Shown one piece after another: positions 1 to 64,000 of a stretch of 64,000 nucleotides of DNA. How positions within the stretch are numbered: the stretch's first letter is position 1; each line of letters begins with the position of its first letter. Under the pieces are notes generated by a model. That model was not told the origin of the DNA. It searched no databases and saw only the letters and a list, made by a program, of their open reading frames with translations. The stretch spans positions 310,001-374,000 of the forward strand of contig JAPDRO010000006.1 in assembly GCA_030247885.1 (NCBI GenBank), in the 5' to 3' direction. Position numbers and translations under genes: made by a program. The DNA comes from Taxawa tesnikishii (nom. ined.) (lineage: Eukaryota > Ascomycota > Dothideomycetes > Dothideales).

Positions 1-2229
1 GACCGAGGTTGGCGTGGAAGCAGATACCAACGACGTGGGATGAGGGCAGCCGCAAAGTCGGCTTGACCATGACTAGTTAATGGGCACCTGGACGTCTTGG
101 AAGCGTCCCTAAATGTTTGAGCTCAAGCAAGCGCGACCAAGGGTGGCAGTGACCATGGGTGATATAATAGCTACTGCCGCTTGCGGTGCATTAGGCATGA
201 CAGCTCAAAGACACTGTTCCTAGTGGGTATAGCGTTGCATGGCCGCTTTGTGGTCATGGAGGAGAAACGGCTGTGTTGCTGCAATGCGGAGAAAGCCGGA
301 TACCGAGAGTGTAGAAGAGACAAGTACGTGAAAGCTAGATATGGTTCGTCGCAGAGTGAAATTTAGCGCAGGACAAAAGGAGCTATGAGGAGTGCTTGCG
401 TATGATATCGACCGATGCAGAGTATTCTGTGCTGCGTGGGAGTGGAAGCGTAGTTCTTGCTAGAGTTCCTGCCAACGTTACTGTAACCGATAGTGCTAAG
501 AAAAGAACCACTCAGCTTGCAACAAGAAAGGACGAGCGAGACGTAGTGCCTACCACCGCGACAGGAAAAGGAAATGAAAAACACGCGTTGTTCACAGCTT
601 TGGTTCTATCCATCTAACTGCAATTCTTGAAGTAACGCTGTCTTCGTGAGCTAGCCGTCGTAAGATCACCGGAACCAAAAGACCCTTCCTAGGAGCTACA
701 AGAGTCTGAGGACTCTCCCAGGGGACGAGGAAAGGACTCCCCTTCGAACCGTGAAAGGACTCCGATTTCCTGGGCCGCTTCTACGCGGCTGCCGCTTTTA
801 TAAAAAATCGCGCTACGTCGACGCCATTCCTGAACTTTGGTCTCTTCTAGCAGAGGTCGAGTTGCCCCCTTAGTACAAAATCAAGGCCCATGCTTTCTTG
901 GCAGAAGCATATTGGTTCCTCTCAGAGGTATGTCATACCACACCTATTCTCAATGAACCCAATCCCAAGCCGAGAGCACTTATCCCAATTCAAAAACACC
1001 ACTGAGCGCCGCCGTCTGCACCGCCATCTTCTTCCTTTCGTTCTCTACTGCTTGCCCCTCCCGCAAGCGTGTCCTCGTCTCCTAATCCAGCTCATCGATC
1101 TTTTCCCGCATCTAGCTCTATAGCTCAACGGTCTGAAGAGATCTGAGGACAGGAGATACGCGAGATACCGCTTGGATCAGTTGCTAGACGAGCAGCAAGG
1201 TATATTCTGGGAGGCAGGACAGTTCCTGGAACAGAGAAAGAGACGTGGAAAGGAGGAACAGCACCCAATCAATTCGAACGAAGAGGGTCATGGAGAAAGA
1301 AGCCGCGGGTTTGAGCCAGGTGTTGGACGTGTGGCCCATCTGGTCCTGATGGCAGAGGCCGACACAAAAGCGCAAAGAACGTACCGATGCGTGCGGCCAT
1401 GGTGAGCCCGTATTCTTGTCTCAACAGTCATAGATTACGAATTAAAGCGGACCTCTGGAATCTGCAGAGTATTCCACACTGAGACACATGTACTGTGTAG
1501 CCATCATGCGACGTGGTGTGGCTCGGTAATGTGTTCATGGCACAGAGTCATGAGGACCTGAAGCGGTGTCCTTGGCGTCGGGACAGGAGACAACGTGTCC
1601 GGTCTGACAAGGTTGACAAGTACGTCTCACCGATCTCGTGGCACGGTGTGTGGCACTGCTCGTTAACAAAGATGTTGTAAAAGTAGGACGCGGAGTGGAG
1701 GAGAGAATTAGCGCATGCAGGGTCCGAAGAATCAGAAGCGCCAAGGCAAATCACCTCACACGAACACGGTATAGCCCAAGCCCCAACCCAGCTCAATTAC
1801 AGCTAACGCGTGAGCGGTGAGCGTTTGTGAGATCATCTGCTGCAGTCATGTTGACAGGAAACGCATCCGCCTTGTTCCATGCGCGGATAAGGGTTGTTGG
1901 TTGGCCAGTCGCTGTTTGGAATGTCCAGAGTGTATTGTCGCGGCATGCGTCTAGACCTCCGCTAACTTCAGATCACGCAACGACTCATGGCCATGGCACT
2001 CATCACCATCAAGTACTAATATCTCGCATCCTCTGCGCGCCGCGACAGGCCATCGTAAGGCCCATGTCAGCCTGCAACTGACCTCTCCCCTACTTCCCCG
2101 CTACCTTCCATGTCTTAATCTACATCCCGCTCCCTCCGCATCTCCTCCGCTTATCGACTGTATTCCCTACTCCGAGCAGCGTTTCCCTCTGGCATCCTTA
2201 TCTGGCATCGGGCCATCCAATCCGCCAGA
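1..2229. other. Intergenic stretch, no gene recognised
   Basis: No open frame here looks like a protein I recognise; the longest are under 90 codons and lack codon bias or splice continuity. A direct repeat of an 11-mer (gaaaggactcc) occurs near 731 and 752. The last few hundred bases (about 2090-2229) are pyrimidine-rich and are the likely promoter and 5' leader of the antiporter gene that follows. Nothing else can be supported. Confidence 0.5.
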
Positions 2230-5057
2230 ATGGCGACCGCAACACGCATTGTGACTGCTACGGTGACCCAAGCTCTAGCATCAGCCTCAGCATCCGCGTC
2301 CAGCGCCAGTCGTGTAACTCCCCAGGGAGGTATTCTTGAAGGTGCCAATCCTTCCCATTATGACTCCAAGAACCCTATCACTATCTTCATAATCCAGGTA
2401 CGTACTAGAGAGAAGGGCGTAAAACACCACAAACTGACGCCATGAACAGGCAGGCATCATTATCATATTCTGCCGCCTCCTTCACTATCCTCTTTCGCGC
2501 TTACGACAACCCCGAGTTATCGCAGAAGTCATTGGCGGTGTGTTGCTTGGTCCTTCCGTCATGGGTCGCATACCCGGCTTCACAGCTGCCATCTTTCCCA
2601 CCGCGGCAATGCCCAACCTCTCGCTGGTCGCAAATCTGGGCTTAGTATTGTTTCTGTTCCTTGTGGGGCTGGAGGTGGATCTGAGATACCTTGCGAGCAA
2701 TTGGAGGGTTGCCCTCAGCGTTGGATTCGCTGGAATGGCGCTGCCTTTTGGCCTGGGATGTGCGATTGCATATGGCCTCTACCACCAATTCCGTGACGAG
2801 CCCGGTACCGTGCCTATCCCATTTGGCACGTACATGCTGTTCATCGGCGTCGCCATGGCTATCACTGTGAGTTGTGCGATCCCTGGTTGAGTATATTGGT
2901 ACTGACGTTTCGTGCAGGCGTTCCCAGTGTTGTGTCGTATATTGACAGAACTTAAGCTTCTAGGCACACCTGTGGGCATCATTGTACTTTCCGCAGGTGT
3001 AGGAAATGATGTCGTCGGCTGGATCTTGCTCGCTCTCTGCGTTGCTCTGGTGAACGCCGGCAGCGGCATCACAGCACTTTGGGTACTTCTTACAGCTCTG
3101 GGATACGTCTTGTTCCTCGTCTTTGCAGTTCGTCCCGCTTTCATGTGGGTCCTTCGGCGGACACGCAGTCTCCAGGACGGCCCAAGCCAGAGTGTTGTTG
3201 CCCTTACGCTGCTGATCGCACTCACCTCATCGTTCTTCACTGGTGTTATCGGGGTACATCCCATCTTCGGAGCGTTCATGGCTGGACTCATCTGTCCGCA
3301 CGAGGGCGGTTTCGCTATCAAGGTGACGGAGAAAATTGAGGATCTAGTCAGCACATTGTTCCTTCCGCTGTACTTCGCCCTGTCTGGACTTTCGACCAAC
3401 CTCGGCCTCTTGGATAGCGGAATCACTTGGGGTTATGTGATCGGCGTCATCTCTGTTGCGTTTTGCGCAAAGTTTGCCGGAGGTGCTCTTGCTGCGCGCT
3501 TGAACGGTCTGGTCTGGAGAGAAAGCTTCACCATTGGCACTCTAATGAGTTGCAAGGGTCTCGTCGAGCTGATCGTCCTGGTAAGTACTGAAGCGGAAAA
3601 CACTGGCGTCACGTAGCACTGACGGCGCTTAGAATATTGGATTGCAAGCGAAGATTCTGAGCACAAGAACCTTCACCATCTTCGTGGTCATGGCTCTGGT
3701 CACAACTTTCGCGACCACTCCGCTCACTTCGGCTCTCTACCCGCCATGGTACCAAAAGAAACTGGAAGCATGGAAGCGGGGCGAGATTGACTGGGACAGC
3801 GGAAGGCCACTTACTGCATCCTGTGATAGCGCAGAGGACACTATTCTGGCCGAGAAGCAGGAAAGTGCGAAAGTCAAGAGCCTCCTGGTATACCTGCGCT
3901 TGGACAACATGCCGACACTCATCGCCTTTATCTCTCTGCTCGGTGGCAACGCAAAGGATACCGCGCCAAGAACTCATCCTTCCCGCGGCGAATCGTCACC
4001 CAATGAGGACGAAGCGGAGCAGCCCATTGTTCTCAACAAGCGACCCGTGGATGTCCACGGTGTTCGTCTGCTAGAACTGACCGAGCGTGACTCTTCCGTT
4101 ATGAAGGTGTCCGAGATCGATGAATACAGCATCCATGACCCACTAGTGAATACCTTCAGGACCTTTGGAGTACTCTACAACCTGTCCGTGTCTGGAGAAG
4201 TGGCAGTTGTCCCACAAAGCTCTTACGCAACAGTACTGATCAACAAGGCAGCGGAGGAGGCTTCTGACCTCCTCCTGTTGCCGTGGAGCGAGACTGGTGG
4301 TATGAGCGAAGCTTTGACGCTATCTGCCGACAACGTTCAGCACAAGCTGGAGAGCAACTCATACGCTGCCTTTGTCACTGACGCGCTCAACAACGCCGCA
4401 TGTAACACCGCTGTCTTTATCAACCGCGGGTTCTCTGGCAGCGTGAAACAGAGACCGTCTGCTCTACAGCGCTCAGCAAGCGCTTTCAGTGTTCGCAGTG
4501 CTCGTGATCATGCCACCACAAGGCCCAAAACCGATCGGAGCCACCACATCTTCATGCCTTTCTTTGGAAGCCTCGACGACCGAGTCGCTCTTCGTCTTGT
4601 CTTGCAGCTCGCGGAGAACCCAGAAATTACAGCGACGATCGTTCACTTTGAGCACCCAGCAGATGCCAATACTGAGCTTAACGTACATTCTCCTGGACCT
4701 GTAACGCAAGCTGGCAAGAACGGCGCCTCTACGGCCACTACTGTCCACCAGGAGCAGCATGCAGCCTTCTTCGCGGCAATGTCGAAGTCTTTGCCAGCAG
4801 ATTTAATCTCTCGCGTCGTCTTGCAGTCTATGCAAACTTCCCAACCACTCAAGGAAGCGCTTAGCAGAGCGCAAGAAGAGGTCGGTCAGAACCCCAAAAA
4901 TGCGGGCGATCTGGTTATTGTGGGCAGGAACGCAGCGCTTTTCGGTCGTGGCGTATCGGGCAGTGAGTGTTTGGGCACTGCCGCGGATGCTATCATCGGC
5001 AACGGCCTGAAAGCTAGCGTATTGGTCATGCAGGCGAAGGGTAAGGGTGCGGAGTGA
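2230..5057 (+). CDS. KHA1: K+/H+ antiporter, Kha1-type (CPA2 family)
   Basis: Four exons: 2230-2397, 2450-2866, 2918-3580 and 3633-5057. All junctions are GT-AG and in phase, giving about 890 residues, close to yeast Kha1 (873). The N-terminal 430 residues form a Na+/H+-exchanger domain with about 12 hydrophobic segments. Features include the family-typical VIAEVIGGVLLGPSVMGRIP near residues 80-100, GLEVDLRY, and the discontinuous-helix motif SAGVGNDVVGW. The C-terminal half is soluble and has two weakly conserved universal-stress-like regions, as in fungal Kha1. The family exchanges K+ for H+ in endomembranes (Golgi-like compartments in yeast) and affects pH and cation tolerance. The start ATG gives a short Ser/Ala-rich lead-in before the conserved HYDSKNPI motif. 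No frame break was seen. The gene stands alone, with a 1.1 kb gap downstream. Confidence 0.93.
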
Positions 5058-5668
5058 GATCACGTAGACATGACTTGCATATATATGAGGCGTTGTGGGA
5101 TGGGATGGGATGGGTTCATATGGGTATACCACTTTGCTTTGCTTTTACCTTTGCGGAAATACTTAATAGCTTCTGAAGAAGTGGTGCTCCAACCAATCAA
5201 AACTGGAAATCGGATCCCCAATCAGTGCTGAACATTCCGGGGTTCGCTCCTGAGCATGCGAGATGGCTGTTCACATGAAGATTCGTGTCCGCAGGGCTGA
5301 CACACCATGCGACTCGGATCAGCTGCCGTACTCGGCCCAGGTGACCAACCCTTCACACCATACTATGAATACAAGTTGTGGACCCGCTGCAGACAATGTG
5401 CAAATTGACGGCTTTTCTCCACTGAGAAACCCCTTTGTCTGACCGGCGTATCGTCAGGAATGGGTTTGTTTCAGGCTGCCTGGACTTGAAAACGTGTAAG
5501 AAGCGGTCGGACTCGGCAATGGAGAGATCTTCAGGCCCCTCATGCAAGCCTCAAGGTACGGTACATGTACTTCGTATCCGACCTCAGCTTCTCACCCACC
5601 CACTCACGGCGTAAACTGTTTCTAATGTCGGATTGGTCCTCGTCGTGTCAGCTTCGCCGAAAGGACCG

Positions 5669-5702
<34 letters not shown>

Positions 5703-6183
5703 GTGTGTAGCAATCCTTGTATGGGCAGGGGTGGGATAGTACACGATAAACGGCAAGGCTTGAGAGATTGTCACGCCCACTCACCGCTCAGCCCAGCCTG
5801 CGAAACGCCAACTTGCAGCATCTATCTTGACTTTTGGGGCGCATCATCAGGCTAGGCCCCTCAGCAGACATGTTTGGCCGTTGCAGGTCCGACTAAGGTG
5901 CACTGCCAACAATGGACGCTAGACTGTTCTCGTTTAGAAGACTTCTCAGGGTCACATGCAGACATTGCTACGTAAGTTAGCGCATCATGATGCCTCTCGA
6001 CAGCCGGCCATCCAACGAGATTATACAAATTGGCCGAGTGTCTCAAATGGGCAAAGAATCACCACCACAGCCCCTTTCTGCGAACCCTAAATACTCCTCA
6101 TAAGTACCCGCTGCCGTTTCTGGACAAGAAACACACAGCCCTGCCGCACAAACGGCACAAACATCGCATGGCGCCAGCACTCT
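5058..6183. other. Intergenic; 3' region and lipase upstream region
   Basis: No credible gene. It contains a perfect (TG)n microsatellite at 5671-5701 and, at its right end, the presumed promoter and leader of the patatin-type lipase. Small open frames are low-complexity or shadows. Confidence 0.5.
5671..5701. repeat. (TG)n microsatellite
   Basis: About 15 uninterrupted TG units between two genes. No coding context. Confidence 0.95.
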
Positions 6184-8697
6184 ATGGACCTGACTCTTCC
6201 CGGCGCAAGTCTGTTATACAATGATGTCGCTGCCAATGCATCGCCGTCTCAAACGCGGCTGCACAAGCATCAGAGCCAAGGCAGCTTGCTGAACCCGTTA
6301 CTCCGTCTGCTCCGGGAACCCACGAACCTCCCAACCGGAGCCAAGGATACCATATCCGCAGTACATGCCTCTACAACGTCGGAAACAGCATGTCGGAAGC
6401 AAGTGCTCCGCCTGAGACTGCGCCAGGTACGTGACATCTCGCATGCGCTAGGACGAAGGACCGACTGACGACGAAACGAAACAGGCCGAGTCCTACTCAG
6501 ACTGGCTGTCCGCAGCCTCCGAACTTGATCGTCTCGAGAACAACGATGCCTGGAAACTGGAAGAAGAGTCGGCTGAATACGACACCGTACTTGTACGGGC
6601 CCGGCTGAAAGAGCTGGAAGATGCGCGCATTAGCTGCGATGCCAACCGTATGCTCTTCCTCATCCGAACTTCTTTGACTAGAGGTCTCGGTGGGATGGGT
6701 GACTTGCGGTTGTACAAGCATAGTAGGGTCGGTACGAAAGCACTCATAGAGCGATACATCGAGTCTGCCTTGGCTACTCTGGATGCGCTCATCGATGCCT
6801 CGTCCACTACCCGCGAAGGAGTGCCAGATCCCAGGGCTGTCATGGAGCAACTGTTGCAAGCACGACAGGCTTTCGGGCGCAGTGCTCTGCTTCTCTCAGG
6901 AGGCGGTACCCTGGGCATGAACCATATCGGAGTCGTCAAGACACTTTTCGAAGCAAATCTTCTCCCGAGGATCATCTCCGGGGCCTCTGCCGGCAGTATA
7001 GTGTGCGCGGTTCTGTGCACCAAAACGGACGATGAGATCCCCGCCGTCCTGCAAGATTTTTGCTACGGAGACTTGGCGGTTTTCGAAAGAGAAGGCGACG
7101 AAGAAGGCATTCTGAAGAAGGCGACCCGCTTCCTGAAGCATGGCGCTCTTTTCGACATTTCCAACCTCGTGCGCGTTATGAAGGACCTCCTCGGAGACAT
7201 CACATTCCAGGAAGCATACAATCGCACGCGCAGGATTCTGAACATCTGTGTCTCCACGGCGAGTCTGTATGAATTACCTCGGTTGCTCAACTACGTTACC
7301 GCACCCAATGTGATCATCTGGTCTGCTGTGTGAGTCGGTGAAGTTTACAAACTCTTCAAAAGACTACGCTAACAACATGCCAGTGCCGCCTCTTGTTCTG
7401 TCCCTTTCGTTTTCTCCGCTGCTGAGCTTCTTGCGAAAGACCCCAAAACCGGTAACGTGGCCCCTTGGAACCAGTCTGCTGGCCGCTGGATCGATGGTTC
7501 TGTCGACAACGATCTTCCTATGACTCGGCTTGCGGAGATGTTCAACGTCAACCACTTCATCGTCTCTCAAGTGAATCCCCACGTTGTCCCTTTCCTAGCC
7601 AAGGAAGAAGAGGAAATCAAAGAAGAAGCCCAACAGTCCGGTCCCGCCTACGCTGCCGGTCCGGCATGGCTACATACAATGGCCAGTCTTGCCAAAAGCG
7701 AGGCACTTCACCGCATGCACGTACTTTCCGAGATGGGCGTCATGCCGAATGCGTTATCCAAAATACGATCCGTTCTTGGTCAGCGCTACGCTGGAGATAT
7801 CACCATCTTCCCAGAAGTCTCGTATGCGCATTTCCCTCGCGTCCTCGCCAATCCAACAACCGAGTTCATGGTGCAGGCCATGCTGTGTGGCGAACGAGCT
7901 ACGTGGCCCAAGTTGAGCCGGATACGCAATCATTGCGCCATAGAGCTCGCATTGGACAACGCAGTTCAGCAACTCCGGGCACGGGTCGTCTTCAGCCCGA
8001 GTCAAATCGATCTCCGTCTAAACACCTTCGGTCGAGCCACGCGGTCCGAACGTGGCCGCAGAAGGCGTACAAGCAGCGACCGGCACGCCGGCGAACGGAG
8101 AAGTGTTGAGAGCCTGCAGCTGCCCGTCACGCAGGCTTTGCGGCCCCAAACGCACGTATCGTTCCCCCTGGAACTGATCATTCCCGCCTCAGCGAGCACG
8201 AAGATCGCAGGACCATCCGCAGATTACACCTCTTCGGGTCAGGATACCACAGTATCCTCATCCGCTGCAGAAGCAGAGGATTCCGACGCATTATCATCCG
8301 ATTCCAGCTTCGGGTCACCCCGTCTCCGCACCCTCTACTTTGGCCTTCTACACGACAACTTTTCCCCTCCGCCTCCCAGCCGGTGTCCCCTAGCATCGCG
8401 TCCAAGACCTTCTTGTCCCCGTCCGCCTCCGCTGCTACGCTATCTATGACCCCGGCACCTATGATCAGGGAGCCGAGTACGCCGGAACTGAGGTACAAAC
8501 GGCTGTTCCACAGTGCGGACGTCGGCAAGGGAAACGCGCAGGCAGCGGTCTTGAGCCCGTCGTCGACGCAAAGAGCGAGACAGGAAAGGGTGGGCGACTT
8601 GCGTATCGATATTTCGGGGACCAGGGGCATGGTCAGGCGGAAGAAGAGGAGCCTCAGCACCGGATTGAAGGGGCTTTGGCCGCCTGGGGAGCAGTAG
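6184..8697 (+). CDS. Patatin-like triacylglycerol lipase (Tgl3/4/5 type)
   Basis: Exons 6184-6426, 6485-7329 and 7384 onward are joined by GT-AG introns in phase. Exon 2 opens with the DUF3336 region found at the N-terminus of fungal Tgl proteins. The patatin domain follows. It has the oxyanion loop SGGGTLGMNHIG, the nucleophile elbow GASAGS (GxSxG serine) and the catalytic-dyad Asp in DGSVDNDLP. The family hydrolyses triacylglycerol at lipid droplets and can have acyltransferase activity. After about residue 690 the open frame leaves the expected sequence and stops at 8449. The frame one base back, from about 8364, reads on through a Ser/Pro-rich tail with a conserved-looking ELRYKRLFH motif to 8697. 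A single missing base in TTTTCCCC (8360-8367) explains this best, giving about 800 residues. A real shorter protein of 717 residues is the alternative. Confidence 0.88.
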
Positions 8698-9028
8698 AGA
8701 CAACGGCGGGAAACAGAGAACCTTGCAGATCCAGAACACTGCTCTCTTTTGACAAGCCCCGTTGTTGATGTTCCTTCTGAGAAGATCGTGGTTCTGTTCT
8801 GTAACCCATCCCACGGATCCGACTTCGCGCATGCGGTGCCACACCTTGACTCGTCCGGGGACTGGTTTGTATATATATATGTCTTTCTTACCAATGGGGT
8901 CCTCCGGAGTTGCGCCCTGGTGTGGAAGAGACTGCTACGCATGTCCAATTTAGGAGAAGCTACGAGACTCGATACACTACCACAGGCTTGCCAGTATGCT
9001 GGGGGTAGCTGCAATCGCGCCAGAGGTT

Positions 9029-9060
<32 letters not shown>

Positions 9061-9488
9061 CAAGGGTGGAGATGAACGCAGAATGGAGGTTCAGACTGTG
9101 ACGAGCACTGGGAATTGCCGATCAGACCAAAGAATTTTCTTAGTAACCCGCGACCCAACTGGAACACACCGTCATACACTACTCGGAACAGTTCCCTCGT
9201 TCTGCATGATCATGAGGTCCGACGAGGCACTCTGAGTATACTATGGCGTGGACTTGTAGGTAGAACTATAGAATTACGGATTCCCGCTCGTGTTTCAACT
9301 ACGTATCATCGTCCTCATGACGTAAACATTGTCGCGATGAGCGCCCCGTTCGCCGTGCGCTTTCCCAGTACCTTAGATCAAGGGGCTGACTCCATCCGCC
9401 AGCAGCATGGCGGAATATTCGATATCTGCTTGTCAATCTGATTACCTTCTTCCGGCCCCCTCCCGTCTGACCCTCCTCCGCCTACCGG
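8698..9488. other. Intergenic, convergent 3' ends
   Basis: Lies between the 3' end of the lipase and the 3' end of the minus-strand HAM1-like gene. It contains a (GA)n microsatellite at 9029-9056 and no recognisable gene. Confidence 0.5.
9029..9056. repeat. (AG)n microsatellite
   Basis: About 14 uninterrupted AG units in the convergent intergenic stretch. Confidence 0.95.
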
Positions 9489-11794
9489 CTAAGAGAACGA
9501 CCTGGTGTGCAGATCGAAGATCTCGTTCCGCCATCCCTGCGTCTGGCCGGCATCGTCGACTCTCTCTCCAGCCCTGGCAGCTTCCTCGTTCCAAAGCTTG
9601 ACCACGCTCCCGGGCGCATATACGCCCTTGAACACGCCCTTGCCTGGCTGGGCAACACCGATCCTGGTGTAGGTGTCCGGATCCTCCTCTGGCTGCAGAC
9701 GTGCAGAGATTGCCCTGAAGAAGGTGATGAGGTCGTTGGGGTCAGAGATGCGGGTGGCCCTCAGACGCTCGCGCGCGTAGAGCAGCTCACGGTTGGCAGA
9801 GTGGAGGGCGTCGGCGATGGCGCTTGCAATCTGCTTCTCCATGACCTTGCGGACGATTGGTCGAAGCAGGGGCTTGACGATCCATGCAAGCCAAGAGAAC
9901 TTGCTCTTACGCATGTTGTAGTCGAGCTTGTGGACGTTGACACGGACGTCCTTGAGCGTCAGGATCTTCTCGAGGCGCTCCTTGGCGATCTCCACGTCCA
10001 TGTGGATGTCGAGACCTTTGTCGTCGAGTGCGAAGGACGCGATGCCCTCATCCGCAAGGCGAAGCAGGCCAGAGTGGGCGCGCATCCAGAATCCGATTTC
10101 CTCGGCGCGGGCGGAAATGCCGTCAATCTTAATGGTCACGAGGTGAGTCGTGCTAGAGGTGGTCTTGAATCTGGCCTTGCGGATCTCGAGATCGTTGTAT
10201 GTCTCTACGCGAAGCCTGTAAGGCAGGAAGGAGGACTGGTTGACGGTGTGGCCTGGCTCGATAATGAGGTTTTCCAGAAGAAGATCGATATCTGGCGTGC
10301 TGACCTCGATGCGTGGAATGGGAACGTACTGGATAGCAGCGATGAGTAGAGGGATGAAGATGTTGATGGCGTCCCGAACCAGGTCAGTGTTGACGCCGGA
10401 TTGAAGAGGGGAGAGGATGCGGAAGATGCGGAACGATGTTTGGAGCAGGCTGGCAACGTCGTTGTCTTGCAACACAGAGTGAAAAGTGTCTCCGGCTTGA
10501 CCAAGGAAGGCGTCGACATCGTTTCGCAGGGAAGACTCGGATCCGACCTTTTTCGACTTCTCACGAAGCTCCTTGAACTTGTCTTGGGCGTTGTCTAAGA
10601 AATCTGGGTCTGTAAGGAGAGCCTGAAGGGAGTCTCCAACGTCCGTCATGAGATTCTCGAATTCAGGGTCGTTGTCGCGATGAGACAGGACCTGATTGAA
10701 GTTTTGCTCGAGCTGGTTCCAGGCGTCTTTGTCGCCAAAGGATGTCAGGAAGATCCAAAAGTTCTTCATGGCACGATCTAACTCCGCGTTCTCGTGAACG
10801 TCCTCATCCACAGCGCTAACAGTTTCCTGCACCGCTCTCGAGTAGACCATGGCGTACCGCTTGATGAGCTTGGAGAGAGTGGAGACGGAATCGGAGTAGT
10901 CGTTCTTCTGTCTGAGCTTCAGAACCGCTTGCTTCAGGCGTTCGATCAAGACTTTTCCTTCGTCGCCTTGTAGTTTGTCCGCAGCGCTCTGCTCGACATC
11001 CTTGGCTACCTGGGCGGTGCCGTTGGCCACGACATTCGCGTAGGATGCAGCACTATCCTTGACGTCTTCGCTTGTTGGTGGAGGACCTGAGTCTGCACCT
11101 GGCTCCTTCAGCTTTTGTTGTTCCTCGTCGGACGGCTCAAGCTTCTTGCCCGCCTCCTCGGCGGCGTTGGAGACGGAAAAGGCTGCATCCTTGAAGATCT
11201 CCCGGCCAACGGTGTTGAGGTCGGAGAGGAAGACGCGGAAGTCGGAGTTGGTGAGGAGCAGAGAACCAACAGTCTGCAAGCTCTGGAAGGCTACGAGAAG
11301 GAGTCAGCAAGTCCGATTGCGAGAGAATTGTCATCCAAGCGCGTACCTGCAGCGGTCTGTGCCTTGCTCTGAGCCTTGGAAGCCCTCTGGAGAACGCTCT
11401 CGACGTCGACGTCAACTCTTGACTTGGTAAGGTACCAGATCAGGTCTTGGATCTGGTCGTCGCTGTTCTTGTGTTGCAGCAGCTCGATGAACTGCTGGAG
11501 CCATTTCCTGCAGTACTTGACCAGCAGCTTTCCAGAGTCACTAATGTTAGGATCGGAGGGGTTGAGGATGTCGGCAGCAAGCAGGGTCCTCAGGTTGATG
11601 ATGAGCTGCTCGTTGGAGGGCATGTAACCTTTGCCGAGAGCTCGGATCATCTGGTAAGAGTGGAGCTTCTGGTGAAGCTCGCGCTGAAGGGTCGTGTCAT
11701 CTCTGTATTGGGGCAGCAACGGCTCGCGGTCGTCAGCCTTTGATTTGCGGAAGCCCAAGCACGATGATATGGCCGACATGGTTGCAGCGGGCAC
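9489..11794 (-). CDS. HAM1-like protein (HAM1_N / HAM1_C, formerly DUF5923/DUF4449)
   Basis: Two exons on the minus strand, 11794-11347 and 11290-9489, are separated by a 56-bp GT-AG intron; the product is about 749 residues. The start could equally be the Met five codons later (11779). The N-terminal part (about residues 20-560) is helical and charged, with RALGKGYMPSNEQ near the start. The C-terminal part (from about residue 560) has alternating hydrophobic beta-strand patterns ending in a conserved GVFKGVYAPGSVVKLWN segment. This two-part layout matches fungal HAM1-like proteins, which have been compared to BPI/lipid-transfer folds. No signal peptide or membrane helix is seen. Assignment is from remembered family architecture. 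The biochemical role is not established, although HAM-named genes relate to hyphal fusion. Confidence 0.8.
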
Positions 11795-13185
11795 GAAGGT
11801 ATCGTTGTGCGGGCACGAAGCTATCGTTGCCTGCTTTCTTCACAGAAGTACCGGAAGAAACGAAGGTTTGGATGGTACAGGATGTTGCAGACGCAGGTGA
11901 AGTGGTCAATTGAACAGTGTCTTAGCTTGCTCGCAGCAGGCAGTAGCGTGTATCACATGTTGCTATGTCTGAGTATGATGGAAGTATTACGATTGGGGTG
12001 TCGCGGGGACGGCAGGCGCGCGTCGTTCAGGTTTCAAGGCGATTGGCAAACGTCATACCCCAGCGGGAATCGAGAATTCAGAAAATGAGGGATCTGGCGG
12101 GTTGGCAGCTTTGGCCGACCGTCCGGGAACGGGATGGGAAGGGGAAGGGGAAGGGGGAAGGAATCTGCCTCCAATGGTACGTTTCGCACGAGCGCAGAGA
12201 AGAAGCGATGCGCAGCAAACGACATGGTATCGATCCAATGCCCATCGAGGCATGACCACGCATGCCCTGCAGGTATGTATGGGACGAGAGGCGTATGCTT
12301 AACATGTCCTGGGAAACGTCAAAACTTATTATGGTTGCTATAGACTTGAACTGTGGGCATATCGGAAGGAAGCCGCCGTCAGACCAGCGCGCTCAAGCGA
12401 TGAGCCGCCTGACACATGCCATGCGGGAGCTTTTCGCTCGCTGCTATCGCATCACTCCCGTTGGATTAGAGCGAAACTGGAGACACACGACAGTGCTGTA
12501 GTGCTTGTTGTAGTGCTGTTGTTGCTGTTGTTGCTGTAGTGCTGTAGTGCTGTAGTTGCTGCAGACAAAGTAGTGCTGTAGCCTTGGACACAGTAGTCAA
12601 GTCCAAGTCCAAGTCCAAGTCCAAGTCCCAGTCCCAGTCCCAGTCCCCCAAATTTGCCAACCTCTTCCTTCCGCTATATGGCGAGTCTTCGGCGGTTCTG
12701 TGCACCGCACACCGGAACGTGTCGTGTGCGCTGTGGATTATGCAGTGGATCTCCAATCGGCTCTAGTCGGCCAAGGTACCTTGATCCTTCCCTGATTCCG
12801 CATGGCTGCCGCTGCCCGAAAGGCTTCGGGGCGGAAGCACCCCAGAATGTCGGAGTTCGTGCTGCTGCTTGCTAGTAAATATTTATTCTTTTTTGTTCTG
12901 GGTACGGGTATCGTCGGAGCAAGATGCTGGAACACAGTTGCACCTAGAAAACCGCGTCCAGCTGTCCATACACCGGACATCGTTTAGCAGTTGACCTTCG
13001 GCACATGTAGGAGCAACAAGGGCAGTGCTTGTACCATTTTCGCTCACGGCTCTCCGCAATCACGCTCTTCTCGCCGTGTCTGGAAGCACAGAGCTCGCCC
13101 CGAGTCCTTTTTAGCCCTCCTGTTCTATGCTCGAGTCGGTCTCTTATGAGGATAGCCTCCCGTGTCCCATCTGCCGACCATAACA
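11795..13185. other. Intergenic, divergent promoters, low-complexity repeats
   Basis: Separates two divergently transcribed genes (HAM1-like to the left, malic enzyme to the right), so it should hold both promoters. It contains a GTAGTGCTGTT-type low-complexity run at about 12490-12585 and a hexamer tandem array at 12597-12651. No gene recognised. Confidence 0.55.
12597..12651. repeat. Hexanucleotide tandem array, (AAGTCC)n then (CAGTCC)n
   Basis: Roughly five AAGTCC units run straight into about four CAGTCC units, a one-base variant. It looks like a small array in which a mutated unit was amplified. Confidence 0.9.
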
Positions 13186-15336
13186 ATGGTATTGCGCTCC
13201 ATACCTCTTAAGAAAGCCGTCTTCCCTACCTCTTCCATCTGCATTTCATCTTCGTCCTTCCCTCTATCCTTCCGTCCTCTTTCTTCTGCGTCTCGTTACC
13301 AATCCACCGCCGCCGCCGCAATGAGCCCAACATCTTCTCAATCGCCTCCTCCAGCCAACCTCCAGGTTCATCACCCAGGTCCTGCGAGATACATGGTTCC
13401 TCACTCGTGAGTCTGTTTCAGCTGGAGTATCAGAGCACCCGACTCACATCTGCAACAGGAGCGGTGACTACGACACGTCCCTCCCGATCGAAGCCCGCAA
13501 GTACCTCAAAACCTACGGTCTCACTCCTCCCGCCGTCGAGAGCTTCGAGACCCAAGCCAAGAGATGTAAGCAAGGCTCCAATCACCCATTACCAAGCCTC
13601 CAATTGATCCCCATTCAGGCTTGAAAATCCTGGAGACCAAGCCTACACCAATCCAAAAGTTCCAGTACCTTTCCCAGCTGCGCGCGAGCAACGTTCACCT
13701 TTTCTACCGCCTCCTTTCCCAGAACGTCAAGGTGGGTCTACGGAAAGAGCATGGCAGACCGGCAGGGAACAAGGACGCTAAGCGCCCGTCTAGGAATTGA
13801 CACCGCTCATCTACACCCCGACTGTTGGCGAGGCTTGCCAGAAATGGTCCGAGATCTACACACAGCCAGAAGGTCAGTAGAGCATCTTCACGTACAGAAG
13901 AGCTCCAGCTGACTCCTCCAGGCATGTACCTCTCCTTCGCTGACAAGGGCCACCTCCACTCCATCATTCAGAACTGGCCACACCACGTCGAGATCACCGT
14001 TGTCACCGATGGCTCTCGCATCCTGGGTCTTGGAGACCTCGGTATCAACGGCATGGGTATTCCGGTCGGGAAGCTCGCCCTCTACACTGCCTGCGCCGGT
14101 ATCAGGCCAGACGCTACCCTTCCTCTCACATTGGATCTGGGAACCAGCAACGAGGCCCTCCGCAACGACCCTCTCTACATGGGCAGCAGGCGGGACAAGG
14201 TCACAGCAGAGGAGGAGAAGGAGTTTCTCGACGAGCTCATGGCTGCTCTGACCGAGAGGTGGCCAGGGTGAGTTCCCCGCTCGAGTCGTACGCACCGTCA
14301 GTTTCCCGCTGCTAACGCACCACATCAGCATCGTCATCCAGTACGAGGACTTCAAGAATCCATTCCCATCCCTCGAGCGCTACCAGAACACGTACACCAT
14401 GTTCAACGATGACATCCAGGGTACGGGTGCTGTCATCCTCGGCGGTGTCATCAACGCCGTCAAGCAGTCCGGAACACCTGCCAAGGACCAGCGCGCCGTC
14501 TTCCTGGGTGCTGGCTCCGCCGGTGTCGGTGTCGCCAAGCAGATCGTCGAGTTCTTCATCAAGGAGGGCTTGACCGAGGACCAGGCACGTCGCTGCTTCT
14601 GGCTGGTCGACAGCAGGGGCCTGGTCACCAACGACCGCGGCGACAAGCTCGCCGAGCACAAGGTCTACTTCTCCCGTGACGACAACGAGGGCAAGCAGTA
14701 CAAGTCTCTCGAGGACGTCGTCGAGTACGTCAAGCCCACCATCCTCATGGGCCTCAGCACCATCGGCGGCGCCTTCACCCCTCAGGTCCTCTCCCGCATG
14801 GCCGAGCTCAACGAGCGGCCCATCGTCTTCCCCTCTCCAACCCTTCGTCCAAGTCCGAGTGCAACTTCGAGGACGCCATCAAGCACACCGACGGCCGCTG
14901 CCTCTTCGCCTCCGGCTCGCCCTTCCCCTCGCTCGACTTCAAGGGCAAGACCCTCACCCCGGGCCAGGGCAACAACATGTATGTCTTCCCGGGCATCGGG
15001 CTCGGCGCCATCCTCTCCAAAGCCGTCAACGTCACCCAAGGCATGATCTACGCCTCGGCCGAGGCCCTGTCGACCGCCCTCCTGCCCGAGGAGCGCGCCG
15101 ACAACTGGCTCTACCCGGACATCCGCCGCATCCGCGACGTCAGCGTCGTCGTCACCTGCGGCGTCATCCGCGCCGCCCAGACCGAGGGCGTCGACCGCGA
15201 GCTCGGCCTCCGCAACCTCGCCGACGAGGAGCTGCACGAGTACGTCCGCAAGAGGATGTACGACCCCTTCCAGGAGGGTGATAGGGTCGAGAACGAAATC
15301 AAGGAGCTCGCTGCCCACCTCGGTCAGAAGCTGTAA
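13186..15336 (+). CDS. MAE1: Malic enzyme (NAD-type malate dehydrogenase, decarboxylating), mitochondrial
   Basis: Six exons: 13186-13406, 13459-13565, 13619-13731, 13794-13872, 13922-14267 and 14329-15336, all GT-AG and in phase; about 624 residues. The N-terminus is Arg/Ser-rich and lacks acidic residues (MVLRSIPLKKAVFP), a typical mitochondrial presequence. Malic-enzyme hallmarks follow: LTPLIYTPTVGEACQKWSEI, VTDGSRILGLGDLG, QYEDF and FNDDIQGT for metal and malate binding, then GAGSAGVG for the nucleotide. The enzyme converts malate to pyruvate and CO2, feeding mitochondrial pyruvate or reducing power. One frame break lies at 14830-14833. Only four C residues are present where the conserved FPLSNPS reading needs five; the frame then continues cleanly to the stop at 15336. 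I read this as a sequencing error. Confidence 0.93.
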
Positions 15337-15786
15337 AAGATTCGAGGTGTGGTAATGTTCGGGGTCGTGGTTGAGGATGGGGTGGGGTGAGAGTTGGATC
15401 GAATGAGGCGCCACTGGCTACGGCAGGGTTGGTTACGGTATTTTTTCGTTTTTTTCTTCTTTGCTTCGGTGTCATGTCGTCTGAACCCGCGACAGAGGCG
15501 ACCTTTTCGGTGAAGGAATAATACCCGGGCTGTCTGATGGCCCCTTGTTGGTCGGTCGGCTACGTAATAAAAGTTTTTTTCTTTTGGCCATTGCATCTTT
15601 GTTTGGGGTTGTCGAGCAAAGGTGCAAGTTAGCAGATATCTGGCGTATTCGTGAGGACGGTGTACTGGGGTCATTCACACGAGCACTGACCGCTCTTCAC
15701 TAGCGTGGTTGAGGTGTATGTGTATACACTTCCTAGCCTTCTTGGAACTCCTCCTTGGCAAGGACGCCGGCGGCATACCATACACG

Positions 15787-15829
<43 letters not shown>

Positions 15830-16012
15830 ATGGATCTTGCGTTCTTTGTCAGAGCTTCTCCCATCCTGAAGCAGCGGCAGAGAGAGATAGATGTTGCATG
15901 CAGAGCGAGACCGGATTACTCAAGAAGATGCAAACCGTCAAAGGTCCGTCTCACTTCTGCAGTCGTACAAACAATGCATATACCACACCAACGCGAGAAG
16001 GCCTCCATGCTG
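15337..16012. other. Intergenic, convergent 3' ends
   Basis: 3' regions of the malic enzyme and of the minus-strand WW/FF gene. A perfect (TG)20 tract lies at 15789-15828. No gene recognised. Confidence 0.6.
15789..15828. repeat. (TG)20 microsatellite
   Basis: 40 bp of perfect TG repeat, the longest dinucleotide tract in the window. Confidence 0.96.
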
Positions 16013-17913
16013 CTACGCTAGCGATCCGTCAATCTCTCCGTCAAGCTTTGTCGCCCCTTCGACATCGTCACCAGCACCGAGCTGCGCCCTCAAACCCTCC
16101 TTGCCGACCCTCATCGCGCGCTCCAATTCCCTCTCGCCCTCCCTCATCTTCGCCATACCGATCCTCACGTCGCGCTCCCTCTTGCGCTTCTCCTCCTCCA
16201 CCCTCCTCTCCCTCTCCCTCAGCGCAGCCTCCCTCTTCTCGCGTTCCTTCTTGCCCCTTTCCCTCTCCGCCGCCTCCTCGGCCGTCTCCCCGCCCTCCGG
16301 CCTCGGTGACAAAGTGTCGATGTACGCCTTGATCAACGGATCCCTCGAATCCGCAGGGAGTGAGATGTATCGCAGATCCTTCAGCATCTCCTTTGGCAAT
16401 TGCTCAACTTTGACGTCCTTGTTCAGCACGCTAAGCGGCAAGCTTTTCATGAGGGCAGCAAGGTCGCTCTTGAGCTGACTCTGCGGTAGTTTTAGCCTGT
16501 TGATGTGGTCACGGTACAACTTCTCCCTCTCCTTGTCCGCGAGCTTGGCGTCCCGCATCGGTGGCTCTTTCTTGTACTTGCGTTTGAACTCGGGCCAGTA
16601 GAGTTTGGGCGTTGCCTTGGCGGCCAGCAGTGCCAGATAGGGGATGCGCGGGTCCTGCTTTTCCACCGTTTCCCGCGCCTTTCGGAGCTCGACGATGCGG
16701 TCGCGGGTCCAGGCGTCGTAGGCTTCGCGACGCGCTTTCGTGCTGTTGAGGACGGTGTAGCGCTCGTCTTCGATGATGTAGCCGTCTTCGATGAGTTTTC
16801 CCACGGCGTGTACGGGTTGATGCGGAAATCGTCCAGCATGTCACGGAAGAGAGCTGCGCTGTCTTCGTCCGTCAAGGGAAGTCCTTCCGCTCCTTCTTCC
16901 CAGGCTTCATCGCCCTGCTCGCCGTATTCGCCAGGGTCGAGTCCGTAATCTTCACCCATTGCCGCTAGTTGGTATGCTATATCGTCCTCGTCGAACTCGA
17001 CTGGCTGGTCCTGTGCCGCGGCATCCTCGCCGGCGGGTCGATTGGCTTCCGCTTCTTCGTCTTCGCCCTCTCCCTCCGTGTCCGTGACTTCAACCTCCTC
17101 ATATTCGGAGCTCTCATCACCAGCGTCTAGCGCGACTTCGCCCGTTGCTCTTTTCTCAACTGCAGACACAGGCCTCGCTTCCCCTTCCTGTTCCGCCGCA
17201 GCCAGCTCGGCCGCCATTGCTTCCTCGTCTTCCCTCTGTAAACTCTCCGACCTCCTTTTCCTGTTGCGATCCCCAACCGGCATGTTATTGGCTCCTGTAG
17301 CGGCTCCGTCATTCCCATCCTTGCCCCTTCCCAATTTCTTGTCCAGTTCCAAGCGGTCAAACTCAATGACAGCCTTCATCACATCCTCCGGGAACTTCCA
17401 GAAGCTCTCCTTGGATTCCGTGTTGTGGACGAATCGCCGACCCAGCTTGGTGTATACGAGAACCCATGGCGCGCAGTTGGGAATCACTTTCTTGTGTTTG
17501 GGCCGGTCTTCCGGTTGCGGCCTGCTGCGAAACGGTTTGCGCGATTGTTGTTCGTTCTGCTCCTGCCCTTGGAGTCCACCGTTGTATGGGTCCTGGTAGC
17601 CCTGCAGCGCTGCAGATGCAGGATATGGATAATGCTGTCCGTGAGTATTGTAACCATTTTGGAGGAGTTGGCCAGGGTAACCTGCACCGTAGCCTTGCGC
17701 CGCATACGAACCCGGAGCAGGCGACTGATATGGCGGAGGTTCTGGCTGCGTTTGAGCTGCTGGACGCGTGTAGGTGGACTGTTTCGTTTCGGGGTTGTAG
17801 TAGTATTTGTGACCGGACGGCGCCGTATGCTCGGTCCAACCCGCAGGTAAAGGCGCAGGCGCGGGGCCAGGCTTGAACGAGCTCTTGAGCCTCTTGCGCT
17901 CCGGCTGCTCCAT
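16013..17913 (-). CDS. WW/FF-domain pre-mRNA splicing protein (Urn1/Dre4-like)
   Basis: Single coding exon on the minus strand; start chosen at the Met beginning MEQPERKRLK; about 633 residues across one break. A WW domain lies at about residues 24-55 (LPAGWTEHTAPSGHKYYYN). It is followed by a Pro/Gln/Tyr-rich linker. A WW-like segment begins near residue 140 (WVLVYTKLGRRFVHNTES). Next come a strongly acidic region and one or two FF domains from about residue 360 (LFRDMLDDFRINPYTPWE). A Lys/Arg/Glu-rich coiled coil ends the protein. Yeast Urn1 and fission-yeast Dre4 have WW+FF layouts and associate with spliceosomes. Prp40 is less likely because it carries two adjacent WW domains and more FF repeats. 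The frame changes at 16796-16799: four A residues (coding strand) are present where PYTPWEKLIEDGY needs five. The start faces the proteasome gene 333 bp away. Confidence 0.85.
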
Positions 17914-18246
17914 GTTGGTGTACACTATACACAAGTGTAGGTGTGTTGTATGTACAGAAAGTATGCTACTTAGCCTAGAAGGGAAAGAAGATGATGAGTG
18001 ACGTCGCGGAACTTTTGCGCGGCCCGGAGATTGCCGGTCGGTGATGCTTGAAGCTCCCCAGGCGGAAGCTCGACGCGTCCTACTTGTAAAGTATACCTAC
18101 TTTACCATCAATCAAACTATCATATCTACCATCCGCCGCTGTCACAAACCCGAAGCGTCCGAGCGAAGCCCATCCGCCTTCTTTTTCTTCGTTGTCACGA
18201 TATTCCTTGAAACACACCACAGCATCCGGCCAGAACACCAGCCAAC
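17914..18246. promoter_or_regulatory. Shared divergent promoter region
   Basis: 333 bp between the start codons of the WW/FF splicing gene (minus) and the proteasome alpha gene (plus). It must hold both promoters. No specific factor site was identified. Confidence 0.6.
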
Positions 18247-19251
18247 ATGTCGAGACGTTACGATTCGAGAGTCAGTCCAGCTCCGGGCGAAACCACCATT
18301 CAGCACAAATGGAACACGTACTGAACTTGATACCAGACCACCATCTTCTCTCCCGAAGGCCGTCTCTACCAGGTTGAATACGCTCTAGAGGCCATCTCGC
18401 ACGCCGGTACCGCACTGGGAATCCTCGCACAAGATGGAATCGTCCTCGCCGCAGAACGTAAAGTGACCAGCAAGCTGCTAGAGCAGGACACATCTGCAGA
18501 GAAGCTATACATCTTGAACGAGTAGGGTTTATCCGTGTTCAGCCTCCAACGCTGTTTGCAACGTCTGACACATGTACCTAGCAACATGATCTGCGCAGTT
18601 GCCGGTATGACTGCAGACGCCAATATTCTCATCAACTATGCCCGACAAGCCGCTCAACGCTACCTCTTGACCTACAACCAAGAGATCCCCTGCGAGCAGC
18701 TGGTGCGACGTCTGTGCGACCTCAAGCAGGGCTACACCCAGCACGGTGGTCTCCGTCCCTTCGGTGTCAGCTTCATCTACGCCGGATACGACAACCAGCG
18801 CCAATTCCAGCTCTACCAAAGCAATCCGTCCGGCAACTACGGTGGATGGAAGGCGACGAGCGTGGGAGCCAACAACGCCAGCGCGCAGAGTCTGCTCAAG
18901 CAGGATTATAAGGAGGAGTGCGACCTCAAGGAGGCGTGCGGGTTGGCGGTTAAGGTGCTGAGCAAGACAATGGATTCGACAAAGCTGAGCAGTGAAAAGA
19001 GTACGTATAGGGACACTCCCGCCTGCCCGAACTTGAAGCTGGGTTTTTGGTGATATCTGACTAACGCCGCCCTAGTCGAGTTCGCGACAGTTGGCCGGAC
19101 AAAGTCGGGCACAATCTACCACCACCTTTGGGGCGCGGATGAGATCGACACCTTGCTCAAGGAGCACGGTCTGGCAAAGGCAGACGATGTGGAGACGACC
19201 GAGGAGCGCATGGGCACGGCCGGATATGCCGAGAACAGGCCGGAGAGTTAG
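18247..19251 (+). CDS. PRE9: 20S proteasome alpha subunit (Pre9/alpha-3 type)
   Basis: Four exons: 18247-18270, 18337-18521, 18582-19000 and 19076-19251, in phase with GT-AG introns; 267 residues. The first exon is only eight codons (MSRRYDSR). The joined N-terminus [21 protein letters not shown] is nearly identical to the yeast Pre9 alpha-type signature that gates the 20S core. [21 protein letters not shown] and [20 protein letters not shown] are family hallmarks. It is a non-catalytic ring subunit of the proteasome. The C-terminus ends in an acidic tail after the conserved [11 protein letters not shown] stretch. No frame break is present. Confidence 0.97.
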
Positions 19252-19783
19252 ATTGCTTTCACGCATCGAATGTGAAGCAATCCTCTACGGGCGCGGATGC
19301 CGCTTCCATATGGCGAGTGTGAGCTTGGGGGCGGCCTCACTCAATGTACTAATACCATAGATATGATGCATGCACACCCGGCGTCGAGGCGTTGGAAGCA
19401 AGCGAGCTAGGAACTCTAGCATTCTACTTGGCCTCCCGGCAGACAACCATGAATGTCCATCGATAGGGGTTTAACACGATGCACCGTTCCAACAAGACCC
19501 AGTTGTTTATTCTTATGCCGTGCATGATCTGCTATTCCTCAGCGGCCATTCGGCGACATCCACAGTGAAACCATGAAAGAGTAAGTATGTCTCAAGTCAC
19601 CGCCACCCAGCATCAAGTCCGAGACTTCCATGACCCGTTGCGCCGCGAAGATGCATTCAGAACCCATTGCTTCTACCTTCCCGCGCCTTCCCACGCAAAA
19701 AGAAAACCGTCGCTATGCACCAGCCCGAAACGCACCCGCTCAAGAATCCAGTCGTATGCGTGTACCGTCTCACATCGTCGCAT
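19252..19783. other. Intergenic, convergent 3' ends
   Basis: Lies between the proteasome stop and the peroxidase stop. No gene recognised. Confidence 0.6.
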
Positions 19784-21006
19784 CTAGCGCAGACGCTCAT
19801 CGATCGGCGCGGCCCTGACATCCCTTCCGAAGGTGCCACGAGGCAGCGCCGAAGTGCAGTCGATCAAGTTGCTCGACCCGCCGGGAACGCCGAGGAGTTG
19901 CATCTTGGCCATTCTAACACCGTTGTCAGTCTGTCCTATGAATCCCTGCGACAAGACAAAACTTTTTTGGGCGGGGGAGGGAAGTTGGACGAAAACTCAC
20001 GCTCTGGAATACGCGATCCCCCACCGCCCCTGCGCGCCCACGAAGCTCTTGAACGCGGGCCCCACCTGCGCCTGGTTGGCCAAGTTCCTGTCGCTCTCGA
20101 GCACGAACGGCGCGCTGCCGTCGATCGTCTGCTGGTAGTACTTGACGTCCCAGACGCCGGGGGTGTCGTCTTGGGCGGCGCCGGCGCGGGATGGGTCCGT
20201 GGTGAACTGCCGAGATGTGCTGTGGGCGCCCATCAGGGCGGCCAGCTCGCCGGCGTCGAAACCTTTGGCTTGGAAGAGTGCGTACAAGGCATCGCCGGGT
20301 GAGTGCACGTCCGGGAGCTTGCTGAGGTCGTTGGGGGTTGAGGAGTCTTTGCGGCCGACGAAGGTTTGGACGCGGGGGCCGAGGGGACAGGTGGCGGTCG
20401 CGTGTGCTGGGAGGAAGGGATTAGCGTCCTTGTTGCATACCGGTGCTGCAATCGATGGAGGAGCAAATGGATAGGGTTGCGACTGCAAAGAGAGAAGTGC
20501 GGAGAAGGAGGCTGGGGAGATTGGTACTTACATCCTGCGAAAGCGATGATATCCGCAACGCCAACGTTGTGCTTGTTCGCGAGGTCGGACAGCTTGAGCG
20601 CAATCCCCTGCAGCCCGGCGTTTTCCTTAGCTTCGTACTCCTTGGCCAGGATGAGCGAGCCATCGCAACCGCCGTGCTCGCCTTCCGATTGGTCCCAGGA
20701 TGCGCAGTCGTGGAAAGATGCGCGGATGGCCGCACGAGCATCATCGTTGCACTGTCCGTTGCTCAGGAACATGCTCGTCAGTTCGGTGCTGATGGTCGAC
20801 CAAACAGCGGGGCATGAACCTCCAGAAGAGGAACCTCCAGAGGGTTGCGACGGAGGTCCTTGTTGGCCCGGTGGTCCGCCGAACCGCTTGAGCAGGGGGA
20901 TGGAGGGAAGGCGCAGATCGTGTGCGAAGGAGGAGATGTCTTGCAAACTGAAGGCGCTGGCGCCGGCCACTGTGGCGAGTAGTGCGATGGACTGGGAGAG
21001 ATGCAT
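19784..21006 (-). CDS. Secreted class II heme peroxidase (ascomycete ligninase-like)
   Basis: Three exons on the minus strand: 21006-20532, 20406-20001 and 19913-19784, giving about 336 residues. The upstream in-frame Met at 21057 would bury the signal peptide, so MHLSQSIALLATVAGASAFS is taken as the start and signal sequence. The distal heme pocket is RASFHDCASW (Arg and His), followed by a Ca2+-site-like GGCDGSL. The proximal His is in ALMGAHSTSRQF. FAGSHATATCPLGPRV spans the first splice junction. Class II fungal peroxidases oxidise substrates with H2O2. Ascomycete members are related to, but not proven equal to, lignin-degrading basidiomycete enzymes. Whether a Mn site or surface Trp is present was not determined. 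No frame break. Confidence 0.92.
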
Positions 21007-22355
21007 GATGGCTGTGCTAGGCGATGAAACAAGGAACAAGGAAATGAACAAGGACAAGGTAGTGAGCGTCGAATGAGATTTGATGAAATGGAACGCGAAG
21101 TGAAACTGTCTGGCTCAAGCATAGCGAGCTACCAGCTCGAATATATATTGAGCTGCCTCGTAGGGTAGTATCGAGGTTGGTCTTACATCGAGTGAAGTGG
21201 TTGCATGAACTCAGCTGCGCCTTGTCAGGCAATCTGAACCGGTTCAGGGGTCAAGCAAGAAGCGGGATGTAAGTGCTGACCCTGGTAGTCAGCAGCGAAA
21301 ATACATGTGCTCCGGCGAGCGCGGATGGACGGGCAGGCAGAGGATCGAATGCGATTGCGGGAACTAGCATCCTCATGCTCGAACTGCCTCGTTGCCAAGC
21401 TTGCCGAGACGTTGAAGGGTGAGGAACCCATCTGTGTCGATGAGAAATGCGCTGGTGGCCTCGCATTGGTCGCCTGCAACGTATGTAGCGGAAAAACACC
21501 CAAGGAGGCTGTTGCGGCTGTGCGCGGATATTGTCGACTGAACCCTCTTGTTGATGCCAGTGACAACATGCCATGCTTCTTGAACGAAATGCTAGTATCC
21601 GGATCAGCAAGATGCGGTATGGAGCAAGAACCTATTTTTGATCTTCACGCATGGCACCGCATTCCTGCACTTTGACTCACACCACACGCAGCCGGCCAAA
21701 ACGAACAACTTATGCGAATGGCTCTATATCCGCCAGTTGTTTCTGATGTTGTGCGCACCGCAAACACCGATCTCCAAGAACGGGCAGCGATGTGATTGTT
21801 GACCCGATGCGCTTCCTCACTTCACCGATGGGGAGAGTTCTGACACGCCGACCCATCAGTGGTCTTGCAGCCCTGCAGGAGCAAATCTCACTCGTGACGA
21901 TGAGATGCAGGATGCAGACATCCATGTAGCCATGTCCAACAACATGGTGTGAGGTTGAACTTGGCTTGGCGGTAAGCGTGTTAGGTTTGTTCTTGATTGG
22001 ACGAAAAGCGAGCAAAGGATGACCACTGGTAAATTTAACAACTGTTGGATGCCTGAAGGACTGAAACGGTCCAAGGCGAGGCTGTCTTCCTTGAGGAATA
22101 GAAAATCGTATGGTTGGTCACTACTGTCATGGGGTTTGCTATTCGAGGTACAACCACATGATTTGGACGTTCTTTTGAGGTGGAAATATCGTCATGGTGA
22201 ACAATACGCTACTATCCGAGGGAGCATCAGCCCGGGACGGCAGATGTGTTCAACAAGGGAAGCAGCTCCTCTCAGTAGTTTCTATCTGCAGCATATCCGC
22301 CGCGGCGCTCGCTGCAAACTACCCGGCTCCATGTCCGGATTGTCCTCATCCCTTA
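21007..22355. other. Intergenic; one Cys-rich open frame of doubtful status
   Basis: No recognised gene. The plus-strand frame 21328-21675 encodes about 115 residues with nine cysteines (clusters CSNC and CNVC) and no signal peptide. It has no clear splice partners or family and may be chance. The left end holds the peroxidase promoter, with a TATATATT motif around 21140. Confidence 0.4.
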
Positions 22356-23518
22356 CTAATCAGACAGGAAGCAAGCTCCGCTTCGTACCCTCGTTGATGT
22401 TGCGAAAGTCTGCACATGTTTGGAGAGGTCTGCGCGCGATAAGTGGCAGTCCCCGTTCGTTTCCGCGCTGAATGAGCGCCCGGATGCAGGTTGATGGACC
22501 AGGTCGGCATTACCAGCGAGGTATTCCGGGTATGACTGTCGCATAGCCACCTGTCTCGTTGACGGCGCACCGACCAAGGCAGGACCTGGAACGTTAACTT
22601 TCTCCTCGCTCCCAGAAATCCAAATCTTCCTGTCGTTCTTTCTGCTAACCACGTGCAGCTGATACTGTGGATCTGGATGGTGGAAATTTCTCAGTCCATG
22701 GCTTGGAACAGTGAACGCGGAATCGCCTTGCGGTGTCTTTCTGTGGTCCTGTATCTCGAGCCAGTCAACGGCGCTGAATCTAACATTGCGAAGGTGGTAT
22801 GACTCCTCAAACCTGAGAACCTCCGACGTGATTTGTGATGTCCAGGGCCCGGCTGCGAGAATGAGATTATGACACGGCATCTCTTTAAGCTCCTTGCGAG
22901 CGTTCCTACCAAGAGATGTGATCCTGGCGCGGCTGAGCCCGTCCTCATGGTGAACTCCGATAGCTGTAAGCTCGGAGTTGGTCTTGATGTCCACTCCGAG
23001 CCTAGTGCATTCCTCCAACAGCCATATGCCTAGCTGCGGTGGATTCCTATCGATTGTCAGTAATTGCTTCCAGCGATTGCAGACGAAATATGTACACTAG
23101 ACCGAAAGAAAGGTCTTGATCCGCATATGCCCACCCGTACTTGCCCTTAAACCAGCCGTTGGAGCTTTTATGCAGCGGCGACTCTCCTTGGCCATCGTGT
23201 TGTACAAACACTTGCGATGTCTTACTCGTTGTGTACCCGGTGGCGTCGCAAAATGTCTTGTCTTTTCCAAGGCGCATCCAAATGTCCATAGAGGCAACAG
23301 CAAGGTCTGCTAGTGCTTCTGTGTTAGGCGATATAGCAAGTCCTTCTGTCGTCAGTATACCGGCGTTGTGCCCAGATGCTTGAGCAAACACACTATTCCG
23401 AAGCTCCACCACGGTGATGCTGTGGTTCCACCCTTTTCGTGGGCCATCACGGCCAGTTCGCGGGCGATCGATAGACCAATAACACCACCCCCACGATGAC
23501 CGTGCTTTTGCCATCCAT
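22356..23518 (-). CDS. FAD-dependent oxidoreductase (DAO superfamily)
   Basis: Minus strand, two exons, 23518-23096 and 23046-22356, with a 49-bp GT-AG intron; about 371 residues across two frame breaks. The N-terminus reads STVIVG and then, one frame over, GGVIGLSIARELA. Together this is the Rossmann GxGxxG FAD site. A second shift leads into WNHSITVVELRNSVFAQASGHNAGIL, typical of DAO proteins. The C-terminal exon has NPPQLGIWLLEEC and LILAAGPWTS. The breaks lie in a C5 run (23488-23492) and a T4 run (23434-23437) of the plus strand; each is explained by one lost base. The last 60 residues do not show the usual family ending with a second Gly-rich FAD motif, so the 3' end may be degraded or mis-modelled. 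It may be fused to the upstream Cys-rich region. Confidence 0.7.
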
Positions 23519-24540
23519 GCCGACAGGCCTTGACTGTTGAAAAATGGATGGTATGGGCTTTGAGATTCTTATAGCATGAGACGAGATGTTTGCTTTGCCT
23601 CTGTTCTCTGCAGCAGCCAGCTCTTCCCCAAGTTCAGTGAAAGTCTGATCACGATCCAATTTGGTCTTGCCGCTTGGCTTTGGCTCACTGTTCTCAGTGA
23701 GCGGCGTCGGAGCTGGCACAGTCGAGACTGATGTTACCTCTTCTCTAGGACTGGAAACGGTACCATCCACATCCATTTCAGAGTGGATGAGAGATGGGGT
23801 GTTCGACCGATCAGTTGATTGGCCGGCCAGCTTTGGCGAGCCCATTGGTCGGGGCCAGTTCCGCTTGTAGCCTGCAGGAGGGTGATCTTTGAATGGCATA
23901 GTAGAAGCCCCTCCTGAAACCCCAGACTCTTCCTGCGTGAGGGCAGTAGGGCGTCCAGACGCGGTCTCGGCTGAAACCGTCCTATTGGCATGATCAGAAG
24001 GTACTGGCTTTCTGTAAGCGGGACCACTCCGTACTAGAGCGCTCAAGGCCCTCGAAGGCTTGGTCGAGAATGCGGGTTTTGGGGTGTTGCAACGGCAGAA
24101 GTCTCCTTGGCAGCACCCTTTGCTATACCCTTTGCTTTTCTCGCGTCGTGCTGAGAAAAATTCGGTTGTGTAGTAGCACAAATTTCCACTTTAGGTGCTC
24201 GGGCTTTTTCGGCTCCAGCAGATTTGGCTGTTGGTGATATAGTTTGCGGTTTCAACATTGCACCAGTGACATGTTTTTCCACGTGTTCGTCCTTCAGCTT
24301 CTGGACCCCGGGCTCGTTTGATCGATCACGGCACCAACAGCCATTCTCTAGACGGTCAATAGCACAGGGATCCGAGTCACAGCAAGGAGTGCACATGGAG
24401 TAAGAGCACAGCTTGTTGTCGCAAAAGCGAATCCAATGGTTGTTCTTGCCCCCGCATATATTGCATTTCTTGGTCTTAACGTAGCTCTCTCCGAAGCCTG
24501 CCCATTGGCTGTCTCTTTCATGCTTGGCCCTATCCGGCAT
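23519..24540 (-). CDS. Cys-rich N-terminal region with disordered linker, possibly one gene with the oxidoreductase
   Basis: Begins MPDRAKHERDSQW and carries a dense Cys/His cluster within residues 25-60 (CNICGG, FCDNKLC, MCTPCC, DPC) that looks zinc-binding. About 250 residues of Ser/Pro/Lys-rich disordered sequence follow. One frame change near 24074-24080 (GGGTTTT on the plus strand) is best explained by one missing base. Past that point the frame stays open without any stop into the ATG of the FAD oxidoreductase. Either the two form a single fusion protein of roughly 700 residues, or an unseen intron separates them. I do not recognise the Cys cluster as a named family. Confidence 0.5.
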
Positions 24541-26061
24541 CCTGAGGGCAGTCTGAGTGATACGTCTTTAAGTGTGTTCAAGCTTGGTGTCTCAGAAAGG
24601 GCGTTGGTGTCCGCAGATAACAGGAGAAAGTTGCAAGTCTGACGGGAGAACTGAAGGTTAGCGGCGACTATACAGTCGGAAGCGGTATTATGTTCTCAGG
24701 GTGAAAGTAAGTGAAAGCAGTTTTGTCGGGTGTTGTCGGCGGAACTTTCACTGCTAGGGCCGTGAACTGAGATTGATGATTGATGACTGGTGTGTTACAA
24801 GACAGAAAAAGCTTGAGAAAGCATATATATACCCGCCGCGGGCTAACACTGGGAGCCCACATGGTAGCTCCAGTTTTGTCACCAGGCCGACACGAACTCG
24901 GATGTCTGCGTTGGCGATGAGCTGGGCGGCTTGTGATAGTTGAGTTGCACAAGGTGCACAGTCAGCTGTCCTTCGTACACACGCACCGTGGATAAGCGGG
25001 TGCGGTGTCGTTTAACTGTGTGAACAATGACAAGAAGCTTGCAGGCAGGTGCGCACAAAGAGGATTTGGAGAAGACTCTGGTCAACAGACATGAATGGAA
25101 AGGGGCACTTCTCTCGACAGTTTAGACGCTAACACGGTAACAGCGATTTCGATGTCTATCGACCCAGGCTCACTGCCCTCGGGACTTTCTCTCCGTACGA
25201 GCGCATGCTGTACAGTGTTCTTCCTGTACGACATGATATAACCCTGCAGCACTAACAACCTCAGCTTGTTGTCGAGACCACAACACATAAACATGATTGT
25301 TGTTGTCGTGTCTGGTCGTCAAGAAAGGATGCAAGACGAGGAGACCACGGGAACTGCGATACTTGAAGTCAACTCGTCGGCGAAACCTCCGAGAAGCCCT
25401 CGCCAAGGCCGCCAGCAGTCCAGCCAATGAATGTCAAGAGCCGCGTGTTCGTGGCAGCGTGAGCGTGAGCGTGAGCGACCAAGAGTCAAGACCCGGTCGT
25501 TACGCAAAAATATGTTTGTTTAGTGCGTTTTCGGAAGTCGAGAATTCTGAGAGGCAGTCGCAATGCGATGTTTGACGAGCCGTAGTGTATGGAACCAATC
25601 TGACTGATCAAGTGCTCATGCCATCCCTTGTTGTGCGCCAAGCTCCGCGTTTGAGTCTCGCAGGAGCTGTACATCTCCCATATCTGAATTTCTTGTGCCA
25701 GACCTCAGAAAGACGCATTCGCGGACATTATCCTTTGGACCTTCTGTCCCATTCCCTTGACTCCACGAACCTGCGCGACGGTACTTACCCTTGTATCGCT
25801 GGATCGGGACCAGACATGTGTACAAAGGAGTAGGATTGCGCGCGCAGCAGGAGTAGGGAGCAGCGGCAACACCGGCCGCGGCCGTCCATCGAAAAGATCG
25901 GTCACACGGTTGCGGACATACTGTACAGCGCAGTGTCGTCTGGAGCAACAAGAGCAGGTCTGGCGACATAACGGTGGGACACTACTGGACCAAGTAGGCA
26001 GGCATATTCCGGCAGGAGCAGATATACAGCGGGGAAAGCAGGCAGGCTTGCGCCAGACAAG
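24541..26061. other. Intergenic, divergent promoters
   Basis: Between the Cys-rich gene (minus) and the capping-enzyme gene (plus). A short (GTGAGC)n-like run lies at about 25457-25476. No gene recognised. Confidence 0.5.
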
Positions 26062-29000
26062 ATGGATATTCGATCACTGGTGAATACGGACAGCAGCGCC
26101 AATGCTGCGCAAAGCAATGCTGCACCACCGCCACCACCGTTGCGGTCGTCGTATAGCACCAATAGCTCCCCTCCTCCTCCGGCGCAACAGCATACATACC
26201 CCCAAGACCGACGCCGCCCACCTACTATCAACCCCCTCCTTCGGCAGACCCACGCTCCACCGCTGGTCATCCGGGCGCCCACTTAACACCCCTGCGGACT
26301 CCTTCTCAAGTTTTAGCCGGATCGCAGTATCCCTTCCCGCAGCAATACCAGAGTCCTTCGGTACACCAGAGCCCTTCGCATGCACAGGCTCCGTATCATT
26401 CTGGAAGAGCGGAGAGCTATACTTCTGTTGGAACACCCGGCCCTCGTACAACCAGTCAGATATATCAGCAGCAGCATGGGCAGCCTTCGCCTTCAGCATT
26501 CGCGCCTTCTGCGCTACCCATTGGTCTTCCACAGTCCGTCTCGCACTCTCCCACACCGCCTTCAATGCACAATCCTACACCGCACTCTTTGAGGGAATCG
26601 CCCTTCTCAGCGAACTCGCATAATGCTCCCCGACGTACTCACATTCCCATCAGCGCTCACAACCCAGCACGCCGCTTGGGCCTCCGCCGTTACAGTACCA
26701 ACGAACTTCGACTCATGGCCCGCGCGAAGTAGCAAGTCCTCATGCCGTGCATCAACGCACATACTCTGGAACTTCATATGGCGGTACAGTATGTCAATAC
26801 CAGTAGATTCTTCCTTTTCCCCCAGCAAGCGGAACGACTGTTACTCTGCGTCTCGTTCTTCTGCTTGCCTGGAACAACTCAGCTGACTTTGTAGCAGCAG
26901 AGTGTCGCATCTAACTCCCCGCACAGCACTTCATCGAATCGCCGGCAACCTACAATCGACCCCCTCCCTATCAGAAGAGGGCTTCACAGGAATATGCATC
27001 AGTCACGGAACGAGAGCGGAGTATCAGCGTCAGTCCGAAGACTAAGGTGCTTCCCAGAAATCCATCAAGTAGTTCCAGGCACAGTAGTCAAGACAACTGG
27101 TCCGCTCGGAATTCAATAGCATCACAACCAGCTCAGGACGGCGTCTATCACCAAGGAGGAAAGGCTGTATATGGAGGCCATCCTTCAATAGAAGGCGGAC
27201 GGGCAATCTCGGGTAAGAGAGCTTTCCCTCGTTCCAGAATGCTAACTGGCCGTGGTATCCAACAAAACCTGTAGTACACAAAGCTAATTGCTGCACAGTC
27301 AACACACAAAGCGAAGCGCAGAGTACTCGGCGCATGCCGTCTCTGTCTGAGCTTTCGACTCCAGTGGTCGAGACGTCACACAGACAATTTGGCGAAACAC
27401 CTCCGAATCAGCAACATCAAAGCCAGCCACGCCAGCCACGCTACACAAGTCAGACCCCACAACTGAACCATTTATTGAACAACGGCACAATAGCAAATAA
27501 CCAACCATCGTACCAAACCAGTGAGTCTCACCAACAACCACCTTCCAAGTGTGTTTTCCTTCTGTACACGACACTAAATACATTGCAGATCCGATGCCTC
27601 CACAACACGCTGGTTCTGGTTCAGTGACACAAACAACACAAGTGAAGGCGGAAGACAGAGGCGAGTTTGGCTCGGAATCGCTACTTCAACAACCACTTGT
27701 GCCTTCGGTTAAAACCGAACCGAGCGTTGCGACCTCATTCAAGACGGAGCCTCCGCTGCGCGTCCGATCAAAACCGATCCCAGCATGGCGCCTTTCACTC
27801 CTCAGAGCACGTCGAGAACACTTTCAGCTGCGCCTACCAACTCTCAAACGCTGTCGCAAAGCCCTGCAGCGCAGCCAACGTCACAGAAGAGAGCGGCTGA
27901 ATCCGACTTTGAGGCAAGCAACCCGCAGAAAAGGGTGAAGACCAAGTACGACGAACCGCCAATTTGGGCTCGTGTCCGGAAAACCAACCCAACGTTTAAC
28001 GGCAAGAATGGCCCGATACCGAATCCACCCAAGACGCAACCTCCGCAAGCAACGCGCCCTTCACCACAGCCTGAAGCAGCGGCTGCGCCGCAACTCAATG
28101 GGCATATGGCAATTCCCAACGGCAACCCTAGCAATGCCCGACCGCCCCCGCCGCCTGCTGGTATGGGTCCCTTTCATAACGTCAAGGAGAGGGGAAAGAA
28201 ACTTCTGGGAGCCTGGGAACTTTCAATCACCGATTCGGAGCCCACACCAGGACTCCTGCACGAACTCTGCGATTTCCTCTTCACGACCATGATGTTGCAT
28301 TATCCTGACGTAGGTGTTGGAGACCCCAGACAAGGTGGGCTCGAGATAGAGGCCAAGCTGGGCACGCTGGTTGACAAGGACACGGAACAACGTCTCTTCT
28401 TGCCGGTAACGAATCCGGTGGCATTGAACAGGGACTTCTCAAGGGAAAGAACTCGTTTTGTTAGCAGCATGACAGAGGTACGGTTTTGCTGCCTGACTTT
28501 TTTTCGAGTACATGTGGGATTTACTGACGCCTCACCAGGCACAACACTCGGCAATGAACCGATACCTAAACGGATGCTTTGAAGTGTCCAAAAATCATCC
28601 CGGACGTGTGCCTATGGATTACATACACCGCTACGAGCACGACTCCTTCGCCACTCTTAGCGGCGCTGGGTACAGTCTGCTCCCTGCGGCGGCCAAACAG
28701 CATCACAACGCCGCACGCCAGCGGGATCTGAAGCTGCGCACTACAACAGATGTAAATAAGAAGAACCCAAAGTCTTCGGTCATTGCACGCATTGTCAAGA
28801 TCCGACTTGCAGACATGGATATCTACTGCCCCACTAAGGCCTACGACTGCCGCATCAGTATCAACATCGAAGTCGATCTTCATCAGCGTCAGGACATACC
28901 TGATCCGTCAATCCTTACCTTGCCTCCTGACCCCAAGAAAAGTGCGCAGCCAGATCGCAAGAAGGACCGGTTGAGCTACAAGCACCTGGCGTACAGTATC

Positions 29001-29186
29001 GATCTGACGCAGGTCACGGAGCCGGACACGGGCGCCAAGACGCACGAGCTCGAAGTCGAGGTCGACGCGCCGGAGTTGCGAAGACAGATGGCAAGGGTGC
29101 AGCAAGGACAGGAGAACGCGTTTGAGATTATGGCCAAGGGATTCTTGGATAATGTCATGGTGCTCATGGATTCCGCGCAGCGATGA
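26062..29186 (+). CDS. CET1: mRNA 5'-triphosphatase, capping enzyme beta subunit (Cet1)
   Basis: Exons 26062-26788, 26927-27212, 27299-27520, 27589-28477 and 28539-29186; about 924 residues once three one-base breaks are bridged, and all phases then agree. Residues 1-600 are disordered and Ser/Pro/Gln-rich, as in filamentous-fungal Cet1 (REREsisvspKTKV-type segment present). The catalytic triphosphate-tunnel-metalloenzyme domain occupies the last 320 residues. It has strands GLEIEAKLGTL (the metal-binding ExExK), FVSSMTE, KIRLADMDIY, CRISINIEVD (a second acidic metal strand) and KTHELEVEVD. The enzyme removes the gamma-phosphate of nascent Pol II RNA before guanylyl transfer, in complex with the guanylyltransferase. 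Breaks lie near 26217, 26720 and 27752, outside the catalytic domain. The first intron (138 bp) ends after a CTAAC branch sequence. Confidence 0.9.
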
Positions 29187-30036
29187 ACACGTCACTTTCT
29201 GTGAGGAGTGAAAACCGCGAGCGATGGAGGACGGAGCACTGGGTCTGATGGGTGGATTTACCTGAAGAAGAGACTATTGGGCTGCAACGGGACGGAGGGC
29301 GGCCTTGATAGCCCCTCTGAGACGAAGGGCAGCCAGGACTGCAGCTACGGCACAGTTCTCGAGGGCTGCGGCTTAGTTGAAAGAGGGCACCTGTTCGAAT
29401 TCTTGCCTCCAAAGGGACGTAGCGCCCGCTTTCAGTGTCGTGCAAGATGGGGCGGGCAGCAGAGCCGCTTTTTCTTCTCTTCTCTCCCGGCTCTGACACT
29501 GTCTTGTTACCTGTTTCATGGCTACTCTTCGGTTGTTGTATAGTTATTGAAGCCGAGATTTGGAGTCTCTTGCTTTCATTCATACTGTATCTATCAAGAA
29601 ACTGTGCCCACGAGTTGCATGAACGAGATGCATGAACGGGATGCAGGAACTTCGTGCCCAAGAGTGGGCGATGAAAATACTCGTAGTCATCATTTGGAAG
29701 AACCATGCCAACTTCGTGAGTGGCGAGAAAAATCCTACGTATCGAAGAACGGCCCTTCCTGCTTTACACCAGAGCTTCAAGAAAGCGTGATATTTGTGCC
29801 CTGCGACAACGAAACCTCCGCCAGAAAAGTGTGGGGTTCGAACATCCTACAACCCTGACGATATCTGAGTTTGCTCCCGTCCACGTCGCGCGCTGTCCTC
29901 TCCATCGATCCGTTCTTGTTTTCTTGCAGCGTCCCAGCAAGACCGAAAGCACTCGTCCCGGAACCCTGAGCCAATGGGCTCTTCTTTTCGTACACGGTGC
30001 AGCGCAGCTGACTGTCCGTTTACGGGAGAGTGCGGA
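29187..30036. other. Intergenic, convergent 3' ends
   Basis: 3' regions of CET1 and of the small DUF1748 gene. Open frames here are shadows or chance. A short duplicated element (atgcatgaacg/atgaacg) occurs near 29617-29640. Confidence 0.5.
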
Positions 30037-30475
30037 TCACCGCTTGCGTTCGAACCAACCGCTCGAGCTCATCAATGCGACGCTCTGGTCCATGACGACC
30101 TCGCCGACCCAGAGGTAGTTTCCGATCCAGGTGCGGGCCGTTTCGTTCTCGGTGAGGCTCTCGTGTTTGAGGCTAGGGCTGGATGTGTTAGTTTATTTGG
30201 GTTGGTTCATGGCTGTCCTTACTCGGGATCGCAAGGGGTGGGGAGGAATGGGGAATGGTGGGATTTACGTGAGGCCAGTGGAGCGCTTGACGCCTGCTAG
30301 GAAGGCGGAGACTGGGAGGCGGTGTGGTCAGCTGTGTGTACGGGCCGGATGGGGTTGGGATGGCGTGGAAGCATACAGAGCACAGCATCGAAGGCATAGT
30401 GGCTGAGGCGGCCGAGCTAGGATGGACGTGAGTAGGCGGGATCGGAGTTCACGATAGCTGGCAACTGACCACCAT
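30037..30475 (-). CDS. DUF1748 small protein
   Basis: A 76-residue protein from four exons on the minus strand: 30475-30470, 30416-30377, 30311-30269 and 30178-30037. All introns are GT-AG and phases agree. The first coding exon is just ATG GTG. The joined N-terminus reads MVLGRLSHYAFDAVL, followed by FSAFLAGVKRSTGLT and then GEVVMDQSVALMS, ending in WFERKR. These are the conserved blocks of the fungal DUF1748 family, whose yeast member is a small mitochondrial-associated protein. The hydrophobic FDAVLFSAFLAGV stretch could sit in a membrane. Individual exons are too short to be seen by ORF length. The match across four exons makes the model strong; the function is unknown. Confidence 0.9.
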
Positions 30476-31347
30476 GGTGCCTGATGCGGTTGTGTGTGGA
30501 CGGTGTTTGGAGTGTGTTTGACACGGGGACGGTTACGCTGTTTGTGGAGCCGATGGAAGATGGGCAGAACTCCACTAGCTCAGCAGTGTATTGCCCGTCA
30601 GAAGCAGTATGGATGAATGCTTGATGAAGGCTGTCCCGTGCTATGTTGGCGGTTGCGAGCAGGCAGCTCCGGGGGTCTAGCGTCTCTTCCGCTGTCCGAA
30701 CGCCGACCAACATCTAAACATATACATATACATATATACATACAACCGGGCCGATAGCCCTGACAGCTTCCGTATCTGGCAACGCACGCGTTTTACGCGT
30801 ATCTGGAACAACGCACCGCATCGTTCATTGTAGTGGCCAAGGATTGCGACAGAAGACGGGCGGTATCACTCTGATGCGTGCTTGGACCGAGTAAAGGCAT
30901 CTCCGCGTCCGTCCCGTTACGTGTGTACGATACGGAAGACGGTATTGGCCTATCAAGCCAGATAATTGTTGAGTTTGCTTTTAGCGCGGGGTGCCGAAAG
31001 CGTTGTGACGACTGTGCTTTGCGGTGAGACGTGGGAGCTTCACCAAGGCCAGCTTGACCAGAAAAAATACCAGAGAGCCCAATCTCCCATTAGCCTCCCG
31101 CTGGCAGACATTCCAAACCACTTTCCTCCCTGCACTCTTCCTTCCTCTCTCCACACAACCATCCTCTGCTTCATCCCTCCTCAAATCCTTGTGTTGCGCT
31201 GTCGTGAGACCATGTGAGTACAGCCAAAGCGGCCCCCACTAAGGAAGCCGGGCAGCGAGCTGTAAACAGCTGACACAACTTTTTCCACCAGCTCCTGAAC
31301 AAACATCACACGCTTGAACACGGAAGCCATAAGATCCAGTATACGCC
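30476..31347. other. Intergenic, divergent promoters
   Basis: Between the DUF1748 and pyruvate kinase starts. It contains a TATACA-rich run at about 30719-30745. The pyrimidine-rich stretch at about 31080-31200 and the following ~100 bp probably form the pyruvate kinase promoter and leader, as is common for highly expressed glycolytic genes. A GT..AG leader intron is possible, but I cannot fix its ends. Confidence 0.5.
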
Positions 31348-33414
31348 ATGGCTGACGCGATTGCTCACCTCAATGCTGGCCGGACGAGGGTCGAGTGGCT
31401 GTCTCAGCTCAACACTGAGTACAAGCCCAGCAAGCAGTTCCGTCGCACCTCTATCATCTGTACTATCGGTAGGATACACCACCTGCCGACCCGTCCTGGA
31501 AATGGAGAAACGGCTCGAAACATGCGGCAAAGCACAGAACGCTAATATGTCTTTGTAGGCCCGAAGACCAACTCTGCAGAGAAGATCAACATGCTCAGGA
31601 GAGGTGCGATTCGTCCACGAACATACCCAAGGAGTGCGCAGACGCTTACCGAGTACTACAGTGGGCTTGAACGTTGTCCGCATGAACTTCTCCCACGGCT
31701 CTTACGAGGTATACCAACCCACATCGTTCCAGCGAGGGAAGAAGAGCAGGAAGACGTTGTAGTCCGAGACACACAAGGCTAACCGCATTTCTTACCCTAC
31801 AGTACCACCAATCTGTCATTGACAACGCACGCGAAGCCGAGAGGACACAGCCAGGCCGCCCAGTGGCTATTGCCCTGGACACAGTAGGACATTTCCACAG
31901 GAAACGAGCATGGAATGCGCTCTGATCGCTTTGCAGAAAGGTCCAGAGATCCGGACGGGTAACACCCCGAACGACGAGGATATTCCAATCAGCGCCGGTA
32001 GCGAGCTCAACATCACCACTGATGAGAAGTATGCTACCGCCAGCGACGACAAGAACATGTAAGTGGAAGCCCCAACTTTCCCGGTTCTGCGCGTCGAAAG
32101 TCGCTAATTCTCGTACGAAGGTACCTCGACTACAAGAACATCACCAAGGTCATTGAGAAGGGTCGCACCATCTACGTCGATGACGGTGTCCTTGCATTCG
32201 AGGTCCTCGAGGTTGTCGACGACAAGACCCTCCGCTGCAAGTGCATCAACAACGGCAAGATCTCTTCCAAGAAGGGCGTCAACCTTCCAAAGACCGATGT
32301 CGATCTCCCACCTCTCTCTGAGAAGGACAAGGCCGATCTCAAGTTCGGTGTTAAGAACAAGGTCGACATGGTCTTTGCATCCTTCATCCGCCGTGGTGAG
32401 GACATCACTGCCATCCGTGAGGTGCTCGGCGAGGAGGGCAAGGAGATTCAAATTATTGCCAAGATCGAGAACCAGCAAGGTGTTAACAACTTCGATGAGA
32501 TTCTCGAGGAGACTGACGGTGTCATGGTCGCCCGTGGTGACTTGGGTATCGAGATCCCTGCGCCCAAGGTCTTCTTGGCCCAGAAGATGATGATTGCCAA
32601 GTGTAACATGAAGGGCAAGCCCGTCATCTGTGCCACTCAGATGCTCGAGTCCATGACATACAACCCCCGCCCCACCCGTGCGGAGGTATCGGACGTTGCC
32701 AACGCTGTTCTCGACGGCGCTGACTGTGTCATGTTGTCCGGAGAGACTGCCAAGGGCAATTACCCCAAGGAGGCCGTCACCATGATGCACGAGACTTGCC
32801 TGCTCGCCGAGGTTGCCATTCCATATGTCAACGCATTCGACGAGCTGAGATCGCTTGCCCCAAGACCAGTCCCAACCACTGAGACCTGTGCCATGGCCGC
32901 TGTGTCGGCATCTCTCGAGCAGAACGCCGGTGCTATCCTCGTGCTGTCGACCAGGTACGTGCATATGCCTGAGGGTGTCAAGACCAGAAACTGACCGTTC
33001 CGTAGTGGTAACACCGCCCGTCTCGTGTCCAAGTACAGACCCGTTTGCCCCATCATCATGGTCACCCGCAATTCCCGCGCTTCCAGAGTAAGTGCACTGC
33101 AATGCTTTCTTCAAACATCCAATCTTTCTCGCTCTCCTTTGCTAACCCGATTTCCTTTGTAGTATGCTCACCTGTACCGCGCTGTCTGGCCCTTCCACTT
33201 CCCCGAGGCCAAGCCCGACTTCAAGACCACCCCGTGGCAGGAGGATGTTGACCGCCGCCTCAAGTGGGGTATCAGTAACGCCATCAAGCTCGGCATTCTG
33301 GACAAGGGCGCCCCAGTCGTCTGTGTCCAGGGCTGGCGCGGTGGCATGGGACACACCAACACTGTCCGTGTGGTCCCTGCTGAGGAGAACCTTGGTCTCG
33401 ACCCGGAAGCGTAG
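31348..33414 (+). CDS. PYK1: Pyruvate kinase
   Basis: Eight exons: 31348-31468, 31559-31603, 31662-31708, 31803-31883, 31937-32058, 32121-32954, 33006-33087 and 33163-33414; 527 residues, the usual fungal length. All junctions are GT-AG and in phase. Signature elements: [10 protein letters not shown] and [13 protein letters not shown] at the N-terminus; [12 protein letters not shown] for substrate and K+ binding; the B-domain between about residues 95 and 195; and [10 protein letters not shown] with the active-site Lys and metal-binding Glu. [28 protein letters not shown] and LSGETAKG follow. The C-domain ends [14 protein letters not shown], the fructose-1,6-bisphosphate effector loop. It makes ATP and pyruvate in the last step of glycolysis. 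No frame break is present. Confidence 0.98.
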
Positions 33415-34308
33415 ACTTGATGCGACGTTTGGCGGGTTGCCGGATTGCAGCGGAGTTGGGGGCTGGGGGCAGAGATTCGTGGTGAACAAAAGGATGGAAT
33501 TTCACAATATTGCGAAGCGGGGAAGGATACAGCGGTGATTTTCTCATGTTGCGTAGCGGCCTTAATCGTACCACGAAAAGAAGAAGCAAGCAAATGTCAA
33601 AGTTCTCCTATCGTTATCGCCTCGCATGGTCTTGCACGTTTTCTGTCTGCGTGTCGACTTACTGCTGCTCTCGCAGTTGCCAAAAGGCCGACGGGAAGGC
33701 CTGCAAGAGGACCTGCTCAGGCAATGCCGACGGACCCCCTCAAAGCTGAGGCCGGCCAGCGACTCTCCTTCATCGTACGTATTCCTGGTGCAGCAAATGC
33801 TGACGCCAACGCAACCTCGACATCATCCTCTTCAAACGCCAACGCTACGGAACTCAGCTGAGGTCCGGGGAACTGAGATGCTTTGGCGAGACTGTCTACT
33901 GCAAGGGACCCTAGTAGAAGCCTTACGAACACAAGGGGGCCAGGGCGACCGCAGTCCAGTTCTGGATGATGCGGGAGGCACTTCTGGATGATGCTTGAGT
34001 GTCGACTTGTCGAGCGCGTTCTATATTGGAACTTAATCATGTAACAAACAGCGGAGTCTGTTATTGTGTTGGTTCGTCATGGGAAAGGAAGTCGGGAGCT
34101 CTTGTATCGAAAAAATAAAAAAATTATCACTTTGTACGGCGCAGAGGGTATCATACCATCTTCTAGCTTGCTCGGTTCAGCTCGAGTGAGAGACCATACC
34201 CAGAAAAATGGCGAAGAAGGGGCGATTAAGTACTGGAAAAAATGCAGCGCAGGAAAGGGTGGGAACTATGACGACGACGACGACGACCGTCGTCGAAATT
34301 CCGGACTC
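33415..34308. other. Intergenic, convergent 3' ends
   Basis: No gene recognised. A (GAC)n-like run lies at about 34268-34290. A frame at about 33700-33861 ends in an Ala/Asn/Ser-rich low-complexity stretch with no supporting features. Confidence 0.5.
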
Positions 34309-35961
34309 CTAACTCCTCTTCTCCTCCTTCTCCTTCTTCTTGTGCTCCTTACCCTTATCCTTCTTGGTCGCCGCCTCAGCCATCAGTTGCTCAAACGCCA
34401 TGTAATCGCCCTCCTCATCCGGATCCCTCTCCGCCTTCGCGAACATCTCACCGATCATGGCAAGCGCCTGTGCGCGCTCCATCCGCTTCTCCAGCTTGAC
34501 CTTCTTGTCGTTGAGCACCTTGTCGCAGACGTCGCGCAGCACGCTCTGAATCTCAAATTTGCTGCCTCGCCATGCGGCCGCCAGGATCTTGCCCGTCACA
34601 CGCTTCTCGAACTCGGCACGGCGCTCGTCCGTCCAGTCCTCGCCGCCTCGCTCTTCCGCCCGTGCCATTTCTTCAATCTCCATCTGCGCCGAGATGGCCG
34701 TCGATACCGTTCCCCATGTCTCTTTCACCAGGTTGCCCTTATCCTTTAACCGGCCGAAGAAGCCAGTCACGCCGCCGATCAAAGGCCGCTGGCTCTTGAG
34801 GAAGTTGCTCGCTTTCTGCACGTACACTTGACCGATGGCGTGCAGGATCTCCAGACCGAAGCTCTCCATCTTGAGGTTTTCGATCTCGAGCGCGTTCTTA
34901 CCCTTGAATGCTTCCGTCACGTCCTTGCCCTTGTCGGTTTCTGTCCAGACGGATATCCGGTCGACGAGCTTCTTGGCCAGGGTATCAACACGCTCGTCGC
35001 GCACGCGCTGACGCTCCTTTTCGAATGCGGCGAGCTCTTCCCGTTGCTCTTTCGTAAGACCCCCTTCTTCTTCTTTTGCTGCAATTTCTTTTCTTCTTCC
35101 GTCATGCCTGCAGCCTGCATCTGAGCCTCTTCCTCCGTACGGTCTGTGATTGCAAGACGTGTCGGGACACCCTTCGGTCGTGGTGTCGAGGTGCCAGATT
35201 CGGACGGCGGTTCTGCGGTTTCTGCTCTCTTCTCTGGGTCGAGATTCAGCTTCTCCAAAGGCGGGATCTCCTGCTCGACCGCGACTGATGGAGGTGGAGG
35301 AGCGCCGTAAGTGCTCTGTGCGGTTGCTTCCTGGCCTTTGATTTCCGCATTCATGGCCGCTTCGGCGGGAGTGTGCCCTTCTTCCTCCATCTCTTTCATG
35401 GTGATCTCCATGGAGCGCTCAAGGTCCTTCATCATAGAGATCTCGCCGATCCTGACAGGGGTTAGAAGATGGAGATGGAATATTTCGCGTATGCGTGCCA
35501 TACCAGTCTGTGAATGCCTCCCCACCAAAGATCATAGCAAACATCTCTGCTGGGTCCTCTGCAGTGTTGTTAGCCTATCTCTTCCCAACGACCAAATCTC
35601 GTTGCTCCGTACCGAATCCGCTGCTCGGCGCAGCTCCTCTTTCCATGCTCATCGTATAGTTTCCTCAGTTGTGGCTCGCTGAGGATTTGGTATGCTTCGC
35701 CGACCTGGAAAGTACATTAACAAGAGGGGTCATGTGGCCGCAGAAGCACTCGACATACAGCCTGGAACTTGTTGTGGGCTTCTTCATCTCCTGGGTTCTT
35801 GTCTATTGCCTGTCAGGCATGAACGAACATGCGTGTATCCTGTCAGTGCCCTTACCGGGATGCAACCTCAGTGCGGCTTTGCGGTATGCCTTCTTGATTT
35901 CAAGTTCGGTGGCAGTGGGCGGCACCCCAAGCAGGTCGTAGTACTCCGTGTCTTTCACCAT
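34309..35961 (-). CDS. DnaJ co-chaperone with DnaJ-X domain (Caj1/Djp1-like)
   Basis: Five exons on the minus strand: 35961-35856, 35802-35759, 35704-35613, 35558-35504 and 35451-34309; about 479 residues. The J-domain starts at residue 4 ([21 protein letters not shown]). Its HPD triad is created across the first intron (RLHP|DKNPGD), and YDEHGK closes it. [20 protein letters not shown] and [15 protein letters not shown] follow, as in Caj1. The last 230 residues are the DnaJ-X domain ([21 protein letters not shown]). A Lys-rich tail ends the protein. The role is Hsp70 stimulation; yeast relatives act in the nucleus or in peroxisomal import. Two frame changes are seen. One is near 35634-35644, just after the J-domain, and fits one extra or two lost bases. 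The other is near 35083-35087 and fits one lost base. Confidence 0.9.
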
Positions 35962-37280
35962 TCTGGCGACTTAATATTTTGTGAGAGGTTGAAGGCGGTA
36001 GGGAAGTATGCCTCTACCCTGATATGGCCAACGAGCGGGTAGGGGTTCGGTTTAGGAGGGCTTTGCTGCGTATCCAGAAAAAGTTTGTTCGTGTCGTGTA
36101 ATAAGCGATATGAACAGGAACACAGTACACGACAGTCGGAGTGGGCTTCGTTGTGTATGTATACGTATAGATATCAACGCAAGTGGTATAGATAAGTATG
36201 CAGAGTCAAGTGGGGACTTTTGTCTGGGCTCATGTGAAACTGTTGCCAGGGCTGCGTCGCGTCGCTCACCTGATGACGTACAGCAAAGAGGCTGAGATCA
36301 AACATCAGCCACAATGTGTACTGTACACCCACTTCTGTTTCATTTCGTTGGAGTGTCATGTCATGTCTCTTCTCGGTCCTTTTTATGAACATGTGTGCGA
36401 GCGACAGACAGCAAAGCCTGTCTGAGGCTACTTGAGCATGTCTGACACACGGCGCATTACATGTATACGCCATAAGAGCACTAGCGAAGATGTCTTTCGC
36501 GACCAATCCTTAGAATACACCACCATTTCACACAAAAACACCGTCTCTTGCACTTCCAATCCGTTTTGGACTCTGAGAATGGTATATCTGCCCCTTTGAC
36601 ACAGCTCGATCAAACACAATGATATAAGTGCACGATCGGCACCACAATCAGTGACGATGCGGAGATCCTCTACTGTTTGTTTCTGTCTCTATCTGCTCCT
36701 CAATCAAGATCAACTCCATGCAAATCTTTTACGGTTTCTATACACTCCGGAGAAAGCTTGTTATGTGTCATCTCGTATACCCTTGCTCTGCACTTCTACA
36801 TTACCTGGCCGGCTCCCACTGATGCAGGTTCACCGACGACCGGCATGCTGCGTTTGAGCGATATCAACTCTCCGTCCACTGTCAATTGTTAGCTACTCGA
36901 AGTACTAGTCGAGTAACGCGGCATATGCCTACATGCAGCATACTCTTCTGATTCAAATCAACGTTTCATCGTCCATCTCTCGGACGGGAGATCTTCGGTT
37001 TTTTGAACGAGCTGAAGGGACACAGCTGGACAAGCGGATCTGGTCCCCGCTCGCAACAGAGCCGGAGCCAGGCGAACCATGCTTGGTTGGCGGGCTGCGA
37101 CGAATCTTTGGCTTGGTCTCCTTCGATGCCACACCACGTCAAGACTGGGTACGGCTGACCTTATGCACGCCCTCGGATTTGCCGTCGGCTTGCCCCGTCT
37201 TTTCAACGTACATTGGATGTATATGGCCGCTGCTGCTACAACAACATCTGTCTTAGGCGATTACTCGCCTATTCATCTAC
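35962..37280. other. Intergenic before tRNA cluster
   Basis: 1.3 kb with no recognised gene. All open frames are short and without family features. The left end holds the DnaJ gene promoter. Confidence 0.5.
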
Positions 37281-37367
37281 CTCCGCTTAGCTCAGCTGGA
37301 AGTAGCGCAAGACTGTAATATCAATCAGATAATCTTGAGGTCGCCTGTTCGATCCAGGCAGCGGAGA
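37281..37367 (+). tRNA. tRNA-Tyr (GTA) with short anticodon-loop intron
   Basis: Acceptor stem CTCCGCT pairs fully with AGCGGAG; discriminator A. The D-arm is GCT/AGC with TAGCTCAGCTGG as A box. The anticodon stem CAAGA/TCTTG encloses CTGTAA, giving anticodon GTA. A 13-nt insertion (tatcaatcagata) directly follows nucleotide 37, the canonical eukaryotic tRNA intron position, which tRNA-Tyr genes usually have. The T-arm is GCCTG-TTCGATC-CAGGC. A TTTT Pol III terminator follows at 37374-37377. It serves as an ordinary control for the two unusual neighbours. Confidence 0.93.
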
Positions 37368-37640
37368 ACGCTCTTTTGCTTGTAGCATGCATGCCTTTTG
37401 TCTCTTTGAAGTACACAGACCATGGTTCTTCTTCTTGCTCTACACATTAAGGGCTTCAAACAGCCCCTCTGGAGTCCCTCATGCCTTCTACAGCATGGCA
37501 GGCCTAGGAGAACGACGCCCCGTCGTTCAACTACAATCCGTATGGTGTACGACCTGTAGGACCGGGTATGTTCTCACCTGGCATTTTGAACAGAGTATAT
37601 ATTTTATCATGGCAAAGTCGTGCAGCATCACGTGATGAGT
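37368..37640. other. Spacer between tRNA-Tyr and tRNA-Pro
   Basis: No gene established. A frame starting after a CCTAG at 37503-37507 reads ENDAPSFNYNPYGVRPVGPG and looks protein-like, but neither a start nor a continuation was found. Confidence 0.4.
37374..37377 (+). terminator. Pol III T-run terminator of tRNA-Tyr
   Basis: TTTT seven bases after the tRNA end. Confidence 0.7.
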
Positions 37641-37649
37641 GGTTCATTG

Positions 37650-37704
37650 GTTCGTTTCTTCGTTCCTGTCCCTACACCATCAGTCATACTAATTGCCTCA
37701 TCAG
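37650..37704 (+). other. Spliceosomal-type intron 1 in tRNA-Pro (after nucleotide 9)
   Basis: 55 bp, starts GTTCGT and ends CATCAG, with branch-like TACTAAT 16 bp before the end. Removal joins GGTTCATTG to GTCTAGTGG. The donor is non-consensus beyond GT, so donor use is the weaker part. Confidence 0.65.
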
Positions 37705-37767
37705 GTCTAGTGGTATGATTCTCGCTTAGGGCCCACCCTGAGTATCACACTCCATGAATGCGAGAGG

Positions 37768-37822
37768 GTGAGATTGCCTTTACACAAAACTTCTCAAACC
37801 TACATCACTAACATCAACTTAG
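37768..37822 (+). other. Spliceosomal-type intron 3 in tRNA-Pro (before the T-stem)
   Basis: 55 bp, starts GTGAGA and ends CTTAG, with branch-like CACTAAC 12 bp before the end. Removal joins GCGAGAGG to TCCCGGATTCG, the normal tRNA-Pro sequence across the variable loop. Confidence 0.75.
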
Positions 37823-37849
37823 TCCCGGATTCGATCTCCGGATGAACCC

Positions 37850-38221
37850 AATCATATTTTTGCCATGTTTGGGTCGGTCGTTCGTCGAAGAGAAAGTCGA
37901 CTTTTGTTCGTTGTGCGACCTGGTAGGAGAGGAAGGCAGCACAGTCCTGTTATCAACTTGCTTCTAATGAACAGCACCCGACCAGAATGTGAAGATCTTC
38001 AACACCATGGAATCGACTACATGAGACGCCAAACTTCGTCACGTCCTGCAAATGCATATGCTGGCCGCTTAGCTGCACTCGCTTCGTCTCCCAGATGGAT
38101 GTCAGCTTTCGCTAGTGGGCAGTCTTGGAAACAAACCCGTGGCAGCCTTCCCCGAGGCCGGCACCTTGTTTGGTCAGGGTATATATTTCCTATGATCGAA
38201 ACGAGCCCCTACCTACAGTGC
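37850..38221. other. Spacer between tRNA-Pro and tRNA-Gln
   Basis: 372 bp with no recognised gene. A second GGTCG-type 5-mer at 37872-37876 could in principle serve as an alternative 5' piece of tRNA-Gln, but it would need a 400-bp intron with a poor donor. Confidence 0.45.
37857..37861 (+). terminator. Pol III T-run terminator of tRNA-Pro
   Basis: TTTTT seven bases after the tRNA-Pro discriminator base. Confidence 0.7.
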
Positions 38222-38364
38222 GGTTGGTAAGTTTCATTCACCTTCCTCATTCGGTATTTCTAGTCTAACAGTCCTTCAGTATAGTGTAGTGGTTAGCACG
38301 CGGGATTTTGACGAGTCTTGTCTCCAAAGTTCCCGAGACCCCGGTTCGAGCCCGGGTACGACCT
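38222..38364 (+). tRNA. tRNA-Gln (TTG) with an intron inside the acceptor stem
   Basis: Parts: 38222-38226 (GGTTG), 38280-38311 and 38330-38364. Joined, the 5' end reads GGTTGTA and pairs with the 3' TACGACC over all seven positions, one being a G-U pair; discriminator T. The D-arm is GTGTAGTGGTTAGCAC, the anticodon stem is CGGGA/TCCCG with anticodon TTG, and the T-arm is CCCGG-TTCGAGC-CCGGG. An 18-nt canonical intron follows nucleotide 37. The 53-bp insertion falls between acceptor nucleotides 5 and 6. Without it, the sequence directly 5' of position 6 pairs with only three of seven 3' bases. A and B boxes are intact. The next clear T-run downstream is TTTTT at about 38467. Confidence 0.78.
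38227..38279 (+). other. Spliceosomal-type intron in the tRNA-Gln acceptor stem
   Basis: 53 bp, starts with the perfect donor GTAAGT and ends TTCAG, with branch-like TCTAAC 11 bp before the end. It matches the size and signals of introns in the neighbouring protein genes. Confidence 0.72.
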
Positions 38365-39085
38365 TTGCGGTGCTTCGAAAGGCCATGATGATCTCCTTCT
38401 CTTTGCTACTCCACCAAGTACCAGGGGGACACTGAGCGACTTCGGTGTCCTCCGTTACCTGCGAGACTTTTTACGGTGCGCTGGAAAACTGTTTCCATCT
38501 TTCACCAAGGTCAATCTCCCAAATGCAGTCAAGATGATAGGACTGTCCTTCTAATGGATCCGGAAGAGATTTGACAGAAGCGCCTCGCCAGATCGATACT
38601 TCTCACGGCCATTCTACTTGACTAGACTTCGAAGAACGAACAAAGGAAACATGGTTCGAACTAGACAAATGCAAGCACGAACGCTTCAACAGAGCGAAAA
38701 CGGCCTGGACCCCACTCATGCACCCCACGGTCGCCTGCAAACAACCCCGCGTGGGAGATCGCTCGAGGTGCGGGGTATGTGAGTTTACGGTCACTTGACG
38801 GGCTGGACGCTCGTCAGACCTCAGCATCACACAAAAGAACACAGCACACCATGCATTGCAGGACGAGGCTGAGTCACTCCGATTGCGGCGCACAAGTACT
38901 GCCCAGTCTTCGAAGTACAGCGACACCTTTACACCAGCAAAACTTCCTAATCCTTCCAACAAAAAAAGCCAATCCCGCCGTGAGTTGAGCCTATTAATAT
39001 TTGATCTGGTTCTGACAAATACTGGAATAGAACGTGACAGAGCAGCCTTGTAGACGTGTTGTGAATACCGTAGGACATACTCGCC
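38365..39085. other. Intergenic before phosphoglycerate dehydrogenase
   Basis: No gene recognised. The right end is the presumed promoter of the dehydrogenase gene. Confidence 0.5.
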
Positions 39086-41118
39086 ATGCCTCTTGCTGAA
39101 CCTAGTTCCAGGAATGGCCACAGCACTTCACGTCCCTTGGTTCTGATCCCGGAGAAGGTCTCTCCGGATGGTCTCGCCTTGCTCCAATCCGCCACCGAGG
39201 TGCACGAACGTAAAGGACTCTCTCCGGAAGATCTTTTGCAAATAATCGGAGACTATGAAGCCCTGATAGTTCGGTCAGAGACCAAGGTGACAGCAGCGCT
39301 GCTCGCGGCCGGCAAGAGGCTGAAGGTCGTTGCGAGGGCTGGTGTTGGTGTGGATAACGTCGATGTTGAGGCGGCTACGAAGCATGGGATCATTGTGGTC
39401 AACTCGCCTGTGGGCAACATTAATGCTGCGGCTGAACACACGATTGCCTGTAGGTACTTCCCTCATTTACTGGAGAAACTGCCTCACTCTCGAAGAGAGT
39501 ATGTGGATGAGTAGGATCGCGAGTGCACGCTGAAAGCCATTGAGCTGTTCTGCCATATGACAGAAATGGCCATAACAAAGCAATGCTAATGTGGAGCATT
39601 TCAGTGCTCATGGCCGTTGCTCGCAACATCGGAGACGCTTGCGCGAGTCTCAAAAGCGGCAGATGGGAACGCAGCAGGTTGGTAGGTGTCGAGGTCAAGG
39701 GCAAGACACTGGCCATCATCGGCCTGGGGAAAGGTAAGAAATCTCCATACTACCTCGGAATGCTGTTGACTCACCTTGCCATAGTCGGCCTGACCGTAGC
39801 ACGCATTGCACACGGGATGGGCATGAACCTCATCGCCTACGATCCTTATGCCAACCCCTCCCTCGCTTCCGCCGCCTCCGTGGATCTGCTTCAGAGTCTT
39901 CCCGAATTACTAAAGGAAGCCGACTTCCTGACTATCCACACGCCACTCATTGCCTCGACCAAAGGCATGATCGGCTCTGCTGAGCTCGAGCTGATGAAAC
40001 CAACCGCACGTATCCTCAATGTTGCACGAGGCGGCATGATTGATGAATCGGCTTTGCTGTCTGCGCTCGAAAACGGCACCATCGCGGGCGCAGGCATTGA
40101 TGTCTTCTCCTCGGAGCCACCAGACGCAAACTCGTCCGCTCGTGCGCTGATTGCGCACCCACAAGTAGTGGCCACACCACACCTCGGAGCGTCAACCGTA
40201 GAGGCTCAAGAAAACGTTTCTATCGATGTGTGCACACAAGTGCTCTCCATCCTCTCAGGCTCACTCCCACGCTCGGCCGTTAATGCACCCATCATCCTAC
40301 CCGAGGAGTTCCGCACCCTACAACCCTTCGTGTCGCTAGTTGAGAAGATGGGCAGCCTGTACACGCAGCACTGCGCACGGAACCCCTCGCAGCAATACCG
40401 CACCACATTCGACGTGACGTACGAGGGCAGCCTAGCGACGCTCAAGAGCACGCAGCCCCTGTTCGCGGCGCTGGTCAAGGGGCTGTTGACGCCTATCACG
40501 GCAGCCGAGACGCTCAACATCAACATCGTCAATGCGGAGCTGGTCGCGAAGCAGCGCGGGATCCTGATCAACGAGAACCGGAGTCGCGAGAACATCGAGC
40601 AGGTAGAGGGATACTCATCCTTCGTGACACTGCGTGCGCGTGTAGACCCACGGAGTCCGTCTGCGAGCCGCCGGCTGAATGATCCCTTCGCCAGTGCGGG
40701 CACCGCCGCCGCCTCAGCGGCCAGAGCAAAAGCGGCACAGGAAGACGCTCATGTCATCTCGGGCTTCGTCTCCCATAACACGCCTTACATCAGCCGACTG
40801 GGCCGTTTCAGTACCAGCTTCGTACCCAGCGGAACATTGCTAATCTGCCGCAACTACGATTCGCCGGGTAAGATTGGCGTCGTGGGTGGTCGGCTCGGCA
40901 AGGCCGGCGTCAATATCCGATCTATGAGTGTTGCACCGCTCGATAGAGATGAGGAGGGAGAAGGAGATGAGTTGACAAAAGTCGATAGCTTAGTGCAAGG
41001 AAGGAAGGAGAACGAAGCGTTGATGATTCTCGGAGTGGATGGGATGGTGGAGGACAGCGTAAGGAAGGACTTGATTGGGCAGGAGGGAGTTTTAGAGGCT
41101 AGCGTTGTGGTGCTCTAG
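39086..41118 (+). CDS. D-3-phosphoglycerate dehydrogenase, long type with ASB and ACT regions
   Basis: Three exons, 39086-39449, 39605-39733 and 39785-41118, GT-AG and in phase; 608 residues. The substrate domain opens with PLVLIPEKVSPDGLALL. The NAD Rossmann motif is IIGLGKVGLTVA across the second junction. The catalytic Arg lies in VARGGMIDESAL, and the His-Glu relay is in HLGASTVEAQENVS. After about residue 380 there is an extra domain like the allosteric substrate-binding (ASB) region of long PGDHs. The last 80 residues resemble an ACT domain (GKIGVVGGRLGKAGVNIRSM). The enzyme oxidises 3-phosphoglycerate in serine synthesis. This layout is the one seen in bacteria, animals and plants; yeast Ser3/Ser33 have a different arrangement. 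Unusual insert: an Ala-rich SAGTAAASAARAKAAQ loop near residue 490. Confidence 0.92.
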
Positions 41119-41351
41119 AGGGGAGGGCTAATGAATAGCCGCCTGTCGTTGCGGGCCCGCGAACGAGGATCATGACCTTCTCCCATCACTGTGGATTGTA
41201 TTTCCGAACACAATCCCGTATCGATCCAAGTCCTTGCTGTTCACCGCCCTTGTTAACGTCAACCAGTTGGATAAAATTGCCTTGCTTATCCTCCCTGCTT
41301 CCATCCACATCGGCCGCGCACCATGAACAAGGAAGGATCCCGGCCGACAAT

Positions 41352-41531
41352 ATGGGAGAGAAGCCGCACAATCCTTCGCTTGACCTGGACAGCACGGTGA
41401 AGGGCACGAATATAATTGACAGCTCGACCGTAGCTGCGGAGGTGAGGAAGAAGGAAAGGGTTAGGAAGCTGCCCTTACTGACAAAGCTACCGCTAGAAAG
41501 GATGAGCGTTCTCGGCCTTAGTTTGGTATGA
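41352..41531 (+). CDS. Short open frame, uncharacterised (doubtful)
   Basis: 59 codons starting MGEKPHNPSLDLDSTVKG, with a charged middle and ending in a hydrophobic start (MSVLGLSLV). It looks like the N-terminal cytosolic tail of a membrane protein that stops before its first helix. No continuation was found in any frame, so it may be a remnant or chance. Confidence 0.3.
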   Translation: MGEKPHNPSLDLDSTVKGTNIIDSSTVAAEVRKKERVRKLPLLTKLPLERMSVLGLSLV

Positions 41532-41668
41532 GGTAAGAGAGGCGCTAGAACTCTACGAGCGATTCAATAGGAGCAAACTCCAGGAGCTTCTTAACAGCGA
41601 TTTCTTATGCTTGCTGGAAGTTTTTAAGATCATGAGAGTGTCGCAATCGTTTGCCAACCGTGCCTTGT

Positions 41669-42436
41669 TTACATAACGGCACGCAGTGCCTTGAAAGCGT
41701 CCTGCCTGCTGCCCAGATAACGCTGCTCCGATTCATTCCAGTTGATGACGTTCCAGATGTTCTGTACATAGTCCGCCTTGCCGTTGAAGTACTGCAGATA
41801 GTATGCGTGCTCCCACATGTCTACGCCAAAGATAGGGACGACAGAGGCGGCAACAGGGTCCTGGTCCTTGGTTGTGACAATGTCCAACCTGCCGTCCGCT
41901 GCGTTCTTGACAAGCCATCCCCATCCGCTGCCCTGAATGCCCAGCAGAGCAGCTCCAAAGGCCTCTTTGAACTTGTCGAAGCTGCCATACTGTCCTTGAA
42001 TGGCATTCATGAGCTTCGGCGCCTTTTCAGTCGTGGCTTCGGAGGAGTCTGGCGGCGCCAGATTGCGCCAGAACAGACTGTGGTTGATGTGACCGCCGCC
42101 GTTGAAGCGGATGGCGGCCTGGTTGGCGATGCGGGCTGGAAGGTCGGATGAGGACGCAGATTGGGCTTCCACGTTGAGAGCTTTGTTGAGGTTGGTGATG
42201 TACGTTTGATGGTGTTTCGAGTGGTGGAGCTCCATTATCTTTTGCGATATGTGCGGTTCGAGAGCCTGGGAAGAGTGAGCATCATGATTGTTTGTCGTGA
42301 TCCGTATGACGATTCGGTGTCGGTATGGCATGAAGAGCATTCGCTACTCGGATTTGCTCACAACACCGAAAAGACAACAAAACACACATACATCATACGC
42401 ATATGGCAGGGGAGGGAGAGAGTATTCACTTGCCAT
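41669..42436 (-). CDS. Manganese superoxide dismutase, no mitochondrial presequence
   Basis: Two exons on the minus strand, 42436-42392 and 42265-41669; GT-AG intron of 126 bp in phase 0; 213 residues. The start is MASEYSLPPLPYAYDALEPH, directly at the mature N-terminus of Fe/Mn SODs. Metal ligands are seen as His in MELHHSKHHQTY, His in HINHSLFW, Asp in FGVDMWEHAYYLQY and the His in that same motif. GGGHINHSLFW and GWGWLV are typical of the Mn form. It removes superoxide. Absence of a targeting leader suggests a cytosolic enzyme, as known for some fungal Mn-SODs. An unseen upstream exon cannot be fully excluded. Confidence 0.93.
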
Positions 42437-44315
42437 TATGAGGCTGTGGTTGCTGAGAACAAGGAACGGGCGGTGCTGCTGGGCGCAGTTGAGAAGCTGA
42501 GCGACACGCAAGAAGGAGACTGAGTAAGAGAAGAACGAACACCATGATGGCGCCAGCGGCCTCTTCATCTATTATTGGGGTTGACTGCAGACACCATGAT
42601 GGCGTGGACAGAGGAAACGCCATCAAGGTGGAAACATGCTCATATTGCACCAAACTTGCTCAATACTGCGCGCGGGATGTCTTGGCATGAAACAGCCACG
42701 AAACAACAAGCAGCGGTATAAATGGGAAAGGTAATATTACCTGTTCTTTGAAGAAGTCAACTCGTCCCTCACGTTTGCATACAAACAGTCATTCTTTACC
42801 TTTAACCTCCGTGCAAGCCACGAACACCCGACATGTGCAACGGAGAAAGCACAAGAACTAGCGTTGGAGGTACCATTGCCGTCCTCAAGCCGTCCAGCAC
42901 CTCAATCGCTCAGCCGGAAATGTCGCTTTTATTCCAGCCAGGCCAGAGTACAACTCTGGCAACATTGCATTCGACAGCAGCACCGGCGGAAGGACCATAC
43001 CGAGTCGTAATTCAGTAGGCGTCTTCCCGGACTGCTCCTCGAAGATGAGACTGATAGCCCACAGCCGCGATGGGGATCTCAGAAACACAGACACACCGTC
43101 CCAAGCCGACTCGCTCCATGACTTCTCTCTTGCAGGGAGTCGGAAGGGTTATGAAGCCGGCTACGAAGAGTTCCAGATTCCTCTGAGGTTTGATCTCGGG
43201 GTTGGAGGCAACGGTATTATCGGTCGGCGGATATCGTTCTACCAAGAATCAAGCCCGCCATCACGATTGTTTTGGCAGGGCATCATCGGCTGGAATTGAA
43301 GGGAGGAGTGTCCATGTTGTGTTGTTCTGTTATGCTCCGATGTCTTGATGAGGATTGAGCGGAGTACGGAGTTCGAAATACCCTTTTTAATTTTGACAAG
43401 ACTAGCGGGTCAGCTCAACCAATGAGAATTTCTGAAAAGCAAAAAGCAGATAAATAGACTAATCCAACCAATCGATTAATCCAACCGTCGTTTACAGACG
43501 TTTCTCTGCCCCAGCACGCGAAAACTTTTTGTTGGATCAGCGTTTGCAGTTCTTGTCAGTGAAGACTTCCACCCTGTATTCATCTCTGCCTGTTCTGTTT
43601 ATCTTGCCCGGTGATTTTCGGTCTCTGACGCGGTTACAGCTACTTGAAGAATTGCTCTTCTTTTGGTACACTATAGACACGCGTTCGTAAACCCCAGTTT
43701 TCCCGATTCGTGCGCATCAACACGACCGAGATTTTCTCGTTTGGCGTTATCCCTTGACTGCTAGGGTGTCCACGCCAGGTCTCTTCCACGGAGATCATCG
43801 TTGACCGTTGACACGTCTCCACGCTCTTCTCTCCGCATCATGTGGAACGAACACCGCCGAGGCGGGGTAGACATTCAGTCATTTAGCCGCTGCGCTATCC
43901 CTGGGAAGAGATGCTGTGTTATCCGTCCGGAGGTCAATCGATACCTGATGGAGCAGGTCATCTTCGAAGCTTGCAGACACGCACACGCGTGGACAAACGC
44001 GGCTCAAGAGTCTGCGGCAGCGTAATGCTACGGTGTTGCGTCCTGCAATGAGATGGCGAACTGCCGTGAATCTCCACACATCATATCGATTGCCGTGTCA
44101 CTGATGATCCGACAGCGTGCAGCTGCATCTTGCGGTATATTCGCGGATCTGACGGCCTTTCTGAGACGTTCATACATTCCAAATGTGATGACGGTCAACG
44201 AGCCCTGAAGTGTGGGAGCGGTTAAACAGAGGACCCGTACTCTATTTAGACCGAAAGGGTGTAAGGTACTTCTGACGGTTTGTTGCATCTCTCTCTCGTA
44301 TTCTAGCACTCAAAA
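42437..44315. other. Intergenic with small unassigned frames
   Basis: 1.9 kb. The plus-strand frames 42833-43018 and 43045-43299 look mildly protein-like (the second ends IPLRFDLGVGGNGIIGRR), but no family, splice link or start is convincing. The right end is the promoter of the sugar transporter. A tRNA-like D-arm reading exists on the minus strand near 43890 but lacks a T-arm. Confidence 0.4.
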
Positions 44316-46013
44316 ATGAAGCCAGGCGTATACCAGTTTCTTGTCGGCTGCTTCGCCGCTCTGGGCAGTTTTCTCTTTGGTTTCGACCTCGCAGTCATCG
44401 CGGAAGTCGTCGCTTCAGACTCCTTCAAGTCACTGTTTTTGCAACAAGATGCCGATTCCCGTTCCGGCACAGTCGTGGCTCTCTTCACGGCCGGCTGCTT
44501 CCTCGGAGCGTTCGGCGCAGGCTTCTCGGATAGGCTGGGACGTCGCGGCACCATCGCCATGGCCTGTTGCATCTTCGTCGTAGGCGGCGTCATCCAGACA
44601 GCCGGCGTGGTCATCGAGATGCTCTACATCGGAAGACTCATAGCTGGCACCGGTGTGGGCTTCCTGACGATGATCATTCCGATATTCCAGGCGGAGATTT
44701 CTCACCGTCGTATTCGCGGGAAGATTACGAGCTTGCAGCAACTGTTCAACGCCCTTGGACAGATCTTTGCTAGTTGGACCGGTTATGGCTGTTATCTGAC
44801 TTGGACGGGGACGGGAGACAGCCGTGAATGGCGCATTCCTTTGGCTATACAAATCATTCCGGCAATCTTTCTGGGTTCCTTGATCTACTTGTTTCCCGAA
44901 GTAAGTCTCAAAACCCTCGTTTGACATATCTGGTTCGCTTCGTTCGGATTTTACTTGACCTTCAATTGAGCTGTTCGCTTCCGCTTGCCAGCGGAGAAAA
45001 ACAAATTTCTTCTCTTCGAGACATTGCTCTACACCAGTGCCAGTCTGATGCTGACGCCAAACTCATAGAGTCCTCGATGGCTCCTAGATCATGATAGGGC
45101 TGATGAAGCTCTGAAGAACCTCGGCCGTCTTCATGCTCGTGGCGACACCAACGACCTATACGTCGTCGCAGAGTTCAATCTCATTCAGATGCAGATTTCG
45201 GAGGAGCACGCCCAGAAGCCGAAGACGTATCTCGATCTCTTCAAGGGATGGCCCAACTGCCGCCGCACGATCCTCGTCATGATGATACAAGCCAGCTGTC
45301 AGATGACCGGCGTGTCAGCTATTCAATACTTCAGCCCTCAGATCTTCGCGCAGCTAGGCATCGCGACGTCTGAGACGCTCCTCCTGCAAGCCGTTAACGC
45401 CATCATTGCGTTCGCTGGCACAGCGGTCACTATCCTGGTCATCGACACTGTCGGCCGGCGACCTCTCGAGATCTGGGGTTCTGCCATCATGTGCATCACC
45501 TTCCTCGTCAACGCCGTCCTCATCAGGGTGTTTCCAGCCACGTCTTCAAACAACGGCGCACACTGGGGTTTCATCGTCATGACCTGGATCTTCAATTTTG
45601 TCTTCTTCATCACCAGCGGCCCGCTTTCATGGGCCATCCCAGCTGAGCTATTCGGTACCGCGTTGCGAACGAAGGGTGTCAGTCTTGGCGCAATGACGAG
45701 TTTCGCTTTCAACACTATGGTCGGTCAAGTCACCCCAATTGCCGTGACCAACATCGGATGGCGTTTCTACATCATCTTCATCGTCTGTAACGCCACCAAC
45801 GGCCTCTTCTTCTGGGCGTTCTTACCCGAGACCAAAGGTCTTAACCTCGAAGACATGGATGAGCTGTTTGGGAAATCACCGACTTTCGTGCCCGGTTCGA
45901 CTTGGAGACCGAGCTCTCATGTTGAAGAAGGTGCTGAGAGTATCCGTCATACGGTTCCTGGGAAGGAGAAGCCGGAGAGTGAATTCATTGAACATTGCTT
46001 GAAGAAGGTGTAA
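44316..46013 (+). CDS. MFS sugar transporter (hexose/lactose-permease-like)
   Basis: Two exons, 44316-44900 and 45069-46013, with a 168-bp intron; 509 residues. Twelve hydrophobic segments are visible. Sugar-porter signatures: GSFLFGFDLAVI in helix 1, DRLGRRGTIAMAC in the 2-3 loop, GRLIAGTGVGFLTMI, PESPRWL created exactly across the splice junction, IDTVGRRPLEIWG in the 8-9 loop, and LPETKGLNLEDMDELF after helix 12. The plasma membrane is the likely site. The substrate cannot be set from sequence; the closest remembered relatives are fungal lactose permease/hexose transporter-like proteins. The intron is longer than most here. Confidence 0.92.
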
Positions 46014-48476
46014 TGCGATAGCATGAATGACAAGTCCTCCAAGTGGAGCAACTGGCATGATAGAGAAACGATAGTTCTGAGGACAAGGAAGGGAATGAAG
46101 CCCAATGCCTATAGCGTAGAATGAGAAATGCAGTTCCGATAGACCTTACATCCTACACATCAACTCTTACGTGTCTGCGGTGGGGGCATTGGGTCCACTC
46201 TCCCAACTCTCCAGATTGGAGAAAGAGACATAGCAAACGCACCGTTTGCCACGATGCTTACCGCAGACCATGTACTCTAGGTTGCTCACTAGCGAACAGG
46301 TTTCACCTTGAACGTGCAAAAGTCGGATCTAGTCTCATCCCTAAAGCATGTGCTTGAGGCGCAGAGAAGGTTAAACTTGCCTTCCGTCAGAGGGTTCTGT
46401 ATAGTTATGCTCGGCGACCGTTTTGTGTTAGCGTGCAGGCGTTGTGTGTAGCGTCACCGAAATAGGAACCGAGTGCCGCTGACGATGGTAGAAACGGTCG
46501 CTGGAAGATGGACTTTGTGTTTGCTGCTCGCAATCCGCTGCGAAGTCTGTAAGATGACAGCGGTCGGTCTCTAGGCTTGAAAACGAGAGATGCCATAGTA
46601 TGCGGCCTGACCATGACCGATAGTGACTTGACATAGCTCAGAGGGCAGTGTGTTGACCGCTTCCTCGAACCAACCATCATAATGATCTTGACAACGTCTG
46701 ATCATACAGGATCGCCGTGGCAAACTTGCCTTGGCAGTCTTGTAATCCCTCGGTCCGAGACACAGTGCTTGGAGCACAGGTACAGTAGTATGCGACCCTT
46801 TAGCGTTCTATGTCGAACGGTGAACTGTTACCACGTGAAAGCTTGCCGATACAACTGCCCGGCCTACGCCATGTCTTACAGAAGTAGAAGAAGCGCTGTC
46901 ATCTCTCCATGCAGGCATGCTTGCCGAAGTGGCTGAACCCGGTATCCTAGTTGTGAAGACATTTCTGGGCGCTCCGACGAGGGAGGTTCAAGGATTGCGG
47001 GCTTGGCCGCGGTGGCTGTACACTTCAGAAAGAGGAGGGTTGAAGCGCTTGAGCTAAAAACGGCGTTTGGGGAGATTTGACCGTTGCAGGGCGCGTCCAA
47101 GCTGCCTCCGTGGGGTTGCGGACATGAAGACCAGGAACGTTGTCTCCTCTGGCAGGTGCTGGATTGCCGATTCCCTGTTTCCTGGGTTTGCACTCGTCTG
47201 CTGAAAGAAGGGATCCAGAGCGGCTGATCGTTCACTGATCTTCGCGACGAGCGGTAGATCCAGAATGGTCCTGAATCACGTCTTCGCTGAGGACGGGCTC
47301 TGGGTTTTGGAAGTCAGCTGACCGTGCGAAGCGAGGCAAGTCAGTGCACGAACCGGCGTGACTGTGCGAGGACGGATTCTTCGCTTGCCGAGCGTGTTGG
47401 CGAAGGACAGAGCAGATGTCTCTCGGCCTCGTGGCAGCCACTAACAGCATCCAAATTTAAACAGCATGTTGACGCAAAGACTCCCGCGAGCGAGACCCGA
47501 TATGGAAGTGTTGCCGTTTCCTTTGTGGGCGTTAGCTCAGGAGAAAACGGAAAACCCGAGACCCGCAGCGTGCTAGCCGAGGCGATCCTTCCTATCCAGG
47601 AACAACCCTCAACCCTCGCTCTGGTCTGCTCGACTATACCGCCCTCTAGCCTTGACCTTTGCCTCCTAAAGCACACAGCTACCACGCGGACGATGTTGGC
47701 GTCAACACGGCCATGGCCTTCCGAAGTCGATATCGATGCTTTGCGTGCGTCAACAAGCGCTCTCGAAAAGAAGCTTCTGCCAAGGCATCCGCACGGATCA
47801 AAAGCGCAAAGTAGGGAGTTCGCTAATTCCTGTTAACTTGAACTCTCGTGCTTCTTCCACGTCTCCCTCAGCCAGCCCAACATCGCGCCCCGCTGCCTTC
47901 CAAGCATCTGGCTCCGGACGGGTGATGTACCTAACCGCATCGCTAGCCGGTCTAAGGAGGTCAATCATCTCCCACTCCGCGGATGACAGGGTTCGGGTCT
48001 CTAAAATTGTACCCAGTTGCAGACCCTACTACCGCGAAAATAGCACGGGTACCTGCTTTAGACTGCTGCAGCTCCTTCGACAACTTCCTTGGCGGGCTGA
48101 AGTAGTCCAAAGTCATTGTTCTCGGTGTTCACTATAGTGTGCTAGTGGAGTTGTGGCTGCCTCACTTTCGAGAAGCGTTCTTCGGGCAGCGCGCGAGCAC
48201 TGTGAGACCAAAGTCAGTATGCCGGTATACAAAGAGCTGGAACCCCTTCCTTTTCCACACTTCCCTTTCTGCACTTCCTTTTCTGCACTTCCTCTTCTCA
48301 TCTGCCGGTCGTTACATCTTCACACGTCAAAGTACAGGGGCCCGCTTCTCCTGCAGTCGTTCATTAATCCACCGTCTAACGGTGCCGCTTTCTCGTCGTT
48401 CGTTGCCTTGAGCATATCTTACACATTACTGTTCTCTGCCCCTCCTTGATTGTTTGACAGCGCTCCCTTCGCCACG
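46014..48476. other. Intergenic, no gene recognised
   Basis: 2.5 kb. The longest open frame (47324-47836) has no recognisable features. The right end (about 48200-48476) is pyrimidine-rich and is the likely leader and promoter of the secreted WSC hydrolase. Confidence 0.45.
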
Positions 48477-51400
48477 ATGAGGTCCTCGGTGTTGAGGATC
48501 CTGGCCATTGCTGGATCGTTTTTGCTCCAGCTCACATTCGCTCAGCAGTTTGCCGGAGACTACATCAACAACAGTCTCCCTATGTGCCTGGATCGGAGAT
48601 TGCCTTCTTTAAGATCAAGGACAACCCATCAGGCACAAATGCAGCTAACAACAACCTGACCTTGATCAACTACTACTCGACGACTGGAACCTCCGGCAAG
48701 CGTCTGGACACGTCCAAGATCCAGAGAGTCGTCATCTTTATCCATGGACTGAACAGAGATCCGGGCACCTACATGAGCAACGTAAATACCCCACGTACCT
48801 TCTGATCATCGCCTATTAATACTTCGTAGATGTTGAGTGCCCTCTCGCAAGCCACTACCCAAGACCCCAACGTCAACTTCAGCTCGGTTCAAATCATATG
48901 CCCTTACTTCCCAAATGGTGACGATAAGAACGTCGGCTACCCTTGGACTGCCGGTCTTGCCTCTGGTCTCGGCTCCACGTCCAATGCTCTTGTCTGGAAG
49001 GGTTCTCAGTGGGCTAGTGGTAGCTACAACCAGTATCCCAACCTATCTGGCTACATATCCAGTTATGACGTGCTGGATCAACTCATCGTCTACTACGACA
49101 ACAAAACCCTCTTGTGAGTGCCATCAACCCTTCTTGTTTGCGCACGTGAGCAGACACTGACCGGTACCTCTCTTCCATTTCAGCCCGGCAGTGAACCAGA
49201 TCATCATTGCTGGTCATTCTCTAGGAGCACAAACGGTGCAGCGTTACGCAGCTGTCGGTAAGCTCCCGGCTTCGTCCGGGAGCTTAGCGAGCCAGCCTAC
49301 CTGGAGTCTTGCAGTGACCACGCCGGTCACCTACTGGATCGGCAACCCCAACAGTTACGTATGGTTTACGGGAGACCGACCCCTCTCAACATCGACTTGT
49401 TCCACCTACGACAACTGGCGTGAAGGTAGGCTTCTTTCACCAACAGCCTTCACAGTTCGCACAAGCTGACCTGATTAGGACTGTACAACTACACACAATA
49501 CCCAATGACTTACGGAAGAACCCTTGCCGGGTATGGTACCAGCAAGACTCAATATAACGCCACTGATGCTGGACGTGCGAACGTTTTGAAGAACTACCAG
49601 ATGAAAAATAAGGCCTACGCACGTGGTCTCCTGGATACTGGTGACGACTCTAGCACCTGCGCCCCAAGCACTACTGGAGCAAACCGCAACGAGAGATTCT
49701 TCAACTTCATCAAGAAATTCCCTCCAACCTGCACATCTGGTGGACAATGCGATACCGTCGACTTTGTCAACGCCGGTCACGACGGTGGCGCCATGATGGC
49801 GTCTGCTGCTGGGCTTGCTCGGTTGTTCTTCGACAATTTTTACGGCAACGGCTCAAGAGCTTACGATTTTGGCTATCCGCGTGTTCAAGCAGGCGATGAC
49901 CCGTTTCCCAACCCAGGTTTGAACGCCACGTCAGCTGCGAACAAGACAGTCTATGCCGGCAATGTCACGTACGGCGGGTGCTGGACTGATTCTGGTAACA
50001 CGGCCCTCACTACCAAGGTCTATGACTGGCAGAACAACACAGTCGAACTGTGCACCAGCACCTGCAACAACCTTGGATACAACATCTCCGGTGTTGAATT
50101 TGGATCCCAGTGCTTCTGCGGAAACTACTTGACGGCAAAGACTCAACAAACTGTTGATCAAGGTTGCACTCAGGCCTGTACTGGTAATTCCAGTGAAGTC
50201 TGCGGTGGTTACGGCCGCATGTCAGTTTACGCCAACGGCACTCCATACCAGCTACCGGACCCGGAGACTCCAGAGAATGTTGGCAACTACCTTTACTCCA
50301 ACTGCTACACAGACAACCAGGCCACACGTTTCCTGACTGGACCGAAATATACAAGCAACAGCATGACATTGGAATCCTGCGCCGCTTTCTGTAATGGTTA
50401 CCAATATTTTGGCGTCGAGTACGCCAGTGAGTGCTACTGCGGCTCTTACTTCACTTCCGGAACCAGCATCGCATCCGACGGCAGGTGCTCCATGGTTTGT
50501 GCCGGCAACAACCTTGAGCTCTGTGGTGGAAGCTACGGTGCGACTGTATACCAACTCAGCCCTGACGCTGTTGTCTCAACTATCATCCAGGCGAGCACTT
50601 CCACTACCAGCACCACGGCGGCTGCAACCCCAACATCGACGCTTCTCTGCCCAGCAACAGATGGCCAGACGATTGCCGACGCCAACAACAACACCTACAC
50701 CGTTCATTGCTCTTCCGACAGTACGGTAGGCTCATACGGCAACGCCGCCGCTGCCGGTTCCTACCTCGACTGTATGACCGCGTGCGACTCGTCCAAGGGC
50801 TGCAACGCATTCACCTACGTTGGTGGCGCTTACGGCAGTGGAAGCGGAACTTGTTGGCTGAAGACTAGCATGGGTTCGTTGGTCTCTCAGGGCAACAACT
50901 ACATCTCAGGTGTCCTGAACTCTACTGGTTCAACGGATTCATCCGGTTCATCGTCGTCTAGCGTCAGTGTCAGCGCCAGCACCACTGCCGCAAGCGGCGC
51001 CTCTTCCGTCTCAGCCGCGACATCCACGACCTCCGCAACGGCCACTGCATCTGCTCTGTCTTGTCCCACCTCCAACAACACAGTCTACACCGCTTCCACC
51101 GGTGCCACGTTCCTCATCGAGTGTGGAATAGACCATGCTGGCGGTGACATTGGCTCAACTTGGGTCAGCTCCCTGTCAGCATGTATTGAAGCCTGTGCTG
51201 CGAACTCTGCATGCATCGACGTATCCATGTTAGGCGCAGGATGCTACATGAAGGGCACGCTCGGCGCGGCTGGCAGCAGCTCCGCAGTGAATGGCGCGAA
51301 GCTTATCACTTCCGCCAGTTCCTCGAGCTCTTCTTCTTCCAGCGCCGTGTCCTCAATCACGATCTCGTCGTCCAGCGTATCTCCATCTTCGACCGCATTG

Positions 51401-52975
51401 TCGACAGCCACCTCGTCTTCCGCAGTGTCGCCGTCGGTCACCTCGACTACATCATCCGCTGCGTCTGTTGCCACATCCGGTTCTTGCGCCCAGCTTTCCG
51501 CTTCTGCCAGCACCGCCACGGATGTCAATGGCAAGACGTGGAGCCTCGAGTGTGGCACTGACAGGGCTGGAGGTGACTTGTCGAGCGGTACGGCTACCTC
51601 CTTCGCCGGCTGCTTCGCGCTCTGTGATTCCACTCCAAACTGTATCGGCTTCTCTTTCGTCGGTGGCAGCAATGGCGGTCCCTGCTACATGAAGAGCTCG
51701 AAGGTTTCCGCTTCGTCCAACAGCAATGTCGACTCGGCCTGGATCGTAGCGGTCAGCTCCTCGTCCAGCTCCGTATCGTCGACCACAAGCTCTTCTGCCA
51801 GCTCTAGCAGCCAGTCTTCCGCCTCCACTTCCGCATCGTCCAGTTCCTTTGCTTCGTCTTCCATTTCCTCTGTGGACGCCAGCTCAAGCTCTTCTGCTGT
51901 GTCATCCACCAGTTCCTCGTCCTCGACTTCCGCCTTGACGAGCAGTTCTGATTCTTCAGTCGTTCCCAGCTCGACTTCTTCATCCACTTCCAGCACCGAT
52001 CTACCGAGCAGCCTCTCTACAACTTCTTCCGCTACATCGTCTTCTTCACTTGCGTCTTCAACCACGGACAGCTCCAGCTCTACCATCAGCTCTCTTAGCT
52101 CATCGACCTCCTCCGCCGCGCCTGACAGCTCGTCAAGCTCCTCTGCTGCCTCCAGCACCTCCTCCTCCTCCTCCTCCTCCACGGTTACCAGCTCAAGTTC
52201 CAGCTCGGTAGTTTCCAGCACGCTGGTCACGAGCACGACTTCCAGCGCCTCGCTCTCTTCAAGCACTAGTAGTTCCGTTACTTCTACTTCTGCGTCCTCG
52301 TCCGCACTTGCTGCCCTGCCGTCCGGATTCACTAGCCTTGGTTGTTACATCGATAACATTGGCGGCCAACGTGCCTTGTCCTACTCCAACGGCACATCGT
52401 CGACCAACACTCCCACCCAATGCGCACAGAACTGCCGCGCTCTCGGCTACAAGTACTCTGGCACCGAGTATTCGCAGGAGTGTTACTGCAGCAACTCCCA
52501 GCCGGCGAACCTGACCGCCAGCACTGACTGCAAAATGGCTTGCACGGGCGACAAGACGCAGACCTGCGGCGCCGGCAACCGTCTCTCAGTCGTTGTCGAC
52601 AACACCTGGAAGCAGACTTTCTTCGCTCGCGCCAACTACGGCACCTGGAACCTTATGTCCTGCTACGTCGACAGCAGCAGCTCGCGCACTCTGGCGAAGA
52701 GCGTGTCTCTGTCTGCTTTCGGCGGCGGAAGCAACGCTACCGTCGCCAACTGCTTGGACGCTTGCGCCAAGTCTGGCCTCAGCTACTGTGGTGCCGAGTA
52801 CTACTCCGAGTGTTATGGAGCCACAGTGGCACCGACTGCTGCGGTTGCGACAGGCGTTGACCCCTTGGCTGCTGGCTGCAACTACCCATGCAAGGGCAAC
52901 TCCACCGAGGCGTGTGGTGGCAGCAACAGAGTGCTTGTGTATATCAACAACGGCACTTCTTCTTCTTCTTCTTAA
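48477..52975 (+). CDS. Large secreted alpha/beta-hydrolase with WSC and apple-like modules
   Basis: Exons 48477-48781, 48830-49113, 49184-49425 and 49479-52975; about 1442 residues, assuming one lost base near 48591 (ATGTG where ATGGTG fits). A signal peptide is visible (MRSSVLRILAIAGSFLLQLTFAQ). Residues about 60-430 form an alpha/beta-hydrolase-like region with VVIFIHGLNRD (oxyanion HG) and the nucleophile elbow IIAGHSLGAQT. Two WSC domains follow at about 443-535 and 552-640 (GVEFGSQCFCG, ACTGNSSEVCGG). Three Cys-containing PAN/apple-like repeats begin near 666, 804 and 946. A Ser-rich, O-glycosylation-type stretch lies at about 1030-1220. Two more WSC domains sit at about 1231-1325 and 1338-1436. 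No C-terminal membrane helix or GPI signal is seen. WSC modules bind cell-wall or other polysaccharides, so this may be a wall- or substrate-bound hydrolase. The substrate is unknown. Confidence 0.88.
52142..52187. repeat. TCC-rich Ser codon run within the WSC hydrolase
   Basis: CTC/TCC trinucleotide run coding for Ser within the Ser-rich region. It is a likely site of length variation. Confidence 0.7.
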
Positions 52976-54534
52976 TAGAACGCAATGAGCGCATTTGCCT
53001 GGTGTTCCGGCATCTTCTCTGAGACCAAATTCATTCTTCTTTTTCTTCTTCTCCTTCTTGTGAAAGCATATAGATACCTCGGACGTTTCTTGGAACGACT
53101 TCACGAACTTCACTTCACTTCGCATAGAGACCGTTTTGTTTGTAATCACCATAGACGTTAGATTGTTCTTCTTACAATCAAGACACCCAAATCGCTGCTC
53201 TCTCTCACATATAATCATTGGAACCATTGCCGCATCATTTCTAGCGAGGCCGAGATGGCGTTGTGCAGATGTACCGTTTCGCCTCCAAAGCCGAAGAACC
53301 ACGACCAACAGACAAGTTCCCCAGCGTGCTCGTTCGCGGATGAATCCAGGAAACTCGCGCGCGCGCCGGCTTGTCCGAATCGCTCGCAGGCCAGCGCAAA
53401 CGGTGTTCCCTACCGCTCGACTCGTCTTTCCATGGCCGCGTTAACTGCGCGCACGTACTCTGGGCGACTCAGATGGGTTGTTGCGAAGGCGGTGGTGGGA
53501 GGGAGAGCATGATCGCATTCTTGGGGTTTAACCGCGTCGGGGTCCCGGCGCTAGGGAACTGCTGCCACCTGTACAGGGTGGCCGTGAATGCTGAACTGCC
53601 GCACACAGTGCTAAGCGAGTCTGTCGTGACGCATCCGACGGCTGAGTGAGGGGGTTGGTGTATCTGTTCGGCGCCGTGCCGGCGAGGGAGTGAGTGGAAT
53701 CTTGGAGGATAGGGTCGGAAGAACACATACGTGGTAAGGGTCAGGATGTTATTGGAATTCTTTGGTGCATTTCACGAAGCTGTCAGACATTCGTGTTCGA
53801 TGTAGACCTTCTAGCAGACGTGGGACCCTCTCAAGACGCAGTCCAATAGAAGGGCCTTCCGTTGAGCAGCTGTTCACCCGCCATCGTCCTCAGTTAGCGT
53901 AAGGAGGCATTGGAATGAGTAGCTCTCAACTATCAGTGAGTCGTGCTTGGGGAGGACATCATTGCTGATCGGGAGTAGGACACGCCGTTAAGCATGCATG
54001 CAGCTTGCATCACTACCTAGTCATCGTATTTAGGTTTGTTCAGGGACGAAAGTGAAAAGCTCATCGGGAACCAAGTGACAAACCATCCATGACACCAAAA
54101 AGCACACGATGGGGTTTCAGGCCGCCTAGAAAGCAAAGTAGGAACGATGGGTTAACAGAAGACAAAATTGCAAACGCCGTAACTATTCGCCGTTTAATCC
54201 CTCAGACTGGGGGTATAGAGCGCCGGAACTTGCAGATGCTGTGCAGTAAAACATGAACGAGAACGCCCAGAGAAGCCTCCCAGATAAACGCACAAGGCGA
54301 TTTAACGATGATAGCAGGAATCCGTGGCAAGTGGTCCGCTTGCATCCGCAGAACCTGCTGTGAATGTTGTGGCAAGCACATCTTGCTGCCTTTGTCGATG
54401 AATTTCGTAACCGTGATCCAATAGTAATGCAGGAGTAATGATCCAAAGAGTGCTCTTTTCGCCGTTCCCGAATATGCTGGACAAAACATAAATAGACGCC
54501 TGTTCGAGTGCCGATGTGGTGTGCCTGTTCGGGA
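52976..54534. other. Intergenic, convergent 3' ends
   Basis: 1.6 kb without a recognised gene. TTCTT-rich tracts occur at about 52960-53062, running on from the Ser codons of the hydrolase. Confidence 0.5.
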
Positions 54535-56620
54535 TCATTTCGTACCGAAATCGTGCTGCTCATAGCTAGGCAAGGGCTCCACGTCGGCGTTGTCGGAGAT
54601 ATCGCCAGCCTCAAGGTCCTCATCGTCGAGATATTCCCGAAGCGACATGGTCTCGTCGAATTCCACGGAAACCGATTCGCTACCCTCAGTTTGGGTCTTA
54701 GAATCGGTGAAGATTCGCCGCTTCTCCTCAACCATGCACAGTCCTAGCATCGCACCGACCACAGCCACCAACGCGTTCGTCCACCATGGCAGACCGAGCA
54801 TCCCATGAGACAATCCAGCGGCCTGAACCATGCCAGAAAGCGTGGGACCAAACGCTCTGCAACCGCTTGCCGAGGACGCAGCAAACCCGTTGATCGTTCC
54901 AAGAACCTTTCTCGATGGAGCGGAATTGGCGAGCATTATCATGAGCGACGGCAGAGCAAGGGCCTGTGCCGAAACCTTCCAAATCAGCAGGCAGTAAACG
55001 GAAACCATGCGCAAGGACTCCGGAACCAGGGTAAGATACGGAACCATTAGGTAGAGTAGCGGATAGGAAATAACAACCAGTCGGAAAGTAGCCAGACTTC
55101 CGAGCCTGCGGTTGACGACTGGGAACACGAAAATGGTGACGAACATCTGGATGAAGCCCTGTATAGAGAGGATGAATCCGATGGTTTTTGTGGGCAGAGC
55201 GAAACCTCCAGTGAACCAGAACGGGAGTCTTGGTGTATCTTGCGATTCTGGCATGCTGAAAAGCACAGGCAGCAGCTGCTCGGCGGAAATGGTGTGACTG
55301 AAATTCGTTAGTTGTCATGCTAAACACTCGGATGGTGATCGTCTTACTACGCCAGAATTCCGTAGCCAACAATGTTCAGGATGACTTGGGTGGTGAACGC
55401 GTTTGAGAAGGCGGAGGTGCGACGAGTCAAACCGGCGCGCGGGCGTACGGTATTCTGCGGAGGCGGCAGCTCTCCCACAGTGATTGTTGTTGGAGCAAGA
55501 GTTGGCGAGGATTCGGTCGTAGAGTATCCAGGCAGTTGTTCCTCAGTCAGCAGGTTCAACGATTGTTCTGCCCAGTCCCCCTTGTCCGTGATCTTGTTGG
55601 TACGGAAGAAATCCAGTATCCACTCTCCCAGATCCAATCCATAGTCCCTACGGTCTTTCCTGTCCTCGTGCGTCTCTTCTAGGAACAGGATGCCCACGGT
55701 CATCCCGACAATCACAATGGCGGTGCAAACCAGGTTCGGAAGCAGGTACGGATATTTACCGAAAAGTCCGTTCGGGTCGAAGTAACCAGGGTAATTGCGT
55801 ACAGGATCGGCGAGTGTTCCTCCAAGACCGGAACCGATGATCGATCTACTCACGTCGTCAGCGGAACATCAATGTGGTTGCAGAACATTCAGACACTCAC
55901 CCCAGGCACCAAATAAACGGCATAATGGTGTACGCACGAGCTGTTCTCTGCATCAGCACTGCTTCCCAAGCACAATCATCCGCATATGCTCACCCTGATG
56001 CTTTTCCTGTGTGATGACCTCGGCCACGGTGGTCTGGAGAACGCCAATGTTTCTGTGATTGCCATCAGTCCCGGCTCTTTGCGCTTCCATTTCCTCACAC
56101 CTACCCATTGAGGAAACCGCCGAGCGCACGAGCAATCAAGGCAGTCGTCAGGTTTGGCGCAAACCCGAACAGGAGCATGCTGAGACCCGTTCCGGCCAAT
56201 CCTCCCAGAAGTACGGGCTTGCGACCGACTCTGTCGCTCAATCTGCCCCAGGCGACGCTGCAAGAGAACTCGGCAAACGCGAAGGCGGAGGTGACCATGC
56301 CGGCGTACATGGCTATTGATCGGTCGTCTTTGGCGATGTGGAAAGAGGAGACCATGTAGTAGATGTATGGGAAGATGGACATGAAGGCAATCGGCTCACA
56401 AAGCCGACATATTGCTGTAGACCCGTGAGCGATTGCTACAAGGCCGACCGTCCCCAGGCAAAGTGAGGTGTTGGCGTCTGGGGAAGGTGCGGGGCACGCT
56501 CACTCCAGGAGTGGAAGCAGGACATCTCCAGCACTTACCGAGCACGACCATCTGTCTCCATGGAAAGTCCTTGCTGGGAGCGCGCTGTGCCCGCCGACTG
56601 CGAGCTATCGAGAAAGGCAT
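54535..56620 (-). CDS. MFS transporter (fungal ZIFL/YCR023C-like family)
   Basis: Six exons on the minus strand: 56620-56539, 56414-56105, 56052-55994, 55940-55901, 55845-55348 and 55297-54535; phases all agree; 583 residues. The start motif KDFPWRQMVVLAICRLCEPIAFMSIFPYIYYMV is the conserved first helix of this family (junction inside). WGRLSDRVGRKPVLLGG is the 2-3 loop. PFIWCLGSIIGSGLGGTLADP lies around helix 5 and spans two junctions. A long cytosolic loop (about residues 230-330) separates the two halves, and an acidic tail ends the protein. Members include yeast YCR023C and plant ZIFL proteins. The substrate is unknown. The N-terminus may begin further upstream, since another frame stays open there (to 56774) and typical relatives have a longer tail. 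Confidence 0.88.
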
Positions 56621-59600
56621 CTTGTGGAATGTGTGGTTCTGAAGGTTCCGAGGCCGGAGGAGGAGGGGAGGTGTTGGACGGGGCCGGGTCCACTCGAAGC
56701 AATGACGGTGTTACTATGCTTGATGTGTGAAGCGCATTCGGGGTGGTGGTGAAGGTCGGGTTGTCGAGGCACAATGGGAGAACTTATGCGATCCGGTCGG
56801 ACAGCGTGGCGTGAGACAGGCGTGCGGCAGTGCGTGACTTGAGCAAGGATGTGTACTACAAAGGCAAAGACAAAGGAAGGTACGGGTGCAGGTCGCGGAT
56901 GGGTGCTTAAGGCGTACGACAGAATCAGGAAAAGGGAAAGGTGAACAGACGCGGCGGGTCGGTAGTATTACATACACAGCTGCTCTGGCTCCTGGGCTCC
57001 TGGGCTCCGAGCTGGGGGGAAAAAGACGGTGAGGAAAGGGCAACTTACCGCGTCGTGGTGGTGGTAGTGCGCGGTCCGCATTTTGTAACATGGTCAGGGC
57101 ATGCGGCAGAAGTTTACGAGTAATTGATCTACGGCAAGAGCAGAGGCGCCAGAACGAGCCGTCAGGTCTTGATGAGACAAGGCGCTGGGATCCGACGACA
57201 GGGAGAGCCCCTAAGTCGGGCGGAGCAGCGTCATAGCAGTTGTATCAAATAGCGTTCGGGGCAATTGGGAAGGATGAGGATGCCGTGGTCAGTGTGCGCA
57301 GCGGTCGAATTCTGATGGAAGCTTGGAATCGCGGAAGTCGGACGTGGTGTTTCCCCTCGCTGGCTCTGCCCTCTGCCCCCTGCCCCGACCCACGGAAGTT
57401 CTAGCGAGTGAACGGCTAGGCGGGCAGAGACTGGCGGACTACTGCAGCAAGCCGCCAACGGTAAGTAGTCTGCGGCGTGCCGTTGGACCAGCATGCTGTC
57501 TAACGACCGACTACACGTTCGTTCTATCCTGCCTACAGCGGTGACGGCATGGAGCCTCGCTGCAGCGCGTCGGGAGAATTTGATGCACAACAAAAGAACG
57601 CCCAACTGAGCGGGAGCGCAGGTGCGACGTGGGTCATGTTAACCTTAGCGAGCGCATCCCCTGGCGGCTTTTTTGGCTGGCATCACAATCACACATGGTA
57701 CACGGGGCATGGGTACGTGGACGATCGATGATCTTGATTCTTTCCCCCGAAAGAGCTAGCTCGCGAACCACGACCGCGGGCCTGGGGACGGTCGTGGCTG
57801 CAGCTACGATTGGCCCGGGGACTCTCGGCTCGCCGACGCTCTCTCACGCCTGCGTGCGCTTGGCGCATGCTGGAAGGCTTCCGGTGCCCGCTTGGAATGC
57901 TTCAGAACAGTTCCCGCGAGTGCATCAGTCTGCCTTGCGACGCCCTGTCCTCCCCTGCCTAGGCTCGCGTTCCCGTCGAGATCCGCCAGAAGGAGGTCGT
58001 GACCTGTCAGACTACCGTATCGTGACGATTCACGTACGACTGGCTCGACTCCACCCAACTGCAGCAGCCCTGTCGGCCGCGCAGCTGCACTCGCGCATTA
58101 GCCCCTCCCGCTCCCCGTTCTGCCCATGGCCTATCCATGCAGGCCATGGAAATTTAACGCCCGTTTGCTGTCACCTGACGATCGCATTCCTGTCTGTCCT
58201 CCGTGATTTACATGCAGCGGCCCCCTGGTCTGTCGCTCCGCGTGTCGTTCGATTGCATCGCCGTCATCAAGCCCGTCCCAAAATAAAGAAACCCACCTGC
58301 CCACAGTAGGATCCCAGTCGAGTCGTCGGTGAAACCCCTGGTTGACGTGGGTTCCCCTTGGGCAGTTTACGCGCTTGTCGTCTCACCGCGGAACTTTCAC
58401 CTCGGCCGAACGCATACGCCTCCTGTCTGACATATCGATCGTGGCAGTCCAATGCTGTTCCACATACTGCTGTCTACTGCGTCTGGCCGTGAGCGGAAAG
58501 GAGCGGTGAAAACGTACGCAGCCGCCCAACGTGGCACGAAACGCAGTGCCACACAATGCCAGTCGCACCGAATGCAGACCTGATCAACCGATACAGGAAC
58601 GCTTGCGGGTACCCGAAACCTTGCCACGGCAGATGGCCTTCGCGAAAGGCGATATGCGCATGTTATCGTCAGGCGCTCAGAGCAGCATGGGTTCCAATCG
58701 TCGCATCTCGCGTGTTGGAGCTTTCGAAAATGGCAATCCGCCAGAAACTCAAGGACTGGCTGTTTTGACGCCAGCTTGCAAGACAATCAAACGGCGCGCC
58801 ACCGCCTCGCTCGGAAGACGAAGCCTCTTTCTCCTCGAGACCCATGCAAAGGCAGTGTGTCTGTGACAGGTCCGACGTGGGGCTAATCGAATGGATATTT
58901 CGGCTTCTTCGGCTCGCCCTGCTAGAGAAGAACAGTCGAAAAGTCAATTTTTCGACGCCTTCCGGCGCGAGCGAGTCGGGGTGATCCCAGCCTGATCTGC
59001 ACTTTAACTGGGACGTCAAGCACCTCCAATGGGTCTAGTTGGCCATCCGAACGGGCCTAGTTAGCCAGGAACCGTGGTTGGCTTGAGTGGGGAGTCGCGA
59101 CTCGCGAGAGCCGCGGACCCAGGAGCCGCCATGTGCTATCGCCCGCTACCGTTTCAGATCATCCATGTACCAGGAAAGTGTCGGATGAGGCTCTTAGTAA
59201 TCCGACTCCTAAACAACCACCGTGACTGCTGTTCATCCCACCCCTGCCGGCCTACATAACTCGCACCAAAATCCTCCGGCGAGGCGTCTGGACAACACGA
59301 CAAGCCGCCCGCATGCCTCGGCAGTATCCCATTGCACAAAATATAGTCGGTAGTGACGCATGCAGTCGTTGCCGCCGACGGCCGCCCGGTTTGCTACGGG
59401 CACACACTGGCTTTGCCATGTATTACCGTTACCTGTGCGCGGATGCTTCCTTCCGAGCCACAACGTTTCAATCGGAAGAACGCCGGCTTACTGACGTCAG
59501 TCCATCTGCGCCTATCGTATCCTCACTGCTGAGCGTTCGCGGCTCTCCATAGTTGAACGCATTTCCATGAAACCGGTTTCCTTCCTGCACGTACACACAC

Positions 59601-61228
59601 ATGCATTGTCCTAAGCCCCGTATAGACGAGGCTCTTCAAGGGCGTGGTTCGCTCTTCCGACGATGCGGTACCGTTCTACAAGTCCGGATACTGTGAAGCC
59701 AAAAACAACGCCCTTAGGACCAGAGAACGCATATCGTTGAACCGCAAAGCCCGTGTTTCTGTAGGGCGCCGTTCCCGCGACAAACTTCATCGCAAGTACT
59801 CGCCCTATCCGATGCGCAGCGCCCTCAAAGCCCTGCATCGCGAACACCTTTGTTGCAGTAGAATCCCCCGCTCAGTACAGATCACGCGCAGCAGCAACGT
59901 AAGTAACAACGCAAGGCCATAAGAACAGGAGGCCCGACATCGTGGGGCAAAGCCACGCAGATCGACGCCTATCCAGTGTCTCGGTGCATGTAAGAGCCTT
60001 CCTATTCGACCGCTCGAGAGACCTGGGATGTGACGCAGGGTGGATGCGGCCGGCAAACGTTTCCCGGCGCATCGGCGCATCGGGTGTAGACGCCGTGCCT
60101 ATGAAGGTGGCATCGCGACGGAACCGGTGACACAGAGAGCGGACCGAAGCCCGTTGCCTGTCCGGCTCAGAGAGGTCCCAGCATGGACAGCGAGGCGAGA
60201 GCAGGTAGGCAAGGCACGTCAACGAGTCGTAACCTATCAACTTCGAGACCACTACCCAAAAGGACAGCACATGGCCTAGGCCACAGAGCAATGTTGGCGC
60301 TGGCGTATGCCTTTTGCTCGATTTGAGCGACATCACACCACGCATGTGATCAATATCCGACAACCAACGCAACGACTGCGTGTGCGGGTCCGGTGCAGCC
60401 AATGCATGCACGCAGATGCGGCTTGTCAGATTGCTTTCTTCTGCATATGGCAAGTCTCACGATTCTTTATCGCCTTTGTGACGTTTGTCTGAGGCATCAG
60501 CACTGTACAACGAGGTCATGAAGGACACTTCTCCGTGTGATACGGCAGCTTTAGGTGTCCAACTCAGGCTGTTAGGGTCTGTTCGTTAACCCGGTCCAAA
60601 CACTCACACAACCGCCCTTCCGTGTTCTACAGGCTTGACAAGCTAAGACGCTGTGCTAGACAACGGCGAAGCGTGCAAGACCTGGCGCGATTGCGCTTGA
60701 AACATGCTCATTGCAAATGGGTGTACACCTCATGCGGATGTACCCTTTCTAAGACGAGCCCGACAGGTCACGCCATAGGGAGCTGTAAGGAGAGCAGCCT
60801 GCTTCGCTCGCTTGCTCGATCGAAACATAGCGTGACACCACCGGTAACCAAAGGCTCGGTTGAAAGGAAGTAAGTAAGTAACAAAGGAATATAATGAACC
60901 GCCGCCTCATCTATTCGCATCGTCCTCTTCGAGCCCCTTGCTGTCCTACTCGAAGAAGTCGAACTACAAAGGGACACACTAGCGGCGCATCAAGTACGAC
61001 CCAGACAACAGGTTCTTTCTAGCTAGGATTTACTGTCTATCGCACCGTGAATCGCGTATCTCTTGTGCGTAGCCTTTGATTTCTGTCGATATACCTGCCT
61101 TTCGCTTTAAATGTTAGCATTCATGTAACTCTGCAAGTCGTCATAGCCGTGTACCAACTGGCTTCTGGTAGGTTGTTGCATCGGTTGGCGGCCCTCATCA
61201 GTGAGTCCAACTAACCAACTGCTGGTAC

Positions 61229-61268
<40 letters not shown>

Positions 61269-62280
61269 CCCAACGTGAGCATAGGGAGAATTAGATGCAG
61301 ATCCCTCAAGTCTCAGTGTGCTTCATAAGGACAAGCAGGTCCTGCCTGGAGAAGGGGCCGACGGGTTTGCGACGCTCTTGTTGCTGCTTTGGTGAACTTG
61401 GTAGTAGTTTCCGTCGGGCTGGGATCCAGGCCGATAGATACCGTAGTTGCCCGATACTTGCATTCGTTGGCGCAGTGAGATGCTTCCTGAGATCTGCCAT
61501 CAAGGGCCAGCAGCTGACGGCTGTCAGATCCATATTCTCCATCAGGCCAGGATCTGGATTGCGACAGCGTTGATTGTTTTCGTATCGTATCTAGATGACC
61601 GTTGCTCCTTCCAAACCCAAAATCCGTGAAGTACAGCGTAATCCATGAGCATGTTGTTGCCTCCCCAAATACCGGTTCCCCCAGCAAGCATCCGACAGAT
61701 ACCGTCGACGGCCGGAACACCGGCACCTGAACACGGTTGGCGGGCATTACCTACCAACAGCGCTTTGATCTTCCGGTTCACTTGTTTGCCACCTGTTGCG
61801 TTTATTGCTGAGAGCATCTCTCCGGCTAGGCAAAGGAGGCACTTGAGTCATGCCCTTGGTGGTATGCTTGAGTTCGCGAATCTAACTTGCGAGTGTCCAA
61901 ACAGACAAGGGCTAAACAATACCGATGTCAACGCGCGGCTTGCTGTTCTCTCCAAGGTGGAGCTTGTGTATCGTGCAGAGCACAAAGCTGTTGGACCTCT
62001 AGAGCAGGGGCGACAGTTGACAGCCAGCTCGCTGAAAGCCCTGGTTGATATTCTCCAAACGTGTGTAGTTGATCGAAGTAAATATAGTGAAACACATTGG
62101 GAAAGGAAGAAAAGAAACGCGGCCGTGTGAAAGTGTTGAACGCAAGACTTGGTATGCAACGCACGGCATGATGTGTGTGCTTTTCACCGTGAGATTTCAT
62201 GGCCAAGGCCCACATCTGAACACGTACAAAGCACAACCGTTGTCTTTACACATACCTGAATCAAGACGGTTGGCCTTCTC
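56621..62280. other. 5.7-kb stretch with no recognisable gene
   Basis: The largest gene-free region. Open frames up to about 225 codons exist on both strands, but they overlap each other, lack start context, introns or family motifs, and look like chance in GC-balanced DNA. Base composition is not strongly AT-shifted, so heavy RIP is not evident by eye. A (CAG)n tract lies at 61230-61267. Remnants of decayed genes cannot be excluded. Confidence 0.5.
61230..61267. repeat. (CAG)n microsatellite
   Basis: About 12 perfect CAG units, outside any recognised coding region. Confidence 0.95.
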
Positions 62281-63439
62281 ATGAGCTTGAGACTGATTTC
62301 TGTTACGATGGCGGCGAGCAAGCTAACAAACCATTGGCTTTCGACAGAAGAACGGAATGCAAACGAGAAAGAGGTTGGCGAAGATGCTTCCACGTCGCGA
62401 TCAGAAATGGTCCCAAAATCATCCAAGAGCGATGTCGGCACGCCCCTTCTGGAACGTAAGCTGCATAAGATTGGCTCTGCTTCAACGGGTTCGAAGAATC
62501 CGAAGAAAGGAGAGCTCGAGAGCGGCGGTGACTCAAAGCACGCCAAGGTAAACGAAACTAACGACATGCTCGCCGCGAAGCAGTTGCAGGAAGAGCTCCA
62601 TCAGAGTACAGAAATGCAAGGTACGAGAAGTCAAACCGGCGTCGGCAGGGGTATAGAGAAAGGGAAGGACGTGTGTACCAGAACCAAAGAAGACTCAGCC
62701 GAGGTGGAGCGTCAAGCTACCAGAGATATTAGGGCTATATCAATAGCGGACAATGACCCGGAGCCACCGGCTGATACGGAGAAAGCACCGGCTGTGAAGC
62801 GGAAACGTGTCGAAAACTTGCCTGCTACAGGAGAGCGGAGTCCAAAGAAGAGGAGAGCCGACCCCGGTGCTATCACAACAGAAGCGGGTGAGCCGGGAAT
62901 TAGGTGGACGGGACCAGAGATTCGCCGCAAGTGCAGTTCAGCAGAGAGAAAGGAGTACTTAGCCCGCTTGCAGGAAGCCAAAACGGAAAGGCCAGGCCAT
63001 GGTGACAGAGCCGCGAGTTATACAGTGTCGGAAAATGGTTCGTACGACGACGAATCGAGGGATAGTGTGGAGACGACTTTTCCGTACGTGGACGGCGGTT
63101 CCCAAAGCCGCTCGAGTTCCGTGTCTTTTGCTCGAAGACGGACTTCGGTAGATCAGAGAAATGACCCATCTTCTAATTACGGACTACCTGCGAAACAGCG
63201 GTCCGCGGCACACAAAAGGGTACCAGGATTGGTATGAAGGACGTAAAAGGAGTGCGAATCCGGACCGGGTGGCCACGTATGAAGATGTGTGCCATCAACT
63301 CAGAGCCACGGAGGAAATGTTTGACAACCCAGATGAAGAACATGAGAGAGCTTTCTGCGTGTTCGAGGACAAGTCAAGAAACGGAGAGGCAGGAGAAACA
63401 CTGACGGACTTTGAGCCAAGCGGCTCCGAGAAAAGATGA
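62281..63439 (+). CDS. Uncharacterised basic, disordered, probably nuclear protein
   Basis: The frame from 62281 (or the Met at 62308) encodes about 310 residues of Lys/Glu/Ser-rich disordered sequence with nuclear-localisation-like VKRKRVEN and SPKKRRADP. Around 63180-63240 the protein-like character moves to another frame that runs to 63439 (KGYQDWYEGRKRSANPDRVATYEDV and an acidic end). An unseen intron or a sequencing error could join them; the shift is not the usual one-lost-base type, so this is unresolved. The segment IRWTGPEIRRKCSSAERKEY may be a short conserved module. I do not recognise the family. Confidence 0.55.
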
Positions 63440-64000
63440 TGTCGATGCGGGAGCTGGTCTGGTTCGTGAAGCAGGGCAGTGATGCGAGAGAGAAGATCCC
63501 GGCAGCAGGACTCGGGAGGACACCACGATTGACGAGAATAATTACGGTTGTTGAACAGTCTGGGTTTTCAGAGTATCCCACGTTACGTTCTTCTTCGTTC
63601 GGTTGAGAAGGTGCCGTCAAACAAGCGTTTCCAACTTTTCGGACAAGAAGACAACGCCAGGTAGCTCCAGATTCTGATAGGATGACAGAGAACGAAGATG
63701 CAGTTGTAACAGCGAAGGTGAGAGGGAGAGGGAGGGGTGTCGGTTTGTGTTGCCTTACTTGTCTGAATGCTCGGCTCAATGTTCCTCCAGATTCGCATGG
63801 TGGCATGGAGACCCTGAAATCTATCAAGCACCTGCCGCCCTGACGCAATCGACCGAGCGACACGCACACACACACATACACACGACACAGTGACAAGGCA
63901 GCTGCCCGATCAATCTACCCTACTTTTACTCTCCCCTCTCCGACTGCCTCTACTTCTCCCACAGCGGCACTGTCATCACTCTGTTATGGACCCGATCTAA
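63440..64000. other. Terminal stretch, no gene recognised
   Basis: A (CA)n-like tract lies at about 63862-63884. No supported gene; the window edge may cut a promoter. Confidence 0.5.

Follow-up and report, generated by a model that had tools for sequence, protein, structure and literature searches.

What are the nearest relatives of an mRNA-type intron that interrupts the gene of a noncoding RNA? Tani and Ohshima (1989, 1991) reportedly found that the U6 snRNA gene of Schizosaccharomyces pombe is interrupted by an mRNA-type intron, and Bhattacharya et al. (2000) are said to have described ectopic spliceosomal introns in the rDNA of lichen-forming ascomycetes. The S. pombe U6 snRNA gene is described as having an mRNA-type intron that lies in an RNA polymerase III (Pol III) transcript and is removed by the spliceosome (PMC8917221), and one of the ectopic spliceosomal introns of the rDNA of lichen-forming ascomycetes was removed by yeast from RNA polymerase I (Pol I) transcripts (PMC8527467). 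The splicing of tRNA is held to be independent of the spliceosome (PMC13149111). Ectopic tRNA introns are described for Cyanidioschyzon merolae and the Guillardia theta nucleomorph (PMC4090602, PMC3978253, PMC9602550), and in C. merolae, where a gene can contain several introns, they are tied to the BHB motif and the tRNA splicing endonuclease (PMC4090602, PMC3978253). The available text of the open-licence PMC literature, including PMC11782384 and PMC13130702, contained no description of a nuclear tRNA gene with spliceosomal introns, which is weak evidence of absence.

Taxawa tesnikishii JES_119 is a black micro-colonial fungus of the Dothideales from desert soil crust. Because its assembly is based on 194x nanopore and 25x Illumina coverage, with BUSCO values of 97.4 and 92.9% (PMC11195213, Table 2), assembly error is unlikely to account for the gene structures described here. 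The genome that we analysed comprises 34 contigs and 29,367,862 bases, compared with the published 38 scaffolds and 29,383,553 bases (PMC11195213). The species paper used tRNAscan-SE, and the word 'intron' is absent from its main text (PMC11195213); its Table 2 gives 197 predicted tRNA genes for JES_119 and 72 and 78 for two companion species. Contigs C25 (80,121 bases), C26 and C28 are tRNA-rich and organelle-like, and the tRNA positions of C25 mirror one another, an arrangement like that of a palindromic or snap-back assembly. A repeat like GTATAATAGTTAGTAY...AAGATAAAG is found on contigs C3, C4, C6, C10, C15, C17, C20, C24 and C34, in some cases near contig starts, and is probably mobile or subtelomeric.

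U2-type spliceosomal introns very probably reside inside nuclear tRNA genes of this fungus, and the spliceosome would be what removes them. The window, the whole 64,000-nucleotide stretch of DNA that was analysed, holds the tRNA-Pro(AGG) gene for which the initial annotation reported a 37/38 intron and two 55-bp GT...AG insertions, and both its coordinates and its anatomy are confirmed (Table 1; copies are designated here by contig, this one being Pro C31). The 46/47 intron enters two nucleotides 5' of the T stem, and the branch-like A lies 12 nt from the end of the 9/10 intron and 11 nt from the end of the 46/47 intron. The further claim, that removal of the three pieces leaves a tRNA-Pro(AGG), also holds: the joined exons form 7/7 acceptor pairs, 5/5 T-stem pairs and a D stem of three pairs, one of them G-U, and ARAGORN calls the product tRNA-Pro(agg), a differently trimmed version being named Leu. 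No tRNA is called by ARAGORN in the genomic sequence of the gene, and when only the two GT-AG insertions are taken out it calls a tRNA and assigns it to Ser, having put the 37/38 intron at a different place in the loop. In a removal control, every 45-65-bp GTNNG...CTRAY...AG piece was excised from the 64-kb window on both strands. Only one of the 36 pairs of pieces lying no more than 300 bp apart gives a tRNA across both joins, and it is the pair in the window proline gene; among 104 single excisions the only success is the neighbouring tRNA-Gln, with two alternative 5' boundaries. The joined proline tRNA is more than chance. Folding energy was dropped as evidence for the joined proline tRNAs, the RNAfold z-scores of three of them being an unremarkable -0.8 to -1.2; the acceptor, anticodon and T stems occur together in one of the three minimum free energy structures.

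Table 1. Features of the window, in window coordinates
Feature	Coordinates	Strand	Remarks
HAM1-like gene, 56-bp mRNA intron	11291..11346	-	reference for size and signals
tRNA, Tyr (GTA) by eye	37281..37367	+	ordinary anticodon-loop intron, no ectopic intron; local comparison
tRNA-Pro(AGG) gene, three introns and four exons (Pro C31)	37641..37849	+	
Pro exon 1: 5' acceptor strand and nucleotides 8-9	37641..37649	+	7/7 pairs with 37842-37848
Pro 55-bp GT-AG intron, site 9/10	37650..37704	+	5' splice site GTTCGT, branch-like TACTAAT, 3' end TCAG
Pro exon 2: D arm through nucleotide 37, anticodon AGG	37705..37731	+	
Pro 27-bp tRNA intron, canonical 37/38 position	37732..37758	+	71-93% identity among the four Pro(AGG) copies
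Pro exon 3: nucleotides 38-46	37759..37767	+	
Pro 55-bp GT-AG intron, site 46/47	37768..37822	+	5' splice site GTGAGA, branch-like CACTAAC, 3' end TTAG
Pro exon 4: nucleotides 47-48, T arm, 3' acceptor strand, discriminator	37823..37849	+	
tRNA-Gln(TTG), one GT-AG intron and one 37/38 intron (Gln C31)	38222..38364	+	exons 71/71 identical to uninterrupted C5:219205-219294
Gln 53-bp GT-AG intron, site 5/6, inside acceptor stem	38227..38279	+	GTAAGT, GTCTAAC, TCAG
Gln 18-bp canonical 37/38 intron	38312..38329	+	

The tRNA-Gln(TTG) gene that adjoins the proline gene is absent from the initial annotation. Rfam gives one tRNA match in the window, at 38279-38359, which begins at model position 5 and is without the 5' acceptor strand; that strand, GGTTG, is at 38222-38226, 53 bp upstream of the remainder. 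For the candidate tRNA-Tyr upstream of the proline gene, ARAGORN leaves the amino acid open, and a tRNA model of our own matches its whole length.

How many tRNA genes carry such introns? Spliceosome-type introns are present in 10 of the 80 nuclear tRNA or tRNA-like genes surveyed and in five isoacceptor families: four Pro(AGG) genes with two introns each, three Leu(AAG) genes, and Gln(TTG) on C31, Lys(CTT) on C30 and Gly(CCC) on C3 with one each. Among the Leu(AAG) carriers, the C31 copy has two introns, the C8 copy has one, and the C1 copy has two decayed relics only. Complete signals are found in 14 introns in nine genes, which represent about seven distinct sites in the five families, two sites being shared by the Pro copies and one by Leu C31 and C8; the 14 are not independent events. 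The insertion sites are 5/6, 9/10, 12/13, 46/47 (which in Leu falls in the variable arm, two nucleotides 5' of the T stem) and 53/54, and never 37/38. The survey was of uneven depth and consisted of 20 Rfam matches, nine Pro, two Gln, 16 further Thr, Phe and Lys, 23 further Glu, Gln, Asp, Gly and Met, six Leu and four incidental genes; five nuclear two-mismatch matches, further weak matches and L029 were excluded from the count. Genes were not sampled at random: the Leu family came to light through a search directed at introns of this type. Most of the patterns would have missed introns within the D or anticodon arms, and Gly(CCC) is represented by one copy only. Since 197 tRNA genes have been published (PMC11195213) and 80 were surveyed, there may be further interrupted tRNA genes in this genome. 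A scan for CTAAY...AG ending at T loops returned 13 places, two of them already-known tRNA genes and 11 of them non-tRNAs, and a scan before the T arm returned three, namely two known genes (as chance matches) and the new Leu(AAG) gene on C31. Among seven interrupted genes (four Pro, Gln, Lys and Gly), ARAGORN detects none in genomic form and six without the GT-AG introns, Pro C1 being the failure, and all seven fold as tRNA once all introns are removed; Lys and Gly then receive no clean anticodon, owing to the 37/38 boundary that we set. Outside that set, the joined exons of Leu C31 and C8 equal uninterrupted paralogues. Two Thr(AGT) loci, L071 and L072 (C7:442866 and C29:1292540), are without a proper T arm and are probably pseudogenes, and in the Thr loci L070, L074, L076 and L077 the 3' acceptor strand is one base short.

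All 14 introns are 52-57 bp long, begin with GTNNG, end with AG and contain CTRAY, the A of which lies 9-13 nt from the intron end, GT and AG having guided the placement of the boundaries within the few bases over which tRNA folding or alignment with paralogues leaves them free, and the Lys, Gly and Leu C31 introns also matching search patterns that contain CTAAY, through one of which Leu C31 was discovered. As a background, all three signals occur in 32 of the 3,026 GT...AG segments of 52-57 bp in the 64-kb window. The same signals are present in four homology-placed mRNA introns of the window, of 56, 87, 125 and 155 bp, in which the branch A, counted by eye, lies 12-15 nt before the end; for the 155-bp intron several in-frame boundaries are possible, and the one chosen restores the peptide of the homologue. 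Candidates of mRNA type (GTRNG...CTRAY...AG) have a size peak at 50-64 bp. In size and signals, the introns of the tRNA genes resemble the short mRNA introns of this genome. A length of 52-57 bp is too short for self-splicing introns of group I or group II, and the Rfam covariance models found no group I or group II catalytic core in the window, nor any in 36500-39500 at E<=5. The class II heme peroxidase gene of the window (19787-21006, minus strand) contains two introns, of 125 and 87 bp, and matches a T. tesnikishii protein of the public record at 94% over the aligned 62% of the unspliced ORF.

Could tRNA-Pro(AGG) come from another gene? Proline loci were sought with a 22-base pattern that left position 34 free and tolerated up to three mismatches over the 21 fixed positions, which gave four AGG, four TGG and one CGG loci and, in the genome searched, no GGG locus. 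The initial annotation had pointed to an intact Pro(AGG) family elsewhere, with this copy decayed, as the contrary case; it was sought and not found, since all four AGG loci carry both extra introns and no uninterrupted Pro(AGG) was detected. None of the five TGG and CGG loci is interrupted. As far as the assembly shows, Pro(AGG) would be supplied by interrupted genes only, and the spliceosome would be needed to decode CCU and CCC; in five ORFs of the window, 56 of the 132 proline codons are CCT or CCC. If the Pro(AGG) family is complete in the assembly, the cell must splice these precursors.

The sequences of the four Pro(AGG) copies are consistent with selection on the joined product. Their acceptors read GGTTCAT/ATGAACC (C31), GGTTCTG/CAGAACC (C13) and GGTCTTG/CAAGACC (C12), the two strands of each lying in different exons. 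With C1 included, both partners change at four acceptor pairs (as high in 18/500 shuffles), covariation is seen in six cells where 2.5 are expected (1/500 shuffles), 97.5% of cells are paired (1/500 shuffles) and further pair types are no more numerous than in shuffles (348/500), all by controls that are rough for four related sequences. Among the copies the exons are 84-94% identical, the 37/38 introns 71-93% and the GT-AG introns 55-64%, the last close to shuffled sequence (mean 49%, maximum 62%). Pro C1 has an acceptor of 5/7 pairs and retains complete splice signals. A decayed Leu gene and this partly decayed Pro(AGG) gene, at C1:931538 and C1:932102 (L016), are approximately 560 bp apart, and in the former the variable-arm intron is without its GT, which breaks the 5' splice site, and nucleotide 33 is changed. 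Both look like decaying copies. Because the acceptor of Pro C1 is reduced to 5/7 pairs and its Leu neighbour is decayed, some interrupted copies are relics.

Other families contain both interrupted and uninterrupted members. In Leu(AAG), the 12/13 site is occupied in C8 and C31, the latter having its second intron before the T stem, and there is no GT-AG intron in C10, C16 and C12; the exons of C31, C10 and C16 are identical at 79/79 positions. The 53-bp intron of Lys(CTT) C30, which lies between the T stem and the T loop, is found in none of the five paralogues, with exon identities of 72/72 to L081 and L095 and of 70/72, 71/73 and 72/73 to the three others. The Leu, Gln and Lys insertions are thus exactly absent in paralogues with identical exons, and gain is the most plausible origin of the GT-AG introns in these members of the Leu(AAG), Gln(TTG) and Lys(CTT) families. 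The uninterrupted paralogues still have 37/38 introns, whereas a gene copied back from a mature tRNA would have none; intron loss by that route is therefore unlikely, and gain offers the simpler account. Leu C8 has a 3' exon variant in common with uninterrupted C12, and Leu C31 has one in common with uninterrupted C10 and C16 (L135-L138, L011, L016); the distribution of the 12/13 intron would mean that it was either lost more than once or gained in parallel at the same position. Lys(CTT) L079, L081, L093 and L095 differ from L082 and L083 in a single C of the T arm, giving six or seven T-loop nucleotides, which is either real variation or a homopolymer error. It is likely that the spliceosome is obligatory for all tRNA-Pro(AGG), each precursor being cut twice by the spliceosome and once by the endonuclease, and that Leu, Gln and Lys tRNA genes have acquired such introns at new sites in recent times and may be acquiring them still.

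How might such a precursor be processed? An interrupted gene would give rise to an ordinary precursor, presumably through Pol III; the spliceosome would recognise GTNNG, CTRAY and AG and join the exons; the tRNA endonuclease and ligase would remove the 37/38 intron from the same precursor; and RNase P, tRNase Z and CCA addition would complete the tRNA. Two PF01974 tRNA-endonuclease subunit genes are present in the genome, so the enzyme that ordinarily handles 37/38 introns is provided for. Pol III elements were assessed in seven genes, with the Leu genes outside the set: TTTT lies within 8 nt of the 3' end in six of the seven, and A-box-like and B-box-like elements are found in six and in all seven, respectively, the terminal AG of the intron replacing tRNA letters in some. 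Gln C31 and Leu C8 are without TTTT near the 3' end, and the 12/13 introns of Leu C31 and C8 split the A box, which would weaken the Pol III promoter; neither the missing TTTT nor the split A box sits easily with a simple Pol III model. The absence of TTTT from 11 of the introns was rejected as a Pol III signature, as none of 20 mRNA-like candidates has TTTT either.

These two features would be accommodated if the introns were spliceosomal and the tRNA genes were transcribed, also or only, by Pol II within longer RNAs through which the spliceosome gains access; the spliceosome normally acts on Pol II transcripts (PMC8527467). We regard this as unlikely, given the terminators and the box-like elements in most of the seven genes assessed, and given that the U6 RNA of fission yeast is a Pol III transcript that the spliceosome nevertheless splices (PMC8917221). 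The initial annotation had left the choice between the spliceosome and a relaxed endonuclease. On the second reading the tRNA splicing endonuclease would remove the introns, as in C. merolae, and the GT-AG signals would be incidental. The four-pair central helix of the BHB motif is absent from all 14 introns, even with the boundaries slid by up to three positions; at a chance rate of 3.5% per intron by shuffling, approximately 0.5 of 14 is expected, so that 0/14 denotes absence and not depletion. The test is not fully diagnostic, as the BHB core helix is missing from the ordinary 37/38 introns of the interrupted genes as well, and the 9/10 intron of Pro C13 scores 7/9 over all BHB helices, which approximately 2% of shuffles reach. 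The two endonuclease subunit genes are present, and ectopic tRNA introns handled in this way are known, many of those in the Guillardia nucleomorph being without a defined BHB (PMC4090602, PMC3978253). An endonuclease has, however, no need of GTNNG, a near-fixed CTRAY and AG in every one of the introns, nor of the size of an mRNA intron, and it is very unlikely to be what removes them; of the two agents proposed, the spliceosome is favoured by the full set of signals, the mRNA-intron size and the lack of the helix.

Are the interrupted copies instead unexpressed pseudogenes with small insertions, CCU and CCC being read by the product of an undetected Pro(AGG) gene? The decayed or partly decayed Pro and Leu pair on C1 would fit, and there is space for such a gene to hide, with 80 genes surveyed against 197 published and four of the 38 published scaffolds (approximately 16 kb of 29.38 Mb) absent from the genome analysed (PMC11195213). 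The proline pattern should nevertheless have caught an intact Pro(AGG) at three mismatches over 21 fixed positions. Three of the Pro(AGG) copies keep a perfect acceptor through compensatory changes, the exons are far more alike than the introns, and complete splice signals are retained in nine of the ten genes, partly decayed Pro C1 included; we regard this reading as very unlikely.

If spliceosomal introns do interrupt these genes, the spliceosome would be essential for tRNA supply, mRNA splicing and decoding would compete for one machine, and spliceosomes would have to assemble on very short, folding precursors, with 5' exons of 5, 9 or 12 nt plus the leader. Paralogues whose exons are identical, and of which only some carry the intron, offer clean material for the study of intron gain. 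Because ARAGORN detects none of the seven interrupted genes in genomic form, similar tRNA genes may hide in other genomes.

Like canonical eukaryotic tRNA genes the Taxawa genes have 37/38 introns, both kinds of intron being present in the same genes and presumably in the same precursor, but the 37/38 introns measure 15-30 bp in nine genes and follow no GT-AG rule, whereas the GT-AG introns measure 52-57 bp and occupy other sites. With C. merolae and Guillardia they share introns outside 37/38 in nuclear or nucleomorph tRNA genes. Unlike the introns of C. merolae, which are tied to BHB and for which the available text of the papers mentions no GT-AG or branch signals, those of Taxawa are without the BHB core helix and have complete spliceosomal signals. 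The lichen rDNA resembles them in having spliceosomal-type introns at ectopic sites of structural RNA genes in ascomycetes, in that case in rRNA genes transcribed by Pol I and in Taxawa in tRNA genes; an exact search of the Taxawa genome for a 17-base SSU pattern found nothing. In S. pombe, likewise an ascomycete, the spliceosomal-type intron of U6 lies in a noncoding RNA gene transcribed by Pol III, but that gene encodes an snRNA, and the Taxawa introns are in tRNA genes of five isoacceptor families, with up to two such introns and an endonuclease intron per precursor. The nearest precedents are the spliceosomal introns in U6 snRNA and rRNA genes.
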